Origin: Chthonomonas sp.
GTDB lineage: Bacteria > Armatimonadota > Fimbriimonadia > Fimbriimonadales > Fimbriimonadaceae
DNA length: 64,000 nucleotides
Direction: 5' to 3'
Assembly: GCA_016788425.1 (NCBI GenBank)
Contig: JAEURQ010000004.1
Location: 558,001-622,000, forward strand
Numbering within the stretch: the first letter of the stretch is position 1; each line of letters starts with the position of its first letter. A program made the position numbers and the translations under genes. This document shows, in pieces, positions 1 to 64,000 of the stretch. Below the pieces are notes generated by a model. The model saw only the letters and a list, made by a program, of their open reading frames with translations. It was not told the DNA's origin and ran no database searches.

Positions 1-1004
1 TCCCACACGCTAATGCCGCCAAGGGCATAGGGGATGTAGAAGCTCAGGCCGAGAATGGTGAGGTAGACCACCGGGTGGCTGATGAGGGCCACGGTCTTGT
101 CCTTCTCAATCTCGACGATATCGTTGACGAATCCGGCCCATCGCTTTTTGAGAATGGTGTCGGTCGTGACAATCACTTCACCGGCGGGGTTTCGCACCTC
201 CCAGTGACCGCGATCTTCCTCGCGGAATCGGAAATCTTCGAGCTTCGGCGGGTGCGCCAGCATGTGCGCACGCCACTCTTCCATCGTCATGTTCATCGGC
301 TTGCGCAGGCTCGGCTCGCGGAACGCCCACATGACGAAGCTGTGCATGAAGCCCATGAATTGCTCCCACCAAATCGCGCGCTTTGAATCCTCAAACACGT
401 ACGGGCTGTGCACGTCCACGCTGGTTTCGCCAAAGGCGTGGTGCTTGGTGTGCTTCTTCATCCACTCGCCCGCCGGACCCTGCATGGCGCAACTGCCCAT
501 GGCGAGCACAACGCCGCGCACGACTTGGTTGGTTTTGTAGCTGGGGTGGGTGCCCGTGCGGTGATAACCAACGGTGATGCCCATGCCCGCGAGGAGCCAC
601 ATGCCCATGAACCATACAAAGTGGTGACCGTACAAGTTGTACATACCCACGAAGAACGGGATGATCGCGAAGAACACCGCCCAGCGATAAATGGACCGCA
701 GAATACGCGTGCGAACCGCCTTGTTGACCAAGGACCGGTGCCGCGGCAGGATCATCTTGGTGCGAGTGAACAGCTCCTTGTAGCCGGTGACGATGGGGAA
801 GCGGCGGAAGTAGGGACGAACCCACTTGATATGCGCGCCCACGATGGCGACCAGGTAGGCCAGCCAGCCAATGGTGGCGAGGAACCGTGCATTATCCTGC
901 AACACTTGATACAGCAACACGAGCCCACCAACGGGCGGCGCGGCGATAAAAAGGAGGACGATGAATTGTTCTAAGCGGCGATTGTTGTGCTCAGCGTAGC
1001 TCAA
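1..1004 (-). CDS. acyl-lipid/acyl-CoA fatty acid desaturase (3' end outside window)
   Basis: The frame reads without a stop from a TTG at 1004 to the window edge, so about 334 N-terminal residues are present and the C-terminus is missing. It shows the membrane di-iron desaturase pattern: hydrophobic segments, then HRTGTH (HxxxxH box), then HTKHH (HxxHH box). The third HxxHH box would lie beyond the window. Such enzymes insert a double bond, usually delta-9, into membrane acyl chains using O2. The TTG has GGAG about ten bases upstream; an in-frame GTG near 1046 is an alternative start. It lies 92 bases downstream of the small basic protein gene on the same strand, where ftsA/ftsZ might have been expected. 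The family call is fairly firm; the regiospecificity is not. Confidence 0.8.
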   Translation of the reverse strand, partial: MSYAEHNNRRLEQFIVLLFIAAPPVGGLVLLYQVLQDNARFLATIGWLAYLVAIVGAHIKWVRPYFRRFPIVTGYKELFTRTKMILPRHRSLVNKAVRTRILRSIYRWAVFFAIIPFFVGMYNLYGHHFVWFMGMWLLAGMGITVGYHRTGTHPSYKTNQVVRGVVLAMGSCAMQGPAGEWMKKHTKHHAFGETSVDVHSPYVFEDSKRAIWWEQFMGFMHSFVMWAFREPSLRKPMNMTMEEWRAHMLAHPPKLEDFRFREEDRGHWEVRNPAGEVIVTTDTILKKRWAGFVNDIVEIEKDKTVALISHPVVYLTILGLSFYIPYALGGISVW

Positions 1005-1096
1005 GAGGGAGGGTCTCCGGGGGAGGCAGACGACAGCCTGCACATCCTATCTATTGTGACGGATGGCCGCGGCGATTCGCTGGAACTCAGTTCAAA

Positions 1097-1477
1097 CTAG
1101 GTCGAAAGGCTTGCGTCCACGTCGCGTCGCTTCTTCCAATCGTTGTAGCTTTGCAGCAAGTGCCGTCGAATCAGGCTGAGGTTGTTGAAGATGCGTTGAC
1201 CGAAAATCAGCGCGCAAACCAGGAAGATGTCCACCCCAATTTGGTCGCCCATCCACGCTAAAAAGAACGCCAGCAGGCAGTTGGTGAAGAAGCCGCTGAC
1301 GAACACATCCGCCGCAAACCGCCCCTCGAAATTGCTCTTGATGCCGCCGCACACGGTGTCAAGTCCGGCCAGGCAAGCCACCGCCAGATACACCCCGGCC
1401 GGGCCGCGCAAGTCTTGACTCGGCAGAAGCCCGATGAGCAGGCCCAAGATGAGGGCGAACACGGGAATGAGGATCAC
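1097..1477 (-). CDS. sbp: small basic protein, DUF1290 family (Sbp)
   Basis: This 126-residue integral membrane protein has about three hydrophobic segments (residues 1-20, 27-45 and 57-95) and a basic C-terminal tail with KKRR. The length, the DTVCGGIKSNFEGRF-type loop and the position directly after a DUF881 gene match the DUF1290 small basic protein family. In Firmicutes this family sits between divIB and ftsA in the dcw cluster. Its molecular role is unknown; a link to division or envelope is inferred from context. The ATG overlaps the DUF881 stop by four bases (ATGA), so the two are probably translationally coupled. Confidence 0.85.
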   Translation of the reverse strand: MILIPVFALILGLLIGLLPSQDLRGPAGVYLAVACLAGLDTVCGGIKSNFEGRFAADVFVSGFFTNCLLAFFLAWMGDQIGVDIFLVCALIFGQRIFNNLSLIRRHLLQSYNDWKKRRDVDASLST

Positions 1478-2235
1478 TTCGGCACCTCGACAGTTTTCAC
1501 ATGCTTCTTTTCGGTGCTGCCCGAATACGCCGGCAGCATCATCTTGTCCACCAGGACAATCTCCATCATGCGCGGGTCAATCGCCGTGATCTCGGCGTGA
1601 ATGCCGCCCGGCATCTCGATGGCGCCTTTGAGCGACTTGGCATCGCCCAGCGCTTGAATCACAATCGGCGAAGCGATACGCACGCTATCCACCAGGATAG
1701 TCGAGCCAACGCACCGGAAGTTCGTGCCGAGCGCCACGCGATTGTTGTTGACCGAAACCGCCTCGGCGCCCGCGTTCCAAAGCTCGTTGACCACCTTCAG
1801 GATGTCGGTGTCGTGGATGATTTTATCTTCCACGAAATCCTCTTTCGCGTTCGGGGCGTCGCGCAGAGTGATGCGCACGCCCGGGCCGACCACCTCGGTG
1901 AGTCCGGCAAACAATTTGAGGTTCTCGGCGCTCTCGTAGATGACCTTGGCTTGGTCGGTTTCCTTGGAAAGAGCCGCCTGAAACTTCGTGTTTTCCTCGC
2001 GCAACTTAGACACTTCTCGGCGAAGACTGGCCACTTCTTCCTGCGTTTGGTTGTCGTTGACGTCGAGCCGCGCGGCGACGTTGGGGTCGCGGCGGATATC
2101 GGCCCGCGCGCGGTTTGTGCGGATCGCGCTCGTGGTCATCACACCCAACATCAAACACATCAGGCTGATGGTAATCACCGGCGATTTGATGGTTTGGCTC
2201 ACGTTAAACGGATTCTTCATGTCGGGTCTTTTCAT
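1474..2235 (-). CDS. DUF881 family membrane-anchored protein
   Basis: The protein has 253 residues. Residues about 15-38 form one transmembrane anchor and residues 60-105 a heptad-rich coiled coil (EEVASLRREVSKLREEN). The C-terminal globular domain starts near GPGVRITLRDAP and contains VNELWNAGAEAVSVNN, typical of DUF881. The family is homologous to YlxW/YlxX of Bacillus and follows divIB/ftsQ in dcw clusters of several phyla. The coiled coil and single anchor suggest a periplasmic scaffold, but no function is established. It is three bases from ftsQ and overlaps sbp by four bases, so it belongs to the murC-ddl/ftsQ operon. Confidence 0.85.
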   Translation of the reverse strand: MKRPDMKNPFNVSQTIKSPVITISLMCLMLGVMTTSAIRTNRARADIRRDPNVAARLDVNDNQTQEEVASLRREVSKLREENTKFQAALSKETDQAKVIYESAENLKLFAGLTEVVGPGVRITLRDAPNAKEDFVEDKIIHDTDILKVVNELWNAGAEAVSVNNNRVALGTNFRCVGSTILVDSVRIASPIVIQALGDAKSLKGAIEMPGGIHAEITAIDPRMMEIVLVDKMMLPAYSGSTEKKHVKTVEVPK

Positions 2236-2238
2236 GTT

Positions 2239-2937
2239 TTAACGCTTCGTCACGATATCGGTGGGTGCAGAAACATTAATTTCCGAAACATTCTCCAAAA
2301 GTGTTACCTGCTTCGCCATTTCCTCGGAGAATCTCGACCACTTTTTCTGGAGATCAACAGGTGTTCCGACGATCACAGTGGCCTTCTCGTTCCCGCGGAA
2401 GCTCATCACGCCGCGGCTGTCGATGTCGAACTTCCACGCGTTGTCGGGTTGCCAGGAAACTACTTGCTGGATCAGCCACGCCATCCGCTCGGCGGGCCAT
2501 TGCCCGGCCGGAATCCACGCCGCGCCCAGCATGTCCGGGTGAACGGTAAGGGTCGGCAGCGTCGAGCCATCGCGGCTAAGCTGAAAAACAGTGCCATCGT
2601 TGGCGAGCGCGCCCTTGGTGCCGGTTATGGTCGCCACTGGTTTTTGCAGTTTCAGGATGATCACGCCACGCCCCAGCAGGTTGATGCTCGACTCGACCGA
2701 GGCGATCTCGGAGTTGGGCATGATGACCTGCGCCAAGTGCGCGTTCTGAATCTGGCGACTCGGCACGCCTTCGTATTTGCGGAGCCGCTCGGCGATGCGC
2801 TTTTCGTCGCCGGCGGGCGCGCCCAGTACGCGCAGCTTTTGCGGGGCGGTCGCCGGGCTCCACATCGCCCCGCAGATCAAGTTGAACGCGATCAAACCGG
2901 CGAGCAAGCGGTTGGGGTTAGCGGGCTTTCGCGCCAT
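2239..2937 (-). CDS. ftsQ: cell division protein FtsQ/DivIB-like
   Basis: The protein has 232 residues: a short cytoplasmic basic N-terminus, one transmembrane helix (about residues 10-27), then a region resembling a POTRA domain (RVLGAPAGDEKRIAERL and onward). A beta-rich part follows with ASVESSINLLGRGVIILKLQKPVA, where canonical FtsQ proteins carry a P-x-V-x-x-A/V-xV-R-R-P-x-T-L-x-I/V block. Sequence similarity to FtsQ is weak, and the call rests mainly on topology and the slot between murC-ddl and DUF881. It would recruit FtsL and FtsB to the septum. The start overlaps the murC-ddl end by 20 bases. Confidence 0.65.
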   Translation of the reverse strand: MARKPANPNRLLAGLIAFNLICGAMWSPATAPQKLRVLGAPAGDEKRIAERLRKYEGVPSRQIQNAHLAQVIMPNSEIASVESSINLLGRGVIILKLQKPVATITGTKGALANDGTVFQLSRDGSTLPTLTVHPDMLGAAWIPAGQWPAERMAWLIQQVVSWQPDNAWKFDIDSRGVMSFRGNEKATVIVGTPVDLQKKWSRFSEEMAKQVTLLENVSEINVSAPTDIVTKR

Positions 2938-5200
2938 AAAAAGTTAAGGCATCCTCCACAATCCATTGACAAAGCTCGGCAAAACTCATGCCCGCCGTCT
3001 CGGCCGATTTCGGAACCAGACTCGTCGGGGTCATGCCGGGCAAGGTGTTAATCTCCAGAATGATCGGCCCCTCGGCGGTGACGATCATGTCGGTGCGAGT
3101 GACCCCGCGGCAGCCGAGCAATTGGTGTGTGCGGAGGGCGAGGTCGCTGACCAGCCGCATGGTTTCCTCGGGCAAACGAGCCGGACAAATCTCCTCGGTC
3201 GCGCCGGGTGTGTACTTCGATTCAAAGTCGTAATCCTTGCCGCCGGTCGGGGCAATCTCGACCGGAATCAGAGCGCGATCGCCCATCACGGGCGTGCTGA
3301 TTTCCATGCCGCGCAGACGACGCTCCACCAGCACCGAACTATCGTAGTGCAGCCCCTTAGCGATTGCCACGGCGAGGTCCTCAGGGCGATTGACGAACGT
3401 CACGCCGATGGTGCTGCCCTGGGCGTTGGGCTTGACCACCCATTCATCACCGCCCACCTCGCGGAGCACGCGTTCGGCCGCGTGCTGCGGGTCCTCATTT
3501 GCCGTCACCTGCACCCCAGGCGGGACGGGCAATCCGGCGGCGCGCAGAATCTCCTTGGTCTTTTCCTTGTCCATGGCCAGGGCGCTGGATTGAATTCCAG
3601 GCCCGGTGTAGGGAACACCGATCAGCTCCAAAAATCCTTGCAGAGCGCCGTCTTCGGCGCGGTTGCCGTGGGTCATCAGCACCGCCAAATCGGGGCGATT
3701 TACCCCGGTAAGCGGAGCTAGATCGCGCTGGCCGAGAAGAAGTTCAGTGGCGTCCAGCAGTCGAACTGAATACTGAGTGGAGAGAGCGTTGGCCACGGCG
3801 CGGCCACTGTGCAAAGACACCTCGCGCTCGGCGCTATCGCCGCCGTACAGCACCACCAGTTGCGGCGCGGCGGGGCGATCGAGCTCGGCCAAGAACGCCG
3901 GACCAAACTCGGAAATGTTGCCCGCGCCCATGCCGACGACCACGTCTCCGGCGCGAACCAGCTTGCGGACTTCGGTCGGTAAGCGGTGCCGACTGGGCAC
4001 GTACACTACTTCGCAGGTGACTTGCTCGGCAATCCGCGCCGAGCTCATGCCGGGCATCGGAGCCTCGCGAGCGGGGTAAATGTCGGTGATCACCAGCAGA
4101 TCAGCGGCGCTGAGTGTGCGCGCGAACTCGGGCAGAAAATCGCGAGTTCTTGAGTAAAGGTGCGGTTGATAGACCACCACGACGCGACGGCCCGCGTAGC
4201 GCGAACGAACCGCCTCGATGCTGGCCGTAATCTCGGTGGGGTGGTGAGCGTAATCGTCCAAAACGGCGATCTCGCCTTCGCGGAGCAGTTGCAACCGACG
4301 CTCGGCGCCGCTGTAGGTTTGCACCGCGCGCAGCGCGGGTTCGGCCCCCACGCCCAAGTGGTGGGCCACGGATAGGGCCGCGCGCGCATTCTGCCAATTG
4401 TGTCGGCCCGGCATGCGCATGAGCTGCGAATCCGGCGAATCCCAACCTTCGGCGCCGTAGGGCAGCAGAGTCCCGGCGAACCCGGCAGCTACCTCGCACG
4501 CTCCGGCATCGTCTTTGCAATACACCAGCGTCGAAGCTTGGCTCACGAACGAATTCACGCTGGCGAGGAGCGACTCCCAGTCGCCGTGAAAATCGAGATG
4601 GTCGGGCTCAAGGTTGGTGAGCACCACGATTTCGGCGGGAAGATCGCGCAGGCTGTCGTAGGCCTCGCAGGCTTCAATGACGACCCAATCGCCCGCGCCT
4701 TCGCGCACCGCGCCCCCGAAGTCAGGTACCTCCGCGCCCACAATCGCGGTGGGGTCGAGCCCTCCGGCCAGCAAAGCGCTCGCGACCAATCCGGTGGTCG
4801 TGGTTTTCCCGTGAGTGCCGGTCACGGCAATGACGCGCTTGCCATCCAGCAACCAGCCCAAGAGCTGTGACCGTCGAAAGATCGGGTTGTTGCCGCGGCG
4901 CGCGTCTTGCACCTCGGGGGACTCGTTCAGGTCGATCGCGTCGGTGAGAATCAGTGCGTCGCCAGGCATCACCCAGCCGTTGTCGTGGCCGATTTGAACT
5001 TTGGCTCCCGCCGCGCGCAAGGCGTCAATCACGGCTGAATCGGTGCTATCGCTGCCGGCTACTTGGTAGCCGCGCCGCATGAGCATGTGCGCCAGCCCGC
5101 TCATCCCCGCGCCGCCGATACCGACAAAAAAGAACCGTTGCGCTCGCCCAAGGTCCGCCGTCGAGGCGAAGCTACTGGCAATTTCAACCTTGGTGCGCAT
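2918..5200 (-). CDS. murC-ddl: bifunctional UDP-N-acetylmuramate-L-alanine ligase / D-alanine-D-alanine ligase (MurC-Ddl fusion)
   Basis: This 760-residue cytoplasmic enzyme joins two steps of peptidoglycan precursor synthesis. Residues 1-450 are MurC: the UDP-binding VGIGGAGMSGLA near 26-36, the ATP loop TGTHGKTTT at 127-135, and a Mur C-terminal domain with LDDYAHHPTEI. Residues from about 452 are Ddl: LYGGDSAEREVS, an ATP-grasp core with VVKPNAQGSTIGV, and the C-terminal EINTLPGMTPTSLVP. Both active centres look intact. The same fusion order is known from Chlamydia. The gene begins with ATG and is followed by ftsQ with a 20-base overlap. No separate ddl is seen in the window. The ABC transporter upstream is on the same strand, 44 bases away. 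Confidence 0.95.
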   Translation of the reverse strand: MRTKVEIASSFASTADLGRAQRFFFVGIGGAGMSGLAHMLMRRGYQVAGSDSTDSAVIDALRAAGAKVQIGHDNGWVMPGDALILTDAIDLNESPEVQDARRGNNPIFRRSQLLGWLLDGKRVIAVTGTHGKTTTTGLVASALLAGGLDPTAIVGAEVPDFGGAVREGAGDWVVIEACEAYDSLRDLPAEIVVLTNLEPDHLDFHGDWESLLASVNSFVSQASTLVYCKDDAGACEVAAGFAGTLLPYGAEGWDSPDSQLMRMPGRHNWQNARAALSVAHHLGVGAEPALRAVQTYSGAERRLQLLREGEIAVLDDYAHHPTEITASIEAVRSRYAGRRVVVVYQPHLYSRTRDFLPEFARTLSAADLLVITDIYPAREAPMPGMSSARIAEQVTCEVVYVPSRHRLPTEVRKLVRAGDVVVGMGAGNISEFGPAFLAELDRPAAPQLVVLYGGDSAEREVSLHSGRAVANALSTQYSVRLLDATELLLGQRDLAPLTGVNRPDLAVLMTHGNRAEDGALQGFLELIGVPYTGPGIQSSALAMDKEKTKEILRAAGLPVPPGVQVTANEDPQHAAERVLREVGGDEWVVKPNAQGSTIGVTFVNRPEDLAVAIAKGLHYDSSVLVERRLRGMEISTPVMGDRALIPVEIAPTGGKDYDFESKYTPGATEEICPARLPEETMRLVSDLALRTHQLLGCRGVTRTDMIVTAEGPIILEINTLPGMTPTSLVPKSAETAGMSFAELCQWIVEDALTFYGAKAR

Positions 5201-5244
5201 GGAGAATCTTTATTATGACGGACCGGCCCCGTCGTAAGTCGCGG

Positions 5245-6069
5245 CTACCAGCCGCTACTGCCGCTGAGCAAATTGCCGCGCAAGAACGAGCGCTGCACCA
5301 GCAGAAACACCAGCACCGAGGGGAGCACCAAAATGAGGCTCGCGCTCATGAGTAGCGGCCAGTTCGACTTGTCGAGTTGCTGCAATTGCAGAATGCCGAC
5401 GCTCACGGTGTAGTTGTCCGGCGACTTTAGGAAAAGCAGTGGCCACACGAAATCGCCCCAATAGAACAGAAACGAAAACGCAGTCACAGCCAGCGTGGTC
5501 GGGCGGATCAGCGGCATCGCCATCTGCTGCCAAGCCATGAGGGGTGGCGCGCCATCGAGCTCAGCGGCTTCGTACACCTCCGCCGGAACCGAAAGGCAGG
5601 AGCGATAGAACAACAGGACATAGAGCGGCAACGAGCCGACGGCCACGGGGAGCACGAGCGAGGTGAGCGTGTCGAGCAACCCCAAATGCTTAACCAAGAA
5701 GAACCGCGGCAACCATAACGCGATGAGCGGCAGCAGTTGCGCGACGATCAGCAGAACCACGATTCGGCCCCGTAGCGCGGGCGAAAGTCGCGCGATGCTG
5801 TAGCCCGATATCGAGCCGACGAGCAAAGTGAGTGGCACGGCCACCGCGCCAACCAGCAGCGAGTTTTGCAGATAAGTCGCCATGGGGATGAGCTCGAATA
5901 CCCGCGCAAAGTTGTCTAGGCTCCACTCGGCAGGAAGCCACTCGACCGTCCGCGGTGGTGGTAAGCCGGGTTTGCGCATCGCCGATACGAAGATCCAGTA
6001 GATCGGCGAAACAAACAGGGCGATCACCGCGAGGCGCGCCAGCAACGAGCCCAGGGACCTAAAGGTCAA
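5245..6069 (-). CDS. carbohydrate ABC transporter permease (MalG/LacG type)
   Basis: This inner-membrane permease has about six transmembrane helices and the cytoplasmic EAA loop that contacts the ATPase (VYEAAELDGAPPLMAWQQMAMPLIRP). The call follows the CUT1 family of sugar importers. I chose the TTG at 6069 because GGAGG lies seven bases before it. It overlaps the preceding permease by 11 bases and gives 274 residues starting LTFRSLGS; an ATG at 6111 would add 14 residues but lacks a site. It is the last gene of a binding protein-permease-permease operon. The ATPase is not encoded nearby, as is common for importers sharing an MsmX-like ATPase. The substrate cannot be read from the sequence. 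Confidence 0.88.
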   Translation of the reverse strand: MTFRSLGSLLARLAVIALFVSPIYWIFVSAMRKPGLPPPRTVEWLPAEWSLDNFARVFELIPMATYLQNSLLVGAVAVPLTLLVGSISGYSIARLSPALRGRIVVLLIVAQLLPLIALWLPRFFLVKHLGLLDTLTSLVLPVAVGSLPLYVLLFYRSCLSVPAEVYEAAELDGAPPLMAWQQMAMPLIRPTTLAVTAFSFLFYWGDFVWPLLFLKSPDNYTVSVGILQLQQLDKSNWPLLMSASLILVLPSVLVFLLVQRSFLRGNLLSGSSGW

Positions 6070-6937
6070 CGTGGTACCTCCATCGCCGCAGCCCGGTTCG
6101 TACGAGGCCAAGTACCGCCAGGCAGAGCAAGAACGCGACCACCATCATGGCCGATCCCAACCCGAATCGGAACCGGTCGAACGCCTCTTCGTAGATGATC
6201 AGGCCGATAAACATGGTCGAGTAGTAGGGGTCCCCCTGCGTCATCATGTGCGAAAACGTGAAGGTGGACTGCAGGCTCATCATCATGTCGCGAGCGCCCA
6301 GAATAAACATCCACGGGGCGAGTTGCGGCAACGTGACATGCCAAAACTGGGCCCACCGAGCGGCACCCGCGAGCTTCGCGTTTTCGTATAGCTCGCCCGC
6401 AATCTCCATGCGCGCGACCATGAGCACCACAAAGAGCTCGCCGATTTGAAAAAGCGACAATAAAACAAACACCCACGGGGCCGACTTAGGGTCGGCGAGC
6501 CACATCGGGGGGGCGATTCCGAACTGTTGAAGCAACAAATTGAGCGGCCCGTAGAGCGGATTGAAGATCCACAGCATCACCAACGCCATCGCTGGGTCCG
6601 GGATCACGCTCGGCAGGAAGACGGCGGCACGGGCCGCGCCCGTGCCGGGTTTGCGTGACTGTAACCACATGGCCAGCACGCAGGCCAGCGCGAGCTTTAA
6701 GGGCAGCGCAATGGCGAGAAACCAAAAGGTGTTGGCCACCGCCCGGAGGAACACGCGATCATCGGTCAGCGCCGCGTAGTTTTCGAGACCCGCCGACTGC
6801 GGCGAACTCAGCCCATCGTAGTGCGTGAACGACAGAAGCAACGAGGCCAGCGCCGGCCCGATGTACAGCAGCATCAGGCCGACGCCAAGCGGAATCAGGA
6901 GCCGGAGGTGGGCGGCGTCGCGTCGCCCGAGCTTCAC
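6059..6937 (-). CDS. sugar ABC transporter permease (MalF/UgpA type)
   Basis: This 292-residue permease has six predicted transmembrane helices and an EAA motif (ELYENAKLAGAARWAQFWHV). It would form a heterodimer with the permease encoded next. The GTG start overlaps the stop of the binding-protein gene by four bases (GTGA), which implies coupled translation. Family membership (CUT1, binding-protein-dependent transport inner-membrane component) is clear from the motif and topology; the transported sugar is unknown. Confidence 0.9.
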   Translation of the reverse strand: MKLGRRDAAHLRLLIPLGVGLMLLYIGPALASLLLSFTHYDGLSSPQSAGLENYAALTDDRVFLRAVANTFWFLAIALPLKLALACVLAMWLQSRKPGTGAARAAVFLPSVIPDPAMALVMLWIFNPLYGPLNLLLQQFGIAPPMWLADPKSAPWVFVLLSLFQIGELFVVLMVARMEIAGELYENAKLAGAARWAQFWHVTLPQLAPWMFILGARDMMMSLQSTFTFSHMMTQGDPYYSTMFIGLIIYEEAFDRFRFGLGSAMMVVAFLLCLAVLGLVRTGLRRWRYHVDL

Positions 6938-8235
6938 TTTGCCAGCACGCCGTCCGTTCGTTCCTTCAGGGTCTTGGTCACTTCCGACGCTTTCAATCCG
7001 CTGTAAACCGCTCGCTCCAGTTCTTCTGTGGCGGTGGATTCCAGGTCCACCCAGTTTTCATTGACGGGCACCGCTCGCATGGTGGGCAGGGTTTCGAGGA
7101 ACACCTTGCTGTTGGCGGGCTTTTGCGAGGGGTCGAGGAAGGCTTGCGACTCGGCCACCGCCCGGATCGAGGGCACTGTACGGCCCGACGCCGCGACAAT
7201 TTCTTGTCCTTCCTTGGAGTTGGCAAACTCAATGAACTTCCAGACCGCGGCCTTGTCTTTGGCCGCCTTCGGCATAAAGTAAGCGTCCGCGTGGAGGATT
7301 CCGGCGGCTTGCTTGCCGACGGGCAGGGCCACAACATCCCATTCAAAGCCTGTAATCTCGCGATAGGTGGGCACGCCGCGGCGGCTATTCAAGAACATGG
7401 CGGTGCGCCCGTTTTGGAATCGTGTCTCGCTGTCCTCGCTCTTTTCTTCGACCTGATCCGGAATCACCTTGTGCACGGCGCGCAGGTCGATAAACCACTG
7501 GAGGGCTTTCTGGAATCCTGGGTCGCCGAGGTTCAAGCTTGTGGGGTTTTCTGCGTCATCCACGATCTCGCCGCCCGCTTGCCACACAAACGGGATGAGG
7601 CGTTGGAGCGAAACTTCGGTACCGAGCCCGTACACGTCCATCTTCCCGTCGCCGTCGCGATCCTTGGTCAGCATTTTGGCCGTCGAGACAAACTCGTCCC
7701 AAGTCCAGGTGGACTTGGGGTGGGGAAGTCCGGCCTCATCGAACAAGTTTTTGTTGTAGTAGACCACGAGGCTGGACAGGTTTTGCGGAATGCCGTAAAG
7801 CTCGCCCTTGAACACGAATGGCCGAATTGCTTCGCCGTAGAAGTCCTCTTTTTTGATGAGTGAGCTCTTCTCAAGATACGGCCCCAACGGCTCCACAACC
7901 CCTTTGGCGGCAAACTGCGCGTAACGCCGATAGTTGATCAGCACCACATCGGCGGGAGTGTTGGCGGCGAAGTCCGCGCCGAGTCGCTTGCGATAGTCGC
8001 CTTGAGAGGGAATGTGGATCAGTTCCACCTTCGCGCCGCTGTGCTTGGTTTCGTACGCCTTCACCAGGTTCTTGTAAGCCTCGTGCTCCCCCGGATCGCC
8101 AAAGATCATGAAGCTGATCTTGGACGGCTTCGCCGTGGCGGTTGCGGAGGGTTCGGCTTCGCCCGATTTGCTGCAACCAGCGAGCAGGGCGACTAGTGTG
8201 AGAGACAAGGTGACGGGGAACAATCCTCGGGCCAT
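6934..8235 (-). CDS. extracellular solute-binding lipoprotein of a sugar ABC importer
   Basis: This 433-residue protein begins with a lipoprotein signal peptide ending in the lipobox LAGC (cysteine at residue 21). It continues as a family 1 solute-binding protein, with KISFMIFGDPGEHEAYKNLVKAYE at the start of the first lobe and YGIPQNLSSLVVYYNKNLFDEAG in the hinge region. It would capture a carbohydrate outside the cytoplasmic membrane for the two permeases downstream. A TAGAAT box at 8242-8247 ends exactly six bases before the ATG, so the transcript is probably leaderless. The substrate is not predictable here. Confidence 0.92.
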   Translation of the reverse strand: MARGLFPVTLSLTLVALLAGCSKSGEAEPSATATAKPSKISFMIFGDPGEHEAYKNLVKAYETKHSGAKVELIHIPSQGDYRKRLGADFAANTPADVVLINYRRYAQFAAKGVVEPLGPYLEKSSLIKKEDFYGEAIRPFVFKGELYGIPQNLSSLVVYYNKNLFDEAGLPHPKSTWTWDEFVSTAKMLTKDRDGDGKMDVYGLGTEVSLQRLIPFVWQAGGEIVDDAENPTSLNLGDPGFQKALQWFIDLRAVHKVIPDQVEEKSEDSETRFQNGRTAMFLNSRRGVPTYREITGFEWDVVALPVGKQAAGILHADAYFMPKAAKDKAAVWKFIEFANSKEGQEIVAASGRTVPSIRAVAESQAFLDPSQKPANSKVFLETLPTMRAVPVNENWVDLESTATEELERAVYSGLKASEVTKTLKERTDGVLAK

Positions 8236-8241
8236 GCACAG

Positions 8242-8247
8242 ATTCTA
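8242..8247 (-). promoter_or_regulatory. putative -10 box of a leaderless promoter for the sugar-binding protein gene
   Basis: TAGAAT on the minus strand is followed by six bases and then the ATG at 8235. No good -35 hexamer is seen at 16-18 bases. The spacing would put the transcription start at or next to the start codon. Inferred from pattern and spacing only. Confidence 0.5.
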
Positions 8248-8337
8248 TCACCCGTAGAGCGAGTTCGCGAACGATATAAGAGAATGCTTATGCTTTGGTC
8301 CGATCAATCAACAAGAGAATCATGAACTGGGTGGAAA

Positions 8338-8421
8338 GTGAATAACTTGCACACGAACTTCAGAATCGCGACATAACTTAGTCAGGAACTCCGCAAAATG
8401 TGAATAATTTGCACACGAACT
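8338..8421. repeat. two direct copies of a 22-base repeat upstream of the 8464 gene
   Basis: The first copy, at 8338-8359, and the second, at 8400-8421, differ at one base (C or T in the tract GTGAATAAyTTGCAC, followed by ACGAACT). The copies start 62 bases apart, roughly six helical turns, and face the 8464 gene. Paired direct repeats in a promoter region are compatible with binding of a regulator, but they could also be remnants of a duplication. Confidence 0.6.
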
Positions 8422-8451
8422 CCCTGCGGCGGGTTTTGGCGAAACGTGCGT

Positions 8452-8457
8452 TAGAAT
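8452..8457 (+). promoter_or_regulatory. putative -10 box of a leaderless promoter
   Basis: TAGAAT, then six bases, then the ATG at 8464. The spacing is the same as at purF, ku, upp, ispH and others in this window. No -35 consensus is evident. Confidence 0.5.
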
Positions 8458-8463
8458 AGAAAT

Positions 8464-8754
8464 ATGAAGGATCAAGGATTCCTCAAAGGGCTGCTTCTCG
8501 GCGCAGCCGTCATGTCACTCTTCATCGCCATCCGAGCCTACGCGACGCCGCAGCAGATCATTCCGAGTCGGGAGGTCGTCGCGATGGAAGACATGGCCCG
8601 CCAACTCCGGGTGATGAACGAGCGCGGATTGCGGGTTCGGATCGAAGAGCCGCTCGAAGTGAAGGTCAAAGACGAAGTGACGATGAAACTGCCCACGTTC
8701 ACCAAACTCGAGGTCAAGATCACCGACCCGATTGACGTGCGCGTGAAGAACTAG
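8464..8754 (+). CDS. small membrane-anchored or secreted protein of unknown function
   Basis: I do not recognise this 96-residue protein. It has an N-terminal hydrophobic segment (residues 9-27, LLLGAAVMSLFIAIRAYA) that could be a signal peptide or anchor. The remainder is charged and built of short amphipathic stretches with alternating valine and lysine or glutamate (EEPLEVKVKDEV, KLEVKITDPIDVRVKN). It is preceded by a TAGAAT box spaced for leaderless transcription and by a direct repeat. Its stop overlaps the convergent ispH stop by four bases. It is likely real because of the promoter and signal-like N-terminus. Confidence 0.65.
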   Translation: MKDQGFLKGLLLGAAVMSLFIAIRAYATPQQIIPSREVVAMEDMARQLRVMNERGLRVRIEEPLEVKVKDEVTMKLPTFTKLEVKITDPIDVRVKN

Positions 8755-9698
8755 CCGCTCGCCTGCGCGAGTTGAATAAGATCGCGGGGGGGAATGAATT
8801 GAATATTCTCCTCCACGGTCTGCACCGTGCGGATCGTCACGTCCGTGCGCCCTAGCAGCAGGCCCCCAATGAGGTCCTCGACAAGTTCCTCGGGCGTCGA
8901 TGCGCCCGAGGTAATGCCGATGCGCGGGTAATCCGTGCGCCATTCCGGCCGAATCTCGTCGGGCGACATGAGCAGAAACGCCGGAATGCCATAGCTCTCG
9001 GCGACCTCGCGCAGGCGGTTGCTGTTGGAACTCATGCGCGAACCCACGACCAGCACCAAATCCACTTCGCGAGCCATCGCGTGCACCGCGCCCTGGCGGT
9101 TCGTGGTGGCGTAGCAAATGTCCTCTTTCGCCGAGGTCACCATGTGGGGGAAGCGTCGTCGCAGAACATCCATGATCGCGGTGACTTCGCTGATACTCAG
9201 CGTCGTTTGGGTGAGCACGGCGAGCCGATCGTAGTGCGGAATCTCGAGCGCCTCGGCCTCTTCGGGCGTCTCCACCAAGTGCATGCGGTCGGGCGCCTCG
9301 CCCATGGTGCCCTCGGCTTCGACATGGCCCTTGTGGCCAATGTAGATAAAATGATAGTCCTTCGCCAGGAATCGGCGCGCCTCGTTGTGGACCTTGGTCA
9401 CGAGCGGGCAAGTGCCATCAATCACCTTGAGGGCGCGGCGCTTCGCGTCTTCGCGCAGTTGCGGGGCCACGCCGTGAGCGGAGAACACCACCGGCGCGCC
9501 TTCGGGAACCTCGTTCACATCTTCGACAAAGATAACGCCGCGCGCCTCAAAACCCTTGACGACAAACTCGTTGTGGACAATGGCGTGGCGAACGTAGAGG
9601 GGAGCGCCGTGAACCTTGAGCGCAAGCTCCACAACTTCAATCGCAAAGGCGACTCCCGCGCAGAATCCGCGCGGACCGGCGAGAACGATTTCCTGCAC
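8751..9698 (-). CDS. ispH: 4-hydroxy-3-methylbut-2-enyl diphosphate reductase
   Basis: IspH catalyses the last step of the methylerythritol phosphate pathway, reducing HMBPP to IPP and DMAPP with a [4Fe-4S] cluster. The 315 residues contain the three cluster cysteines at 13 (GPRGFCAGV), 97 (DGTCPLV) and 195 (DICYATTNRQ), together with the conserved histidines in SAHG and GHKGHVE. The GTG start at 9698 is preceded by TAAACT at exactly six bases, with TTGCCA 16 bases further upstream. It therefore probably has its own leaderless promoter inside the end of the upstream gene. The product feeds isoprenoids, including the undecaprenyl carrier needed by the neighbouring mur genes. Confidence 0.96.
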   Translation of the reverse strand: MQEIVLAGPRGFCAGVAFAIEVVELALKVHGAPLYVRHAIVHNEFVVKGFEARGVIFVEDVNEVPEGAPVVFSAHGVAPQLREDAKRRALKVIDGTCPLVTKVHNEARRFLAKDYHFIYIGHKGHVEAEGTMGEAPDRMHLVETPEEAEALEIPHYDRLAVLTQTTLSISEVTAIMDVLRRRFPHMVTSAKEDICYATTNRQGAVHAMAREVDLVLVVGSRMSSNSNRLREVAESYGIPAFLLMSPDEIRPEWRTDYPRIGITSGASTPEELVEDLIGGLLLGRTDVTIRTVQTVEENIQFIPPRDLIQLAQASG

Positions 9699-9704
9699 GG
9701 AGCT

Positions 9705-9732
9705 AGTTTACCGTTGGCGACTAGCCTGGCAA
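9705..9732 (-). promoter_or_regulatory. putative leaderless promoter of ispH
   Basis: On the minus strand TTGCCA (9732-9727) and TAAACT (9710-9705) are separated by 16 bases. The latter ends six bases before the GTG start codon. The promoter lies across the 3' end of the MerC-like gene. Confidence 0.5.
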
Positions 9733-10118
9733 CTCGCACACGAACATTTCGCGCGCAGGGCGAGGTTCAGGCGGTGGAACCACACCATCATCAGACCGCC
9801 GACCACGCTGACCACGTAAGAAATCGCGCCCAGGTCGTGCAGCGCAAAGTGCGCCACGCACACCAAAGTGAGCCCGCCGATAAACCAAATGGCCGGCGTC
9901 CAGCGCTGATGCACCTTCCAGCCGGAGCGGATGGAGAGCCCCCCAAAGAGAACTGCGAGCCCGATGAACGCGAAGTCGACGTTGTGCGAATGACTCTCTT
10001 GCAAGCCAAGGATCGGCAAAAACGCCATGAACACGGCCATGACCAGGCAGTGAACCGCGCAGACAAGCGAGGCGATGGTGCCCAGCTGATCCCAAGTTTT
10101 TCCGCGCACTCTTGCCAT
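9708..10118 (-). CDS. MerC-like small membrane protein
   Basis: The protein has about 136 residues from the ATG at 10118; a TTG at 10136 would add six. It has four hydrophobic segments and, in the first, CAVHCL, matching the CxxxC pattern of the MerC domain family. Several MerC proteins transport or bind mercury or other metals, but many family members stand outside mer operons and have no assigned role. The C-terminus carries a second cysteine cluster (CSCASC) that could bind metal. There is no merR or merA nearby, so a mercury role is not supported by context. It follows metX by 42 bases. Confidence 0.72.
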   Translation of the reverse strand: MARVRGKTWDQLGTIASLVCAVHCLVMAVFMAFLPILGLQESHSHNVDFAFIGLAVLFGGLSIRSGWKVHQRWTPAIWFIGGLTLVCVAHFALHDLGAISYVVSVVGGLMMVWFHRLNLALRAKCSCASCQASRQR

Positions 10119-10160
10119 ACGATTATTATTGCACAATTTTTGCGAAAAGAAAGAACTTGC

Positions 10161-11201
10161 TTATTGCAAGAAGAGGCGGACAAGGTCGGCTTGTTCCTGG
10201 TCGTCCAGCAAAAACGCGTCGTGCCCGAGCGGGCTGCCAAGCTCCACATGCCGGACCTTCGCCCACATTGAGAGCTGATCGCGCAATTCCTCGCTTTGCC
10301 AAGTCGGATAGATCCAGTCGCTTCGGAAACTTGTGAGCAGAAACTCGGTGCTCAGAGACTGCGCGGGCTGGAAGTCGAAGGCATCGAGCGCCCGGGTGAG
10401 CACAATCTGCGAGTTCGCATCGAAGCGCTGGGTGAACTTGTCGCCTTGATAGTTCAGGTAGCTCTCGACCTCGAAAATCTCGCCGGTTGGCGTGGGTCGG
10501 CGTTCGCGTCCGAACTTGCGGTTGAAGCTCGCCTCGCTCAAGAAGGTGAGGTGTCCCGCCATGCGCGCCACGGCCAAGCCATCGGCGGGCGGGGAACCGT
10601 CGTAATAGTCTCCGCCGGTGAAGTTGGCGTCGCGCAAAATCGCCTGACGACCGACCTCGTTGAACCCAATTTGCATCGCCGAGTGCCGTCCCGTGGATGC
10701 CGTGCACCACGCGCGCTGCACCGGGAAGTGCGTGCAAAGGTCGAGCACCTGCATGCCGCCCATGCTGCCTCCGACGGCGGCAAACAACTCGTTTACGCCG
10801 ATTTGCGGGAGCATCGCCGCGATGGAGGCGGTCATGTCGCGAATCGTGACCGCCGGAAACCGCGAGCCATAAGCGCGGCCATCGTCGCGAACCGAAGAAG
10901 GCCCCGTGCTTCCGCGGCATCCGCCGAGCACGTTGGCGCAAATCACAAAAAATCGGTCGGTATCAATCGCGCGGCCGGGCCCGATGAGGCGTTCCCACCA
11001 CACCGCAGCATTGCTGTCGCCGCTCAGCGCGTGGCACGCTAAAATCGCGTTGTCGCCGCGATAGGTGCCCCAGGTTTGGTACGCCAGGGTGACCGGCAGG
11101 CTCGCGCCACTCACCAGTTGAAACGAACCGAGCTCGGCCAAAGACGCACCAGCGCCCGCCTCCGAGTGGCGATCGTTTTCCTGAAACAGCGCGTCGTCCA
11201 C
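10161..11201 (-). CDS. metX: homoserine O-acetyltransferase
   Basis: MetX acylates homoserine with acetyl-CoA (sometimes succinyl-CoA) at the start of methionine synthesis. The 346-residue alpha/beta hydrolase shows the nucleophile elbow GGSMGGM with Ser146 and the oxyanion region CHALSGDSNA. A late histidine is present in SPLGHDAF, and the stretch VLGGCRGSTGPSS is typical of the family. The GTG start overlaps the stop of the pilT-like gene, so it is probably co-transcribed with unrelated pilus genes. The choice between acetyl and succinyl specificity cannot be settled by eye. Confidence 0.93.
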   Translation of the reverse strand: MDDALFQENDRHSEAGAGASLAELGSFQLVSGASLPVTLAYQTWGTYRGDNAILACHALSGDSNAAVWWERLIGPGRAIDTDRFFVICANVLGGCRGSTGPSSVRDDGRAYGSRFPAVTIRDMTASIAAMLPQIGVNELFAAVGGSMGGMQVLDLCTHFPVQRAWCTASTGRHSAMQIGFNEVGRQAILRDANFTGGDYYDGSPPADGLAVARMAGHLTFLSEASFNRKFGRERRPTPTGEIFEVESYLNYQGDKFTQRFDANSQIVLTRALDAFDFQPAQSLSTEFLLTSFRSDWIYPTWQSEELRDQLSMWAKVRHVELGSPLGHDAFLLDDQEQADLVRLFLQ

Positions 11202-12403
11202 TAGTCTCGCTTAAAGCCGGGGCGATTCGGCTGGCCCCGGACGCCGCCGGGAGCCGGGGGCGCAACCGGCTTTTCGGCTTCGGGAGTCGGCTGATTCCCG
11301 CGGAAGTCGGGCTGATTTGCGCCCGCACCTTGCCCGCCGGAAGGATCGTTGACCAATCGCATGAATTCGCCAATGTCCTTGGCTTTAGATTTCGCATCGT
11401 CCATGGTGACCAATCCGCGATCCACCAAACTCGCCAGCGATTGGTCGAGCGTGTTCATTTTGAGCTTGCTCCCGGTCTGCAAAATCGAGCTGATCATGTA
11501 GCTCTTGTTTTCGCGGATCAGGGCTTGAATCGCGTTCGTCGCAACCAGAACTTCAAAGGCGGCGATGCGACCGCGATTGTCCTTGCGGCGCACGAGGCTC
11601 TGGCTGATGACCCCAATGAGGTTGACGGAAAGCTGCATGCGCACCTGTTGCTGTTGAGCCACGGGGAACACGTCCACAATCCGGTCGATGGTTTGCACCG
11701 AGTCCACGGTGTGCAGCGTGCCGAAGACCAAGTGGCCGGTTTCGGCGGCGGTCAGCGCCAAGTGGATGGTTTCTAAGTCGCGCATTTCGCCGACCAGAAT
11801 CACGTCTGGGTCTTGCCGCAACACGTACTTTAGCGCGTTGGCGAAGCTGAGCGTGTCTTGGTCGAGCTGCCGCTGATTGATCAGCGCCAAGTGGTCGTCG
11901 TGCACGAATTCGACCGGGTCCTCCACCGTCATGATGTGGTCGTGGTGGGTGCGATTGAGCTTGTCGATCATCGCTGCGAGGCTCGTGGACTTGCCCGAAC
12001 CAGCCGGACCCGTCACCAAGACCAAGCCACGCGGTCGCTGGACAAAATCGTACGCCGCCGACGGAAGATTCAGGTCCTCCATGGACTGGATTTCGTACGG
12101 GATCACCCGGAACGCGGCTTGCGCGTGGCCCCGCTGCTGATAAATGTTGCCGCGGAACCGGCTAACGCCCGGAATCTCGATCGCGAAGTCGAGTTCGAGG
12201 AATTGATCAAAGCGCTCCAATTGGTGGGGCAGCAACAGCAACTTCATTTCCTCCCGGAAATCTTCGTCGCTAAAGTGCGGATATTCCACCTCGTGAAGGT
12301 CGCCGTTGATCCGGATATACACCTTGCCGGTATCGGTTTTTAGGTGCATGTCCGAGCCGCCCAAGGCGACGCATTTTCTCAGGAGGGCGTCAATGTGCTC
12401 CAC
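11201..12403 (-). CDS. PilT/PilU-like type IV pilus retraction ATPase (second copy)
   Basis: This cytoplasmic hexameric ATPase of the PilT family has 400 residues when started at the GTG at 12403. That GTG has GGAGG six bases upstream and overlaps the preceding pilT by 14 bases; the frame continues upstream without coding appearance. It has Walker A GPAGSGKST at 132-140, an Asp box TVEDPVEFVHDD, and the LVGEMRDLETIHLALTAAETGHLVFGTLHT Walker B/His box. Unlike its neighbour it ends in a disordered Pro/Gly-rich tail with PPAPGG. The tandem arrangement resembles pilT-pilU, where the second ATPase assists the first. Confidence 0.9.
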   Translation of the reverse strand: MEHIDALLRKCVALGGSDMHLKTDTGKVYIRINGDLHEVEYPHFSDEDFREEMKLLLLPHQLERFDQFLELDFAIEIPGVSRFRGNIYQQRGHAQAAFRVIPYEIQSMEDLNLPSAAYDFVQRPRGLVLVTGPAGSGKSTSLAAMIDKLNRTHHDHIMTVEDPVEFVHDDHLALINQRQLDQDTLSFANALKYVLRQDPDVILVGEMRDLETIHLALTAAETGHLVFGTLHTVDSVQTIDRIVDVFPVAQQQQVRMQLSVNLIGVISQSLVRRKDNRGRIAAFEVLVATNAIQALIRENKSYMISSILQTGSKLKMNTLDQSLASLVDRGLVTMDDAKSKAKDIGEFMRLVNDPSGGQGAGANQPDFRGNQPTPEAEKPVAPPAPGGVRGQPNRPGFKRD

Positions 12404-13484
12404 TGGAAGCCTCCGTGAGCCCTTGCGCGGTGGCGCGGCGGGTGAATTCGTTGACGTTGCTGGACTTGCCGACCGCATGCTCGAAGTCAATCTGACCATC
12501 TTTGATGAGCTGCAGCAAGTTGCCGTCGAGGGTCTGCATGCCGAACTGCGAGCCGGTCTGAATGTCCATATAAAGCTGGTGCGTTTTTCCTTCGCGAATG
12601 AGAGTGCGAATGGCCGGCGTCGCGACCATGACCTCGAACGCCGCCACGCGTCCGGTTCCGTCTTTGGTCGGCAGCAGGGTTTGCGAAACAACCGCCTGAA
12701 TCGTCACGCCAAGTTGGGTTCGAATCTGCGCCTGTTGACCGGGCGGGAAGACGTCCACAATCCGGTCAATCGTCTGCGCGGCGTCCACCGTGTGCAACGT
12801 ACTGAACACAAGGTGACCGGTTTCCGCGGCGGTGATGGCGAGTTGAATGGTTTCCAGGTCGCGCATTTCACCGACCAGAATAATGTCGGGATTTTGGCGC
12901 ATGACGTGCTTGAGCGCCTCGGAAAAGCTGTGCGTGTCCGTGCCCAGTTCGCGCTGATTGATGATGCTCTGAATGTCCTTGTGGACGTACTCGATCGGGT
13001 CCTCAATCGTCATGATGTGAGCCCGCTTGCTCAGGTTCACGTGGTTGATCATCGCCGCGAGACTTGTGGATTTTCCCGAGCCGGTCGGCCCGGTGACCAG
13101 CACCAGCCCGCGCGGCATCATCGAGATCGCCTTGGTCGCTTGCGGCATGTGCAAATCGTCGATCGTGCGGATGTTAAACGGGATCAGGCGGAAGACCGCG
13201 CCGATTTTACCGCGCTGCCAAAACATATTCACGCGGAATCGCGCGAGGCCCTCCACCTGGTAGCTGAGGTCAACTTCTTTGTAGCTGTACAGTCGCTCTT
13301 TGCGGTCCTCGCTCAGGATGCTGAGCAGCAGTTCGTGCGTCATTTCCTCGCTGAGCGGGGGTTGATTCACGCGCTTGAGCTCGCCGCGCACCCGCATCAG
13401 CGGCGGGTTATTCGCCTTGATATGCAAGTCGCTGGCGTCTTGCTGCACGAGCTCGCGTAATAGGTTGTCGATCAGTGCGGCCAT
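12390..13484 (-). CDS. pilT: type IV pilus twitching motility ATPase PilT
   Basis: PilT powers depolymerisation of type IV pili. The 364 residues have an N-terminal PAS-like domain and Walker A GPTGSGKST at 132-140. They also have the Asp box TIEDPIEYVHKD, Walker B LVGEMRDLETIQLA and the His box GHLVFSTLHT. All catalytic motifs are intact and the length is typical. A TAAACT box lies ten bases upstream of the ATG, suggesting a promoter with a very short leader. It overlaps the second pilT-like gene by 14 bases. No pilin or pilB gene is visible in the window. Confidence 0.93.
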   Translation of the reverse strand: MAALIDNLLRELVQQDASDLHIKANNPPLMRVRGELKRVNQPPLSEEMTHELLLSILSEDRKERLYSYKEVDLSYQVEGLARFRVNMFWQRGKIGAVFRLIPFNIRTIDDLHMPQATKAISMMPRGLVLVTGPTGSGKSTSLAAMINHVNLSKRAHIMTIEDPIEYVHKDIQSIINQRELGTDTHSFSEALKHVMRQNPDIILVGEMRDLETIQLAITAAETGHLVFSTLHTVDAAQTIDRIVDVFPPGQQAQIRTQLGVTIQAVVSQTLLPTKDGTGRVAAFEVMVATPAIRTLIREGKTHQLYMDIQTGSQFGMQTLDGNLLQLIKDGQIDFEHAVGKSSNVNEFTRRATAQGLTEASSGAH

Positions 13485-13506
13485 GAAGGTTTGCAGTTTA
13501 TCCCAG

Positions 13507-15135
13507 TTAGTCGAGCAGTCGGGCAGGGTGTTCCCGCCTCAGCGAGTTGAAGACGCGCAGCGGCGTGGACGAGGTGAGTTCTCGCATCAAAATGACCCGC
13601 TCGGGGTACGCGAGTTCGGCGCGCATGGTCCCGGGCAAAAGTCCCGAAGCCAAGGGCGGCGTCCACCACTTGCCATCGAGGAACGCGGCGACGTTGTAGA
13701 TGGTCGTTTCGGTGACCTCGCCGCGCTCGTTGTAAAGCAGAACGTCATCGGCATCGCCCCGCTCAAACTGCTCGTACACCGCCCGGTTTGTGGTTTTGTG
13801 TTGCACCGCGAGATCCTCCGAGTAAATGGGGTGGCTGGCCCGTTGCAACTTGATCTCCCCGCGATTGGTGGGTAAGGTGCTGAGCTCGAGTTGTGGCTCT
13901 TCGCCGGGCGCGAGGGTGAGTCGCAACCGCCCGCTGCCGGTTTGCTGCTCCAGCTCTTGGCGGAGTTCTTCGGTGGAGAGTTCTTGGCCAAACAGCGCAA
14001 AGTGGCTCGCGGCCAGACGCGCCAAATGCGCATCCAGTCGCGGGATGAGGCCATCGGCCAGGCGCATGGTTTCCAGCAGTTTGCCGGGATATGGCACGTT
14101 TCGCCGCAGAATCTCGGCCTTGAGCCGACACTCGGCGTACTCGGCCTCGGCGGTGCTGTCGCTCACGACGCCGCTGCCGATGCCATAGGTGATTTGATCG
14201 CCCCGCTGAACCAAGGTGCGGATCGCCACGGAAAACTGGCCGACGCCTGGCCCGACCCAGCCGATCGCGCCAGTGTAAACGCCGCGCGGAGTCGTTTCCA
14301 GGTTGGCGATGATCTCGGTCGCCTTGACCTTCGGCGCGCCGGTGATGCTGGCGCAAGGGAAGAGCGAGGCCAGGCGCTCGCTGAGCGGGGCATCGGTTTC
14401 GGCGACTACGCGTGACGTCATCTGCCGCACGGTGGGGTGGTCCTCCACGCGGAAAAGCTCGGGTACTCGCACTGATCCGCGCCGCGCAATCCGCCCCAAA
14501 TCGTTGCGGATCATGTCCACGATCATCAGGTTTTCGGCACGGTCCTTCTCGCTGTCGGCCAGCGAATCGGGGCTGCCGGCGGGGCGGGTGCCCTTCATCG
14601 GCTCGGACCAAATCACGTCCTCCCGCCATTCCAAAAAGCATTCGGGGCTCGCGCTGAGGATGCGCCAATCGCCATCCTCCAGCCACGCGCCAAACCGAGC
14701 GTCGCGGCAACTCGGCCAGAATCCGCGTCCGTCACCTTGTCCGGTTAGCGAAAAGGTGAGGTTGATCTGATAACAATCGCCGTGGGCGAGGTGGTTTTGC
14801 ACAGCCTGGTACCGCGCTTCGTACTCCGAGGACGACCAAGTTGCCGCCAAATCGAGCGGTGTGCTCGCCAGAATCGGCGGCACAAACCGGGTGGGTTCGG
14901 TGACCAACACAAACCAAGCCAAAGGCCCCGTTCCTCGTCGAGCCACCAGCGACTTATCAAATGCCGGCGCGGCCTCGTAACTGAGGAATCCGGCGGCGAA
15001 TCCGCCCTCCGCGACGTGCACCTCGACCTGCTCCAGAAGGGGCATGACTTCGCCGAGGGAATGCGCGACCAAAACCGAACCTCGCGAGAAGTCCAGCCAG
15101 CCGCCTTCCAAGTCGTTTCGGAGCCACGCCCGCAC
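13507..15135 (-). CDS. pabBC: fused aminodeoxychorismate synthase component I / 4-amino-4-deoxychorismate lyase (PabB-PabC)
   Basis: This 542-residue bifunctional enzyme makes p-aminobenzoate for folate from chorismate. Residues 1 to about 350 are a chorismate-utilising PabB domain: YQINLTFSL, MKGTRPAG, ENLMIVDMIRNDLGRIA and CASITGAPKVKA, with YGIGSGVVSDS near its end. From about residue 355 follows a PLP-dependent class IV aminotransferase-fold lyase (LLETMRLADGLIPRLDAHLARL, HKTTNRAVYE, NERGEVTETTIYN). The GTG start has TAGGAT seven bases upstream, suggesting its own promoter within the dcw region. The glutaminase partner PabA is not in the window. Confidence 0.93.
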   Translation of the reverse strand: MRAWLRNDLEGGWLDFSRGSVLVAHSLGEVMPLLEQVEVHVAEGGFAAGFLSYEAAPAFDKSLVARRGTGPLAWFVLVTEPTRFVPPILASTPLDLAATWSSSEYEARYQAVQNHLAHGDCYQINLTFSLTGQGDGRGFWPSCRDARFGAWLEDGDWRILSASPECFLEWREDVIWSEPMKGTRPAGSPDSLADSEKDRAENLMIVDMIRNDLGRIARRGSVRVPELFRVEDHPTVRQMTSRVVAETDAPLSERLASLFPCASITGAPKVKATEIIANLETTPRGVYTGAIGWVGPGVGQFSVAIRTLVQRGDQITYGIGSGVVSDSTAEAEYAECRLKAEILRRNVPYPGKLLETMRLADGLIPRLDAHLARLAASHFALFGQELSTEELRQELEQQTGSGRLRLTLAPGEEPQLELSTLPTNRGEIKLQRASHPIYSEDLAVQHKTTNRAVYEQFERGDADDVLLYNERGEVTETTIYNVAAFLDGKWWTPPLASGLLPGTMRAELAYPERVILMRELTSSTPLRVFNSLRREHPARLLD

Positions 15136-15145
15136 GGCTTTGATC

Positions 15146-16228
15146 CTACTTCATGGCGTCGCGGCAGATTTGCAGAATGTCCGCGAGCGCGTTCGGATTG
15201 TCCCATTCGGCGAGCGCCGCCGCGGCTTGCTCTCGCATTTCGGGTTCGTCCCACTGCAAAATCCGCGACTCGACCGTGCTCGGCTGGAGCTCGTGCTGGG
15301 GAATGATGGTGGCCGCGCCCATCTCGGCGAATTCTTGCGCGTTGAGCATTTGGTGATTCGCAAACGAGTTGGGGAGCGGCACCAAAATGCTCGGCTTGCG
15401 GTAAGCCGCGAGTTCGGCGAGGGTTCCCGCCCCGCTTCGGCATAGCGCCAGCGAACTGGCAAACACCGCCGTCGCCATTTCGTCTTCGCTCAGGTAAGCG
15501 CGCACCTTATAGTCGTCGCCGACGCCGAGTTTGCCGGCCGTTTTCTGGATCGCGTCGAAGTGGTCGGGGCCACTCAGGTGAATCCACTGCGTGTGATACC
15601 GAGCCATGCGCACGACGGTGGCCAGCACCGCCTCGTTGATGGCACTCGCGCCCTGGCTGCCGCCCATCGCCAGAATAACGGGTCGGTCGTTGCTCACGGG
15701 ATGCTCAAAGTTGAGATTCGGCTGGCCGCGAAAACTCTTGCGAACGGGGATTCCGGTACGAATAACCTGAGCCTGCGGAAAATGTTCAGCGCCGCGCCGG
15801 AACGTCGTGCACACCGCAAACGACTGCGGGCTGAGCAGGCGATTGGTGCGCCCGGGCACCACATTCTGCTCATGAATCACGTACGGAATGCCCAGTGACC
15901 GCGCCGCGTAGAGCACGGGCGCGCTGGAATAGCCGCCGGTCGAGACCACGAGTTTCGGTCCGAACTCGCGCATGGCCGTTTTGGCCAGACGGACGGCTTT
16001 AGCTAGGTGGAAAGCAGCGCGCCATCCGCGCGGAGTTTTGAGGCTGTAAAGCGGCTCGCTTGGAAAGGCTTGGAAGGGGAGCGCGATGCGTTGGCACGCG
16101 CGGCCCTCTTGGCCCCGAAAGGACCCGAAGTACGCAACTTCGAGTCCTTCCGATTGGAGTCCGGCCGCGATCTCAAGCGCCGGGTAGATGTGCCCGCCGG
16201 TTCCCCCGCCGGTTACGATTGCTCGCAT
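15146..16228 (-). CDS. murG: UDP-N-acetylglucosamine-N-acetylmuramyl-(pentapeptide) pyrophosphoryl-undecaprenol GlcNAc transferase
   Basis: MurG adds GlcNAc to lipid I to form lipid II at the inner face of the membrane. The 360 residues begin AIVTGGGTGGHIYPA after the initiator Met-Arg (glycine-rich donor/acceptor loop). They also contain STGGYSSAP, HEQN, GGSQGA (second G loop) and CRSGAGTLAELAA. The start at 16228 follows AGGAGG closely; the frame is open 25 codons further upstream but this part overlaps ftsW and is not MurG-like. The gene lies within the last 56 bases of ftsW. It is the last gene of the first dcw block. Confidence 0.95.
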   Translation of the reverse strand: MRAIVTGGGTGGHIYPALEIAAGLQSEGLEVAYFGSFRGQEGRACQRIALPFQAFPSEPLYSLKTPRGWRAAFHLAKAVRLAKTAMREFGPKLVVSTGGYSSAPVLYAARSLGIPYVIHEQNVVPGRTNRLLSPQSFAVCTTFRRGAEHFPQAQVIRTGIPVRKSFRGQPNLNFEHPVSNDRPVILAMGGSQGASAINEAVLATVVRMARYHTQWIHLSGPDHFDAIQKTAGKLGVGDDYKVRAYLSEDEMATAVFASSLALCRSGAGTLAELAAYRKPSILVPLPNSFANHQMLNAQEFAEMGAATIIPQHELQPSTVESRILQWDEPEMREQAAAALAEWDNPNALADILQICRDAMK

Positions 16229-17462
16229 AGGCCTCCTGTGGTTGGGTCGCGTGTTCGACGGCGGCGGCGGATTGACCCAGACCGACGGCGATCCACAAAG
16301 CAATGAGGCTGGATCCGCCCGAGCTAAAGAACGGAAGCGGAATCCCGATGCTCGGCAGAGTGCCGTTCGCCATCATGACGTTGACGGCGGTTTGGATCCC
16401 GATCCAAAAGGCGAGTCCCAGCAGCACCAGCCCCGCAAATCGCAGGCGGCGCACCTCGGTGGGATCGCTGCCCGAGCTCAGCAGTTTGTCGGCCTTGCTC
16501 AGCAGGCGATGGCCTTCGCTGGCGAATCGGAAGACCAGCAAGCCGAGCAAACCGATCACAAAGAGCGATCCGATGAGGCCGAATTCTTCGCCGATCGTCG
16601 CCATGATGTAGTCCGTCGTGGCGGCAGGCAGGAAGTGCTTGGCCCAACCCGCGCCGGGACCGGCTCCCACGACTCCGCCACCGGCCATCGCGGCTTCGGC
16701 ACGCGTGGTCTGGAAGCCGATGTCGTCAATGTGCTTTTGCTCCCAGCGGTTGCCGTGGTTGAGAATTCGCTCCATGCGATACGCCTGACTCTTGACCAAA
16801 CCCACCAGACCAATCGTGCCGACGAGGGTGAGAATCGCGAGCGACTTCTTGCTCACGCCACCCACAAAAAGCATGCCGGCGGCGATCGCCATGATCACGG
16901 CCGCGGTGCCGAGGTCGGGCTCCAATTCAATTTTCAGGGCCACCGCAAGCACCATGAGCAGCGGCAAGGCGCGAACGCCCCGGTTCTGCCAAAGCCAGTC
17001 GAGTTTGCGGCTGGTGCTAGCGTTGCTCTTGAGCGGCTTTGCCATCGGCTTGCGGTAGCAGAAGGTGGCCGCCAGGAACAGCACCACGGCGACCTTGGCG
17101 ATCTCCGAAGGCTGCAAGTTGATCGGCCCGAGCTTAATCCAGCGGGTCGCGCCGTTTTGCGTGTAGCCAATGACTGGCGCCATCACAAGAACCAGCAGAA
17201 CAAACGCACCGGCAAAAAACTGCCCGGCTCGCTTGCGCCACCACTCGATGTCGAGGCGGCTACAAGCGGCGGCCACAAACACCATTAGCACGGTCGCGCC
17301 GATTTGCACGAGCACTTCGCGCGGCATAATGCCGTCGCGATCGAGCGCCCGCGCAAACCCGGCGGTATAGATCAGGAAGATGCCGATGACCGTGCATAGC
17401 GCGGCCAAAAACAGAGCCTGCGGGTCACCGACCCGAAACTTTAATCGCGGTGTTCTAACCAT
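16173..17462 (-). CDS. ftsW: lipid II polymerase / cell division protein FtsW (SEDS family)
   Basis: This 429-residue polytopic SEDS glycosyltransferase polymerises lipid II with its partner FtsI. About ten transmembrane helices are visible. Family signatures are GATRWIKLGPINLQPSEIAKVA, LEPDLGTAAVIMAIAAGMLFVGG with the catalytic Asp in EPDLG, and PLPFFSSGGSSL near the C-terminus. The C-terminal tail of about 30 residues is hydrophilic and overlaps murG by 56 bases, longer than usual. The ATG lies within the last 22 bases of murD, so translation is likely coupled. Confidence 0.94.
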   Translation of the reverse strand: MVRTPRLKFRVGDPQALFLAALCTVIGIFLIYTAGFARALDRDGIMPREVLVQIGATVLMVFVAAACSRLDIEWWRKRAGQFFAGAFVLLVLVMAPVIGYTQNGATRWIKLGPINLQPSEIAKVAVVLFLAATFCYRKPMAKPLKSNASTSRKLDWLWQNRGVRALPLLMVLAVALKIELEPDLGTAAVIMAIAAGMLFVGGVSKKSLAILTLVGTIGLVGLVKSQAYRMERILNHGNRWEQKHIDDIGFQTTRAEAAMAGGGVVGAGPGAGWAKHFLPAATTDYIMATIGEEFGLIGSLFVIGLLGLLVFRFASEGHRLLSKADKLLSSGSDPTEVRRLRFAGLVLLGLAFWIGIQTAVNVMMANGTLPSIGIPLPFFSSGGSSLIALWIAVGLGQSAAAVEHATQPQEAYASNRNRRGNRRAHLPGA

Positions 17463-18796
17463 TCCTTGGCTACCTCAGTAAATGCGTCCCCACGCTCTCG
17501 AAAGTTGGCGTAAGGGTACGCGCTCGCACATCCTGGTGCGAGGACAATTGCGTCACCTGCAGAAGCAGACGTGACGGCAAAACGAAAGGCCTCAGTCATG
17601 GACTCAAACCAAGGCAGGTCTCCGCCGATCATGGCGCGGAGAGGGTCGGGGTTCGGCCCGAACAGAATTGCTCGGTGACCCGACTCGCGGACGTATTCGC
17701 CCACAGGGTGAAAATCGAGATTCTTGGTGACCCCGCCGATCAGCAGAATTTGCGGTCGGTTGAGCCCGCGCGAGGAGTTCACCACCGCCATCGGGTTGGT
17801 GCACATCGAGTTGTTGATGACGAGCACGCCATCGCGCTCGCCCAGGGGCTGCATGCGGTAGGTCAAGCGCGAGAATTCTTGCAAGCCGCGCACGGCGGTG
17901 GGTACGTCGGAGCCGGGCGCGTAGGCTTCGGCGATCGCCAGCGCCATCGCCGCGTTGGCGAGGTTGTACGGCTCATCAAACGGCAGCGTGCTTGCCGCCA
18001 CGCGGTGCCCCTTGATGGTCAGCCCATCGGCGTCGAAGCTGATCTCGTGACCCGGGCCGTAGAGCAGACGAGCCGCCTTGTCGTTGCCGAAGACCGACAT
18101 AGGCAGACTCGGCTCGTCGCTGCGAATTACCATCGTGTCGCCCTCGCCCATGGCGTCGAAGAGGCGCATCTTAGTCGCGAAGTAGTCCTTAAAAGTCGGG
18201 TGCCGATCGAGGTGGTCGGGTGTGATATTGGTGATGGTCGCCACGCGTGGCCGGAATTGGCTCACCCATTCCAACTGAAAACTGCTGATCTCGGCGACCA
18301 GTGGTTGACCCGCTGATCCGGCCAAGGCGGCCTCGGTCAACGTCAGCTCGGTATAGCCCGAGCCGCTGATATTTCCGCACAAAATGGGGTCGTGGCCGAG
18401 AGCGCGAAGCACCAGCCAGGTCATCACGGTCGAGGTGCTCTTGCCGTTGGTTCCGGTAATCGCGAGGATCGGCCCCTTGGCGATGCGGTAAGCAAACTCG
18501 ATCTCGCTAATCACTTCCATGCCGAGCCGTTGGGCATCAACGATCGCCGGGTGGGCGCGGCGGAAGCCCGGTGAGGCGACCAAAATGTCGTGCTCGCCGG
18601 CGTCGAATCGGCCGTGCCATCCGCACACGCAGTCAATGCCTTCTCCTTGCAATTGGTCGACCAAATCTAGGCGTTCCGGCGTGTCCGCCGACTGCTCGTC
18701 GTACACAACTGGCACCGCGCCATGAGCGCGGGCCGCTCGCGCAATCGCAAGCCCCGATCGGCCCATGCCAGCCACTGCAATACGAAGGTCTTTCAT
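17441..18796 (-). CDS. murD: UDP-N-acetylmuramoyl-L-alanine-D-glutamate ligase
   Basis: MurD adds D-glutamate to UDP-MurNAc-L-Ala in the cytoplasm. The 451 residues from ATG 18796 start MKDLRIAVAGMGRSGLA (nucleotide-fold N-domain). The ATP loop ITGTNGKSTST and NITPDHLDRH follow, then the C-terminal domain with RMQPLGERDGVLVINNS. I note RLTYRMQPLG where many MurDs have the H-R motif (PHRxE); this is a visible deviation. The start overlaps the mraY stop (ATGA). A longer frame to 18880 exists but overlaps mraY and is not conserved in character. Confidence 0.94.
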   Translation of the reverse strand: MKDLRIAVAGMGRSGLAIARAARAHGAVPVVYDEQSADTPERLDLVDQLQGEGIDCVCGWHGRFDAGEHDILVASPGFRRAHPAIVDAQRLGMEVISEIEFAYRIAKGPILAITGTNGKSTSTVMTWLVLRALGHDPILCGNISGSGYTELTLTEAALAGSAGQPLVAEISSFQLEWVSQFRPRVATITNITPDHLDRHPTFKDYFATKMRLFDAMGEGDTMVIRSDEPSLPMSVFGNDKAARLLYGPGHEISFDADGLTIKGHRVAASTLPFDEPYNLANAAMALAIAEAYAPGSDVPTAVRGLQEFSRLTYRMQPLGERDGVLVINNSMCTNPMAVVNSSRGLNRPQILLIGGVTKNLDFHPVGEYVRESGHRAILFGPNPDPLRAMIGGDLPWFESMTEAFRFAVTSASAGDAIVLAPGCASAYPYANFRERGDAFTEVAKEWLEHRD

Positions 18797-19689
18797 GAGG
18801 CTGTGAAGCAATAGTACGCCACGGCGGCGCCCGCCAACTGGACGCCGGCGAAGAGTCCGACAATCTTCAGTTCCGACCATCCGGCGGCCTGAAACGCGTG
18901 GTGAATGGGTGTGCGCGGGAAGATGCGCTTGCCAGTGAGCTTAACGCTGAGCACCTGCAAAGGCGGAGGCACCAGTTCCGCGATCATGACAAAGGCAAAG
19001 GCGACGAACCCGACCCAGCTAAGGGTGGTCGGAAGGGTGGAGCCGATGAAATACATCATCAGACCAAGCACCGCGCCGATGGGCAGCGCGCCGACATCGC
19101 CCATGAACACCTTGGCGGGGAAGCGATTCCAATACAGGAACACGAGGAAGCCGCCGACCATGGCCCATTGGAACCCGGGAAGCAGACTCATCAGGGCAAA
19201 GAATCCAAACAGAATCAGCCCCAAACTCCCGGCGAGACCGTCAATCCCGTCGCTGAAGTTGTAGGCGTTGCTGAAAAACAAAATGGAGAACGTGCCCCAG
19301 GCGATGGTCAGGGGCTCATGCGAGATCGTCCACATCGCGGCGGCTCCGAGGAGCACTTGCAAAATCAGCTTGTGCCGCCATCCGAGACCGCGCTTTCCGG
19401 CCATCAGGCGTGGCACTACGAAGTCGTCTACAAAGCCGATCGCCCCAAATCCCAGCAGCAAAATGACGAACGGCATGTACTCCGACCGCCAATCCAGCGC
19501 GATGGTCACCAACGCAGCGACGAGAATCATGAGGCCGCCCATGGTCGGGGTGCCCTGCTTGTGGGCGTGCTCGGCGACGTGCTCGCTGATGGTCTGTCGC
19601 GACTTCAGCCGCTTGAGCAGGTCGAGCAAAAACGGCGAAGAGACCGCGGCGACCGCGGTTCCGATGGCGGCGGCGGTCAGCGAATTCAT
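18793..19689 (-). CDS. mraY: phospho-N-acetylmuramoyl-pentapeptide transferase
   Basis: MraY transfers phospho-MurNAc-pentapeptide to undecaprenyl phosphate to give lipid I. The 298 residues form about nine to ten transmembrane helices with the conserved cytoplasmic motifs KQGTPTMGGL, GFVDDFV (the DD pair), SNAYNFSDGIDGLA and KVFMGDVGAL. The last cytoplasmic loop reads PRTPIHHAFQ, where the usual family motif has three histidines (HHH). The protein is short for MraY (320-360 is common). It is coupled to murF upstream and murD downstream through ATGA overlaps. Confidence 0.94.
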   Translation of the reverse strand: MNSLTAAAIGTAVAAVSSPFLLDLLKRLKSRQTISEHVAEHAHKQGTPTMGGLMILVAALVTIALDWRSEYMPFVILLLGFGAIGFVDDFVVPRLMAGKRGLGWRHKLILQVLLGAAAMWTISHEPLTIAWGTFSILFFSNAYNFSDGIDGLAGSLGLILFGFFALMSLLPGFQWAMVGGFLVFLYWNRFPAKVFMGDVGALPIGAVLGLMMYFIGSTLPTTLSWVGFVAFAFVMIAELVPPPLQVLSVKLTGKRIFPRTPIHHAFQAAGWSELKIVGLFAGVQLAGAAVAYYCFTAS

Positions 19690-21041
19690 TTGGTCGAGGC
19701 TCCCGGCAAGGCTTCTTCCAGCCCCAGCGCGCGGCTGCCCTTGATCAGCACCACGTCGCCCTCGCTCAAAAGCAAAAGGCGTTCGCGAATCTCGTTTAGG
19801 TCCACGGCGCGGGTGATCAGCTCGGCGGGAAAGCCGAGGTTCACGGCTTCATCTTCGATCCAGTTTGCGGAATCGCCGAACAGAATCACCTGATCGAAGC
19901 GGCTGCCGACCAGCGCCTTGCCCACGAGCCGGTGACCCGATTCGGCGAAGTTGCCGAGCTCGCGCATTTCGCCGAGCACGGCCACGTGCCGACCTTGGGC
20001 TGGAAGCTCGTTCATGGTGCGGATCGCGGCCACGGTCGAGTCGGGGCTGGCGTTGTAGTTGTCCATCAAGAACATCACGCCGTCAATTTGTTTGGGTTCC
20101 ATTCGCATTTCGGGGAGTCGGACATGGCGCATCGCGGCGCAGGCCGTGAGAGGGTCTACACCGCATGCTTGAGCGGCGAGCAGGGCGGCCGCGGCGTTCA
20201 ACGCTTGGTGCCGGCCCACGGTGGGGATTTCGAACTCAAATCGGTCGGTGCCGAGTTGCACGAGGATGCGGCTCGTCTGCCAATCCAGCGCCTGATAGCC
20301 GAGAATCTGGCAATCGGCCTCGGCGGAAAAACCGAACGTCCGAACCGGGGTTTTCGCCATCGCGACGAGGTCGCCGTAGAAGTCATCTTCGCGCCAGAAA
20401 ATCGCGAGATCACTGGTATGGGGCAGAATCTCCCCCTTGGCCCGCGCGATCCCGGCGCGCGAGCCGACCATTTCGGCGTGCGCCGTGCCGATCATCGTGA
20501 TGATCGAGATCGTCGGCTTGGCGATGCTCGCCAGATGGTCAATCTGCCCGAATCCGCGCATGGCCATCTCGCTCACCACGGCTTGGTGGTTCTCGAGTTC
20601 GGCCCAAATCAGCGGCGCGGTGTATTCCGTGTTGCGGTTGCCCTCGTTTTTGAGGACGGGCCCGAGCGGACTCAGCGCGGCCGCCACAAACTCCTTGCTG
20701 GAGGTCTTGCCATTGCTACCCGTGATGCCGATGACCGGGCCGCCGAACTCGGCTCGAACGGACTTGGCGAAGTTGGCCAGGGCCTCCACCAGGCTTGGCG
20801 CGACGATGCACGGCAAACCAGGAAGTTCGCGTTCGGTGAGCAGCGCGGTGGCCCCCGACGCGATCGCTTGCGGGCCAAAATCGTGGCCATCCACGCGCTC
20901 GCCGCGAATGCACAGGAACAGACTCCCCGGCGCGACGCTGCGGCTATCCAAACTGAACCCGGTGAAGGTGGCATCGCCCGGCACTCCGGCGCAAGTGGCA
21001 CCCGCGCGGCGGGCGAAATCGTCCACGCGCCAAGTCTTCAC
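19686..21041 (-). CDS. murF: UDP-N-acetylmuramoyl-tripeptide-D-alanyl-D-alanine ligase
   Basis: MurF adds the D-Ala-D-Ala dipeptide supplied by Ddl, completing the pentapeptide. Conserved blocks are SLDSRSVAPGSLFLCIRGE in the N-domain, the ATP loop GITGSNGKTSSKEF, and NRNTEYTAPL, where many MurF proteins have N-x-N-N-E-x-G-x-P. The C-terminal domain has DNYNASPDS. I chose GTG 21041 (MKTWRVDDFA) because GGAGG lies five bases before it and GTGA overlaps the murE stop; a GTG at 21053 is less well placed. The result is 451 residues, a normal length. Confidence 0.94.
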   Translation of the reverse strand: MKTWRVDDFARRAGATCAGVPGDATFTGFSLDSRSVAPGSLFLCIRGERVDGHDFGPQAIASGATALLTERELPGLPCIVAPSLVEALANFAKSVRAEFGGPVIGITGSNGKTSSKEFVAAALSPLGPVLKNEGNRNTEYTAPLIWAELENHQAVVSEMAMRGFGQIDHLASIAKPTISIITMIGTAHAEMVGSRAGIARAKGEILPHTSDLAIFWREDDFYGDLVAMAKTPVRTFGFSAEADCQILGYQALDWQTSRILVQLGTDRFEFEIPTVGRHQALNAAAALLAAQACGVDPLTACAAMRHVRLPEMRMEPKQIDGVMFLMDNYNASPDSTVAAIRTMNELPAQGRHVAVLGEMRELGNFAESGHRLVGKALVGSRFDQVILFGDSANWIEDEAVNLGFPAELITRAVDLNEIRERLLLLSEGDVVLIKGSRALGLEEALPGASTK

Positions 21042-22483
21042 TGGGGCCTCCACTGGCTCAGGGCCTCGCGGGCCAGTTCCACGTCGTCCATCGGAATCTT
21101 CTCGTTCAAAATCGTTTGCGTTTTCTCGTGCCCTTTGCCGGCAATCACCACGATTTCGCCGACCTGCGCGGCGGTGACCGCGTGACGAATGGCGGCGGGG
21201 CGGTCAATCAGTTCAATCGCGTCGGTGCCGGGCTCAATGCCCTCGGCGATCTCGCGCAGAATCGTGTTCGGGTCTTCGGTGCGCGGGTTGTCGCTGGTCA
21301 GCACGACCCGGTCCGCCCACTCGCTGGCGACAGCCGCCATCAGCGGCCGCTTCGTGCGGTCGCGATCGCCACCGCAGCCGAACACCACGGCGACACCCTT
21401 GGGATTGAGGGCGCGGGCAGAGCGCAGCACTTTTTCGAGCGCGTCGGGTGTGTGCGCGTAATCCACAATCACTTCCGGTCCGCCATCGGCGGGCACCGCT
21501 TCAAAGCGTCCGGGCACGGCTCGCACCTGGCTGAGCGCGTCGGCGACCGCCGATGATTTGTAGCCCAAAGCAAGCAGAATCCCGGCGACCATCTGGAGGT
21601 TTTCGACATTGAAGGTGCCGCCCACCGGCGCGGCAAACGCGTGCCCCTGAAGCGAACCCGAAATCGAGCTCGCGCGGACCTCGTTGACGACCAGCGGGTT
21701 CGACTCGCGGGGGCTCACGCGATGGACGCGGGGAAGTGTGTTGGCCCAATTCGCGCCGACCGGGTCATCCACATTGAGGACGGATTCGAACGCCGGGTTG
21801 CTCGCAGGGCCGACCTCGGTGAACAGCCTGCGTTTGGCCGCGGCGTACTCCTCAAGCGTGGCGTGGTAATCCAGATGATCCTGCGAAAGATTGGTGAACG
21901 CGCCAACCTCAAACCGCATGCCGAGAAGTCGCTCTTGGTCGAGCGCGTGGCTGCTCACCTCCATCGCCAGATGCGTGCATCCGGCGGCTTGCGCATCGGC
22001 CAGCAGCGACCACAACTCGACGGGGAACGGCGTCGTGTTCGCGAGTTCGCGAATCTTGTTGCCGATCTTCAATCCGAGTGTGCCCAAATAGGCACAGTTT
22101 TCACCCAACGAAGTTAGGCATTGCTGGAGTAGGTAAGCGCAAGTCGTTTTGCCGTTGGTGCCGGTGATGCCGATCACCCGCATCTTGGCCGAGGGATCGC
22201 CGAGGACTGCTCGCGCGAGCAAAGAAATTTGCCCCACAAACCCATCGGGTGACAGCGCAAAGATCGGCCCAGAGTCGGCCAGAGCGGGGTCGTTACACAC
22301 CGCCGCTGCCGCGCCTCGGCGCAACGCTTCGGCGATGAACTCGCCCGCCCGATCGCTGGGCATGGCGACAAAGAGGTCGCCGGGCTGCACCCGGCGCGAA
22401 TCCGCACAAATGCCCGAGACTGCGACATCCGGCACCGGGGATACCGGGCGGCAGGTTGTCGCAGTGAGGTCGGGCAATTGCAT
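21038..22483 (-). CDS. murE: UDP-N-acetylmuramoyl-L-alanyl-D-glutamate-2,6-diaminopimelate ligase
   Basis: MurE adds the third residue of the stem peptide. The 481 residues from ATG 22483 include DSRRVQPGDLFVA, the ATP loop GITGTNGKTTCAY, MEVSSHALDQ, NLSQDHLDYH and the substrate-selecting DNPRTEDP. DNPR is the signature for meso-diaminopimelate rather than lysine, so the wall is probably of the mDAP type. The GHEKTQ motif lies near the C-terminus. It follows ftsI by five bases. A longer frame upstream overlaps ftsI and is not used in this call. Confidence 0.95.
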   Translation of the reverse strand: MQLPDLTATTCRPVSPVPDVAVSGICADSRRVQPGDLFVAMPSDRAGEFIAEALRRGAAAAVCNDPALADSGPIFALSPDGFVGQISLLARAVLGDPSAKMRVIGITGTNGKTTCAYLLQQCLTSLGENCAYLGTLGLKIGNKIRELANTTPFPVELWSLLADAQAAGCTHLAMEVSSHALDQERLLGMRFEVGAFTNLSQDHLDYHATLEEYAAAKRRLFTEVGPASNPAFESVLNVDDPVGANWANTLPRVHRVSPRESNPLVVNEVRASSISGSLQGHAFAAPVGGTFNVENLQMVAGILLALGYKSSAVADALSQVRAVPGRFEAVPADGGPEVIVDYAHTPDALEKVLRSARALNPKGVAVVFGCGGDRDRTKRPLMAAVASEWADRVVLTSDNPRTEDPNTILREIAEGIEPGTDAIELIDRPAAIRHAVTAAQVGEIVVIAGKGHEKTQTILNEKIPMDDVELAREALSQWRPQ

Positions 22484-22488
22484 GGGGA

Positions 22489-24348
22489 TTACTTGCTTGG
22501 CTTCATTGTATCTGCGGGCAGGGTTTGGCCATTCCACATGGCCACGACCGAATCCATCGCCATTTGAGTAAGGGCGAAACTTGCTTGCGTGTCGGACTTG
22601 CTATCCATCTCGCGCGCCTCGGCGATGTCCGCCGCGGTCTGCGGCTTAATGCGGTACTTCTGAATCAGGCTCCGCGCGATCTCGCGGAACACCGGACCGG
22701 CCACCGAGCCGCCATAGTAGCTACCCGCTCGAGGATCGTCGATCATGACCAAGACCACGGCGCGGGGATTCGTCGCCGGCACGAAGCCGACGAAGTTCGA
22801 GACGTAACCACCGTTCTTGGTGCCCTTCTTTTCGGCGGTACCGGTCTTGCCCGCGAGGCGATATCCCGGAATGATCAGGTGCTTGCCGGTTCCACCTTTG
22901 TGGAAGACGGCTTCCATCAGCGTCAACACGTAGTCGGAAGTGGCCGCGTTGAAGAGCTGCTTCGGCGCGCGGTTCGGCTGCTCCACGCCGTCCACCGACT
23001 TGATCAGCCGCGGATGCACTTGCATGCCGTGATTGCCGATGGCGCTGAACGCAGAAAGAAACGCGATTGGAGTGGACTTAAAGCCTTGGCCGAAGCCCAT
23101 GACCATGGTCTGCGCGATCGAATCATCCGAGGCGTCGTAAGCCCCGTGGGCCTCACTCACCACACCGATGTTGACCTTGCTGGTCAGTCCAGAGCGATCG
23201 ATGAATCCGCGAATTTTCTCGCGGCCCATGCGAATCGCCCAGGTCGCGGCGAGCACGTTGGAGCTTTCGGCGATCGCCCGCTCCTGCGAAACCTGTCCGC
23301 TCACCGCGTGCGAGTCGGAAACCGTGATGCCCTTGTACGTGAGCGAACCCGAGCTCGGGATGGTTTCGCCAACCTGCGCGCTCCCATTTTGGAGCGCCTC
23401 GGCCAGCGTCAGAATCTTGAAGGTCGAACCCGGCTCGTAGGTCGCCATGTACGCAGGATTGTAGTCGCGCGCATTCTTGTTGACCTCAGGATCGAACGCG
23501 GGGAACTGAGCGCATGCCATCAGGTCGCCATTGCTGATATCCATAACCAGCGCCACGCCCGAGGTTGCCTTGTGCTCAACCACCGCTTTCTCGACAAACT
23601 GAGCCGCGACTTGCTGAAGCTGGGAGTCAATGGTCAGCACCATTTCGGCACCTTGCTTACGGTCAATTGACTGCTTGCTGCGCAGCGGCAAAAAGTTGCC
23701 GTCCACGTCGCGCATGCCTTCGCGCAGGCCGTCCACGCCGCGGAGTAGCTTTTCTTGACCCTGCTCCAAACCGCCTGAACCCTTTTCGGGCAGCGGCTTG
23801 TTGTGCTCATCGAGAATCGGCAACTCAGTTTTCGGGTCGAGTGGAGCCCGGACCAGGCCCAGAATGCCCGACGTGTCATTGCCGAGGGGGTACTCGCGGC
23901 GGGACACACGCTTGGTCGAAATACCGTTGGCGCGATACGCTTCCTTGATGCGCTCGACAGCCTCGCCTTGCGTGCTCGTGAGCAGCCGCGAGTAGTACAC
24001 CGACTTGCGCTCGGAAGCGGCGGTTTCCAACTCGGCCGGGCTGATGCCCGCGGCCGCGCCAAGGTCGGCAAAGAGCGCTCGTGATTTGGGGATGTCGGCG
24101 AAGTTCACGCCGAATTCGTAAGCCGTTTCGGTGCGGGCCAGCACACGTCCGTCGGCGCTCATGATGGTGCCGCGCTGGGCGGCGAGCGTCTTGCTCTGCT
24201 TATATCGCCCCGCGTCATTCGCGAGTTTCTGAATCTTGCCGGAGGAAACGAGTTGCACGTTCACCTGGCTCAGCCCGGCGATCCCAAACAGGCCGCACAT
24301 GGCGAGCGTGGCCCACTTGCTGCGCGAGTTTTCCTGACGGCGCTTCAT
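22489..24348 (-). CDS. ftsI: septal peptidoglycan transpeptidase FtsI (class B penicillin-binding protein)
   Basis: This 619-residue class B PBP has an N-terminal transmembrane anchor (about 12-30) and a pedestal domain with QRGTIMSADGRVLA. The transpeptidase domain has the three active-site motifs SxxK (Ser308, EPGSTFK), SxN (Ser362-Ser-Asn364) and KTG (500-502, KTGTAEKK). It cross-links septal peptidoglycan with FtsW. The C-terminal ~60 residues past IQKYRIKPQ look like a PASTA-less tail. The start overlaps the ftsL-like stop (ATGA). All catalytic residues are present. Confidence 0.95.
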   Translation of the reverse strand: MKRRQENSRSKWATLAMCGLFGIAGLSQVNVQLVSSGKIQKLANDAGRYKQSKTLAAQRGTIMSADGRVLARTETAYEFGVNFADIPKSRALFADLGAAAGISPAELETAASERKSVYYSRLLTSTQGEAVERIKEAYRANGISTKRVSRREYPLGNDTSGILGLVRAPLDPKTELPILDEHNKPLPEKGSGGLEQGQEKLLRGVDGLREGMRDVDGNFLPLRSKQSIDRKQGAEMVLTIDSQLQQVAAQFVEKAVVEHKATSGVALVMDISNGDLMACAQFPAFDPEVNKNARDYNPAYMATYEPGSTFKILTLAEALQNGSAQVGETIPSSGSLTYKGITVSDSHAVSGQVSQERAIAESSNVLAATWAIRMGREKIRGFIDRSGLTSKVNIGVVSEAHGAYDASDDSIAQTMVMGFGQGFKSTPIAFLSAFSAIGNHGMQVHPRLIKSVDGVEQPNRAPKQLFNAATSDYVLTLMEAVFHKGGTGKHLIIPGYRLAGKTGTAEKKGTKNGGYVSNFVGFVPATNPRAVVLVMIDDPRAGSYYGGSVAGPVFREIARSLIQKYRIKPQTAADIAEAREMDSKSDTQASFALTQMAMDSVVAMWNGQTLPADTMKPSK

Positions 24349-24761
24349 CGCGGCTTCACCGTTGGTTGGGCATTGCTCGCTACGACGACGGTTTCGGGAA
24401 CCTCAGCGATGGCGGGCGGAATCAATCCCATAGCCGACGCGTGCTGATCCATGCGGCGGAAGTATTCGTCTTGCATGCTCGCCTGCATCGCGCGGATATC
24501 GCGCTCAGCACCCTCTTCCACGGCTCGCCAGTGCTTGGTTTCACGGCGCGAAATCTCAACGAACGAAAAGGCGGCCACGGAGGCAAACATCCACGCGATG
24601 AGGAACGTCACGAACGGCGCCTTCCACGCCGGGTTGACGGTGGATTTCACCGCCTTCTTGCGGACGGCCGGCTTCCTTTTGGGAGTCGGGCGCGCGGCGG
24701 ATTTCGCCGTGCGGCGAGGGGCGGGTTCGGGTTGATCTTCGTACTTACGAGCGGCGCTCAT
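24345..24761 (-). CDS. ftsL: FtsL-like bitopic division protein
   Basis: This 138-residue protein sits in the slot between rsmH and ftsI where ftsL normally lies. It has a long basic cytoplasmic N-terminus (about 47 residues rich in Arg, Lys and Pro) and one transmembrane helix (about 48-67, FVTFLIAWMFASVAAFSFVE). A short helical extracytoplasmic region with a possible coiled coil (RRETKHWRAVEEGAERDIRAM) and a Pro/Val tail follow. FtsL has little sequence conservation, so the call rests on topology and position. The ATG at 24761 has AGGAAGGA upstream and overlaps the end of rsmH by 17 bases. Confidence 0.65.
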   Translation of the reverse strand: MSAARKYEDQPEPAPRRTAKSAARPTPKRKPAVRKKAVKSTVNPAWKAPFVTFLIAWMFASVAAFSFVEISRRETKHWRAVEEGAERDIRAMQASMQDEYFRRMDQHASAMGLIPPAIAEVPETVVVASNAQPTVKPR

Positions 24762-25677
24762 GATGTCCTTCCTGGTTGAGAATTGCCTTGCGGCGGAGGG
24801 CGCGCAGCTTGCAACTGCGGCTCTTGCTGTTGTTCGCCACCTCTTGTGGCGAAGGCACCAAGGGCTTCTTGGTGAGGATTTCAAATTCTTCGGAGTTCAG
24901 GCCGCGAAACGCCACCTTGGTCGCGCGATCTTCGCCGCTGTGGTAGCTCAGCACGACCATCACGCCGTGAAGAGCAAGGCTTTGCGCGGCGTCTTCGATG
25001 GCTTCTTCAAGGCCGTCGAGTTCGACGTTCACGTAAATGCGAACCGCCTGAAACGTGCGGGTCGCCGGGTGAATGCGCTTGTCCCGCATCGCCGGAGGCA
25101 CCGCCGCCATCACACAATCCACCAAGTCTTGCGTCGTCGCTAGCGGCGTGACCTTGCGGCGATCGACGATGACCTCGGCAATGCGCTTGGCCCATCGCTC
25201 GTCGCCGTACTCCTTGAGCACGGTTTCAATCTGCCGGACGGTGGCCGTGTTGAGAAACTCCGCCGCGGTTTCGCCTTGACTGCGATCCATGCGCATGTCG
25301 AGCGGTCCCGGCTGCAGGAAACTGATGCCTCGCGCGGGGTCCGTGATTTGCGCGTTGTTCAGACCCAGGTCGAGGAAAATGCGGTCCGCGCCCGCCGCGC
25401 CCGCGTACTTGCGCACGAACTCGGCCAGATCGCGGTAATCGGTATGGACGAAGTGGGTGGTGACGGCGACCTCGGCGAGGCGTTGCTTCGCCTCAGCTAG
25501 CATGGTTTCATCCCAGTCGAGCCCGATAAACGTGCCGCCGGGAGCGATGCGCGCGCAGAACTCGCGGGCGTGACCCGCCAAACCAAGAGTGCCATCCACC
25601 ACGGTCATTCCGGGCTTCAGGTCAAAAAGCTCCAGCGTTTCGCCGAGCATCACCGGGACATGCGAAAGGGCGCTCAT
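24745..25677 (-). CDS. rsmH: 16S rRNA (cytosine(1402)-N(4))-methyltransferase
   Basis: RsmH (MraW) methylates C1402 of 16S rRNA. The 310 residues from ATG 25677 begin SALSHVPVMLGETLELF and contain the SAM site VDGTLGLAGHA (usually DxTxGxGGH, here with Leu-Ala). Further on are IFLDLGLNNAQI, GPLDMRMD and VLSYHSGEDRATK. The C-terminus has KPLVPSPQEVANNSKSRSCKLRA. The start overlaps the mraZ stop (ATGA). A much longer open frame extends upstream through mraZ but is a GC-driven shadow. Confidence 0.94.
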   Translation of the reverse strand: MSALSHVPVMLGETLELFDLKPGMTVVDGTLGLAGHAREFCARIAPGGTFIGLDWDETMLAEAKQRLAEVAVTTHFVHTDYRDLAEFVRKYAGAAGADRIFLDLGLNNAQITDPARGISFLQPGPLDMRMDRSQGETAAEFLNTATVRQIETVLKEYGDERWAKRIAEVIVDRRKVTPLATTQDLVDCVMAAVPPAMRDKRIHPATRTFQAVRIYVNVELDGLEEAIEDAAQSLALHGVMVVLSYHSGEDRATKVAFRGLNSEEFEILTKKPLVPSPQEVANNSKSRSCKLRALRRKAILNQEGHHERRS

Positions 25678-26198
25678 GCTTGCGCCTCGCGGGCTGCAGC
25701 GGCCGCGTCGCGAGCGGCAAGCTCGTCCCACAGCGTTTGGAATTGGTCGCGCTCCGCCTTGCGGTAGGCGTCGGGGTACTTCTGGAATTCTTCCCAGTCC
25801 GAAGTGCGCCACACGTCCATGCTGCCGCCGAGCCCAACCACGGTGAGCTTTTCGCCGGCCAGGAGCTTGAGTTGTAGTCGCGAGCGCGCGGGCAAGAGCA
25901 TGCGCCCTTGCGAATCGATGCTCAACCCTTCTTCGGCGCGGCCAAAAAATTGGCGCAGCATTTGTTCGCGCTTGGGGTCGAATGCGGCGCCGCCCAAAAG
26001 TTGGTTGACCACCTGGTTCCAGCGCCAAGCGGGGAAGATGGTGAGACAGTTCTCCGGGCGGAGAACGCAGGCGAATTCTTCGGTGAGGGCGGCCGCCTTT
26101 TTGGCGGTCAACTGGACCCGGCCGCGATCATCCAACGACACTTCTTCCGTGCCGAGAAGCCTTTTGCCGGCTATTTCGATGATCGTGCTCATATCCAA
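25674..26198 (-). CDS. mraZ: transcriptional regulator MraZ
   Basis: MraZ is the DNA-binding autoregulator at the head of dcw clusters. The 174 residues contain two SpoVT-AbrB-like halves: GTEEVSLDDRGRVQLTAK near residue 16 and GLSIDSQGRMLLPARSR near residue 90. A Glu/Ala-rich C-terminal extension is longer than in the ~150-residue norm. Two starts are possible: TTG 26198, with GAGGG eight bases upstream, or ATG 26192 two codons later. GGGC repeats of 9-10 base spacing lie upstream at 26322-26350 and may be its operator. It is the first gene of the dcw operon. Confidence 0.92.
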   Translation of the reverse strand: MDMSTIIEIAGKRLLGTEEVSLDDRGRVQLTAKKAAALTEEFACVLRPENCLTIFPAWRWNQVVNQLLGGAAFDPKREQMLRQFFGRAEEGLSIDSQGRMLLPARSRLQLKLLAGEKLTVVGLGGSMDVWRTSDWEEFQKYPDAYRKAERDQFQTLWDELAARDAAAAAREAQA

Positions 26199-26321
26199 GT
26201 TCGGAACCCTCTAAGATGGCGAGAGTCGGTTCGCATCCTTGCTACCGACTCCCAATATTTTGGCGGGCCCCAACGACCTTGCCGGGAGTTCCTTCTCCGT
26301 GACTACATAGTAACAGCACAT

Positions 26322-26350
26322 TAGGGCAAAGTGGGCCACCATGGGCCATA
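26322..26350 (+). promoter_or_regulatory. candidate MraZ operator (three GGGC-containing repeats)
   Basis: GGGC occurs at 26324, 26333 and 26343, the last two within TGGGCC units exactly ten bases apart. MraZ of E. coli binds TGGGN direct repeats separated by five bases, and Mollicute MraZ binds AAAGTG-type repeats; AAAGTGGG is present here. The boxes are on the strand opposite to mraZ and about 125-150 bases before it. This is a pattern-based inference. Confidence 0.45.
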
Positions 26351-26532
26351 TTTTGGAAAATTGCCGAAGGATTCCACCAATATTTCTGAGTTAAGTAGAC
26401 ATAAGAAAACTTAAATATGAGATTCTCATGACAAGTACTTCGCTGAAACTTGGCGATACGTTAATTATGGACCAGATGTGGAGTAGAATGAAAGCAAGAT
26501 CGCCGGTCCGGGCCCCACACCACCGCGCCAGA

Positions 26533-26538
26533 TATAAT
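26533..26538 (+). promoter_or_regulatory. putative -10 box of a leaderless purF promoter
   Basis: Perfect TATAAT ends six bases before the GTG at 26545. The -35 region is not recognisable. It supports the GTG as the true start. Confidence 0.55.
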
Positions 26539-26544
26539 GAGCGT

Positions 26545-27963
26545 GTGAACGACTTGGGTTGGGATCACCCGAAAGAGGAGTGCGGCGTCTTTGGCGTGTT
26601 CGCCCCCGGGCTCGAAGCCGCGCGGCTTACTTTCTTCGGACTTTTTGCCTTGCAACACCGCGGGCAGGAATCCGCCGGGATTTCCAGTAGCGATGGCGTC
26701 AACCTGTTCACGCGCAAGGATATGGGGCTCGTCGCCCAGGTGTTTACCGAGGACGATCTTCTGCACCTCAAGGGCCACCTTGCCATTGGCCACAACCGGT
26801 ACAGCACCACCGGGTCGAGCAAGCTCCTGAACGCGCAACCGATTTCGTGCATGACACAACTTGGCCAGATTTCCGTCGCGCACAATGGCAACCTGGTGAA
26901 CGCGGGCGAACTGCGCGCCGAGCTGCAGGCCGAAGGCATCCACTTCGACGGCACCAACGATTCCGAGGTCATCGCGAAGCTCTTTCACAAGTTGCTCGGC
27001 GAACTCAGCCCGGTCGAGGCGACTCGCCAGATCATGGGCCAAATCCGCGGCGCGTACAGCTGCGTCGTGCTTCTCAAGGATCAGATTCTGGGGTTCCGCG
27101 ACCCGAACGGTGTCCGTCCGCTCGTGGCCGGGCGAGTAGCCAGCGGCCACATGCTCGCCAGCGAAACCTGCGCGTTTGCGCCGGTGGATGGGGAAGTCAC
27201 GACCGAGGTCCAGCCGGGTCAAATCGTCGTGATCGACGACCGGGGAATGCACATTCATAACGGCGTGGTGGCCGATCGGCCCGCCATGTGCATGTTCGAG
27301 TTCATCTACTTTGCCCGTCCGGATAGCCGGATGTACGGCACGAACCTCTACCTGGCGCGCGAGCGCATGGGGCAGGAACTCGCCAAGGAGCACCCGATCA
27401 ACGCCGACATCGTGGTGCCGGTTCCGGATAGCGGGATCCCCGCCGCGCTCGGTTACGCCAAGGAGTCGCAGATTCCGTTCCGCGAGGGCATGATGAAGAG
27501 CCGCTATATCCACCGCACCTTTATTCAGCCCGACCAGCGCATGCGCGAGATGGGTGTGCGCATGAAGCTCAGCCCCATCCGCGAGCACATCGAGGGCAAG
27601 CGCGTGGTGTTGGTGGACGACAGCATTGTCCGTGCGACGACGACCAACAAGATTGTGCGGCTGATGCGCGAGAGTGGCGCGGCCGAAGTTCATGTCCGCA
27701 TCACCGCTCCGCCGATTGTGCATCCGTGCTACTACGGCATTGACATGGCGCAGCGCGACGAACTCGCCGCCGCGAAATGGTCGATCGAAGAAATTCGGCA
27801 GCACCTCGGCGCGGACACACTGGGCTATCTCAGCATCGAGGGTGCGGTGCGCGCTGTCGGTCGTCCGATGGACGAGTTTTGCCTTGCCTGTTTCAATGGC
27901 GATTATCCGATCGCGGTGGACGCGGGCACGTCAAAAGCCGCCTTTGATAAGGCCGTTATCTAA
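26545..27963 (+). CDS. purF: amidophosphoribosyltransferase
   Basis: PurF makes phosphoribosylamine from PRPP and glutamine, the first committed step of purine synthesis. With GTG 26545 as start the protein has 472 residues beginning MNDLGWDHPKEECGVFGVF. The cysteine in EECGVFG becomes the N-terminal nucleophile after removal of a short propeptide. The glutaminase half has NGNLVNA; the phosphoribosyltransferase half has VVPVPDSG, GMMKSRYIHRTFI and the PRPP loop VLVDDSIVRATT. Cysteines near the C-terminus (CYYG, FCLACFNG) suit the Fe-S type of the enzyme. Longer starts at 26428 or 26467 are less likely given the TATAAT box. The stop overlaps the convergent Nudix gene. Confidence 0.94.
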   Translation: MNDLGWDHPKEECGVFGVFAPGLEAARLTFFGLFALQHRGQESAGISSSDGVNLFTRKDMGLVAQVFTEDDLLHLKGHLAIGHNRYSTTGSSKLLNAQPISCMTQLGQISVAHNGNLVNAGELRAELQAEGIHFDGTNDSEVIAKLFHKLLGELSPVEATRQIMGQIRGAYSCVVLLKDQILGFRDPNGVRPLVAGRVASGHMLASETCAFAPVDGEVTTEVQPGQIVVIDDRGMHIHNGVVADRPAMCMFEFIYFARPDSRMYGTNLYLARERMGQELAKEHPINADIVVPVPDSGIPAALGYAKESQIPFREGMMKSRYIHRTFIQPDQRMREMGVRMKLSPIREHIEGKRVVLVDDSIVRATTTNKIVRLMRESGAAEVHVRITAPPIVHPCYYGIDMAQRDELAAAKWSIEEIRQHLGADTLGYLSIEGAVRAVGRPMDEFCLACFNGDYPIAVDAGTSKAAFDKAVI

Positions 27964-28457
27964 TCGCGATCGCACGGCTTAAAGCCGAGCTCGGTGCGGC
28001 GCGCGAGCACATCGCGGCTGTGGTGAAAGAGCTGTTCGGTCAGCGGAGTCCACAGATGGTAGATGTCGGGGAGCTCTTCCAGCGAGACGAGCTTGCGACC
28101 CCTGGATTCCTCGGGCATGGTGATCTCGACCAGTTCCTTGATATCGGCGACAAACACGTCGGCCCAGCGAATCTCGGTCTTCTCGCTGATGCGGTAACAA
28201 CCAATGTACATCGGCTCATCCAGCAGAGCGCCGGCTTCTTCCAGGGCCTCGCGATGCGCGGCTTGGCAACTCGATTCGTCTGGTTCCACGCGTCCGCTGG
28301 GGATGCACCAACCGCGATCGCAGATGTCGCAGACCAGTACTTGGTCGTTCTGCCAGCAAAAGACAAGCGCGATGAAGGAGCGGAGCGGCGCCTTGTGAGG
28401 GGCCGGAAAAAACTCCAACGTTTGCCGTCCAAATTTGCCGCAGGGGAATCGCTTCAT
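27960..28457 (-). CDS. Nudix hydrolase
   Basis: This 165-residue hydrolase has a complete Nudix box: GRVEPDE followed seven residues later by REALEEAGAL, fitting Gx5Ex7REUxEExGU. Before the box come cysteines in VCDICDRGWCIPSG, where the first two might bind a metal. The family removes nucleoside diphosphates linked to another moiety; the substrate is unknown. The ATG overlaps the lepB stop (ATGA), so the two are co-transcribed. The end overlaps purF convergently by four bases. Confidence 0.85.
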   Translation of the reverse strand: MKRFPCGKFGRQTLEFFPAPHKAPLRSFIALVFCWQNDQVLVCDICDRGWCIPSGRVEPDESSCQAAHREALEEAGALLDEPMYIGCYRISEKTEIRWADVFVADIKELVEITMPEESRGRKLVSLEELPDIYHLWTPLTEQLFHHSRDVLARRTELGFKPCDRD

Positions 28458-28921
28458 CGTTGAGGGACCACTTTTCCTACGACCCGATCGAGCGGCACCG
28501 GACCAAACGTGCGCGAGTCCTCGCTCTCGACCAGGTTGTCGCCAAGAACATAGAGGGTTCCGGTCGGCACGGTGTACTGCCCATTCTCAAAATCGTAGTT
28601 GCTGGGAATATTCAGAAAATCGACGGTTTCGCCGCCGAGGCGGTTCACGCGTTTGATCCAGAATTCGCCCGGCGTGGTGCCTTTGATCACAATCACGTCG
28701 TTGCGCTTAATCGGCCCCACCAGCCAGTACGCGCGGGTCGCCAGCAAGCGTTCCCCTTCGTGAAAGGTCGTCAACATGGACCGGCCCTTCACCTGAATCG
28801 TGAAAAAGTTTCGGTAGATGAAGATCACCGCAGCGAGCACGAACAGCATGATCACGCCGAAACCTCGCATTCTCGCGAGGAGCGACTTCTTGGTCGGGGG
28901 TGGGGGAGCGGCTTCGTCCAT
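28454..28921 (-). CDS. lepB: signal peptidase I
   Basis: This membrane-bound serine/lysine protease cleaves signal peptides of secreted proteins. The 155 residues have a short cytoplasmic N-terminus and one transmembrane helix (about 20-38). The nucleophile serine is in KGRSMLTT, the general-base lysine region is EFWIKRVNRLGGE, and GDNLVESEDSRTFGPV forms the final box. The ATG at 28921 is preceded by AGAGG at six bases; an in-frame TTG two codons upstream is an alternative. TAGAAT lies 11 bases before the ATG. It would process the many secreted proteins in this window. Confidence 0.92.
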   Translation of the reverse strand: MDEAAPPPPTKKSLLARMRGFGVIMLFVLAAVIFIYRNFFTIQVKGRSMLTTFHEGERLLATRAYWLVGPIKRNDVIVIKGTTPGEFWIKRVNRLGGETVDFLNIPSNYDFENGQYTVPTGTLYVLGDNLVESEDSRTFGPVPLDRVVGKVVPQR

Positions 28922-29018
28922 CGTCAACCTCTATTCTATTATCGGCGGTCCTTTGATTCTAACTTAACCAGACGTGCTAAAATTCTGAGCCGTCTCGGGC
29001 TGGCCGAGAAACTACCGT

Positions 29019-29543
29019 ATGGGCGCTCTAGAAACCTTCGCGAAGCAGAATCTCGGCGTCGTTACCGCCGCCCTCCTTATCCTCACCCTCGCGGCACTGG
29101 TGCTCGCGGCGGTCGGATTTAGCAACGCGGCCAAAACCCGCAAGCAGTTGCGATCGTTGCTGGATGGGGTGCGCGGCGAAACTCTAGAGCAAATGCTGCA
29201 TGCGCACATGCGCGAGCGAGCCGAGCAAGCGGCGACTCTGGCCGCGCACGCCAAGGCTCTTGAAACGTTAGAATCCAAAATGGAGTCTTCGAAGCGTTAC
29301 CTGGGCGTGGTTCGATACAACGCCTTTGACGATGTCGGCGGCGACCAGTCGTTCGCCTTGGCTCTGTACGACGAAACCGGCCATGGCGCGGTGATCTCCA
29401 GCGTGGTCGGCCGATCGAACGCCCGCGTCTACTGCAAGGAGATTGAAGGCGGCCAAGCCAAAAAGGATTTGAGCCAGGAAGAGCAGGCCGCGCTTGAAGC
29501 GGCAGCACGAAACCGCGCGCTTGCGCGTCAATCAACAAAATGA
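29019..29543 (+). CDS. DUF4446 family membrane-anchored protein
   Basis: This 174-residue protein has one transmembrane helix (about 12-34) and a coiled-coil stretch (about 58-90). The DUF4446 signature follows: VVRYNAFDDVGGDQSFALALYDETGHGAVISSV, then cysteine-containing RVYCKEIEGG. The family is widespread and uncharacterised. The stop overlaps the ECF sigma factor start (ATGA), so it is coupled to a sigma/anti-sigma pair. This may link it to an envelope response. A TAAAAT-like box lies near 28977. Confidence 0.82.
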   Translation: MGALETFAKQNLGVVTAALLILTLAALVLAAVGFSNAAKTRKQLRSLLDGVRGETLEQMLHAHMRERAEQAATLAAHAKALETLESKMESSKRYLGVVRYNAFDDVGGDQSFALALYDETGHGAVISSVVGRSNARVYCKEIEGGQAKKDLSQEEQAALEAAARNRALARQSTK

Positions 29544-30133
29544 GCGACAACACCACCGACGATCTGGTGCTCATCGAACGTTCCCAACGGGGCGATCGAG
29601 CGGCATTCGATCAGCTCGTGTGGAAGTACCAAACTCGCGCCTACCAGTATGCCTATCGCCTGACGCAGGATTCGGAGGCCGCGTCCGACATTGTGGCCGA
29701 CGCGTTTGTGCGCACCTACAATGCGCTGCCGAATTTCCGCGCGCAGAGCGCATTTACGACTTGGCTCTACCGCATCGTGACCAATTGCTATTTGGACATG
29801 CGCAAGAAGGATCGTAACCGCAAGACGGTGAGCCTCGATGCGCCGGTCGGCGACGATACCGACATGACCTTGCAGGTCGAATCCGACGATGACGGCCCCG
29901 ATGTGATTACCGAGCGCAATGCCCGGGAGCGGCTGGTTCAAAAGGCTCTGCGCCGCATGCCCGAATATCAACAAACCATGCTCACGATGTTTCATATCGA
30001 GAACCGGAGCTACGAGGAAATCGCGGAAGTTCTCGACCTGCCGATCGGCACCGTCAAGAGCCGCCTCAATCGCGCTCGCCTGAGCCTTAGGGAGCATTTG
30101 TCGGAGAATTTGGAACTTTTCGATCTGGCCTGA
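29540..30133 (+). CDS. ECF-type RNA polymerase sigma factor
   Basis: The protein has 197 residues with sigma region 2 (DQLVWKYQTRAYQYAYRLTQDSEAASDIVADAFVRTYNAL, then FTTWLYRIVTNCYLDMRKK) and region 4 (MPEYQQTMLTMFHIENRSYEEIAEVLDLPIGTVKSRLNRARLSL). It directs RNA polymerase to a specific regulon. The gene for a likely membrane anti-sigma factor follows after 18 bases, and a DUF4446 gene precedes it with a four-base overlap. The acidic linker DDTDMTLQVESDDDGPDV is a variable region. The group-level call is firm; the inducing signal is unknown. Confidence 0.92.
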   Translation: MSDNTTDDLVLIERSQRGDRAAFDQLVWKYQTRAYQYAYRLTQDSEAASDIVADAFVRTYNALPNFRAQSAFTTWLYRIVTNCYLDMRKKDRNRKTVSLDAPVGDDTDMTLQVESDDDGPDVITERNARERLVQKALRRMPEYQQTMLTMFHIENRSYEEIAEVLDLPIGTVKSRLNRARLSLREHLSENLELFDLA

Positions 30134-30151
30134 AGTCAGAATGCGCAAGCT

Positions 30152-30991
30152 ATGAACTCAAGCAAAGCAAGAGAACATTTTTCGGACTACTACGAGGGGT
30201 CGCTCGACGCGCACCTGCTTCGTGGTTTTGAGGCCGAGCTTGAGCGCAACCCGACCTTGCAGCGCGAATGGTCGCAGTTTGTCGAAGCCATGGAAAGCTT
30301 GAACGAACTCCGCGACGTACCGGTGCAAGTCCCCGCCGATCTCAACGAGCGCATCAGCATGCGCCTGGATCGCCATATTTGGGAAGCCAAACAAGCGCCG
30401 GAGAAGGTGAGTTTTCTCAGCGGCTGGTGGCGATCGCTCGCTCTGGGCGGAGTCGCGGCCACCGCGCTTGTCGCCACGTTGCTGACGCTCAACCAGCGTT
30501 CGGCGAACTACACGGCGGGCATGGGCGAAGGCCAATCTCCACTTTCGGTTCGCGCCGTTGGCGAAGACCTCGAAATCATCGCGCAATCGCGAAACTCCAC
30601 GCGGCTCGTCGTTCGCGATGTGACGCATTCGACGGAGATCAAAGTGATCGAAGTCAATCGTCAACGCGTCCGAAGCGTCATTGACAATGGCGATGCGAGC
30701 GGCCGAATCATTTCGGTGTCGCTGGGCGATTACGACAAGACGTTGGTCATCGCGTTCCCGGGCACTGTGGAAGAGTCCCGCACATCAGGCTCGGTCGCGG
30801 AGTTCAGTATGGCCGTCGCCACAGCTCGCCGCGCTCCCGTGGTGGTCGATGTCAGCGATCTCGCGGCCAAGGTCACGTGGACGAGTGACCTTAAATCAAT
30901 GAAACTTGAGGCGAAGCCGGTTGGCTTCCAAGTCCAGTCCCGTTCGGGGGTCCTTTATCTGGTCGCCGACGAGGACATAAGCGCCCGATAA
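30152..30991 (+). CDS. probable membrane anti-sigma factor
   Basis: The protein has 279 residues. A helical N-terminal domain (residues 1-85, EHFSDYYEGSLDAHLLRGFEAEL) resembles anti-sigma domains in its layout, but the usual zinc-binding HxxxCxxC is absent. A transmembrane helix lies at about 96-113 (LALGGVAATALVATLLTL). The remaining ~165 residues are an extracytoplasmic beta-rich sensor-like part. The position directly after an ECF sigma gene supports the role of holding that sigma at the membrane. The 3' end overlaps a convergent gene by 37 bases. Confidence 0.7.
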   Translation: MNSSKAREHFSDYYEGSLDAHLLRGFEAELERNPTLQREWSQFVEAMESLNELRDVPVQVPADLNERISMRLDRHIWEAKQAPEKVSFLSGWWRSLALGGVAATALVATLLTLNQRSANYTAGMGEGQSPLSVRAVGEDLEIIAQSRNSTRLVVRDVTHSTEIKVIEVNRQRVRSVIDNGDASGRIISVSLGDYDKTLVIAFPGTVEESRTSGSVAEFSMAVATARRAPVVVDVSDLAAKVTWTSDLKSMKLEAKPVGFQVQSRSGVLYLVADEDISAR

Positions 30992-31854
30992 GGAAGATTG
31001 GGCGTTGGTGAGAAGGCACGGTTGCGAATAGCGGCCGTGTTTTCGCGCATTTCCGCGAGGTTGGTCCACGCGATTTTGCCTACGAACAGCCAGTTCGCGT
31101 TGTCGCGAATGCGCTTTGATGCCGGGGCGAGGACGCGATCGATGTCTTCAATCTGTGTGCGATCATCGCTGATCAGTTTTCCCAAGTGACCATAAACTTC
31201 GGCGAGCTGACCCTGCGGATCGACGTCGATCAGCGAAACCCACGCCAGCAAATGATTACCGAGGAGCCGAGACTCGGCTTGGCCCGGCCCGAAGGCAAGA
31301 ATCGGGGCGCGAAGATTGTCGTCAAGCCCGTCTAAGATCGGACCGAACCGGCGAAACATACGATTGCGTTCGGCAAGGGTTGCGGCGTAGGTGCGCAGGT
31401 CGCAGTTTTCCACCGCGCGAGATACCCGTAGGCTCAACAGCAACGTGTTAGCGCCGGTGTCCATTCGGCCCGCCTGAAACTCTGTGAGAGAGCACGCGGC
31501 GAGCGACGCCGAGAGGTATTGCCTCAGGCTGAAAATCTGCGCTTTCGCTCCATCCAGCGAGGTGTCGCCGGGTCCCTCGCTTTCGCAATCCAAAAGAATG
31601 CCCGAATCCACCCCGTCTGCCCACAACTCGGCGACCGGTCTGATTTCGTCCAGCGGCGGCGGCTTTCCGTCGTACTTGCGCTGCAGTTTTCGCGCCGCAC
31701 GCGCCGGCTCAATGTACATCGAAATGGCGGCATGGCCCTTGGCCGAGAGTTCGCGAGGACGAAAGTCGGATTGGTCGGCGTCGCTGAGAATCACCGCGAC
31801 CAAAAACACTGCGACGGCCACGAGCACTACGTGAAGCGTCGTGCGTGAGAACAT
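30955..31854 (-). CDS. exported or membrane-anchored protein of unknown function
   Basis: I do not recognise this 299-residue protein. It has an N-terminal hydrophobic segment (residues 7-24) acting as signal or anchor. A largely helical body follows, with SLRQYLSASLAACSLTEFQAGRMDTGANTLLLSLRVSRAVENCD and TYAATLAERNRMFRRFGPIL. Three cysteines occur in the body, which suggests a disulfide. The layout resembles helical-repeat lipoprotein-like proteins often found beside pilus or secretion genes, but I cannot name a family. It is convergent with the anti-sigma gene, overlapping its last 37 bases. Confidence 0.65.
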   Translation of the reverse strand: MFSRTTLHVVLVAVAVFLVAVILSDADQSDFRPRELSAKGHAAISMYIEPARAARKLQRKYDGKPPPLDEIRPVAELWADGVDSGILLDCESEGPGDTSLDGAKAQIFSLRQYLSASLAACSLTEFQAGRMDTGANTLLLSLRVSRAVENCDLRTYAATLAERNRMFRRFGPILDGLDDNLRAPILAFGPGQAESRLLGNHLLAWVSLIDVDPQGQLAEVYGHLGKLISDDRTQIEDIDRVLAPASKRIRDNANWLFVGKIAWTNLAEMRENTAAIRNRAFSPTPNLPYRALMSSSATR

Positions 31855-31983
31855 AAATTGAAGTGTCGGACGACCGCGCGAGCCTGCGCAGGGTTCCGCC
31901 CCAGATTCTTTCTAGGGCGGAAGTACCATCACCCCTAGCAAGATGACCGATAATAAGGTTGTTCCCCGTTGGGGGTGCAAAAA

Positions 31984-32544
31984 ATGAAAACTGAAATTCG
32001 AAATCTTGATTGGGAAGCACATTTGGTTCAAGAATGTCAAAGTGGGTCCATGACCGCGTTCGAGCTGATCGTCGATCAGTATCGGGCCATGGTCTACGCC
32101 CACGCCTTGCGCTTGCTGGCAAGTCGGGAAGACGCGATGGACGTCACCCAGGAAACGATGATCAAGGCGTTTCGCGCGTTGCCGAAATTCCAAGTGGGTC
32201 GTCCGCTGCAACCGTGGCTGTTGCGCATCTGCACCAACTGCGCCATGGACCTGCTGCGCACGCGCCGAGTCCGGACCGCGGATCTGGAGGCGTGCGAGTT
32301 TCAACTCGCCGATAACGCGCCCGGTGCCGAAGCTCAGTTGGAGGCGGAGTTCCAAGGCGACCTGATCCGTCGCGCTGTCAACCGCCTGCCGAGACTGTAT
32401 CGCAAGATCATCTCGATGCGGCACTTCGAAGAGATGGAGATCAGCGAGATCGCCGAGCGGCTTTGCCGCCCGGAAGGGACGATCAAGAGCTGGTTGTTCC
32501 GCGCTCGCGGACGACTTCGACAGGAGCTCCAGGCGATGGCCTAA
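31984..32544 (+). CDS. ECF-type RNA polymerase sigma factor (second)
   Basis: From ATG 31984 this protein has 186 residues. Region 2 is FELIVDQYRAMVYAHALRLLASREDAMDVTQETMIKAFRALPKF with WLLRICTNCAMDLLRTRR. Region 4 is LPRLYRKIISMRHFEEMEISEIAERLCRPEGTIKSWLFRARGRL. It differs from the sigma factor at 29540 and has no anti-sigma partner next to it. A TAATAA-type box lies near 31950. A strong rho-independent terminator follows 19 bases after the stop, so it is a single-gene unit. A TTG at 31969 would add five residues. Confidence 0.9.
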   Translation: MKTEIRNLDWEAHLVQECQSGSMTAFELIVDQYRAMVYAHALRLLASREDAMDVTQETMIKAFRALPKFQVGRPLQPWLLRICTNCAMDLLRTRRVRTADLEACEFQLADNAPGAEAQLEAEFQGDLIRRAVNRLPRLYRKIISMRHFEEMEISEIAERLCRPEGTIKSWLFRARGRLRQELQAMA

Positions 32545-32563
32545 CCCTGGGGAAAACCCGGCC

Positions 32564-32593
32564 AAAAGGCGACGCGCAAGCGTCGCCTTTTTT
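32564..32593 (+). terminator. rho-independent terminator of the ECF sigma gene
   Basis: A perfect 12-base stem (AAAAGGCGACGC paired with GCGTCGCCTTTT) with loop GCAA is followed by more T residues. It lies 20 bases after the stop codon. Confidence 0.9.
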
Positions 32594-32839
32594 GCGTTCG
32601 CCGAAGAATATTCGGCCCATATTGCTAACTTTGGCGCAAGAGACCTATCTTCTGCAGGTTTTTTTACAGGGAATACGAATTCTCGGAAATGTGGCGTAGA
32701 CTACTTCTGTCAGCTCTTACAGTTTTCTTATGGATCGCTCTACCCGCGATCCATTTTTAGAAGCCACGAGAGCAAACGGGGACATTTAGTAATTCGACCG
32801 GTCCATTCCGTTCCGCCGCGTGGCATGTGGCAATAGGGA
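32594..32839. other. intergenic region with a second free-standing hairpin
   Basis: After the sigma-gene terminator there are about 245 bases with no credible open frame. They hold a TAGACT box at about 32697-32702 and a hairpin with a T-run at 32730-32758. The part after the hairpin is GC-rich and may hold the promoter of the secreted protein gene. A short untranslated RNA ending at the hairpin is possible. Confidence 0.45.
32730..32758 (+). terminator. hairpin with T-run, terminator-like, not attached to a known gene
   Basis: ATGGATCGC pairs perfectly with GCGATCCAT around a seven-base loop and is followed by TTTT. It lies 186 bases after the previous stop codon and behind an already strong terminator. 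It may therefore end a small RNA or act as an attenuator ahead of the next gene. Confidence 0.6.
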
Positions 32840-34096
32840 GTGGGGTTCGGCCGGATATGGAGCTTGTTACACACCAAGACTAAACCGAGACCTCACCGTG
32901 GAAAACTCATCTACTCCCGACTTTCACCTGGCAGGTGGCTTTTGAAGCTCGCCACCAGCCTTGCGCTTTCCTCCCTTTGTTTCGCGGCATTCGCCCAAAC
33001 CCTGTTTCAAACCGGTTTTGAGCAATCCGATGGATACAACCCCGGTCCGCTTGCCGGACAAGACGGTTGGTCCGATAACACGAGCACCGGCGAAGTCATC
33101 GCCGGGTTCAGCAACATGGGTCTGCAGTCGGCCCTTATCCCCATCGACGAGGTCGGCCTCGCGGGATCGTTGTGGCCTCAGGTCAGTTTCAACCCTTTTC
33201 AGGCGACCAACAAGTGGCTGCGGCTTGAGTGGTCGCAGTTTGCTCGCCTTACAAATCGGCAGGTGAACTCGGCCAACGCGACCACCATTGGTTTTGAAAT
33301 CCGTTCTGGCGGCCAACTCATCGCGGGCGTCAAAGTCGCGGGTGGCACCGACACGGTCTGCGTTTACAATCGGGTAAGCGGCACCTACATGGCCACCGAG
33401 GCGGTCGCTCCCCGAGAGGGTTGGGTCAATTTTGCGATTCAGCTCGACGCGATCAATGGCCGGGCCACTTATTCGGTGGATCAAGCCGTGGTTTCGGCGG
33501 ACGTGCCCGCGGGCATCGCCACCGGCGAGCTCGACGCGTTCCAGTTCGTGCTGAGCGATACTGGGTTCGAACATCTGTACGTGGACGATGTGAAGTGGCA
33601 AGCGGTGCCCCAACGCACCGTGGTGATGCGCACCAACTCCACGAGCGCGGCGAACCTAGAGCAAGTGGAGCACCTCATCAAGTTTCAGCAGCCCAGCGAC
33701 GGCACCGTGGTGCAGATTACAAACGTAACGCCGACCGCCTTCACGCCGATGACGGTTGTCGCGCCGAACACGAGCGCGCAGCTTTGCATGCGAGTCAAGC
33801 CACGCGGCCACCTCTCGCGCTTGGTGAAGAACTTCTACAGCTGGTCCACCGCGAACCAAGCGCTCACCGATGTGTTCGTGGCCGGCGACATCACGAGCGA
33901 CGACATTATTGACGTGGGCGATTACAGCGAGCTCGCTTTCGACTTCGATAAGAACGCGCTGAGCCTGGATTGGTTCACGCCGCGCGCCAATGGCGTTCGT
34001 CCGTGCGATAGCGACTTGACTCGGGATGGCGTGGTGGATATCTCCGACTACGATGTCCTCGTGTTCGCCTTCGACCTCACTGGCGACCTCCCGTAA
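32840..34096 (+). CDS. secreted protein with C-terminal dockerin-like calcium-binding repeats
   Basis: The protein has up to 418 residues. From about residue 35 a signal peptide is visible (LLKLATSLALSSLCFAAFA-Q). The middle looks like a beta-sandwich, concanavalin-like LamG domain (FQTGFEQSDGYNPGPLAGQDGW at its start, YVDDVKW near its end). The C-terminus has two EF-like repeats, GDITSDDIIDVGDYSELAFDFD and SDLTRDGVVDISDYDVLVFAFD, as in dockerin type I units. I list the longest GTG start; a TTG at 32942 just before the signal peptide, with AGGTGG upstream, is at least as likely. The role is probably extracellular carbohydrate or surface binding, by inference only. Confidence 0.7.
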   Translation: MGFGRIWSLLHTKTKPRPHRGKLIYSRLSPGRWLLKLATSLALSSLCFAAFAQTLFQTGFEQSDGYNPGPLAGQDGWSDNTSTGEVIAGFSNMGLQSALIPIDEVGLAGSLWPQVSFNPFQATNKWLRLEWSQFARLTNRQVNSANATTIGFEIRSGGQLIAGVKVAGGTDTVCVYNRVSGTYMATEAVAPREGWVNFAIQLDAINGRATYSVDQAVVSADVPAGIATGELDAFQFVLSDTGFEHLYVDDVKWQAVPQRTVVMRTNSTSAANLEQVEHLIKFQQPSDGTVVQITNVTPTAFTPMTVVAPNTSAQLCMRVKPRGHLSRLVKNFYSWSTANQALTDVFVAGDITSDDIIDVGDYSELAFDFDKNALSLDWFTPRANGVRPCDSDLTRDGVVDISDYDVLVFAFDLTGDLP

Positions 34097-34131
34097 GCCT
34101 CCACAGGTGGGGGCTGGTACCATGAAAGCAC

Positions 34132-35187
34132 ATGGCCCCCACCGTTGAGGATGTTCTTCAGTCGCTCCGCCAAGTTCAAGACCCCGATCTGCGTCGGGAT
34201 ATTGTCAGCCTCAACTTTGTCAAAGATGTCGTGGTCAACGGCGCCGCAGTGGCGTTCACCGTCGAACTGACAACTCCGGCTTGCCCGGTCAAAGAACAAC
34301 TCGAACAACAGTGCCACGACGTGGTCGCGGCGCTCGAAGGCGTGAGCCAAGTCTCGGTCACGATGACCGCGCAAACCCGCACTCGCCAAACCGAAGCGGA
34401 AGACCTGATACCGCAAGTAAAGCAGTGCATCGCCATCGCCAGTGGCAAGGGCGGGGTGGGGAAGTCCACGGTCGCTCTCAACCTTGCCGTCGCGCTCGCC
34501 GAAACGGGTGCTCGGGTCGGACTCATGGACGCCGACGTTTATGGCCCTTCGATTCCGATGATGATGGGCACGCAAGGCGACCGCCCGTTCACGCGCAATC
34601 AGCGCATCGTTCCCATTGAGCGCTTTGGTATCGCCAGCATGTCGCTGGGCTACCTGATGGAAGAGGGCCAAAGCGTGCTTTGGCGCGGCCCCATGGTCGC
34701 GGGCACGGTGCGGCAACTTCTGGCCGACGTGGAGTGGGGCGAACTTGACTACTTGCTCGTTGATCTTCCGCCGGGCACCGGCGACGCGCCGATGTCGCTC
34801 GCGCAGTTGGTGCCCCTCACCGGAGTTGCCATTGTCAGCACGCCGCAAACCGTGGCCGCGAACATCGCCGGCAAGTGCGCCGCGTTGTTCCGCCGCCTGA
34901 ATTCGCCGATCCTGGGCGTGATCGAGAATATGGCGGACTATGCCTGTCCAAATTGCGGGCATGAATCTCGCCTGTTCCGCGGCCTGAGCGGGGAAGAACT
35001 CTCGGCCAATCTGAAGGTGCCCTACCTGGGTTCGATTCCCCTGGATCCGGCGATCGGCGAGTCGCAAGAGTCGGGTCAACCGGCGGTGCTGACGTCCCCC
35101 GAAAGTCACCAGGCGAAAGCTTTCCGCGCCGTGGCCGGGCGGCTTGCCGCGCAGGCGAGTATAGTAACGTCTGCACGAGCCCAGTAA
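34132..35187 (+). CDS. mrp: Mrp/NBP35-type iron-sulfur cluster carrier ATPase
   Basis: The 351 residues contain an N-terminal MIP18 (DUF59) domain (residues 5-85, LRQVQDPDLRRDIVSLNFV). A deviant Walker A SGKGGVGKST, MDADVYGPSIPMMMG, DLPPGTGDAPMSLAQLV, and a C-terminal CxxC (ACPNCG) that holds the bridging Fe-S cluster follow. The family (ApbC, BolA-independent) carries and transfers Fe-S clusters in the cytoplasm; several enzymes in this window, such as IspH and probably PurF, need them. TACCAT lies eight bases before the ATG, suggesting a very short or absent leader. Confidence 0.93.
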   Translation: MAPTVEDVLQSLRQVQDPDLRRDIVSLNFVKDVVVNGAAVAFTVELTTPACPVKEQLEQQCHDVVAALEGVSQVSVTMTAQTRTRQTEAEDLIPQVKQCIAIASGKGGVGKSTVALNLAVALAETGARVGLMDADVYGPSIPMMMGTQGDRPFTRNQRIVPIERFGIASMSLGYLMEEGQSVLWRGPMVAGTVRQLLADVEWGELDYLLVDLPPGTGDAPMSLAQLVPLTGVAIVSTPQTVAANIAGKCAALFRRLNSPILGVIENMADYACPNCGHESRLFRGLSGEELSANLKVPYLGSIPLDPAIGESQESGQPAVLTSPESHQAKAFRAVAGRLAAQASIVTSARAQ

Positions 35188-35252
35188 GCGGAAAGAATTT
35201 TGTAAAAATTCCATGCCATTTGCGTGGGGTAAGTCGTCAAACATACGTTAAG

Positions 35253-35282
35253 CACATGGTTTCGCCATGTGTTGGCTATAAT
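35253..35282 (+). promoter_or_regulatory. promoter with inverted repeat upstream of the large secreted repeat protein
   Basis: CACATGG and CCATGTG form a perfect seven-base inverted repeat with a five-base loop (35253-35271). It is directly followed by TATAAT at 35277-35282, 14 bases before the ATG at 35297. The repeat covers the spacer and -35 zone of that promoter, so it may be a regulator site or a hairpin in an overlapping transcript. Confidence 0.55.
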
Positions 35283-35296
35283 TCGTGAATAAGGCA

Positions 35297-38200
35297 ATGA
35301 GGGTCTCAAATACGGTTGGGAAATCGCTGGGTCGTTTAGTCTCCGGACTTTCGGCATTGGCGCTCGTGTCCGGTGCGTTCGCACAGATGCAAAGCGGGGT
35401 TGGTCTTCAGCCCGGCGGAAAGGCAGTAGGGGCGCCTAAGCCCAAACTCGCCGGTCCGGCATTTATGGAGAACCGCGGACAGTGGAACGAGGAAGCACTC
35501 TTTTTATCGCGCGGGTCCGGACAGGATTTCTGGGTTACGCGCACTGGCTACACCGTGAACGTGAGCGAGGCGGTTCAGAACCAGCTTCGCCCCGGCGAGC
35601 GTGGACCGCTCGCAGGAAAGCGCGGTCACGTGGTTCAAGTCTCGTTTGAGGGCGCGAATCGCAACCTCACCACAAGCGTGGCCGGGACAACTCGCCACAA
35701 ATTCGACTTCGTCCACATCCTGAGTCCGCAAAATACGGTCCGCGGCGTGCAATCGCACAGCGAAGCGACCGTCAACGGGCTCTACCCCGGCATCAACGCT
35801 CGCTACTACACCGAGCGCGGCGTGCCCCGATACGACCTTGTTTTGGGCGCGGGCGCAGATCCGAGCCTGATCCGCATGGAAGTGAAGGGTGCCGACAGCC
35901 TCGACGTGACGGCCGACGGAACCCTTGTCATGGGGACCACGGTTCGCGAGATCAAGCAAACCGGCCTGTTCGCCTACCAAACCATCAACGGCAAGCAAGT
36001 TCAAGTGGCCGCCAAGTTTGTCAAGATTGGCAGCGACTCCTTCGGCTTTAAGCTCGGCAAGTACGACGCGACTAAGCAGCTCGTGATCGACCCTGTCGTC
36101 TTCGGGACGTATCTGGGTGGTGACGGCGCGGGCGCGGGTGCAAACGACCAAACCAATGGTGTGGTCACCGATGCCGCTAACCGCATCTACATCACGGGTA
36201 CCACCGCCGCGATCGACTTTCCGATCCTTGCGGGTCCGTGGGGTCCGAACCTCGTTGCTCCCAACGACGGCTTTGTGGCCGCGATTGATGGCGACGCTTA
36301 CGACCAAGTTTACGGCGCTTACCTGGTGGGTAGCGGCGACAACGATAACTCGCAGTTCCTGAAGGTTGACCAGTACGGCAACCTCTGGTGCTCGGGTGAA
36401 ACGAACTCGCTGGCCTTCCCGAGCGCCGCGGGCAACCGCCCGTCGGTCATCGGCTTCTTGCTTCGCTTCGAAGCCAACGCCCTGACGATTCTCGACCCGC
36501 TAACCAATCCGGTTGGTGGCAACGTTGGCTCGCTCACGGTGGACACCGACATCACCGGCTTTGGCATTGCTCCGCGCAACACGCCGACCGGCAATGTGGA
36601 CCTGATTTTCGCGGGTAACACCACGGGCGCAGTGCTGGGGATCACCGATCCGACACCGGCGCTGATGAACGGCTTCATTACTCGACGCACGTTCAACCCG
36701 ACGACCGTGTTCCTGGCTAACCCGACCGGTTCCTGGATTGGTTCGTCTTCGGCGGACATGATCACCGGTATGGCGGTCGGCGGCGACGGTGGCGCGTATG
36801 TCACTGGCGTCGTAGGTACGGCTGGCCAAAACGCGATCCTTTCGCCGTCGAGCACGATTTTCGCGACGACCTCGCCGACGATCCCGAACGGGACCGTTCT
36901 GCGTGGCGTTGACTACTTCGTCCGCAAGTACGCGGCCAACGGCTCCGTGGTTTACTCGGGCGTCTTTGGTTCGAGTGGCGACGAAGACCCGGCCAACTTC
37001 ACCCCGACGGGTGTGGCGGTCCTCAACCCCGGTCTCGGAACTCAGTTCCCGGCAATCGCCGTGGACACGCTGGGTTCGGCCTACATCTCGGGTGTCGCCG
37101 CTGGGTTTAACTTCCCCAAGACGCGCGACTCGTTCCTTGAAACCTTCAACGCGGGCACCATTACGCTCACGAAGATTAATCCTTCCGGGAACCAATTCCT
37201 GTATTCGACGAGCCTCGGCACGAGCACTTCGGTTCCGACCGGCGTCGGTGTGGACCAACGCGGCAACGCCTACATTTCGGGCATCGCCTCGTGGGAACTC
37301 ACCAACCCGTTCGCTCCGGCCCCGACGGCTCCGGGCTCCATCCGATTGACTCCGGTCGCTCCGGCGGTCCCCGGGCAAGAAACGGCAATTGACGCTGTCT
37401 ATGATGGTGGCGATCGCACGTTCCCGCCGCCCCTCGGCCAACTGGTCTCGGGTCAAGAAGGCTTCATCACCGTTGTCAATAACACCGGTACCGGCCTCAA
37501 CTTCAGCAGCTACCTCGGTGGCAACTTGGACGACGCCGCGGGCGGGGTTTACCTCGACCAAACGCAAAGCGCCTGGATCAGCGGCTACAGCAGCTTGATC
37601 ACTCCGGCTTGGCTCACCGCCAACGCCTTTAAGACGGCGACGATTGGCGTCGGACCTCCCTTCGGCAACGACCAAGATGGCTTGATCCTGAAGTACCGCT
37701 TTGGTCTTCCGGTTCTGCAAGCGCTGATTCTCTCGGCCAACGAAATCCCCGGCGGACTTGGTGCGTTCGTGGATGGTCAAGTGCAACTGCGCGCTCCGGC
37801 TCCGGTCGGCGGCACTGTGGTCACCCTCCGCGTTACGAACCCTGCCGTGGGTCGCTTCACCAGCGAAACCGGTCCGAGCTCGATCCGCGTCACGATTCCT
37901 GAAGGGCAACAGTTTGCAAACTTCCAGGTGTTCTCGCGCCGAGTTCTGCAACCGACCTTTACCGACGTTCGCGCTGAGTTCGATAGCGACCTCCTCGTGA
38001 CCCGTCTCAACGTTCGTCCTTGGCTCAACAGCCTCCAACTCAGCAGCCCGTCGGTTCGCGGTGGAAACCCGGCCAGCGGCGTTGTGACCCTCTTCGCCCC
38101 GGCCCCGGCTGGCGGCGTGGTGGTCAATCTGACGACGGATACGCCGAGCCTGATTAGCTTCCCCGCGCCGTCCATCACGGTTCCCGCGGGTCAGCAATCG

Positions 38201-39757
38201 GTGACGTTCGACATCGACACCAATGGCGTGGCCACCACGTCGGTGACGCAAATCTCGGTCAATGTCGAGGGCGTGGGTCAAACCGTGCCGCTGACGTTGC
38301 TCCCGGCAACCATTCTCGACATTTCGTTTAGCCCGACCGTGATCAACGGCGGCGAAACCTCGATCGGTACCATTCGCTTGGATGGCGAGGCCGTCAACGG
38401 CACTCGCGTCGTCCTCGACCAAACGGGTCTGCACAGCTCGGTTCCGAGCTTCGTGGACTTCACCAACGGTGAAACGCAAAAGACGTTCCAACTGACGCCT
38501 CCGCCGCTTACCGTGGGCGACCAAACGGTCACGATCACGGGCTCGCTGACGGGTAACACCGCCGTCGGAACGATCGTGGTCGAAGCGAACAACATCTCGG
38601 TGATGAATCTGTCGGCGACGAACGTCCTCGGCGGCACCGTAATCGATGGTTCGATCACTCTCGCACGACCGGCTGCGGCAAGCGGCTTCCGCGTGCCGTT
38701 GCACAACAACAATCCGGTTGCTGGCTCCATTGCCCCGCCGGTTGTGACGGTGCCTCCGGGAGCCACTTCGGTGAACTTCCAAGTGTTCACCAACGGCGTC
38801 TCGACAACGCAATCCATGACAGTCTCGTGCGACAAGGACGGCTACAACCGTAACAAGCGCGGCATCGTGGTGCGAGCACTCGAGTTCGACGTGGTGTTCA
38901 ATCCGAACCCGGTCAAGGGCGGCAACACCGCCGTGGCCACTCTGACGCTCCGCAACGGCGAAGTCGCTCCGGCGGGCGGGATTCAACTCCTGCTGGCAAG
39001 CTCGGCTCCGTCGGTCGCCAATGTGCCCGGCACGGTTAACCTTCCGGCGGGCGCCTCGTCCATCACGTTCAACGTCACCACCGGTATCCCGGCGGACGAC
39101 ACCAACGTGACGATTACGGCGGGTACGGCAAGCGGCATCCAACGACCGTTCGGTCTGACCGTTAAGGGTATCGCGGTGCTCAGCCTCGCGATCTCGCCGA
39201 ACACGGTTGTCGGCGGCGTCAACTCGATCGGAACGATCACCATCGACAAGCCGGCCCCGACGGGTGGCTTTACGGTGAACCTGTCGTCGAACAAGCCAGG
39301 GGTGGCCAACTCGGCGGCAACGGTGACGATTCCGTCTGGCCAAACCCAAGCGACCTTCTCGGTGGTCACCTTCCCGGTGAACTCGGTCCAAGTCGCGACG
39401 ATCACGGCCACTCGTGGCTCGTTCGTCCAATCGGCCAACATCACGGTCAACCCGGCGACGGCCCAGTCGATCACGATGAACCCGACCTCGGTTCGCGGCG
39501 GCAACAACAGCGTGGCTACGGTCACTCTGTCCTCGCCCGCACCGGCTGGTGGACTCGTCCTGACGATCACGTCGAACAAGCCGCAATTCGTGAGCCACCC
39601 GGCCACGGTTACGGTGCCGGCAGGCGCAACCTCGGTTAACTTCACCATCAACACGACGCAGGTCACCCTGACCGTCGGCGTGAAGTTCACGGCAACCACC
39701 CCAGGTGGTAGCTTCGCCGAGTCGAACCTGTTCCTGACCCCGAACACCGGCGGCTAA
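35297..39757 (+). CDS. large secreted SBBP-type beta-propeller protein with seven tandem Ig-like repeats
   Basis: The protein has 1,486 residues from ATG 35297. A signal peptide ends near ALVSGAFAQ. An N-terminal domain (FMENRGQWNEEALFLSRGSGQDFWV) of the type that precedes SBBP repeats comes next. Propeller-like repeats such as GNAYISGIASWELTNP and GSAYISGVAAGFNFP follow up to about residue 810. From there seven consecutive ~92-residue units recur with the pattern NPxxVxGGNxxxATVTLxxPAPxGG and VTVPAGATSVNF. No sortase, PEP-CTERM or membrane anchor is seen. It is likely a surface or extracellular adhesion or matrix protein; that role is inferred. A GTG at 35285 is possible but sits too close to the TATAAT box. 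Confidence 0.85.
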   Translation: MRVSNTVGKSLGRLVSGLSALALVSGAFAQMQSGVGLQPGGKAVGAPKPKLAGPAFMENRGQWNEEALFLSRGSGQDFWVTRTGYTVNVSEAVQNQLRPGERGPLAGKRGHVVQVSFEGANRNLTTSVAGTTRHKFDFVHILSPQNTVRGVQSHSEATVNGLYPGINARYYTERGVPRYDLVLGAGADPSLIRMEVKGADSLDVTADGTLVMGTTVREIKQTGLFAYQTINGKQVQVAAKFVKIGSDSFGFKLGKYDATKQLVIDPVVFGTYLGGDGAGAGANDQTNGVVTDAANRIYITGTTAAIDFPILAGPWGPNLVAPNDGFVAAIDGDAYDQVYGAYLVGSGDNDNSQFLKVDQYGNLWCSGETNSLAFPSAAGNRPSVIGFLLRFEANALTILDPLTNPVGGNVGSLTVDTDITGFGIAPRNTPTGNVDLIFAGNTTGAVLGITDPTPALMNGFITRRTFNPTTVFLANPTGSWIGSSSADMITGMAVGGDGGAYVTGVVGTAGQNAILSPSSTIFATTSPTIPNGTVLRGVDYFVRKYAANGSVVYSGVFGSSGDEDPANFTPTGVAVLNPGLGTQFPAIAVDTLGSAYISGVAAGFNFPKTRDSFLETFNAGTITLTKINPSGNQFLYSTSLGTSTSVPTGVGVDQRGNAYISGIASWELTNPFAPAPTAPGSIRLTPVAPAVPGQETAIDAVYDGGDRTFPPPLGQLVSGQEGFITVVNNTGTGLNFSSYLGGNLDDAAGGVYLDQTQSAWISGYSSLITPAWLTANAFKTATIGVGPPFGNDQDGLILKYRFGLPVLQALILSANEIPGGLGAFVDGQVQLRAPAPVGGTVVTLRVTNPAVGRFTSETGPSSIRVTIPEGQQFANFQVFSRRVLQPTFTDVRAEFDSDLLVTRLNVRPWLNSLQLSSPSVRGGNPASGVVTLFAPAPAGGVVVNLTTDTPSLISFPAPSITVPAGQQSVTFDIDTNGVATTSVTQISVNVEGVGQTVPLTLLPATILDISFSPTVINGGETSIGTIRLDGEAVNGTRVVLDQTGLHSSVPSFVDFTNGETQKTFQLTPPPLTVGDQTVTITGSLTGNTAVGTIVVEANNISVMNLSATNVLGGTVIDGSITLARPAAASGFRVPLHNNNPVAGSIAPPVVTVPPGATSVNFQVFTNGVSTTQSMTVSCDKDGYNRNKRGIVVRALEFDVVFNPNPVKGGNTAVATLTLRNGEVAPAGGIQLLLASSAPSVANVPGTVNLPAGASSITFNVTTGIPADDTNVTITAGTASGIQRPFGLTVKGIAVLSLAISPNTVVGGVNSIGTITIDKPAPTGGFTVNLSSNKPGVANSAATVTIPSGQTQATFSVVTFPVNSVQVATITATRGSFVQSANITVNPATAQSITMNPTSVRGGNNSVATVTLSSPAPAGGLVLTITSNKPQFVSHPATVTVPAGATSVNFTINTTQVTLTVGVKFTATTPGGSFAESNLFLTPNTGG
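37698..39754 (+). repeat. seven tandem Ig-like coding repeats of about 92 codons
   Basis: Each unit begins with a strand such as LSLAISPNTVVGGVNSIGTITI, LNSLQLSSPSVRGGNPASG or QSITMNPTSVRGGNNSVAT. Each continues with PAPxGG and then a VTVPAGxxSVxF strand. The units diverge from one another but keep length and motif order. They span from about residue 805 to the C-terminus. Confidence 0.75.
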
Positions 39758-39772
39758 CCCCGCCACCCAACA

Positions 39773-39804
39773 AAAAGCCCCGATTCGAAAGAATCGGGGC
39801 TTTT
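39773..39804. terminator. bidirectional rho-independent terminator
   Basis: AAAAGCCCCGATTC pairs with GAATCGGGGCTTTT around the loop GAAA, with T-runs on both sides. It lies between the secreted repeat gene (plus) and rph (minus), ending both. Confidence 0.9.
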
Positions 39805-39826
39805 CTTTTTTTGGCTTAAGAGAAAG

Positions 39827-40543
39827 CTAGTCCGCGTGGAGCGCTTCGTCTTGCAACTCGATCAGCTGCATGATGCCCTTCTTGGCCAGGGCGAGCATCT
39901 TGCCCAGCGTCTCGGCGCTAAACGGGCTTTCTTCCGCGGTGCCCTGAATCTCAATGAACTTGCCGCTGCCGGTCATCACCACGTTCATGTCGGTGTTGGC
40001 GGTGCTGTCTTCTTCGTAGCAAAGGTCCAGCATTTCGGTGCCGCGCACCACGCCCACGCTAATGGCGGCGCATGGCTCGTTCAGCAGAATCTTGTTGAGC
40101 ATGCGCTGCTTCACCATCCAACGCATGGCGTCGTAGGTCGCCACGTAGGCCGCCGTGATCGCCGCGGTTCGGGTGCCGCCATCGGCTTGCAGGGCGTCGC
40201 AGTCCAGCGTGATGGTGCGTTCGCCCATCGCCTCCAGGTCCACGATGGAGCGCATGGCGCGGCCGATCAGCCGCTGAATCTCCATGCTGCGACCGTTCGG
40301 TCCGCGGGTGCCGTCGCGCTGATTGCGCTGGCGACCAGAGCGGGGAAGCATCGCGTATTCGGCGGTCAACCAGCCCTTGCCCTGGCCCTTAAGAAACGGG
40401 GGGACCCGGTCCTCAACGGTGGCCGTCACCAGCATGTGGGTTTCACCCATCTTAATCAGGCACGAGCCTTCGGCATATTTAGAAAAACCCCGTTCAATCG
40501 TCACGGGGCGGAGTTCGTCGGGTTTTCGACCATCAATTCGCAT
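39827..40543 (-). CDS. rph: ribonuclease PH
   Basis: RNase PH trims tRNA 3' ends phosphorolytically. The 238 residues from ATG 40543 begin MRIDGRKPDELRPVTIERG. They contain EGSCLIKMGETHMLVTATVE, RSGRQRNQRDGTRGPNGRSMEIQRLIGRAMRSIVDL (phosphate and RNA contacts), DCDALQADGGTRTAAITAA and the C-terminal EIQGTAEESPFS. All signature arginines are visible. Nineteen extra codons upstream are open but overlap the divergent ABC gene's promoter region and are not PH-like. Confidence 0.95.
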   Translation of the reverse strand: MRIDGRKPDELRPVTIERGFSKYAEGSCLIKMGETHMLVTATVEDRVPPFLKGQGKGWLTAEYAMLPRSGRQRNQRDGTRGPNGRSMEIQRLIGRAMRSIVDLEAMGERTITLDCDALQADGGTRTAAITAAYVATYDAMRWMVKQRMLNKILLNEPCAAISVGVVRGTEMLDLCYEEDSTANTDMNVVMTGSGKFIEIQGTAEESPFSAETLGKMLALAKKGIMQLIELQDEALHAD

Positions 40544-40598
40544 GTCGGGACTAAAGGGTACCTGTATCCGGAGCCGAGCCAGTATCCTAAAGCTGAGC

Positions 40599-41354
40599 AT
40601 GATTCAAGCTACCGATCTTCGCAAAGTCTTTCGTGATCCAAAAAAGCGGAGTGATGTGGTCGCCGTGGATCAGGTGTCGTTCACCGCGCACGAAGGAGAA
40701 ATCTTCGGTCTGCTGGGCGTAAACGGAGCCGGGAAGACCACGGTGCTGCGCATGCTCAGCACGATCATCAAACCGACTGCTGGGCACGCCTCGGTGAGCG
40801 GATCTGATATCGTCAAGGACGCCACGCGGGTCCGCGAGTCTATCGGCTTTATCAGCACGAGCACCGCGCTCTACCAGCGACTCAGCGGCCGGGAAGTGTT
40901 GCAGTATTTCGGCAAGCTCAACGGGCTCGCTCCGGCTCGCCTTAAGGAGCGCATGGATTTTGTCATCGAGACCTTGCGGCTGCAGGAGTATGTTGATCGC
41001 TCGTGCGACAAGCTGAGTACCGGCCAAAAGCAGCGGGTGAGCATCGCCCGGGCTATTCTGCACGATCCCCCCGTCCTCTTCCTCGACGAGCCCACCGCCG
41101 GCCTCGACGTGGTGACGAGCCAAACCATCATGGAGTTTATTGAGCAAACCCGTACGACGGGCAAAACGGTTCTCTTTTCGACCCACATCATGACCGAGGC
41201 GGAGCGGCTGTGCGATCGCATCGCCGTCATTCACCAGGGCCGCATCCACGCTGAGGGCACGCTCAGCGACGTCCTCGCGCAAGGCAACGCCAGCAATCTG
41301 GAGCGGGCATTCCTCAACCTCGTGGGCTACCAGGAGGGGCAAGTCGTTGGGTAA
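40599..41354 (+). CDS. ABC-2 type transporter ATPase (NatA-like)
   Basis: This 251-residue ATPase has Walker A GVNGAGKTT, the Q-loop region near IGFISTSTALYQRLSG, the signature LSTGQKQRVSIARA, Walker B VLFLDEPTAGLD and the switch histidine in STHIMTEAE. Its permease is encoded next with an eight-base overlap, and the pair resembles the NatAB sodium exporter family. The substrate is uncertain. The ATG at 40599 follows TATCCT by ten bases, a short leader. It is divergent from rph. Confidence 0.9.
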   Translation: MIQATDLRKVFRDPKKRSDVVAVDQVSFTAHEGEIFGLLGVNGAGKTTVLRMLSTIIKPTAGHASVSGSDIVKDATRVRESIGFISTSTALYQRLSGREVLQYFGKLNGLAPARLKERMDFVIETLRLQEYVDRSCDKLSTGQKQRVSIARAILHDPPVLFLDEPTAGLDVVTSQTIMEFIEQTRTTGKTVLFSTHIMTEAERLCDRIAVIHQGRIHAEGTLSDVLAQGNASNLERAFLNLVGYQEGQVVG

Positions 41355-42567
41355 GGCCGCCGTCGTTTTTCGCAAGGAAATGTCCGAAATGCTGCGCGAT
41401 CGGCGCGTCATTGTCGGCGTATTCGTCATGCCCGCCATCGTGTTGCTGCTGATGTTCCAAATGTTTGGTGCTATCGGCAACAGCATCGAATCTTCGGTGA
41501 AAGAAACCACACTCGGCATCGTCAAGGGCACGACCGGCAACCGCATGATCACCGAGCTGCAAGCCGCGGCTAAGTCCACCACCAACAAAGACGGGTTCAA
41601 GCCCAAGATCATTGAGGTGGAGAACGCGGCAGAGGCCCGAGCGCTTGTCGAGAGCGGGAAAGCCAAGTACGTGCTTGAGTTTCCGGCGGACTACGACCAA
41701 GCCTCGCAGATCGGCCAGGCGACCATCAAGACCTATTTTGATAGCGGGCAAGAGACCAGCGAGATCGCCGTCAACGGCATGGAGCGCTGGATTGAAACCC
41801 AAAACAAAGCCGCGCTGGTCAGCACTCTGGAGGCAGCCAGCATTCCGCAGGTCGCCATGGAGCGGGTGAAGCTCGAGCGCATTGATGTCGCCAAGAAGGG
41901 CGGCTTCAGCGGCAGCATCCTGGTGAGCATGTTGCCGTATCTGCTCATTCTGTTCGCGTTCATCGGCGGCATGTCGGTGGTCGCCGACTTGGTGGCCGGC
42001 GAAAAAGAGCGCGGCACTATGGAAACGCTGCTGATTTCGCCCGCCTCGCGGCGCGAAATCGCAATGGGCAAGTTTATGGCGCTCAGTCTCGTGTCGTTCC
42101 TCAGCGTGTGCAGCATCGTCGCGGGGCTCGTGCTCACGGTCGTGCTGGGCATGGGCGGAGGCAAGATGATGTTCCCCGAAGGTGCCGGCCTCACGCCGGG
42201 CGTGATCCTCACCATCATCGCGGTGCTCATTCCGCAGGTGCTGGCGTTCTCCGGAATCATGCTCGCCATCAGCGCGCTGGCCAAAAATATGCGCGAGGCG
42301 CAGACGTACCTCGGCATCGCCAACTTTGTGGTGGTGACGCCCGCGGTGTTCAGCCAGATGATCGGCTTTACCGACCTGAGCCAAGCGCTGTGGATCAAGC
42401 TCACGCCGGTGCTCAACACGGCCATGGTCATCCGCAACGCGCTCCTGAATAAGCCCGACCAAACGCTCATTGTGTTGACCGTGATCAGCAGCTTGGTGCT
42501 CGCCGCGATCGGTTTTATTCTCACCATACGTATGTTCCAAAAGGAATCGATTTTGGCGAGAGTGTAG
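41347..42567 (+). CDS. ABC-2 type transporter permease (NatB-like)
   Basis: This 406-residue membrane protein has one N-terminal transmembrane helix (about 20-45), a large extracytoplasmic domain (45-195) and five or six C-terminal helices. It carries VADLVAGEKERGTMETLLISPASRREIAMGKF, the typical coupling element of ABC-2/NatB permeases. The TTG start at 41347 is supported by GAGGGG seven bases upstream and overlaps the ATPase gene. Na+ export is the best-known role of this family, but drug or other export is possible. Confidence 0.88.
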   Translation: MGKAAVVFRKEMSEMLRDRRVIVGVFVMPAIVLLLMFQMFGAIGNSIESSVKETTLGIVKGTTGNRMITELQAAAKSTTNKDGFKPKIIEVENAAEARALVESGKAKYVLEFPADYDQASQIGQATIKTYFDSGQETSEIAVNGMERWIETQNKAALVSTLEAASIPQVAMERVKLERIDVAKKGGFSGSILVSMLPYLLILFAFIGGMSVVADLVAGEKERGTMETLLISPASRREIAMGKFMALSLVSFLSVCSIVAGLVLTVVLGMGGGKMMFPEGAGLTPGVILTIIAVLIPQVLAFSGIMLAISALAKNMREAQTYLGIANFVVVTPAVFSQMIGFTDLSQALWIKLTPVLNTAMVIRNALLNKPDQTLIVLTVISSLVLAAIGFILTIRMFQKESILARV

Positions 42568-43500
42568 ATGGAGTGGCAATCCCGGGCCACTGGCGTAGAC
42601 GTCCGCGAACTCAAGTTCGCGGGCGATGAGCCTTGGTCGTGGGTGCAGGTGCAGATCATGCCCGGCGTGGCGGACAAGGAGTTTCTTACCCGGGAGTTTG
42701 ATCTCCCGCCCGAGTTCGTCGATCACCTGGTGGATGGCCGATTTCTCCCGGAACTACAAAGGGAAGACGACACGATTCTGCTGAATCTGCAATACGAGCC
42801 GAGCTCGGATGTGCCGCAGCCAACCAGCTTGCACCTTGCCATCATGCCCGACCGATTCATCTCGTTTAGCCGAGGCGAATGCAAGGTCCAGGGCTTTTGG
42901 TTTGAGCGGTGTGAGGCCGTGCCCGACCGCATCGCCAAGAACCCCTACGACCTCTTTTACGTGTTGTGCGACGAGATCCTCGACCGCCAGTTTAAGATCG
43001 TTGATCGCATTGAGGATGAGCTCGATGAGATGGAGGATGGCGTGCTCGAAGGCGGCGACGAAATGCTGCCGAAGATCATCGCGCTCAAGCGACGCGCCAA
43101 TGAGCTACGTCGGCTCAACAGCCCCTTCCGTGACGCCCTGAATCGGCTGCTCCGGCCCGACATGCGCCCAGTGCCCGATCACACGCGGCGGCACTTGCAT
43201 GAGGCCTACGAGCAGTCCCTACGCGTGATCGAGCGCATTGAAATCTGCCGCGAGACCATCGCCGACCTGGTCGAAGTCCAGCAAACTGTCCGCGGCAACA
43301 AGCTCAACAAGGTCATGATGGTGCTCACCGTCATCTCGACGTGCTTTATGACGGTCGGCCTTATCTCGGGCTGGTACGGCATGAACTTCAAGCACATGCC
43401 CGAGCTCAGTCACCCGTTGGGATACTGGATTACGATGGCCGTCGCGGCAGGCGCGGTGGGGCTGGAACTCCTCATCTTCAAACTGAAGGGCTGGATCTAA
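42568..43500 (+). CDS. CorA-family magnesium/divalent metal transporter
   Basis: The 310-residue protein has a soluble N-terminal domain, a long helical region with acidic stretches (RIEDELDEMEDGVLEGGDE) and two C-terminal transmembrane helices. The CorA signature YGMNFKHMPEL (GMN motif) follows the first helix. The family forms pentameric channels for Mg2+ and related ions. It begins on the base after the NatB-like stop, so it is probably in the same operon. It ends only 18 bases before tRNA-Pro. Confidence 0.92.
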   Translation: MEWQSRATGVDVRELKFAGDEPWSWVQVQIMPGVADKEFLTREFDLPPEFVDHLVDGRFLPELQREDDTILLNLQYEPSSDVPQPTSLHLAIMPDRFISFSRGECKVQGFWFERCEAVPDRIAKNPYDLFYVLCDEILDRQFKIVDRIEDELDEMEDGVLEGGDEMLPKIIALKRRANELRRLNSPFRDALNRLLRPDMRPVPDHTRRHLHEAYEQSLRVIERIEICRETIADLVEVQQTVRGNKLNKVMMVLTVISTCFMTVGLISGWYGMNFKHMPELSHPLGYWITMAVAAGAVGLELLIFKLKGWI

Positions 43501-43518
43501 CGGGTATCCTATCGGTTC

Positions 43519-43595
43519 CGGGGTATAGCGTAGCTTGGTAGCGCGTCTGGTTTGGGACCAGAAGGTCGCAGGTTCGAATCCTGCTACCCCGACCA
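43519..43595 (+). tRNA. tRNA-Pro (anticodon TGG), CCA encoded
   Basis: A 77-base cloverleaf has acceptor stem CGGGGTA/TACCCCG, a D-arm with GCTTGGTAGC, an anticodon stem TCTGG/CCAGA with loop TTTGGGA (anticodon TGG), T-loop GGTTCGAATCC and discriminator A followed by CCA. It lies 18 bases after the corA stop and may be read from the upstream operon. Confidence 0.96.
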
Positions 43596-43600
43596 TTCGG

Positions 43601-43606
43601 TAAGCT
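43601..43606 (+). promoter_or_regulatory. putative -10 box of a leaderless upp promoter
   Basis: TAAGCT (TANNNT type) ends six bases before the upp ATG, just after the tRNA-Pro gene. It is weaker in sequence than the others but has identical spacing. Confidence 0.4.
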
Positions 43607-43612
43607 GGCACT

Positions 43613-44233
43613 ATGCCCGTCATCGTCATTTCGCACCCGCTCGCCCAGCACCTCCTCACCACGTTGCGGGATGTTCGTACCGAGCCGGCGCAGTTTCGTC
43701 AGGTAAGCAACAACTTGGCCACGCTGCTGGCGATTGAAGCCACCCGCGATTTGGAACTCAGCGTGCGCGACGTGCAAACGCCGCTGGAAAAGGTGGAAGC
43801 GCCGATTCTTGGTAAGCGCCTGGCGGTCGTGCCGATTCTGCGCGCCGGCTTGGGCATGCTCGAGAGCGCGCTGGACCTCTTTCCGGAGGTCAGTGTCGGC
43901 TACATTGGCCTGGAGCGCGACGAAACCACCGCCCGCGCGCACACCTACTATTGCAAGTTGCCGAGCCTGGAGGGCTGCATGACCTTGTGCTTCGACCCGA
44001 TGCTCGCGACGGGCGGCAGCGCGAGTCAGGCGATCTCGTTTTTGAAGGCGAAGGGGGCGGACGACATTCGGTTTGTGAGCATCATCTCCGCGCCCGAGGG
44101 CATCGATCGGCTGGAATCGGATCACCCGGACGTGCCGATTTACACGACGAGCGTGGACCGCGAGTTGAACGCGAACAAGTACATCGTGCCGGGGCTGGGA
44201 GATTTCGGCGACCGTTTGTACGGGACGCCTTAG
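43613..44233 (+). CDS. upp: uracil phosphoribosyltransferase
   Basis: Upp salvages uracil to UMP with PRPP. The 206 residues have VISHPLAQHLLTTLRD at the start, VPILRAGLGMLESAL, YIGLERDETT, the PRPP-binding CFDPMLATGGSA and the C-terminal VPGLGDFGDRLYGT. All family blocks are complete. Its stop overlaps the stop of the antiparallel HicB-like gene. A TAAGCT box sits six bases before the ATG. Confidence 0.96.
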   Translation: MPVIVISHPLAQHLLTTLRDVRTEPAQFRQVSNNLATLLAIEATRDLELSVRDVQTPLEKVEAPILGKRLAVVPILRAGLGMLESALDLFPEVSVGYIGLERDETTARAHTYYCKLPSLEGCMTLCFDPMLATGGSASQAISFLKAKGADDIRFVSIISAPEGIDRLESDHPDVPIYTTSVDRELNANKYIVPGLGDFGDRLYGTP

Positions 44234-44400
44234 TCCAACGCGAGTTCGCGTCGTGCGGCCATCAATTCCTGAGCGGCGTCGATGGCGTTTTGAACCGCCT
44301 CTTCCTGGGACTTTCCTTGCGAGAAGGCCCCAGGAATTTCAGCGATGGTGGCGATCCACCAACCATCCTCACCACGTTCGATGACGGCGGTTAGTTTCAA
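44230..44400 (-). CDS. HicB-like small protein (orphan antitoxin-type)
   Basis: This frame of 56 codons from a TTG at 44400 reads MKLTAVIERGEDGWWIA, then TIAEIPGAFSQGKSQEEA, and ends in VQNAIDAAQELMAARRELALD. The xVIExxEDGWWxAxxPExPG-like strand and the SQGKSQEEAxxNAxDA helix are typical of the HicB RNase-H-like fold. It has no HicA partner and no DNA-binding domain. It begins eight bases after the sigma factor stop on the same strand and overlaps the upp stop from the other side. Lone short HicB-type genes are common and may not be toxin-linked. Confidence 0.7.
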   Translation of the reverse strand: MKLTAVIERGEDGWWIATIAEIPGAFSQGKSQEEAVQNAIDAAQELMAARRELALD

Positions 44401-44408
44401 GCGCTTGT

Positions 44409-45548
44409 TTACGGCAACGGCGTGACGCTGAAGCCTTGCGAGGAGAGCTCTTGGCCGATGTGGCGGAGCTTCTTCATCGCGCGCAGCTCGATCTGGCGGA
44501 CGCGTTCGCGGGTCACGTTGAGCGCGGCACCCACTTCTTCCAAAGTGCGCGAGCGGCCATCGTCGAGACCAAAGCGAAGGCGGACCACGTCGCGCTCACG
44601 GGAGGTGAGGCGACCCAGGATGCCGTCAATTTCTTCGCGTCGAATCAGCGAGAAGGTCACATCGCCCGGCGAGGGCATGTTGTTCGAGGGGATGAAGTCC
44701 CCAATCGAACTGTTGTCCTTTTCACCGACTGGCGTTTCCAGCGAGAGCGGTTCCACGGCCACGCGCAACATTTCTTGCACGCGATCCTTGGGCATGTCTA
44801 CTTCGGCCGCAATTTCTTCCGGCGTCGGTTCGCGATGCAGGTCTTGCTGCAGGCGGTTCGCGGTCTTCATCACCTTGTTGATGAGTTCGGCCACGTAAAC
44901 CGGGATGCGAATTGTGCGACCTTGGTTGATGATGGCGCGAGCGATGGCTCGGCGAATCCACCAAGTGGCGTACGTGCTAAAGCGGAAACCCTTGCGCCAG
45001 TCAAACTTTTCAACCGCACGGATGAGGCCGAGGTTGCCCTCTTGAATGAGGTCAGCCAGGGGGATGCCGCGTGCGTTGTACTTCTTGGCGATCGAAACCA
45101 CGAGTCGCAGGTTCGATTCAATGAGGTGCTGCTTGGCTTCGATGCCCGACTTGATGATCATGCGGACTTCGTCCTCGTTGAAGTCATCAGCGCGGTTCAG
45201 AAGCTTGGCGACTTCCTTGGTTTTTCCCGCTTCAATCAGGTCGCGAGCTTGCACTCGCTTGGCCAGGGCCTCTTCTTGAGCCGGGGTCAGCAGGTGGGCG
45301 CGGCGAGTCTGCCGCATCCACATTTCCAATTCTTCGGATTCGTTGCCAGTATGAGCCGCAGGCGTGTTTTCTTCTTCGACCTCTTCTTCTTCTTCGGCCA
45401 GCTCCAACAGGTCGTCTTCGCCGGGCTCACTGCTCAGGTCATCAACGAGCGCGCTCGCCGCCGGATTTGAGAAGGGCGATCGGGCAGCACTGCGAACAGT
45501 GATCGGTTTTCCGCGTCGTGCGGGGGTAGTTCCATTTTCCAAGGGCAT
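44409..45548 (-). CDS. sigA: principal RNA polymerase sigma factor (RpoD/SigA type)
   Basis: The protein has 379 residues. An acidic N-terminal part ([11 protein letters not shown]) comes first, then region 1.2 ([24 protein letters not shown]). Region 2 is [62 protein letters not shown], region 3 is [12 protein letters not shown]. Region 4 has [46 protein letters not shown]. Region 2.3-2.4 and the region 4.2 helix-turn-helix match group 1 sigmas, so this is probably the housekeeping factor reading the TANNNT boxes noted here. Whether another group 1/2 sigma exists elsewhere is unknown. Confidence 0.93.
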
Positions 45549-45841
45549 GCGTTTATCTGTATCTCCGTCGCGATTGGGACATGTCTTATTTGTTAAAACT
45601 GGACTTCTCGTGAAAAGGTGTCACCTTTTCCAATATCCCATTACTTTCTCCCCAAATTCAGGTTCAAGACCATGCAGTTTTCGTGCCAGAAGGCATGTTG
45701 CAGGGGGAGCTTGCGCGGTTGATCCTTCTCTAAGACGAAGCTTAGCGACGGATTGTTACACACAGCCCTTCAACATCCTGCTTAATGGTACGACATTTGC
45801 GGTTGAATCGCAAGAAAAGTGTCGAGAATATTAAAATTTTC
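45549..45841. other. intergenic region between sucD and the sigma factor gene
   Basis: These 293 bases lie upstream of the sigma gene and downstream of sucD-type coding sequence on the minus strand. The part next to 45842 is AT-rich (AATATTAAAATTTTCTT) and may end sucD transcription, though no proper hairpin with a T-run is present. I see a TACAGA-like box just before the sigma ATG but no convincing -35. No small gene was found. Confidence 0.5.
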
Positions 45842-46726
45842 TTACCGGCTGACGGCGGCCATCGATTCCTTGATCAGGTTCGGCACGTCGCTGGTGCGGT
45901 CGGCTACCTTGGCGCCGGCGTCGAGCAGGGCGCTCACCTTGCTTTCCGGCGTGCCCATGCCGCCCGAGATAATCGCTCCGGCGTGACCCATGCGCTTGCC
46001 GGGAGGAGCTGTGCGACCGCTGATGAAGCTCACGACCGGCTTGGTCATGTGCTCCTTAATGTAGGCCGCGCCCGCTTCCTCGTCGCTGCCGCCGATTTCG
46101 CCGACCATGACCACGGCCTCCGTCGCCGGATCGTTCTGGAACATCTCCAGCACTTCAACAAATCGCGTGCCCGGGACGGGGTCGCCGCCGATGCCGACGC
46201 AAGTGGTTTGGCCGAGGCCAGCGCGGGTGAGTTCCCACACGATTTCGTAAGTAAGGGTGCCGCTGCGGCTGACCATGCCGATGGGGCCGGGGCTAAAAAT
46301 GTGGCCGGGCATAATGCCGAGTTTGCATTCACCGGGAGTAATGATGCCCGCGCAGTTTCCGCCCAGAAGTCGGCTGCGGCCGCGCGCATGCACCTTGTTC
46401 ACGACCTTGACCATGTCCTGGGTCGGAACGCCTTCGGTGATGAGGCAGATGAACGGCACGCCAGCATCTTCGAGTTCGAGCACCGAGTCGGCGGCAAAGG
46501 GCGCGGGGACAAAGACGATTGCCGTGTCGCAACCGGTGTCGCGCACGGCTTGCGCGGCGGAATCAAAAACCGGCACCCCGATGTGAGTGGTTCCGCCTTT
46601 GCCCGGCGTGAGCCCCGCCACGACATTGGTGCCGTAGGCGATCATTTGTTCGGTGTGATAAGTTCCTTCCCGACCGGTCATCCCGGCGACAATAACTCGT
46701 GAATCCCGGTTTACGAGAACTGACAT
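45842..46726 (-). CDS. sucD: succinate-CoA ligase (ADP/GDP-forming) alpha subunit
   Basis: SucD carries the CoA-binding and phosphohistidine-bearing part of succinyl-CoA synthetase in the TCA cycle. The 294 residues contain [21 protein letters not shown] (CoA/Rossmann loop), the family glycine-rich [11 protein letters not shown] and the active-site histidine in [12 protein letters not shown]. The protein ends normally. The beta subunit gene sucC is not adjacent, unlike in many bacteria. TAAACT lies eight bases before the ATG, again suggesting an extremely short leader. Confidence 0.95.
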
Positions 46727-46931
46727 ACGCGGGCAGTTTACCCGCGCTTAACCCTGAGCCCGACGAGGCGAAGGCGTAGCGCTGCGTTGGCGGCGCACGC
46801 CTCGCTTGCCCTGACTGGCGCGTCGCCCCTGAGCTCGAGCGACTCGCGGGGCAACGGTGTTCCAGAGAGAGAGGGTGGCGTGCCGAGCCGAGGGGGCCGG
46901 GGTCGCCGATGGTTCACGGTCTTGCATAGCA
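46727..46931. other. GC-rich spacer between ligD and sucD
   Basis: These 205 bases lie between the ligD stop and the sucD start, both on the minus strand. The sequence is very GC-rich with several short G and C runs. Open frames cross it on both strands, but none has a ribosome binding site, recognisable domain or normal codon bias. The sucD -10-like box lies at its left edge. No terminator for ligD was found. Confidence 0.5.
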
Positions 46932-49448
46932 TCACGGAGCGAGAACGGCTTCCACATCAACCCGGCTCTGGAAAATGTTTTCCCAGGGGTCTATCAAGTC
47001 GCGTTCCGCGTTGAGAATTGACTTTATTGTAAACCTTCCGGGGTGACAAAGAGATAGGTCTTCCCACAAAATTGGCATACTTACCGGGGCATTTGGCACG
47101 GCCCGCACCGAGTAAGGGGCCGGCAACGTGCGCCCACGTCCATTTTGGTTGTAATCAAAGTACACCTTGTCCGGACGCTTCTCCTTGGACCACTCGATGG
47201 TGAACAAGTCGGGCCGAAGCTGGGTGACATGGGTGGCGAGCATCTGCGCAATGCCCTTGGTCGCCGCGAAATCGAGGTTCCGCACGATGGGCACGTAGAC
47301 GTGCAGCCCACTACGGCCACTGGTTTTGATGAAAGGAGTCATGCCAATGCCGACCAGCACTTCGTGCAGGAACGCCGCTCCTTCCTTGACCATTTCGAAC
47401 CCGGCCACCGACTTGCCCGGCGGGTCGAGGTCGAACACGATGAAGTCGGGATAGTTGAGGACGGATTGTTCGAGATTCGCCCGCGAAGTTGCAAAGTCGC
47501 GCGAACGCTTGCCGACCGGCTGCACCGATGAGTACCAGGCGTGCAGTTCTAACATGCCCATTTGCGCCAGCCAGAGCAAGGTCTCCAGGTTGTTGACCAT
47601 CACAAACTTCGTCGCTTGCTCGTTGGTGTCCGACCAAATCTCCACCTGCTGCACGTAGTCGGGCGGCTCGTGTTGAAAGTGCTTTTGGTACACGCCGGGC
47701 GTGTCGATTCCATCGGGGAATCGGATGAGGGTGAGCGGTCGCCCGGCAAAATGTCGCTGCGCGAGCGGCCAGATGCGGGCGAAGTAGGATAAGTACATGC
47801 CCTTGGTCGCGGGGGTGTCACCCGGCCAATTCACCTTGTTCAACTTCGTGACCGGAAGTTGGAAGTTGCCGTACTGCAGAGTTGTCTCGGTTACGCCCGA
47901 TCCCAGCTGATCGATGAGTATGGTTTCGCGCGAAAGTTGCTCAACCTTGAGCATGCGGTCTTGCCGTTCGCGAAGGAATACGGGCTGACGCAGATGCTGG
48001 TTCGGACCCCAATCCATAAAGCGAACCTCCACCCAAAGTCGAGGTTCGACCGCTTGAAACTGCTTTTCCTTGTCGCACGGGATGACCGGCTCGACGATCT
48101 TCGCTTCGTCCAAGATGCCGCGGAGTTCTTGCAGTTTCTCCTCGGTGAAGCCGGTGCCGACTGAGCCGACGTAGCGCAGTTGGCCGTCCTCGGCTTCCTC
48201 GGCGAGAAGCAGGGAACCGATCGAGCTTGCGCGTCCGCGTTCGCCAAACGCGTATCCGACAACCACGAATTCGCCGCTGAGGTAGCTCTTCACCTTGAGC
48301 CAATCGGGCGTTCGGACCCCCGGTTGATAGCGAGACGAGAGCCGCTTGCCGACCACGCCTTCGAATCCGAACTGCATGGCCAGCTTAAAGGCGACGTCCG
48401 AGGGTCCGGGCAAGGGGTCCATGCGCCGAAGCGGGCTCCGGAACGCCCACTGGTCCAGCCGTGCGATGCGCTCGCCGAGCGGCAGATTGAGCAAGCTTTC
48501 GTGGTTGGACTGCAACATGTCGAACACACAAAACTCGATGTTGGCGAGCGATCGCCCCGCCGAAGAGCGGTTGATGTACTGCATGAGCGTGGCGAAGTTG
48601 GGCGCGCCCCGCTCGTCGTAGTAAACAATCTCGCCGTCCAAGACAAAGGTCTCGGCGGGCAAACGCCGAAGCGCCTCGACCAAATGCGGAAACGCGGCGC
48701 TCAGGTTCGCGCCATTGCGGGTGAACAGGTCTACCTGCTGATAGTTGCGTACCGCGATGCAGCGCACGCCATCGAGCTTAATTTCGAACGTCCAATCATC
48801 GCCGCCAAACTTGGCCACATCGTCGCCGATGGTCTTGGTGAGTTCCTGAAGCAGCATCGGCTTGAGATAGCGCGCGCTTTCTTGCCTGGATCGCACCGAG
48901 CCCGGCAGGGCGAGGATGTCGAAGTCGCACGCAAACTCGTCGCGGTGCTTTAGGAGCAGCCAGTGGTTGGGGCCGCCCGAGGTCTTGACCAAGGCGAAGC
49001 TTCCGCGTAGCTTGTAGCCACGCAGAGTGACGCTGATCTTGCCGTCTTTCAGTTGCTGCGCGAGTAGCGCATCCCCCTTTTCCCGGTCCAATTCGGTGGT
49101 GCCGTCATCCGCCTCGGGGTAGATGTCGCCGGTGTCCCAGATGATCACCTCGCCACCGCCGTATTGATCCTTCGGAATGGCGCCTTCGAAATCGCCATAC
49201 GCCAGCGGGTGATCTTCCACGCGCACGGCCAGCTTCTTGTCGTCGGGGTTCAGGCTGGGGCCCTTTGGCACCGCCCAACTGAGCAAAACGCCACCGCACT
49301 CCAAGCGAAAGTCGTAGTGCAGGTTAGTCGCGTGGTGCAACTGGATGACGAATCGCAGGTGCTCGGCGGGTTCCGCGAAGCTGGAATCGGTCGGTTCGGG
49401 TGTACGATCAAAGTTTCGTTTGCGTACGTATTCGTCGAGCGGCGGCAT
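46932..49448 (-). CDS. ligD: multifunctional NHEJ DNA ligase LigD (PE-LIG-POL)
   Basis: LigD repairs double-strand breaks with Ku. The 838 residues, from ATG 49448, are in the order phosphoesterase (about 25-175; RFVIQLHHATNLHYDFRLE), ATP-dependent ligase (about 195-510; adenylated lysine in FEIKLDGVR, VLDGEIVYYDE) and primase-like polymerase (about 545-838; DFIVFDLDPP with metal aspartates, SGRSGLHVYVPI). The order is that of Pseudomonas rather than Mycobacterium. The gene is divergent from ku with overlapping -10 boxes. An open frame reaches upstream through the ku start region but is not LigD-like. Confidence 0.95.
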   Translation of the reverse strand: MPPLDEYVRKRNFDRTPEPTDSSFAEPAEHLRFVIQLHHATNLHYDFRLECGGVLLSWAVPKGPSLNPDDKKLAVRVEDHPLAYGDFEGAIPKDQYGGGEVIIWDTGDIYPEADDGTTELDREKGDALLAQQLKDGKISVTLRGYKLRGSFALVKTSGGPNHWLLLKHRDEFACDFDILALPGSVRSRQESARYLKPMLLQELTKTIGDDVAKFGGDDWTFEIKLDGVRCIAVRNYQQVDLFTRNGANLSAAFPHLVEALRRLPAETFVLDGEIVYYDERGAPNFATLMQYINRSSAGRSLANIEFCVFDMLQSNHESLLNLPLGERIARLDQWAFRSPLRRMDPLPGPSDVAFKLAMQFGFEGVVGKRLSSRYQPGVRTPDWLKVKSYLSGEFVVVGYAFGERGRASSIGSLLLAEEAEDGQLRYVGSVGTGFTEEKLQELRGILDEAKIVEPVIPCDKEKQFQAVEPRLWVEVRFMDWGPNQHLRQPVFLRERQDRMLKVEQLSRETILIDQLGSGVTETTLQYGNFQLPVTKLNKVNWPGDTPATKGMYLSYFARIWPLAQRHFAGRPLTLIRFPDGIDTPGVYQKHFQHEPPDYVQQVEIWSDTNEQATKFVMVNNLETLLWLAQMGMLELHAWYSSVQPVGKRSRDFATSRANLEQSVLNYPDFIVFDLDPPGKSVAGFEMVKEGAAFLHEVLVGIGMTPFIKTSGRSGLHVYVPIVRNLDFAATKGIAQMLATHVTQLRPDLFTIEWSKEKRPDKVYFDYNQNGRGRTLPAPYSVRAVPNAPVSMPILWEDLSLCHPGRFTIKSILNAERDLIDPWENIFQSRVDVEAVLAP

Positions 49449-49454
49449 TAGCGT

Positions 49455-49461
49455 TACAATA
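49455..49461. promoter_or_regulatory. shared divergent -10 region of ku and ligD
   Basis: On the plus strand TACAAT (49455-49460) ends six bases before the ku ATG. On the minus strand TATTGT (49461-49456) ends seven bases before the ligD ATG. The two boxes overlap by five bases, so the two genes cannot be initiated at once from the same molecule. Both transcripts would be leaderless. Confidence 0.55.
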
Positions 49462-49466
49462 CCGGT

Positions 49467-50249
49467 ATGGCTCGAGCAATTTGGAATGGCGTGATCGCGT
49501 TTGGGATGGTGAGCATCCCCGTCGGCGTGGCGCCGGCCACCGGCGACAAGGATCTCGCCTTTAATCAACTGCACACCAAGTGCAATGGTCGCATTAAGCT
49601 GCAGAAGTTCTGCCCGACGTGCAACGTGGTGGTTCCTGCCGACGAGATCGTCAAGGGGTACGAGTTTGCCAAGGGCCAGTACGTGGTGATGAACCCCGAG
49701 GACTTTGAAAACCTGCCCATTGCGAGCTCGCGCCGCATCGAGATTGTCGCGTTCGTGGACGCGGCTCAGATCGACCCCGTGTACTTCGACAAGACCTACT
49801 ACCTGGAGCCGAGTGACCTCGGCAAAAAGCCCTTTGCGCTGCTGTTTAAGGCGCTGAGTAGCAAGGGTGCCACCGCCGTGGGTAAGGTCGCCATCCGCCA
49901 AAAGGAAGTGCTTTGCCTGCTCCGCCCAACCGAATATGGCATCGTGCTGGAGACGCTGTTCTGGCCGGACGAGATTCGGGAGCGCGTGGCGTTCAATGCC
50001 TCATCTGAGCAGGTGAGCGATATCGAGCTTCAGATGGCGCAGGGGCTCATTGACTTGCTGTACGGCGAGTTCACGCCCGAAAAGTACACCGACGAATATC
50101 GCGCTGAGCTGATCCGCCGCATCGAGATCAAGCAAACCGGTGGCCAGATCGTCTCGCCGCAGATCGTCGAGACCGGCGAGAAAGTGCTCAACCTCATGGA
50201 TGCGCTCAAGGCAAGCCTGGAAGCTCAAAAGAACAAGAGCACAGGCTAA
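49467..50249 (+). CDS. ku: non-homologous end joining protein Ku
   Basis: The homodimeric Ku ring binds DNA ends and recruits LigD. The 260 residues contain ARAIWNGVIAFGMVSIPVGV, QLHTKCNGRIKLQKFCPTCNVVVP, VKGYEFAKGQYVVM and FDKTYYLEP. They end in the LigD-interacting helical tail (VLNLMDALKASLEAQ). The first block is the typical bacterial Ku N-terminus. It is divergent from ligD, and followed by a strong terminator. Confidence 0.95.
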   Translation: MARAIWNGVIAFGMVSIPVGVAPATGDKDLAFNQLHTKCNGRIKLQKFCPTCNVVVPADEIVKGYEFAKGQYVVMNPEDFENLPIASSRRIEIVAFVDAAQIDPVYFDKTYYLEPSDLGKKPFALLFKALSSKGATAVGKVAIRQKEVLCLLRPTEYGIVLETLFWPDEIRERVAFNASSEQVSDIELQMAQGLIDLLYGEFTPEKYTDEYRAELIRRIEIKQTGGQIVSPQIVETGEKVLNLMDALKASLEAQKNKSTG

Positions 50250-50251
50250 AC

Positions 50252-50287
50252 AAAAATCTCCCGCTCGCAGTGAGCGGGAGATTTTTT
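50252..50287. terminator. bidirectional rho-independent terminator after ku
   Basis: AAAAATCTCCCGCTC pairs with GAGCGGGAGATTTTT around a short loop, with A- and T-runs on either side. It serves ku (plus) and the convergent response regulator gene (minus). Confidence 0.92.
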
Positions 50288-50305
50288 GTCTAAAATTGGA
50301 CGATC

Positions 50306-50710
50306 CTAGAGATCGTAGCGCTTGGGGCCGTCGGCGTTACTGTTGCCTTGGCTCAGGCGCTTGACAAACGTCAGCAATTCCTGCGGGTTAAACGGCTTGG
50401 TCAGGTACATGTCGGCTCCGTAGTGGTAGCCCTCAAACACGTCCTTATCCTGGGCTTTGGCGGTGAGCATAATCACCGGGAGGTCGGCGGTATCTGGCTC
50501 GCGGCGCAGATTCTTGAGGACCTCAAACCCATCCATGTAGGGCATCATGACGTCAAGCACGACCATGTCGGGCTTTTCGGCGCGGATCTTTTCGAGTCCG
50601 TCCTTTCCATCATAAGCGGTTACAACCGTATAGCCTGCCTTCTCCAGATTGACCTGGATCAGGCGGACAATATTTCGCTCATCGTCACAAACAAGTACCT
50701 TCGTTGGCAT
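50306..50710 (-). CDS. single-domain response regulator (CheY/PilH-like)
   Basis: The 134 residues are a receiver domain only: acidic pair in LVCDDE, phosphoacceptor Asp in MVVLDVMMPYMDG, Thr in VIMLTAKAQ and Lys in YLTKPFNPQEL. There is no output domain. Such stand-alone receivers act on flagellar or pilus motors or in phosphorelays; with pilT genes elsewhere a pilus role is possible but unproven. AAGGAGC lies before the ATG. No kinase gene is adjacent. Confidence 0.9.
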   Translation of the reverse strand: MPTKVLVCDDERNIVRLIQVNLEKAGYTVVTAYDGKDGLEKIRAEKPDMVVLDVMMPYMDGFEVLKNLRREPDTADLPVIMLTAKAQDKDVFEGYHYGADMYLTKPFNPQELLTFVKRLSQGNSNADGPKRYDL

Positions 50711-50790
50711 CGGAAATCGAAAGCTCCTTTAGCTTGATCAATATCCTACCTTAGGTTTACCGAAAGTGGGAGGCGGGGAGCAAAAAAGGC

Positions 50791-51153
50791 TCACAGAGGT
50801 GTGAGTTCTCGGGGATCGTACGGCTTGATGAGATAGCGGTTGGCGAGTTCCTGGCACTGGTGATAGGCCGGGCAGTCGTCGGTTTGGGTGCTCGTCACGG
50901 TCACCGGTAAGTTCTGAAGCGCGGCATCGCTGCGGATGGTTTTCAGCACTTCGAGGCCATCCATGCGCGGCATGATGAGGTCGAGCACCACATGATCGGG
51001 CACCACGTGCCGAATCAAGTCGAGTCCGCTTTCGCCATCGTGAGCGACATGGACGGTCGCGCCGTGGCTCTCCAAAAATCGCTGAGCCATTTTCGCCAGC
51101 GCGGGTTCGTCTTCACAAACCACCACGACTTTTCCTTGCCAGATCATATCCAT
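50791..51153 (-). CDS. single-domain response regulator (second)
   Basis: From ATG 51153, with AGGAG seven bases upstream, the 120 residues form a receiver domain. It has VVVCEDEPALAK, HVVLDLIMPRMDGLEVL with the phosphoacceptor Asp, the switch region TVTSTQTDD, and Lys in YLIKPYDP. It is only moderately similar to the regulator encoded 80 bases downstream, so the two may act in one relay. No output domain or kinase is seen. A longer frame upstream would overlap the divergent gene and is unlikely. Confidence 0.85.
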   Translation of the reverse strand: MDMIWQGKVVVVCEDEPALAKMAQRFLESHGATVHVAHDGESGLDLIRHVVPDHVVLDLIMPRMDGLEVLKTIRSDAALQNLPVTVTSTQTDDCPAYHQCQELANRYLIKPYDPRELTPL

Positions 51154-51216
51154 CGTTTTGCTCCTGCCCATTTCTACGCGGTCGCCAGGCGAGCCCCGGA
51201 CCAAAGTCCGCTCGGG

Positions 51217-51222
51217 TACCTT
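51217..51222 (+). promoter_or_regulatory. putative -10 box of a leaderless promoter
   Basis: TACCTT ends six bases before the ATG at 51229 and supports this start over longer in-frame alternatives. It is a weak match to the -10 consensus apart from TA and the final T. Confidence 0.4.
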
Positions 51223-51228
51223 GGAATC

Positions 51229-51909
51229 ATGAACCTGTGCCGCTTTGCCCTCCACGATTCGCCGGAGGTGGCCCGCTCAGGAATCTTCCACGAGAACCGA
51301 GTTTATGAAACCGATGGCGAGAAAGCGATCGGGATTCACGACCTTAGCAAGTTGGCTCTGCTTCCACCGATTGTGACTTCGCCCAGTGTTCGATTGTTCG
51401 GCAAAACTGCCCACGATTCGGCGGGTTACCACTACGTAAACCCATCGGCCATGCAAGGGCCGCTGGGTCAACTTGGACTTCCGGCGGGTTTCGCCGGGCT
51501 CAACATCCGCTGGGCCGCCGTGGTCGGCGAAGCCGCCGAGGCGTTGGACGCGGGCGAGGCGGCGCCGCATATCTTGGCTTACACCCTGTTGGTCAACGTG
51601 TTCACCGAACCGTTTGGCGACGACTTTCCGTTCGCGTGCGGGCCGTTCCTCTTTACGCCGGACGTGCTGGACTTTTCGAAGCCGATTGCCGCCGAGGTGA
51701 AGGTGGGCGACCAGGTGTTGAATCTGCAGATGCCGCTGCCCACCCTGCACGAAGAGTTATCGGTCGCCTCGCAAACGCGGTTTATCTTGCCCGGCGACCT
51801 CATCGCCGGACGCCCGCTCCCCTTTGAGTGGGGCGCCACGCCGGCCGCCGGACAGCAACTCAGCGCGCGCCTCGGCGACCTCACGCCGCTCGTCGTTCAC
51901 CTCACCTAG
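51229..51909 (+). CDS. divergent FAH-fold (fumarylacetoacetate hydrolase-like) protein
   Basis: The 226 residues, from ATG 51229, follow the outline of FAH-family enzymes: an N-terminal MNLCRFALHDSPEVARSGI strand pair, LLPPIVTSPS, YTLLVNVFTEPFG, GPFLFTPDVLD and the LPGDLIAGRPLPFEWG loop. The usual metal-binding ExE and the GxNYxxH block are missing, so catalytic activity is doubtful. The call is a weak family resemblance. The 3' end overlaps the convergent carboxypeptidase gene by four bases. A longer frame to 50992 exists but covers the divergent regulator gene. Confidence 0.5.
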   Translation: MNLCRFALHDSPEVARSGIFHENRVYETDGEKAIGIHDLSKLALLPPIVTSPSVRLFGKTAHDSAGYHYVNPSAMQGPLGQLGLPAGFAGLNIRWAAVVGEAAEALDAGEAAPHILAYTLLVNVFTEPFGDDFPFACGPFLFTPDVLDFSKPIAAEVKVGDQVLNLQMPLPTLHEELSVASQTRFILPGDLIAGRPLPFEWGATPAAGQQLSARLGDLTPLVVHLT

Positions 51910-53363
51910 CGCGTCATCGCACGGCGCATGAAATCGTTCACGTCGAGCATCAGCTTCTTGCGGCTGCCGTCGTGCAGATACATCATGTGGCCGGCTTCGT
52001 AGTACGTGAACTCGATGTTCTTGCGGAGCCTTGCGTCAAGTGGCGCTTGGTACACACCAAACTCACACGCCGCGAACGGCGTGGCGAAATCGTAGTAGCC
52101 GTTCACGTACATCACGCGCATGAAGGGGTTCTTCACCATCGCCTGGCGCAACGCCTCGCTGGTGTCGGCGATGCCGTTACCGAAATTCCACGGCCCGCTC
52201 AGGCCCTCGCCAAGCACGTAGTACTTGAGGTCGGTTTGGTAGCCGAGCTCGTTGCGGAGATAGTCGTTCCAAGTCGCCGTGAAGGGCGGCGTGATGTCCG
52301 TGTTCGAAGCATCGTAGTCGGCGCTGGCTTGAGCGCCCGATCGCTGATAGCCGGTGAAGCGGCCGTCGAGCCGTCCGACGCTCAGGCGTTGATCGCGGAG
52401 CAATTCGCCCCAGAATTGGCCAAGGGTCACGCGGCCATCCACCTTGCGTACGAAGTCGAGACTGAGCCCGGTGAACTTGGCGACGCCTTCATTCACTTCG
52501 GCTTGCTCCTTGGCGGTCATGGACCAGCCCTTGCCGTACATCGGAATCAGGGTCGAATACATCCAGGCGCGGGCCTCATCTGCCACCTCCTTGACGGACT
52601 TCTTTTGCATCGCCGGCGAAAGGCGCTTGTGGTACCAGGCGGTGGCGGCCATGCTCGGCAGGTTCAGCGCGATAGGTATCGGGTTAGAATTATCGCTGCG
52701 CACGGTGCCGTAGTTGGTGAGCGTACTGACCATGACGATGCCGTTGACGGCGATTCCGTTATCCACCAGCCAGTTGCTCACGCCCGCCGCGCGGAAGGTG
52801 CCATAGCTCTCGCCGAGCAGAAAAATGGGCGAAAGCCAGCGGTCGTTTTCGCCGAGGAAACTGCGGATGAACTCGCCGACCGAGGCGATGTCTTCTTGCA
52901 CGCCCCAAAATCGCGTGCCGAGTTCGGGTCGAGCAGGGCGACCAAGGCCGGTGCCGACGGGATCGACGCAAACAAAGTCGCTGGTCGGGAGCAGGCTCTC
53001 CTCGTTGGTGACGAGGTTGAACGGGGGTTGCGGCATGAAGCCTTCGGGCGACTTCATCGCCACGCGCTTGGGTCCGACCATGCCCATGTGCAGCCAAATG
53101 CTCGCCGAGCCGGGGCCGCCGTTCCAGACAAAGGTGATCGGGCGACCGGTTTTGCCGGGCATTCGGTAGTAGGTGTAGCCGATGTGGCCCTCGGTTTCGC
53201 CGTTGCGATTTTTGATCGGCATGCGCCCGACCTTTGTTTCGTAATCCAAGGTTTTTCCGCCGATGACGATGCGGTGCTGTTTGGTGACAGTGGTTTCGGC
53301 AGCGGTTTGGGCGAGGCCGTGGGCGGCGAGAAGGGAAGCGAAAGCAAGGGCAAAAAGACGCAT
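51906..53363 (-). CDS. secreted serine carboxypeptidase-like protein (peptidase S10 family)
   Basis: The 485-residue protein has a signal peptide (about residues 1-18) and an alpha/beta hydrolase fold: TFVWNGGPGSASIWLHMG for the oxyanion hole and LLGESYGTFRA with the nucleophile Ser. The catalytic Asp probably lies in NGYYDFATP and the His in YYEAGHMMYLH. VDPVGTGLG matches the S10 family region. It is an extracytoplasmic peptidase of unknown substrate. The ATG has GAGG five bases upstream. It lies just before tRNA-fMet, in the last chromosomal position before the island. Confidence 0.9.
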   Translation of the reverse strand: MRLFALAFASLLAAHGLAQTAAETTVTKQHRIVIGGKTLDYETKVGRMPIKNRNGETEGHIGYTYYRMPGKTGRPITFVWNGGPGSASIWLHMGMVGPKRVAMKSPEGFMPQPPFNLVTNEESLLPTSDFVCVDPVGTGLGRPARPELGTRFWGVQEDIASVGEFIRSFLGENDRWLSPIFLLGESYGTFRAAGVSNWLVDNGIAVNGIVMVSTLTNYGTVRSDNSNPIPIALNLPSMAATAWYHKRLSPAMQKKSVKEVADEARAWMYSTLIPMYGKGWSMTAKEQAEVNEGVAKFTGLSLDFVRKVDGRVTLGQFWGELLRDQRLSVGRLDGRFTGYQRSGAQASADYDASNTDITPPFTATWNDYLRNELGYQTDLKYYVLGEGLSGPWNFGNGIADTSEALRQAMVKNPFMRVMYVNGYYDFATPFAACEFGVYQAPLDARLRKNIEFTYYEAGHMMYLHDGSRKKLMLDVNDFMRRAMTR

Positions 53364-53426
53364 ACTAGCCTCGTTTTACCCAGCGGTCTGCGGTTGGCGG
53401 CGCGCGTCCTAGCAACGTCCAACCCC

Positions 53427-53455
53427 TTGACAGCGCGTCGTGGGTCGGGTATCGT
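53427..53455 (+). promoter_or_regulatory. sigma-70-type promoter of the initiator tRNA gene
   Basis: Perfect TTGACA at 53427-53432, a 17-base spacer, then TATCGT at 53450-53455. The tRNA begins 12 bases after the -10 box. This is the only clear -35/-10 pair in the window and contrasts with the TANNNT-only protein-gene promoters. Confidence 0.8.
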
Positions 53456-53466
53456 TTCCTTGTTAC

Positions 53467-55016
<1,550 letters not shown>

Positions 55017-55020
<4 letters not shown>

Positions 55021-55091
55021 TGGCAGGGCTCCGTTTGTTCAAGACTCGTCATGTCTGTCGAATGCTCACCTGTTTTTTTCATTTTCTTCAT
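55017..55091 (-). CDS. possible 24-residue leader peptide coupled to the recombinase
   Basis: A short frame starts at ATG 55091 with MKKMKKTGEH, contains a poly-lysine start, and its TGA overlaps the recombinase ATG (ATGA). An in-frame TAG lies 14 codons upstream of its ATG, with no alternative ATG, GTG or TTG between. TAGGGT lies eight bases before the ATG, as in near-leaderless promoters of this window. It may serve translational coupling rather than make a functional peptide. Chance is possible because the frame is short. Confidence 0.3.
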
Positions 55092-55312
55092 CGCTGAAAA
55101 CCCTATCGTTCTGGGGCTTGGTCTTTCGCACAGCTACCTGATGTTTCCTTTACTCACCACTTGAATTCGGATTGATTTACGAGCAGTCTCCGTCCGTTTT
55201 CGGTCGGAATTCTGGGTTAAGTCGAGAAATCTTTGACATCATCCAGGTTCAGAGCGCAACGATTTGAACCTGATAAGCGCTTGAAAGCACCAAAACTCTC
55301 GACTTGGATTGT
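55092..55312. other. AT-rich intergenic region of the island
   Basis: This stretch between the recombinase leader and the ArdC-like gene holds no convincing gene. It contains the imperfect inverted sequence CCGTCCG TTTT CGGTCGG near 55190 and a TTGACA at about 55233 on the plus strand without a fitting -10. It may contain recombinase-binding or regulatory sites. Confidence 0.35.
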
Positions 55313-56191
55313 TCACACTCCGACTAAATCGCCCTTCACCCGAGTTGGAGCAGTTGGCGTGTCATCTTGATGGTGAGTCCCTTGAATCCAATCAGCCGCT
55401 CTTTGAGCTTGGGACGCCGCTCGAATAATGTAGGAGGAGTCGTTACGCAACGCCTTCAAGAGCCATGAAGCAACGTAGCTGGTGCATGGCGTGATGTTGT
55501 CGATTCCAGCTTCGGAACACAGGAATGCTGCCCCGATTTCAGCCAAAACTTCCTCAGCTCCGTAAGATTCAGACCCAAACTTGACTTGCTGTTCAAACAC
55601 CGGGCGATTGAGTCGGGTCGGATGCGCTGTGCTATGAACCAGTTCGTGCAGGAGCGTCGCATAGAAGGCTTCTGGCGACTCGAAATCTCGCAAGTGCGGC
55701 ATCACCACCTGGTCACGCTTTGGGTAGTAAGCGGCAATTTTAGCGCCTACCTGGATTTCAGGAGCGTCCTTATAACCTGCGACGATGGCTTTCGCTCCCT
55801 CAACCCCGAATAACGATTCTTGCTGTGGTTTCTTTGACTCGGGCAATTGAAGTCCTTGGCATTGTTCGATATTGAAAACTGTGAAAGCTCGGCAAACCAA
55901 GCGCTCCTTCCCCGTTTCCACATCCTCTACGTCCGACCATAACATCACGGTCGAACCCCGCTCGCCACGCTTGACCGAACCAGATACACTCTTTGCCTGA
56001 TTAAAGGTGAGCCATCGGTGGTCGGTGTACTCGCTCATTGAAAGAATGAAGCGGTTGATGCCCCGATAAGGTCTCCCGGTGAGTGCATTACAAGGAGACT
56101 TCGACTTCCACGGCTTGTGCCACGGGAGAACGTCGCCACGTTCGATTGCCTTGATTACTTGGTCGGTGATTTTCTGATAGGTGCCTCGCAT
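55313..56191 (-). CDS. ArdC-like anti-restriction / ssDNA-binding zincin protein
   Basis: The 292 residues have an N-terminal ArdC-type domain (YQKITDQVIKAIERGDVLPWHKPWK, then RPYRGINRFIL) and a zincin domain. HELVH lies at 182-186, with a downstream glutamate in EEVLAEIGAAFL as third ligand. ArdC proteins of plasmids and integrative elements protect incoming single-stranded DNA and counter restriction. Here it lies in an island that also encodes a methylase module. It follows the unknown gene at 56230 by 38 bases on the same strand. Confidence 0.85.
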   Translation of the reverse strand: MRGTYQKITDQVIKAIERGDVLPWHKPWKSKSPCNALTGRPYRGINRFILSMSEYTDHRWLTFNQAKSVSGSVKRGERGSTVMLWSDVEDVETGKERLVCRAFTVFNIEQCQGLQLPESKKPQQESLFGVEGAKAIVAGYKDAPEIQVGAKIAAYYPKRDQVVMPHLRDFESPEAFYATLLHELVHSTAHPTRLNRPVFEQQVKFGSESYGAEEVLAEIGAAFLCSEAGIDNITPCTSYVASWLLKALRNDSSYIIRAASQAQRAADWIQGTHHQDDTPTAPTRVKGDLVGV

Positions 56192-56229
56192 GGCTTGATA
56201 CGCTCAGCCCACATCCATTTGAGGAAATA

Positions 56230-56679
56230 CTATTCGGTGTCCTCACAGCCTTCCATAATCGTGCCTTCGAATCGCTTATCCCAGTCCGGTAATTTTCCCT
56301 TCGGAACGTGTGAAAAAAGCATTACGTTTGATGAATAAATTCGAAGCTCCGTGTAATAGACGGCTGCTGCTATGCGTCGGTGCACGTCAGGAATCAGGTT
56401 CAACGGTGGCTTGATTGGAACCTCCTCGACTATTCGCCCAAGATATTTAGGTTCATTTGTTGGAAAGAACGGGTCGTCCCGCATCAGGTACCCGAGCAAT
56501 TTCGTTGAGTGCTTGACCAAATGTATGACAGTGGTCAGCGAGACTTCAGTAATTACATCTCGGACATCATCTTCATCGAGCGGAGTGCCGTCGTAAAGGA
56601 GACCGAGCAACTCCATCTTTACATCAAGCGCCGTAGCTTCTCTCACCCACTTCATGACATCCACAATCGGGTCGCTCAT
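56230..56679 (-). CDS. unknown island protein A (related in outline to the 56864 protein)
   Basis: From ATG 56679 the protein has 149 residues and no signal or transmembrane segment. I do not recognise a family. Its N-terminus DPIVDVMKWVREATALDVKMELLGLLYDG resembles the protein encoded at 56864 in pattern (W, seven residues, D-V/I-K-M, then G-L). The C-terminal half has YLGRIVEEVPIKPPLNLIPDVHRRIAAAV and a cysteine-containing end. The ATG overlaps the stop of the 62-codon gene before it (TGATG). It may be a helical adaptor or immunity-like protein, but this is a guess. Confidence 0.6.
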   Translation of the reverse strand: MSDPIVDVMKWVREATALDVKMELLGLLYDGTPLDEDDVRDVITEVSLTTVIHLVKHSTKLLGYLMRDDPFFPTNEPKYLGRIVEEVPIKPPLNLIPDVHRRIAAAVYYTELRIYSSNVMLFSHVPKGKLPDWDKRFEGTIMEGCEDTE

Positions 56680-56867
56680 CAGACAATCCTCCGAACTAGC
56701 CTGTCCGAATATGAACGAGATTTGGCAAGCCGACGGTGGAGTTTGGCGAGAACAACACAATTGTGTGTTTTGGAGCGAGATTCATTGGCCCGGCGAATGG
56801 TCGTTTTCGTTTTCACACCGCTGTAGCTAAGCGTGCTCGAAACTTGAGGAATTCCGGGAATCGTCAT
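56679..56867 (-). CDS. small basic island protein of 62 residues, unknown function
   Basis: The frame starts with ATG in a four-base overlap with the preceding gene's stop (ATGA at 56864-56867) and ends with TGA overlapping the next ATG (TGATG). It therefore fills the space between its neighbours exactly. The product is strongly basic in its second half (RRANESRSKTHN, LHRRLAKSRSYSDRLVRRIV) and has a Ser/Thr-rich start. It may be a nucleic-acid-binding or toxin-like small protein. I recognise no family. Being bracketed by two coupled junctions is the main evidence that it is real. Confidence 0.5.
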   Translation of the reverse strand: MTIPGIPQVSSTLSYSGVKTKTTIRRANESRSKTHNCVVLAKLHRRLAKSRSYSDRLVRRIV

Positions 56868-57286
56868 GAGTCTATGTACCGGGCTCGAAATGCGGATTTC
56901 TCTGTTGCAAGCGTTCGCATGACTCCCATTTCTGCTATTACGGCGTCGAAGGCACGAAGAGTGAGGTTAATGATGCGGGTTGTATTCAGGGTTTCTCCTT
57001 TGCGATACGCACTGACTAAGATTGCTAGCACGAATGCTTGGTGGTGAAAAGGGTGGTCACGTTGGTTGGTCGAATCTGCCTCCGGTTTGCTGTAGAGCGG
57101 AAGTAGAAGGTTTTGTCCGTTCAGCCCGTCACGGATGCAATTGCAGACGACATTCCAAATGAGGGCGGTGACCTTAGAATCGGTGGGAACCTCATTTTCA
57201 AGGTGCAACCCGGCAATCGACATCTTGATGTCAATCACACAACCCTCGATGAGCCAAGTCCACAAGTCGTCAGCTTTATTAAGCAT
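56864..57286 (-). CDS. unknown island protein B (related in outline to the 56230 protein)
   Basis: The 140-residue cytoplasmic protein has an N-terminus DDLWTWLIEGCVIDIKMSIAGLHLEN, resembling the 56230 protein in the spacing of W, DIKM and GL. It then has ALIWNVVCNCIRDGLNGQN, FHHQAFVLAILVSAYRKGETLN and a C-terminal helix pair. GAGGTG lies six bases before the ATG. It is the first gene of the three-gene set 57286 to 56230. No family was recognised. Confidence 0.6.
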   Translation of the reverse strand: MLNKADDLWTWLIEGCVIDIKMSIAGLHLENEVPTDSKVTALIWNVVCNCIRDGLNGQNLLLPLYSKPEADSTNQRDHPFHHQAFVLAILVSAYRKGETLNTTRIINLTLRAFDAVIAEMGVMRTLATEKSAFRARYIDS

Positions 57287-57382
57287 TTTCGCACCTCAAG
57301 TTCTTCATTGAATAGCTCTCGTTCCAACCCGCAAGTTTTCGCACGAACTCTTAAGATAGGAGAAACTCCATGCTGGCTCTGG

Positions 57383-57859
57383 CTAAAGTGTCAGCGAAAC
57401 GAGCTCTGTCAAGATTGAACGGGCAACCCCAAATCGCTCTAGATGCGAACTCAAATCAGCAAGTTCGTTCTGCTCGACGGAGCGACGATATGCTTGGTCC
57501 GAGTCAGATTCGATGCCGTAGAGTCCAGCGCTAGTCAGCCGTTCGATGCGAAAGCACCCGTTGCCCGTTTCATATCGAACCTCCGCTTCAGCCCTACACG
57601 ATTCAAACCACCAGTTGTGCGCTCGAAAATCTCGGAGGCGCTCAGAGTCCTCACGAGCGTAGTGTTCGCAAGCATTCCAAATCGACCCGAACCGCTCGGC
57701 AACCCTTGCCTTGTCTGCATTCGAAACGTGTGACCAAGCAGTTCCATCGACCCCAAAGTGGTCTTCAGCAGAGCGTTCCAGATAGTCGGGTTCCCCATGT
57801 GGGTCGTGCTCCCAAACGAGTCGAACCGAGTGAACAAATGGTCGTGAGAGGTCAGACAT
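57383..57859 (-). CDS. unknown island protein of 158 residues
   Basis: I do not recognise this acidic, soluble protein. It starts SDLSRPFVHSVRLVWEHDPHGEPDYLE. It contains several aromatic and Asp/His clusters (HFGVDGTAWSHVSNADKARVAERFGSIWNACEHYARED), then AHNWWFESCRAEAEVRY and GLYGIESDSDQAYRRSVEQNELADL. The regular structure and its position upstream of the three-gene set suggest a real gene, perhaps one of the many mobile-element accessory genes. Regulation may come from the divergent region at 57860-57952, which holds the antitoxin operator. Confidence 0.6.
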   Translation of the reverse strand: MSDLSRPFVHSVRLVWEHDPHGEPDYLERSAEDHFGVDGTAWSHVSNADKARVAERFGSIWNACEHYAREDSERLRDFRAHNWWFESCRAEAEVRYETGNGCFRIERLTSAGLYGIESDSDQAYRRSVEQNELADLSSHLERFGVARSILTELVSLTL

Positions 57860-57916
57860 AACTCTCTACCAATCAGCATTGCGCAGTTGAGGAAAGTCTG
57901 TCAATTCTCCGGGTAT

Positions 57917-57940
57917 CGTATCATAGAAAAGTATGATACG
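57917..57940. promoter_or_regulatory. perfect palindromic operator before the antitoxin-methylase operon
   Basis: CGTATCATA (57917-57925) and TATGATACG (57932-57940) are exact inverted copies with six bases between. The site lies 12 bases before the antitoxin ATG and its GAGAGGAG ribosome site begins directly after it. This is the usual arrangement of autoregulated Phd/YefM-type operators. It also lies 58 bases upstream of the divergent 57859 gene. Confidence 0.8.
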
Positions 57941-57952
57941 AGAGGAGTCACG

Positions 57953-58147
57953 ATGCTCGATTTAAGGCAGGTCTATTCACTCACAGATTTTCTTCGCAAC
58001 CACAAGGAGCACATCGCTCGTCTCGTGGAATCGAAGGCACCGGTCGTTTTGACTGTGAAGGGAAAGGCATCGCTGGTGCTCCAGGACGCCGAGGGGTATC
58101 AAGAGCTTCTGGAGAGACTCGAACGGGCTGAAGGGAAAAGGGGATGA
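57953..58147 (+). CDS. Phd/YefM-like antitoxin or operon repressor
   Basis: The 64-residue protein, from ATG 57953 with AGAGGAG upstream, reads MLDLRQVYSLTDFLRNHKEHIARLVESKAPVVLTVKGKASLVLQDAEGYQELLERLE. This fits the Phd/YefM fold: an N-terminal DNA-binding part and a short helical C-terminal tail. The PVVLTVKGKASLVLQDAEGYQ block is characteristic. There is no Doc or YoeB toxin next to it; instead hsdM starts in a four-base overlap. It probably binds the palindrome at 57917-57940 and represses the operon. Confidence 0.85.
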   Translation: MLDLRQVYSLTDFLRNHKEHIARLVESKAPVVLTVKGKASLVLQDAEGYQELLERLERAEGKRG

Positions 58148-60480
58148 ACGCACAAACGCTGGGCTGGATTACAAACTTCATTTGGGGCATCGCCGACGAT
58201 GTGCTGAGGGACGTTTACGTGCGGGGCAAATATCGGGACGTTATCTTGCCAATGGTTGTGATACGCCGCCTTGATGCCGTTTTGGAGCCAACCAAGCAGG
58301 ACGTCCTTGACATGAAGGCGACTTTAGACCAAGCGAACATCGCCGACCAATATACGGCCCTTCGCAGCAAATCTGGACAAGCGTTCTATAACGCTTCACC
58401 CTTCACCCTCCGGGACCTTCAGTCGAGGGCAAAGTCTCAGCAGCTTAGGGCAGACTTCGAAGCCTATCTCGACGGTTTTTCACCGAACGTCCAGGAAATC
58501 CTCGAAAAATTCAAGTTCAGAAACCAGATTCCCACGATGGTTGATGCGGACATCCTAGGCAGTCTGATTGAGAAGTTTCTCGACCGCTCCATCAATCTCT
58601 CTCCGAACCCAGTGATGAATGTCGATGGAACTGAGCGAATCGCTGCTCTCGACAATCATGCGATGGGCACGATGTTCGAAGAGCTCATTCGCAAGTTCAA
58701 CGAAGAAAACAACGAAGAGGCAGGAGAGCATTTTACGCCCCGTGATGTGGTCAAGCTTATGGCAGACCTGATATTCTGGCCAGTCGCCAACAAAATTGAG
58801 TCGAGCACATATCTGGTCTATGATGCTGCCTGCGGGACAGGGGGGATGCTCACCGTAGCTGAAGAACGGTTGCGTGAGATTGGGAGTGCCCAGGGCAAAG
58901 ATGTTTCGATTCATCTCTACGGTCAGGAGGTCAACCCGGAAACATATGCCATCACCAAAGCTGACCTACTTTTGAAAGGCGAAGGCGACGAGGCAGAGAA
59001 TTTTCGATTAGGTTCAACACTGTCCCAGGATGGTTTCCCAACCCGAGAGTTTGACTTCATGCTCTCCAACCCACCCTATGGCAAGAGCTGGAAAACCGAC
59101 TTAGAACGGATGGGCGGCAAAGCTGACCTGTCGGATTCTCGATTCATCATCGACCACGCTGGTGACCCAGAGTTCAGTCTTATCACCCGTTCAAGTGACG
59201 GGCAGCTAATGTTCCTGGTCAACAAGCTCGCCAAGATGAAGCACAACACTCCGCTCGGGAGCAGAATCGTCGAGGTTCATAACGGAAGTGCTCTCTTTAC
59301 CGGTGACGCAGGGCAGGGCGAGTCGAACATTCGGCGATGGATTCTGGAGAACGACTGGCTGGAGGCAATCATCGCCCTCCCGCTCAATATGTTCTACAAC
59401 ACTGGTATCGCCACGTACCTTTGGGTGCTAACCAACCGAAAGCCCGAACATCGCCAGGGCAAGGTACAGCTCATCGACGCAACCCAATGGTTCAAATCGC
59501 TTCGGAAGAACCTCGGCAAGAAGAACTGCGAGCTGGCACCAGAAGACATCCAAAAGGTTATGGACTCTTTCCTCGCTTTTGAGGAAAATGAGCAATCCAA
59601 ACTATTCCCCAACGAAGCGTTCGGATACTGGAAAGTCGTGGTCGAGCGCCCACTTCGGTTGCACAGCCAATTCACTCGCAAAGCAATCGAATGTCTACGA
59701 TTTGCGACCGGTGACGAAACGCTTCGGCGTGAGCTGTACGCCGAGTTTGGACAGCGGCTCCCGTCCGAGTTCGCCAGCATTAGAGCTGCACTTGAGCTTC
59801 GGCTAAAGGTTGATGAACCCGAAAGCGATAGCGATAGTGACGAAGAAGAGACACCTAAGAAGAAGCAAGCAGTCTCTGAAAAGCGCCGAAAGAAGCTCCT
59901 CGACGCCGAAACTTGGAAGCGTGACCAGCGGTTGCACGAAACGGCGAAACAGTTGTCGGGAGCCATCGGGGAGACCCTCTTTGAAGACCACAACGAGTTT
60001 CGTCGGCGTGTTGACAAGACACTCAAGACCCTCGGAATCAAGCTCAGCCAGACAGAGAAGAAAATCATCCTGAAGGCGGTGAGTTGGCGGGAAGAAACGG
60101 CTGCAAGAGTCATCTCAAAGATTCACAAACCCGGCACTGTGGAAGCTGACCCAATGCATGGACTATTTGAGCAAGTCATCGACGGTAAAACCTGTGTGGT
60201 CGAATTCGAACCTGATACCGACCTTCGAGACACCGAGAACGTGCCATTGCTTGAAGAAGGTGGCATCGAAGCGTTCATCAATCGAGAGGTGTTGCCGCAC
60301 GTCCCAGATGCCTGGGTGGACCACACCAAGACCCAGATAGGTTACGAAATCAGCTTCACTCGGTACTTCTACAAGCCCAAGCCTATGCGGACGCTAGAAG
60401 AGATTCGGCGGGACATCGAGGCGCTGGAACAGGAAACCGAAGGATTGCTTGATGAAGTGCTCGTAGAGGTGGAAACGTGA
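58144..60480 (+). CDS. hsdM: type I restriction-modification-like adenine methylase subunit (HsdM), enlarged
   Basis: The 778 residues begin with an HsdM N-terminal helical domain, then HFTPRDVVKLMADL, the SAM motif YDAACGTGG (226-234) and the catalytic NPPY (309-312), with LDNHAMGTMFEELIRKFNEE before. The call as N6-adenine methylase of type I is firm. It is about 250 residues longer than common HsdM. After residue ~500 comes an acidic linker (DEPESDSDSDEEETPKKKQ) and a C-terminal extension with coiled-coil character (TLEEIRRDIEALEQETEGLLDEVL). No HsdS or HsdR follows. The start overlaps the antitoxin stop and the end overlaps the ImmA gene start (GTGA). Confidence 0.92.
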   Translation: MNAQTLGWITNFIWGIADDVLRDVYVRGKYRDVILPMVVIRRLDAVLEPTKQDVLDMKATLDQANIADQYTALRSKSGQAFYNASPFTLRDLQSRAKSQQLRADFEAYLDGFSPNVQEILEKFKFRNQIPTMVDADILGSLIEKFLDRSINLSPNPVMNVDGTERIAALDNHAMGTMFEELIRKFNEENNEEAGEHFTPRDVVKLMADLIFWPVANKIESSTYLVYDAACGTGGMLTVAEERLREIGSAQGKDVSIHLYGQEVNPETYAITKADLLLKGEGDEAENFRLGSTLSQDGFPTREFDFMLSNPPYGKSWKTDLERMGGKADLSDSRFIIDHAGDPEFSLITRSSDGQLMFLVNKLAKMKHNTPLGSRIVEVHNGSALFTGDAGQGESNIRRWILENDWLEAIIALPLNMFYNTGIATYLWVLTNRKPEHRQGKVQLIDATQWFKSLRKNLGKKNCELAPEDIQKVMDSFLAFEENEQSKLFPNEAFGYWKVVVERPLRLHSQFTRKAIECLRFATGDETLRRELYAEFGQRLPSEFASIRAALELRLKVDEPESDSDSDEEETPKKKQAVSEKRRKKLLDAETWKRDQRLHETAKQLSGAIGETLFEDHNEFRRRVDKTLKTLGIKLSQTEKKIILKAVSWREETAARVISKIHKPGTVEADPMHGLFEQVIDGKTCVVEFEPDTDLRDTENVPLLEEGGIEAFINREVLPHVPDAWVDHTKTQIGYEISFTRYFYKPKPMRTLEEIRRDIEALEQETEGLLDEVLVEVET

Positions 60481-61709
60481 GCACGGTCGTTGCGCCAATC
60501 ACACCCGAGGTTCTCGTTTGGGTTCGACGCCAATCTCACCGCACTGAAGAAGAGCTTGCCCAATGTGCGGGCGTACCGCTTGATAAGTACAAGGAGTGGG
60601 AAACCGGCGTCTCCAAACCAACACTGAGGCAGATTGAGAGCATCGCCAATAAGGTCAAGCGCCCATCGGTGGTCTTCTTTATGGCGAGTCACCCTGAAGA
60701 CCCGGCTGACCTGCCCGATTTCAGAACCATTCGGAACGATGCAAGAGCGGATTTCACACCCGAGCTTGCGCTAGAGATTCGTAGAGCCCGCTACCTGCAA
60801 TCTAGACTCGCCGAGGATATCGCCGAGGTCATCCCTGATTGGGAATCGGACTTGCCTTCGTTCAAGCTATCGGACAACCCAGTGGAGTGTGCAGCCGAAA
60901 TCAGAGGTCTCCTCGGCGTTACACTTGATGACCAAAGGAAGTTCAAGCTTGAGAATCGAGGACTTAGGGAATGGCGAAACGCACTCTTCGAATTTGGGGT
61001 GCTCACCTACGGGTTTCGGGTCGAACGTTCCCATGCGCTTGGATTTGCTATTTGGAACACGACGGTTCCTCTTGCTGGGTTCAACCTTGAAGGATTCAAG
61101 AATCAGCAGGTGTTCACGCTGTTTCACGAGTTGGCTCATCTGTGTCTGCGGCAGTCGGCAGTTTCAGACCTCGGTGCCGATAGGATGCAGAGTGGCGACG
61201 ACCTGGTTCGTCTCACAGAAGTCTTCTGTAACCGATTTGCCTCGTCTTTTTTGCTGCCCCCTGGGCAACCCGAGGTTCAGTCGCTCATTGACCGGATTGA
61301 AGCCGACGACGCAACAGATGCTTCTGCAATTGATAAGCTAGCGAGGGGATTTCGAGTTTCAAAGTATGTTTTGTTGCACAGGTTGCTCGAAGCTGGCAAA
61401 ATCCCACCACAGCATGCAAACGGTGTGTTCTCTGGATGGAGGAGCATCGACGAGGAAGAGAATGAGCTCAAACTTCAAAAGAAGAAGGAGAAGGCCGAAC
61501 GAGATAAGCAAACCGGAAAGACTATTCAGAAGTCTCCTGCTGCCGAGTCAGTCACTGCTAGAGGTGAGTGGCTTGCACGGCGAGTTTTACATGCGTTTGC
61601 GAACGGAAAGCTACATTCAAGCGATGCACAGGACCTGCTTGATATCAACGAGCAGCAATTTGCGTCACTTGAACGAGAGCTGTCTCGGAGGAAGGTGGTC
61701 GAACCATGA
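60477..61709 (+). CDS. HTH-ImmA/IrrE family metallopeptidase
   Basis: The 410 residues have an N-terminal XRE-type helix-turn-helix (TEEELAQCAGVPLDKYKEWETGVSKPTLRQIESIAN, 22-59). A metallopeptidase domain of the ImmA/IrrE type follows, with HELAH at 217-221 and a downstream acidic ligand region (RLTEVFCNRFASSFLLPP). The family regulates by cleaving repressors, and XRE-ImmA proteins occur as antitoxin-like partners of PIN-type toxins. The C-terminus has a Lys-rich linker and a small helical domain. It overlaps hsdM and the PIN-like gene by four bases each. Confidence 0.9.
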   Translation: MSTVVAPITPEVLVWVRRQSHRTEEELAQCAGVPLDKYKEWETGVSKPTLRQIESIANKVKRPSVVFFMASHPEDPADLPDFRTIRNDARADFTPELALEIRRARYLQSRLAEDIAEVIPDWESDLPSFKLSDNPVECAAEIRGLLGVTLDDQRKFKLENRGLREWRNALFEFGVLTYGFRVERSHALGFAIWNTTVPLAGFNLEGFKNQQVFTLFHELAHLCLRQSAVSDLGADRMQSGDDLVRLTEVFCNRFASSFLLPPGQPEVQSLIDRIEADDATDASAIDKLARGFRVSKYVLLHRLLEAGKIPPQHANGVFSGWRSIDEEENELKLQKKKEKAERDKQTGKTIQKSPAAESVTARGEWLARRVLHAFANGKLHSSDAQDLLDINEQQFASLERELSRRKVVEP

Positions 61710-62224
61710 GCCACACCTTCTACTGGGACAACAACATAATGACATGGCTCGTTGACCGTTATCCCATCCCAAAGCTCCATGAGCTTGTAGATTCCCAGAT
61801 TCAGAATGGTCACTTAAAGGTGTGTGAGCATGTCTACGATGAAGCGATGGGAAGTCCCGCAAAGTCATGGGCGATGCAGCGTCGGGATGAAGTCCTCGTG
61901 CCGATGACGACGGAAATCCTGCTCGTGCTTCGGGATGTATTGGAGCAACTTCCAGCTTTCGTTGACCACGCTAAGCCAAAGGGCAAGGATGCTGACCAAT
62001 ATTTTGTCGCAACTGTATTGGCGCACCAACGTGGAGTCGGGCAGAACCTGTTGTCTGGCTCACCTGTACTTGTAACTGCCGAACGGAACATGCAAGGACG
62101 GGAGACCCGAATGCGAATCCCAGATGCGTGCGAAGCACTCGGCATCCCATGCGTTGACTTCCACGGCTGGCTGGACCTCTGCGGCTATCGGATTGACATG
62201 GTTCGAACCGATGGAGGAGTCTGA
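61706..62224 (+). CDS. DUF4411 PIN-like nuclease (probable toxin partner)
   Basis: The 172 residues start SHTFYWDNNIMTWLVDRYP, the DUF4411 signature with an acidic PIN-type Asp. They then have VCEHVYDEAMGSPAKSWAM and KGKDADQYFVATVLAHQRG (second acidic cluster). Near the end come VLVTAERNMQGR and IPDACEALGIPCVDFHGWL. DUF4411 proteins paired with ImmA/IrrE (COG2856) proteins have been predicted to form toxin-antitoxin modules. The acidic residues that would bind metal are present. It is co-translated with the ImmA gene before and overlapped by the ATPase frame after. Confidence 0.85.
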   Translation: MSHTFYWDNNIMTWLVDRYPIPKLHELVDSQIQNGHLKVCEHVYDEAMGSPAKSWAMQRRDEVLVPMTTEILLVLRDVLEQLPAFVDHAKPKGKDADQYFVATVLAHQRGVGQNLLSGSPVLVTAERNMQGRETRMRIPDACEALGIPCVDFHGWLDLCGYRIDMVRTDGGV

Positions 62225-62225
62225 T

Positions 62226-64000
62226 TTGGGAGTCCCCGCCACTAACATAGACTACGAAGCGCTCAGTAAGGAGAACTTGATTCGGTACGGAACCGATATC
62301 AAGGACACACTTGAGCACATCGTTGGACTGTATTGCGAGCGAACCCACCTGGTTTTCGAGCTTCTCCAAAACGCTGAGGATGCGCTTCGAAAGAGGAATG
62401 GAGATGGGTCTCGCTCGGTTCGTTTTGAGCTGAGCCGAGCCGGACTAAAGGTTTCGCACTTCGGGAAACCATTTGATGAGCCCGATGTCCGTGGAATCTG
62501 CGGCATTAACAGGAGCACGAAAAAGGAAGAGCTAACCGCTATCGGTCGATTTGGCATCGGATTCAAGTCGGTGTATGCCATCACAGACCAGCCCGAAATT
62601 CGGTCTTTGGGTCAGGACTTCGTAATCCGGGACTATGTCCAGCCACATCGCTTGGAACCGCAGCCTCAGCCGCAAGGCGAAACGTCTTTCTGGTTTCCTT
62701 TCAAGGGCGACCAGGCTTCCGCCTTCGGTGAAATTGGCGAAGGGCTCCAAAAGCTGGATGCCAAAACCTTGCTCTTCCTCGGCCACGTCGAAGAGGTGGA
62801 TTGGCGCATCGAAGGTGGCGCAAGCGGCACCTACTGTCGAGAGTCCGTCGAGTTGCAAGACGGATTGAGACGGGTCACTCTCATCGGCACGACGAGCTCA
62901 GGCGAAGAACTTTCTGAAGAGCAATGGTACGTGTTCTCTCGACCGGTTGAGTCAGATGGCATCGAGGTTGGAGCAGTAGAGATTGCCTACTCGGTGGATT
63001 TGACCGCATCAACAGACGATTTGAAATTGAAGACTGTTTCAGACTCAAGGCTGGCTGCTTTCTTCCCGACTGGTGTCCAAACCAATCTGGGGGTGGTCTT
63101 ACAAGCTCCGTTTCGAACCACTCCAGCTCGGGACAACGTGCCGCCAAAGGACGCCTGGAACCAGCGTCTTGTCCAAGAAACTGCATCCCTGCTAGTCGAA
63201 TCGCTCGGTGTCCTTAGAGACTTGAACTTACTCTCGGTTGATGTCCTTTGCGGCATGCCGATTGATGAGGACGACTTCCAACCAGGCTCGATGTTCCGAC
63301 CACTCTATGATGCGCTAGCCAGCGCTCTCCAAACTCAAGAATTGCTTCCAAAGAATGGTGGAGGTTGGATGCCGAGCTCACAAGCCGCCCTGGCTCGTGG
63401 TCAAGAACTTTGTGAACTCCTAGACTCCGCACAGTTGACATCCCTCTTTGAATCGAAGGAGAATTTGGACTGGCTCAGCGACGCCATTACCCTGGACCGA
63501 ACTCCCGTGCTTCGTAGCTACTTGATGCAAGAGCACAAAATCCGGGAAATCCAGCCTCAGACGTTCGTATCAAGAGTCTCGAAGGAGTTCCTGGAGGACC
63601 AATCTGATGAATGGATTTGCAAGCTCTACGAGTTCCTGTCCGGGCAATCCTATCTTTGGAAAACACCTGGGAATCTGAACAAGCCCTGGGTTCGCTTGAC
63701 TGACGGCACACATGTCGTTGCTTTCACCGGTGAACAGCCCAACGCCTACCTTCCTTCGAAGTCCAGTTCCGGGTTCCAAACAGTGAGTCCCGCTGTTTGT
63801 TCCTCCGAAGATGCTCTGAGCTTTCTCAGCAGCAACCTAAAGCTCAGCGAACCTGACCCCGTCGATGATGTCATCAAGAACATCCTGCCCCTTTACGAAG
63901 AGGGCATGGAACACGATAATCTCGGCCTCTACCGAGAGCATCTCGAAGCGATAATCGCAGCCTATGGCAATCAAAACACCCGAGAGCGGTTCACTTCGGC
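62226..64000 (+). CDS. large GHKL/sacsin-like ATPase (3' end outside window)
   Basis: A frame without stops continues to the window edge (about 591 residues seen). The N-terminus shows the GHKL ATPase boxes: HLVFELLQNAEDAL (N box) and TAIGRFGIGFKSVYAITD (G box), as in Hsp90, sacsin and related large prokaryotic proteins. FPTGVQTNLGVVLQAPFRTTPARDNVPP resembles the middle part of sacsin-type repeats. I chose TTG 62226 for its GGAGGAG site; an ATG at 62211 is an alternative. Proteins of this layout often end with a DUF3883/NOV or nuclease domain, which would lie outside. Its place after methylase and PIN genes suggests an effector or sensor of the module. Confidence 0.8.
   Translation, partial: MGVPATNIDYEALSKENLIRYGTDIKDTLEHIVGLYCERTHLVFELLQNAEDALRKRNGDGSRSVRFELSRAGLKVSHFGKPFDEPDVRGICGINRSTKKEELTAIGRFGIGFKSVYAITDQPEIRSLGQDFVIRDYVQPHRLEPQPQPQGETSFWFPFKGDQASAFGEIGEGLQKLDAKTLLFLGHVEEVDWRIEGGASGTYCRESVELQDGLRRVTLIGTTSSGEELSEEQWYVFSRPVESDGIEVGAVEIAYSVDLTASTDDLKLKTVSDSRLAAFFPTGVQTNLGVVLQAPFRTTPARDNVPPKDAWNQRLVQETASLLVESLGVLRDLNLLSVDVLCGMPIDEDDFQPGSMFRPLYDALASALQTQELLPKNGGGWMPSSQAALARGQELCELLDSAQLTSLFESKENLDWLSDAITLDRTPVLRSYLMQEHKIREIQPQTFVSRVSKEFLEDQSDEWICKLYEFLSGQSYLWKTPGNLNKPWVRLTDGTHVVAFTGEQPNAYLPSKSSSGFQTVSPAVCSSEDALSFLSSNLKLSEPDPVDDVIKNILPLYEEGMEHDNLGLYREHLEAIIAAYGNQNTRERFTS

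Follow-up and report, generated by a model that had tools for sequence, protein, structure and literature searches.

A conserved operator-like core accompanies short Phd-fold genes at the head of defence operons in Armatimonadota

Results

Gene organization of the locus

The window, i.e., the whole 64,000-nucleotide stretch of a Chthonomonas sp. contig that we analysed, carries on its plus strand a short gene (57953..58147) for a 64-aa protein with a predicted Phd fold and without a C-terminal tail, as assigned by Pfam, TIGRFAM, and an AF2 model. Its stop codon overlaps by 4 nt the start of hsdM (58144..60480, plus strand), which encodes a type I methyltransferase of 778 aa with HsdM_N/N6_Mtase domains; owing to this overlap, control of the methylase by the 64-aa protein is plausible. 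Further along the same strand lie genes for an HTH + M78 peptidase protein (60477..61709; RmrA-like in PADLOC), a DUF4411 protein (61706..62224), and a sacsin-like ATPase (62211..64000, running past the window end; TmtA-like in PADLOC), followed by hsdS, an SLFN_AlbA_2/HATPase gene, an HTH_17 gene, and hsdR, up to about 72149 in window coordinates. Since hsdM, hsdS, and hsdR (HsdM_N/N6_Mtase, Methylase_S, and HSDR_N) occur together with other genes in one operon, we classified the locus as a type I restriction-modification (RM) island with cargo.

The genes between hsdM and hsdS vary among relatives (L002, L138–L141): the HTH-M78/DUF4411/sacsin set occupies this position in the own genome, G112, and G125, and a GmrSD_N gene does so in G073, with a similar stretch in G117. 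In L002, an HTH_17 protein of 158 aa (12672–13148) follows a gap of about 320 nt and immediately precedes hsdR; it may constitute a second regulator transcribed from a promoter of its own. Upstream in the window, a serine recombinase gene (53500–55020, minus strand) reaches with its 3' end into a tRNA-Met gene (53467–53543), and an ArdC-like antirestriction gene (55313–56191) lies next to the recombinase gene. The GC content drops from about 0.59 to about 0.51 around 53467–56191, so this region may be the end of the island. A search for a shared mobile-element backbone with the proteins of the island returned, besides hsdM relatives, weak matches (24–32%) only.

A palindrome upstream of the short phd gene

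An inverted repeat, TCGTATCATA-GAAAAG-TATGATACGA, is located at positions 57916–57941, with perfect 10-bp arms (left, 57916..57925; right, 57932..57941; plus strand) and a 6-nt spacer, and ends 11 nt before the phd ATG (57953). The sequence-only reading had described 9-bp arms, CGTATCATA (57917–57925) and TATGATACG (57932–57940), separated by six bases and placed before the ribosome binding site. All of these elements were present; the arms extend by one further pair (T57916/A57941), and the repeat precedes a Shine–Dalgarno (SD)-like GAGAGGAG (57940..57947, plus strand), which overlaps the final two bases of the right arm.

Among 5000 dinucleotide shuffles of the 94-nt region 57860–57953, a perfect 10-bp inverted repeat with a spacer of at most 12 arose in five, and a perfect 9-bp repeat in 14. 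The 64-kb window contains five such 10-bp repeats in total, so it is the position beside the start codon that makes this one notable. A scan of the own genome (four contigs, 2.67 Mb) with the 24-mer pattern, allowing at most three mismatches, matched one place only, the palindrome itself. The 21-base core pattern likewise had one match at zero mismatches, and 13 matches at up to two mismatches versus 12 for a reversed-pattern control. With this single perfect core site, a regulon elsewhere in the own genome was discarded. The three other Phd genes of the genome are all long, and their 100-nt upstream regions each reach fewer than 10 of the 12 core positions.

The same hsdM family is preceded by phd in four other genomes (L005/L138, L009/L139, L008/L140, and L010/L141). 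The sequence-only reading had named conservation of the palindrome in related operons as a check, which the perfect form did not pass: among the loci read, the perfect 10-bp version was found in the own genome only. The nearest relative, L005, is the sole one of the four to keep both arms, with one mismatch. The left half is lost in L139, L140, and L141, three of the five hsdM-type loci, where GTCTGA replaces the left core half and the core scores 9/12 (p = 0.03, 0.105, and 0.107 versus shuffles, so that two of the three do not exceed shuffles). As a test of function, conservation of the full 10-bp palindrome therefore failed, and a shorter core passed.

Conservation of the core

The core, ATCATA-GAAAAG-TATGAT (57920..57937, plus strand; 18 bp), corresponds to the consensus ATCAWA-N6-TWTGAT. 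Of the 13 intact short phd genes, 10 are preceded by an exact copy of it, at positions −16 to −36 relative to the start. Eight of these sites lie at −31 to −36, that of the own locus at −33, and those of L086 and L091 lie at −16, overlapping the start codon. The latter two were spotted by eye across the start codon, a scan of the 100 nt upstream having scored 7/12; their placement suggests leaderless transcripts. The core reaches 10/12 in L085 and 9/12 in L139, L140, and the broken L141.

Within 399,065 bases of Phd loci, the exact core occurs at 13 sites: 10 at intact short phd genes, two at long phd genes (L095 and L098, which belong to the same weakly supported tree group as the short forms), and one elsewhere. 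Among 3600 control windows of 100 nt away from phd starts, 25 reached 10/12 and two reached 12/12, both of which represent the single stray site; as the consensus was derived from the very loci counted with it, the independent evidence comes from these controls only. Core identity was 0.85, versus 0.28–0.35 in the flanks (45 pairs from 10 loci, with the near-copies L138–L140 excluded); apart from the core, the DNA at these sites cannot be aligned. Matches of at least 10/12 were also present upstream of 4/44 long Phd genes in the phylum set and 17/70 in the genome-contig set; looser forms of the site are therefore not exclusive to short genes.

These data bear on the possibility that the palindrome is a functionless product of chance, and that its conserved part is simply a promoter −10 region. 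Such a reading would accommodate the restriction of the perfect 10-bp form to the own genome among the loci read and the differing left halves in three relatives. We nevertheless consider it extremely improbable, given that 10/13 intact loci have the two half-sites without a mismatch and at the six-base distance, and that just 5/5000 shuffles yielded such a repeat.

The palindrome might also act as a leader RNA hairpin that controls translation of phd-hsdM or the stability of the message, with no protein site involved. The own sequence would form a 10-bp hairpin beside the SD element (−12.3 kcal/mol; z = −3.95), but the structure is not kept: of six relatives folded, five had z values between −1.21 and +0.01 and one had −2.38. 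Moreover, the core runs into the start codon in L086 and L091, and where one arm carries A/T changes, in L082, L088, and L089, the other arm does not compensate for them, as a DNA site with W positions would predict. We rejected the hairpin as very unlikely on the grounds that it is not conserved in relatives.

The Hma loci allowed the gene and the downstream system to be separated. A search with HmaA gave 50 matches in 48 genomes; 30 loci were fetched, and the 20 best (>1000 bits) were used. The core was complete (12/12) in all four loci with a short phd gene, and none of the 16 without one reached 10/12, the maximum within 320 nt being 9/12. Likewise, among 39 hsdM loci scanned, the sole 12/12 core was that of L005, which has phd; L018 and L043, without short phd, reached 10/12. 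These sequence comparisons support a core that appears to track the phd gene and not the downstream system.

They also weigh on the proposal that another regulator, a host factor or a different protein of the island, reads the site and that the short Phd does something else. The left half-site has decayed in L139 and L140 although phd is intact in both, as such a proposal would allow. However, the core accompanies short phd in operons with little else in common, is absent from 16/16 HmaA loci without phd, and also precedes two related antitoxin genes (L095 and L098), making a different reader of the site unlikely.

In L043, a viral contig, a 72-aa Phd/YefM protein of another subfamily (4724–4942; Pfam E = 5.4e-9) is encoded before hsdM, with AAAAAGTAATTACTTTTT upstream of its gene, and this is perhaps an independent case of the phd-before-hsdM arrangement. 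Small HTH_17-like (excisionase-like) proteins were also found before hsdM in viral contigs, in L030 by Pfam and in L032 and L034–L038 by eye. On the basis of these cases, a small DNA-binding protein before this hsdM family seems to be a recurring arrangement.

The short Phd protein and its family

The 64-aa protein matched Pfam PF02604 with an E value of 4.4e-6, yet its 26.8 bits lie below the curated cut-off of 29.8; Phd was its sole Pfam match. The match to TIGR01552 (E = 4e-4) was likewise below the curated cut-off. The AF2 model (pLDDT 81, pTM 0.57) has the order E-H-H-E-E-H, and its top Foldseek matches in the PDB were YefM/Phd chains (best E = 0.004, none below 0.001); truncated and operator-bound Phd entries were among the matches. 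Searching PDB sequences by profile with the short Phd yielded no match. The model comparison thus supports a predicted Phd/YefM fold. By the model comparison and Pfam, the protein has the DNA-binding N-terminal domain of the family, and a palindromic operator-like site stands before its own gene; the C-terminal toxin-binding tail is missing, and hsdM, not a toxin gene, comes directly downstream.

A search of 291 genomes of the phylum yielded 61 Phd matches in 42 genomes. Of these, 57 were read and combined with three plasmid loci to give 60 loci; L125, L130, L132, and L136 were dropped, as tblastn did not find them again. Protein lengths were bimodal, with short forms of 64–70 aa (one of 83) versus 44 long forms of 91–112 aa. 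The short genes comprised 13 intact ones, one broken (L141), and two other short or incomplete ones (L122 and L137). A ParE-like ORF was present within 900 nt of 33/44 long but 0/16 short phd loci in the phylum set, and of 57/70 long versus 1/10 short (L173) in the genome-contig set, as judged with an HMM that was built from 14 next genes of the same set and detects ParE only, not Doc or PIN. In L096, L100, and L101, long Phd genes are followed by proteins that by eye are PIN-toxin-like and not ParE-like. The 64-aa protein therefore does not head the classical antitoxin operon assumed by the sequence-only reading, as its relatives among the antitoxins possess a tail that it lacks, and no toxin resembling ParE is encoded next to it.

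In a tree of 130 Phd rows, from which L122 and L137 (differing from the group or incomplete) and the broken L141 were left out, the 13 short forms fell on one side of a branch with 100/99 support. This branch sits within a weakly supported group (84/84) together with 12 long Phds, mostly of the same phylum; the tree is based on few columns, its bootstrap had not settled, and its root is arbitrary. Short forms of the group made up 7/80 in the genome-contig scan (best 80 of 195 relatives), and all seven apparently derive from phylum genomes already in the set. The other short forms in that set, L173, L175, and L204, lie outside the group, and L173 has the ParE-like ORF nearby. A scan of viral contigs with the short Phd found no relative, and a plasmid search with Phd gave four matches, of which H41–H43 are long antitoxins followed by RelE/ParE. 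The plasmid search with HsdM returned 818 records.

Within the phd-hsdM relatives, phd is broken by an in-frame TGA in L010/L141, and a fifth genome, G091 (L007), retains a phd remnant only (E = 2e-4 over 64 nt). We considered whether the short Phd is still an antitoxin, with its toxin in the operon or elsewhere, e.g., the DUF4411 protein. The Phd-family fold and the HTH-M78 + DUF4411 pair in the operon would suit such a role. It is nonetheless decidedly improbable: the tail is missing, the own DUF4411 had matches (tblastn, E up to 1e-5) in 2/14 other short-phd sequences (L138 and L140), and hsdM is open both in G117, where phd carries a stop, and in G091, with its remnant. Decay of phd beside an open hsdM is easier to reconcile with a repressor that can be dispensed with than with an antitoxin that the cell needs.

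Operons headed by short phd genes

By the models used, 11 of the 13 intact short phd genes head defence-like operons (RM-type, Hma, or BREX). A type I RM system with the same hsdM family follows in the own locus, L138, L139, and L140. Hma follows in L082, L083, L088, and L089, with HmaA confirmed in all four genomes, and HmaB and HmaC scanned in L088 only. L084 has BREX (BrxA, BrxB, and BrxC). The gene in L085 heads another methylase, with HsdM_N + N6_Mtase domains; its top PADLOC model carries a type II label and the runner-up a type I label, and a weak HsdR-like match (25%) is present downstream. In L086, a ResIII/Mrr helicase and an N6_N4 methylase follow. The two genes with no recognised defence system behind them are those of L091, followed by an AAA_5 protein without a PADLOC match, and L094, followed by a serine recombinase.

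We compared stretches that began 500 nt upstream of phd and extended 1500 nt beyond it. When the operons differed in type, DNA similarity was confined to about −48 to +194 of the phd start, with the exception of the pair L086/L091, which shares a second similarity block further upstream. Among the Hma loci themselves, similarity continued through the operon, as expected within one type. The contigs of L086 and L091 (L232 and L237) belong to two distinct genomes and carry unlike operons behind their short phd genes; they nevertheless have 3.4 kb in common at 93% and a further 1 kb at 90%. A shared mobile element is possible behind this likeness.

Discussion

We propose that the palindrome is probably the operator of a 64-aa Phd-fold autorepressor, a former antitoxin that serves as the exchangeable head of defence operons. 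The sequence-only reading had regarded it as an autoregulatory site of Phd-type proteins. That part of the reading held up with respect to the Phd/YefM fold and to an 18-bp core that recurs before relatives and follows phd, and gave way with respect to the perfect 9/10-bp palindrome, which is not conserved.

An antitoxin ancestor would have lost its toxin and the toxin-binding C-terminal tail and kept its operator. A dimer of the short Phd may bind ATCAWA-N6-TWTGAT, which reaches the ribosome-binding site and would cover the likely −10 region of the promoter, where the −10-like motif is WAKAAA. In the own locus this would be a possible, weak hexamer, TAGAAA (57924..57929, plus strand), deduced from conservation only; a sigma-70 scan of 57700–58200 found no promoter-like site, so we infer the promoter from that conservation. 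The short Phd would thereby repress phd itself as well as hsdM and the downstream genes, all of which may be co-transcribed as one operon. As the tail is absent, a toxin could not bind in the known manner; one would therefore expect no conditional cooperativity, and the simplest reading is plain autorepression. Together with the short phd gene, the operator would form an exchangeable regulatory head, which in other genomes of the phylum precedes Hma, BREX, and further operons, including one with another HsdM-type methylase. With hsdM translated right behind phd and hsdR about 11 kb downstream, methylation may come first after transfer.

In Phd, dimerisation, operator binding, and repression reside in the N-terminal domain, and the yefM L palindrome overlaps the −10 region (PMC4803016). 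The 64-aa protein shares the fold of the Phd/YefM antitoxins (phd-doc and yefM-yoeB) by model comparison; unlike them, it has neither tail nor toxin, its core is ATCAWA-N6-TWTGAT versus their TGTACA, and the genes behind it and its kind are mostly defence systems.

Small operon-head repressors of defence are already known: RptR (PMC12255303), BrxR (PMC9122601), and CapS (PMC13373217). RptR, a small repressor encoded by the first gene of a type I RM island, acts at sites overlapping the −10 box; a toxin-antitoxin module is embedded in that island, and RptR also occurs before other modules (PMC12255303). The short Phd resembles it in being encoded at the operon head of a type I RM island and likewise before other modules. 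However, RptR is all-alpha, 79 aa long, binds TAGCTA sites, and is described as conserved across Gammaproteobacteria (PMC12255303), whereas the 64-aa protein has a predicted Phd/YefM fold (E-H-H-E-E-H and hence not all-alpha in the model) and a single longer putative operator, and was found in Armatimonadota here. TAGCTA was not found in 57860–57953, and the RptR paper does not mention Phd or YefM (PMC12255303).

The BrxR family consists of WYL regulators that stand beside diverse defence systems and repress at inverted repeats (PMC9122601), a likeness in that one regulator family accompanies varied defence systems; with several domains and about 34 kDa, the WYL protein BrxR differs from the 64-aa protein, which has a single domain and no sensor domain, and the BrxR paper does not mention Phd (PMC9122601). 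CapK/CapS pairs a kinase with a STAS-like repressor; CapS is likewise a small operon-head repressor of a defence system, of a fold other than that of the 64-aa Phd (PMC13373217). In the pneumococcal tvr type I RM locus, the Phd-Doc-like proteins TvrAT act on tvrR expression, and that study gave no evidence of an addiction-module role (PMC6265443). TvrAT sets a precedent for an effect of Phd-Doc-like proteins on expression within a type I RM locus and differs in being a Phd-Doc pair between hsdM and hsdR, with TvrT, not TvrA, as the active part (PMC6265443). The wHTH + WYL architecture of BrxR is not found in the 64-aa protein.

The controller (C) proteins of type II RM systems are HTH proteins; the short Phd, by contrast, resembles Phd/YefM and is encoded at the head of type I RM, Hma, and BREX operons. 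C proteins too are small operon-head regulators of restriction, as mentioned in the RptR paper (PMC12255303). An open-access literature search, with subscription journals mostly outside its scope, found no description of this short-Phd/operator head.

Regulators of defence operons are known from few families, e.g., BrxR, RptR, and CapK/CapS. An antitoxin that seemingly turned into a defence regulator would offer a testable route from a toxin-antitoxin module to a defence switch, and the short Phd together with ATCAWA-N6-TWTGAT provides a signature for seeking further defence operons. More tentatively, the head may be a portable socket in which a stripped antitoxin, perhaps no less labile than its ancestors, silences the defence system that follows, and its loss at phage takeover or upon transfer into a naive cell would relieve repression and switch the system on. 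If this were true, at least four kinds of defence (HsdM-type RM, Hma, BREX, and a helicase/methylase pair) would have been interchanged behind a common head in a single phylum.
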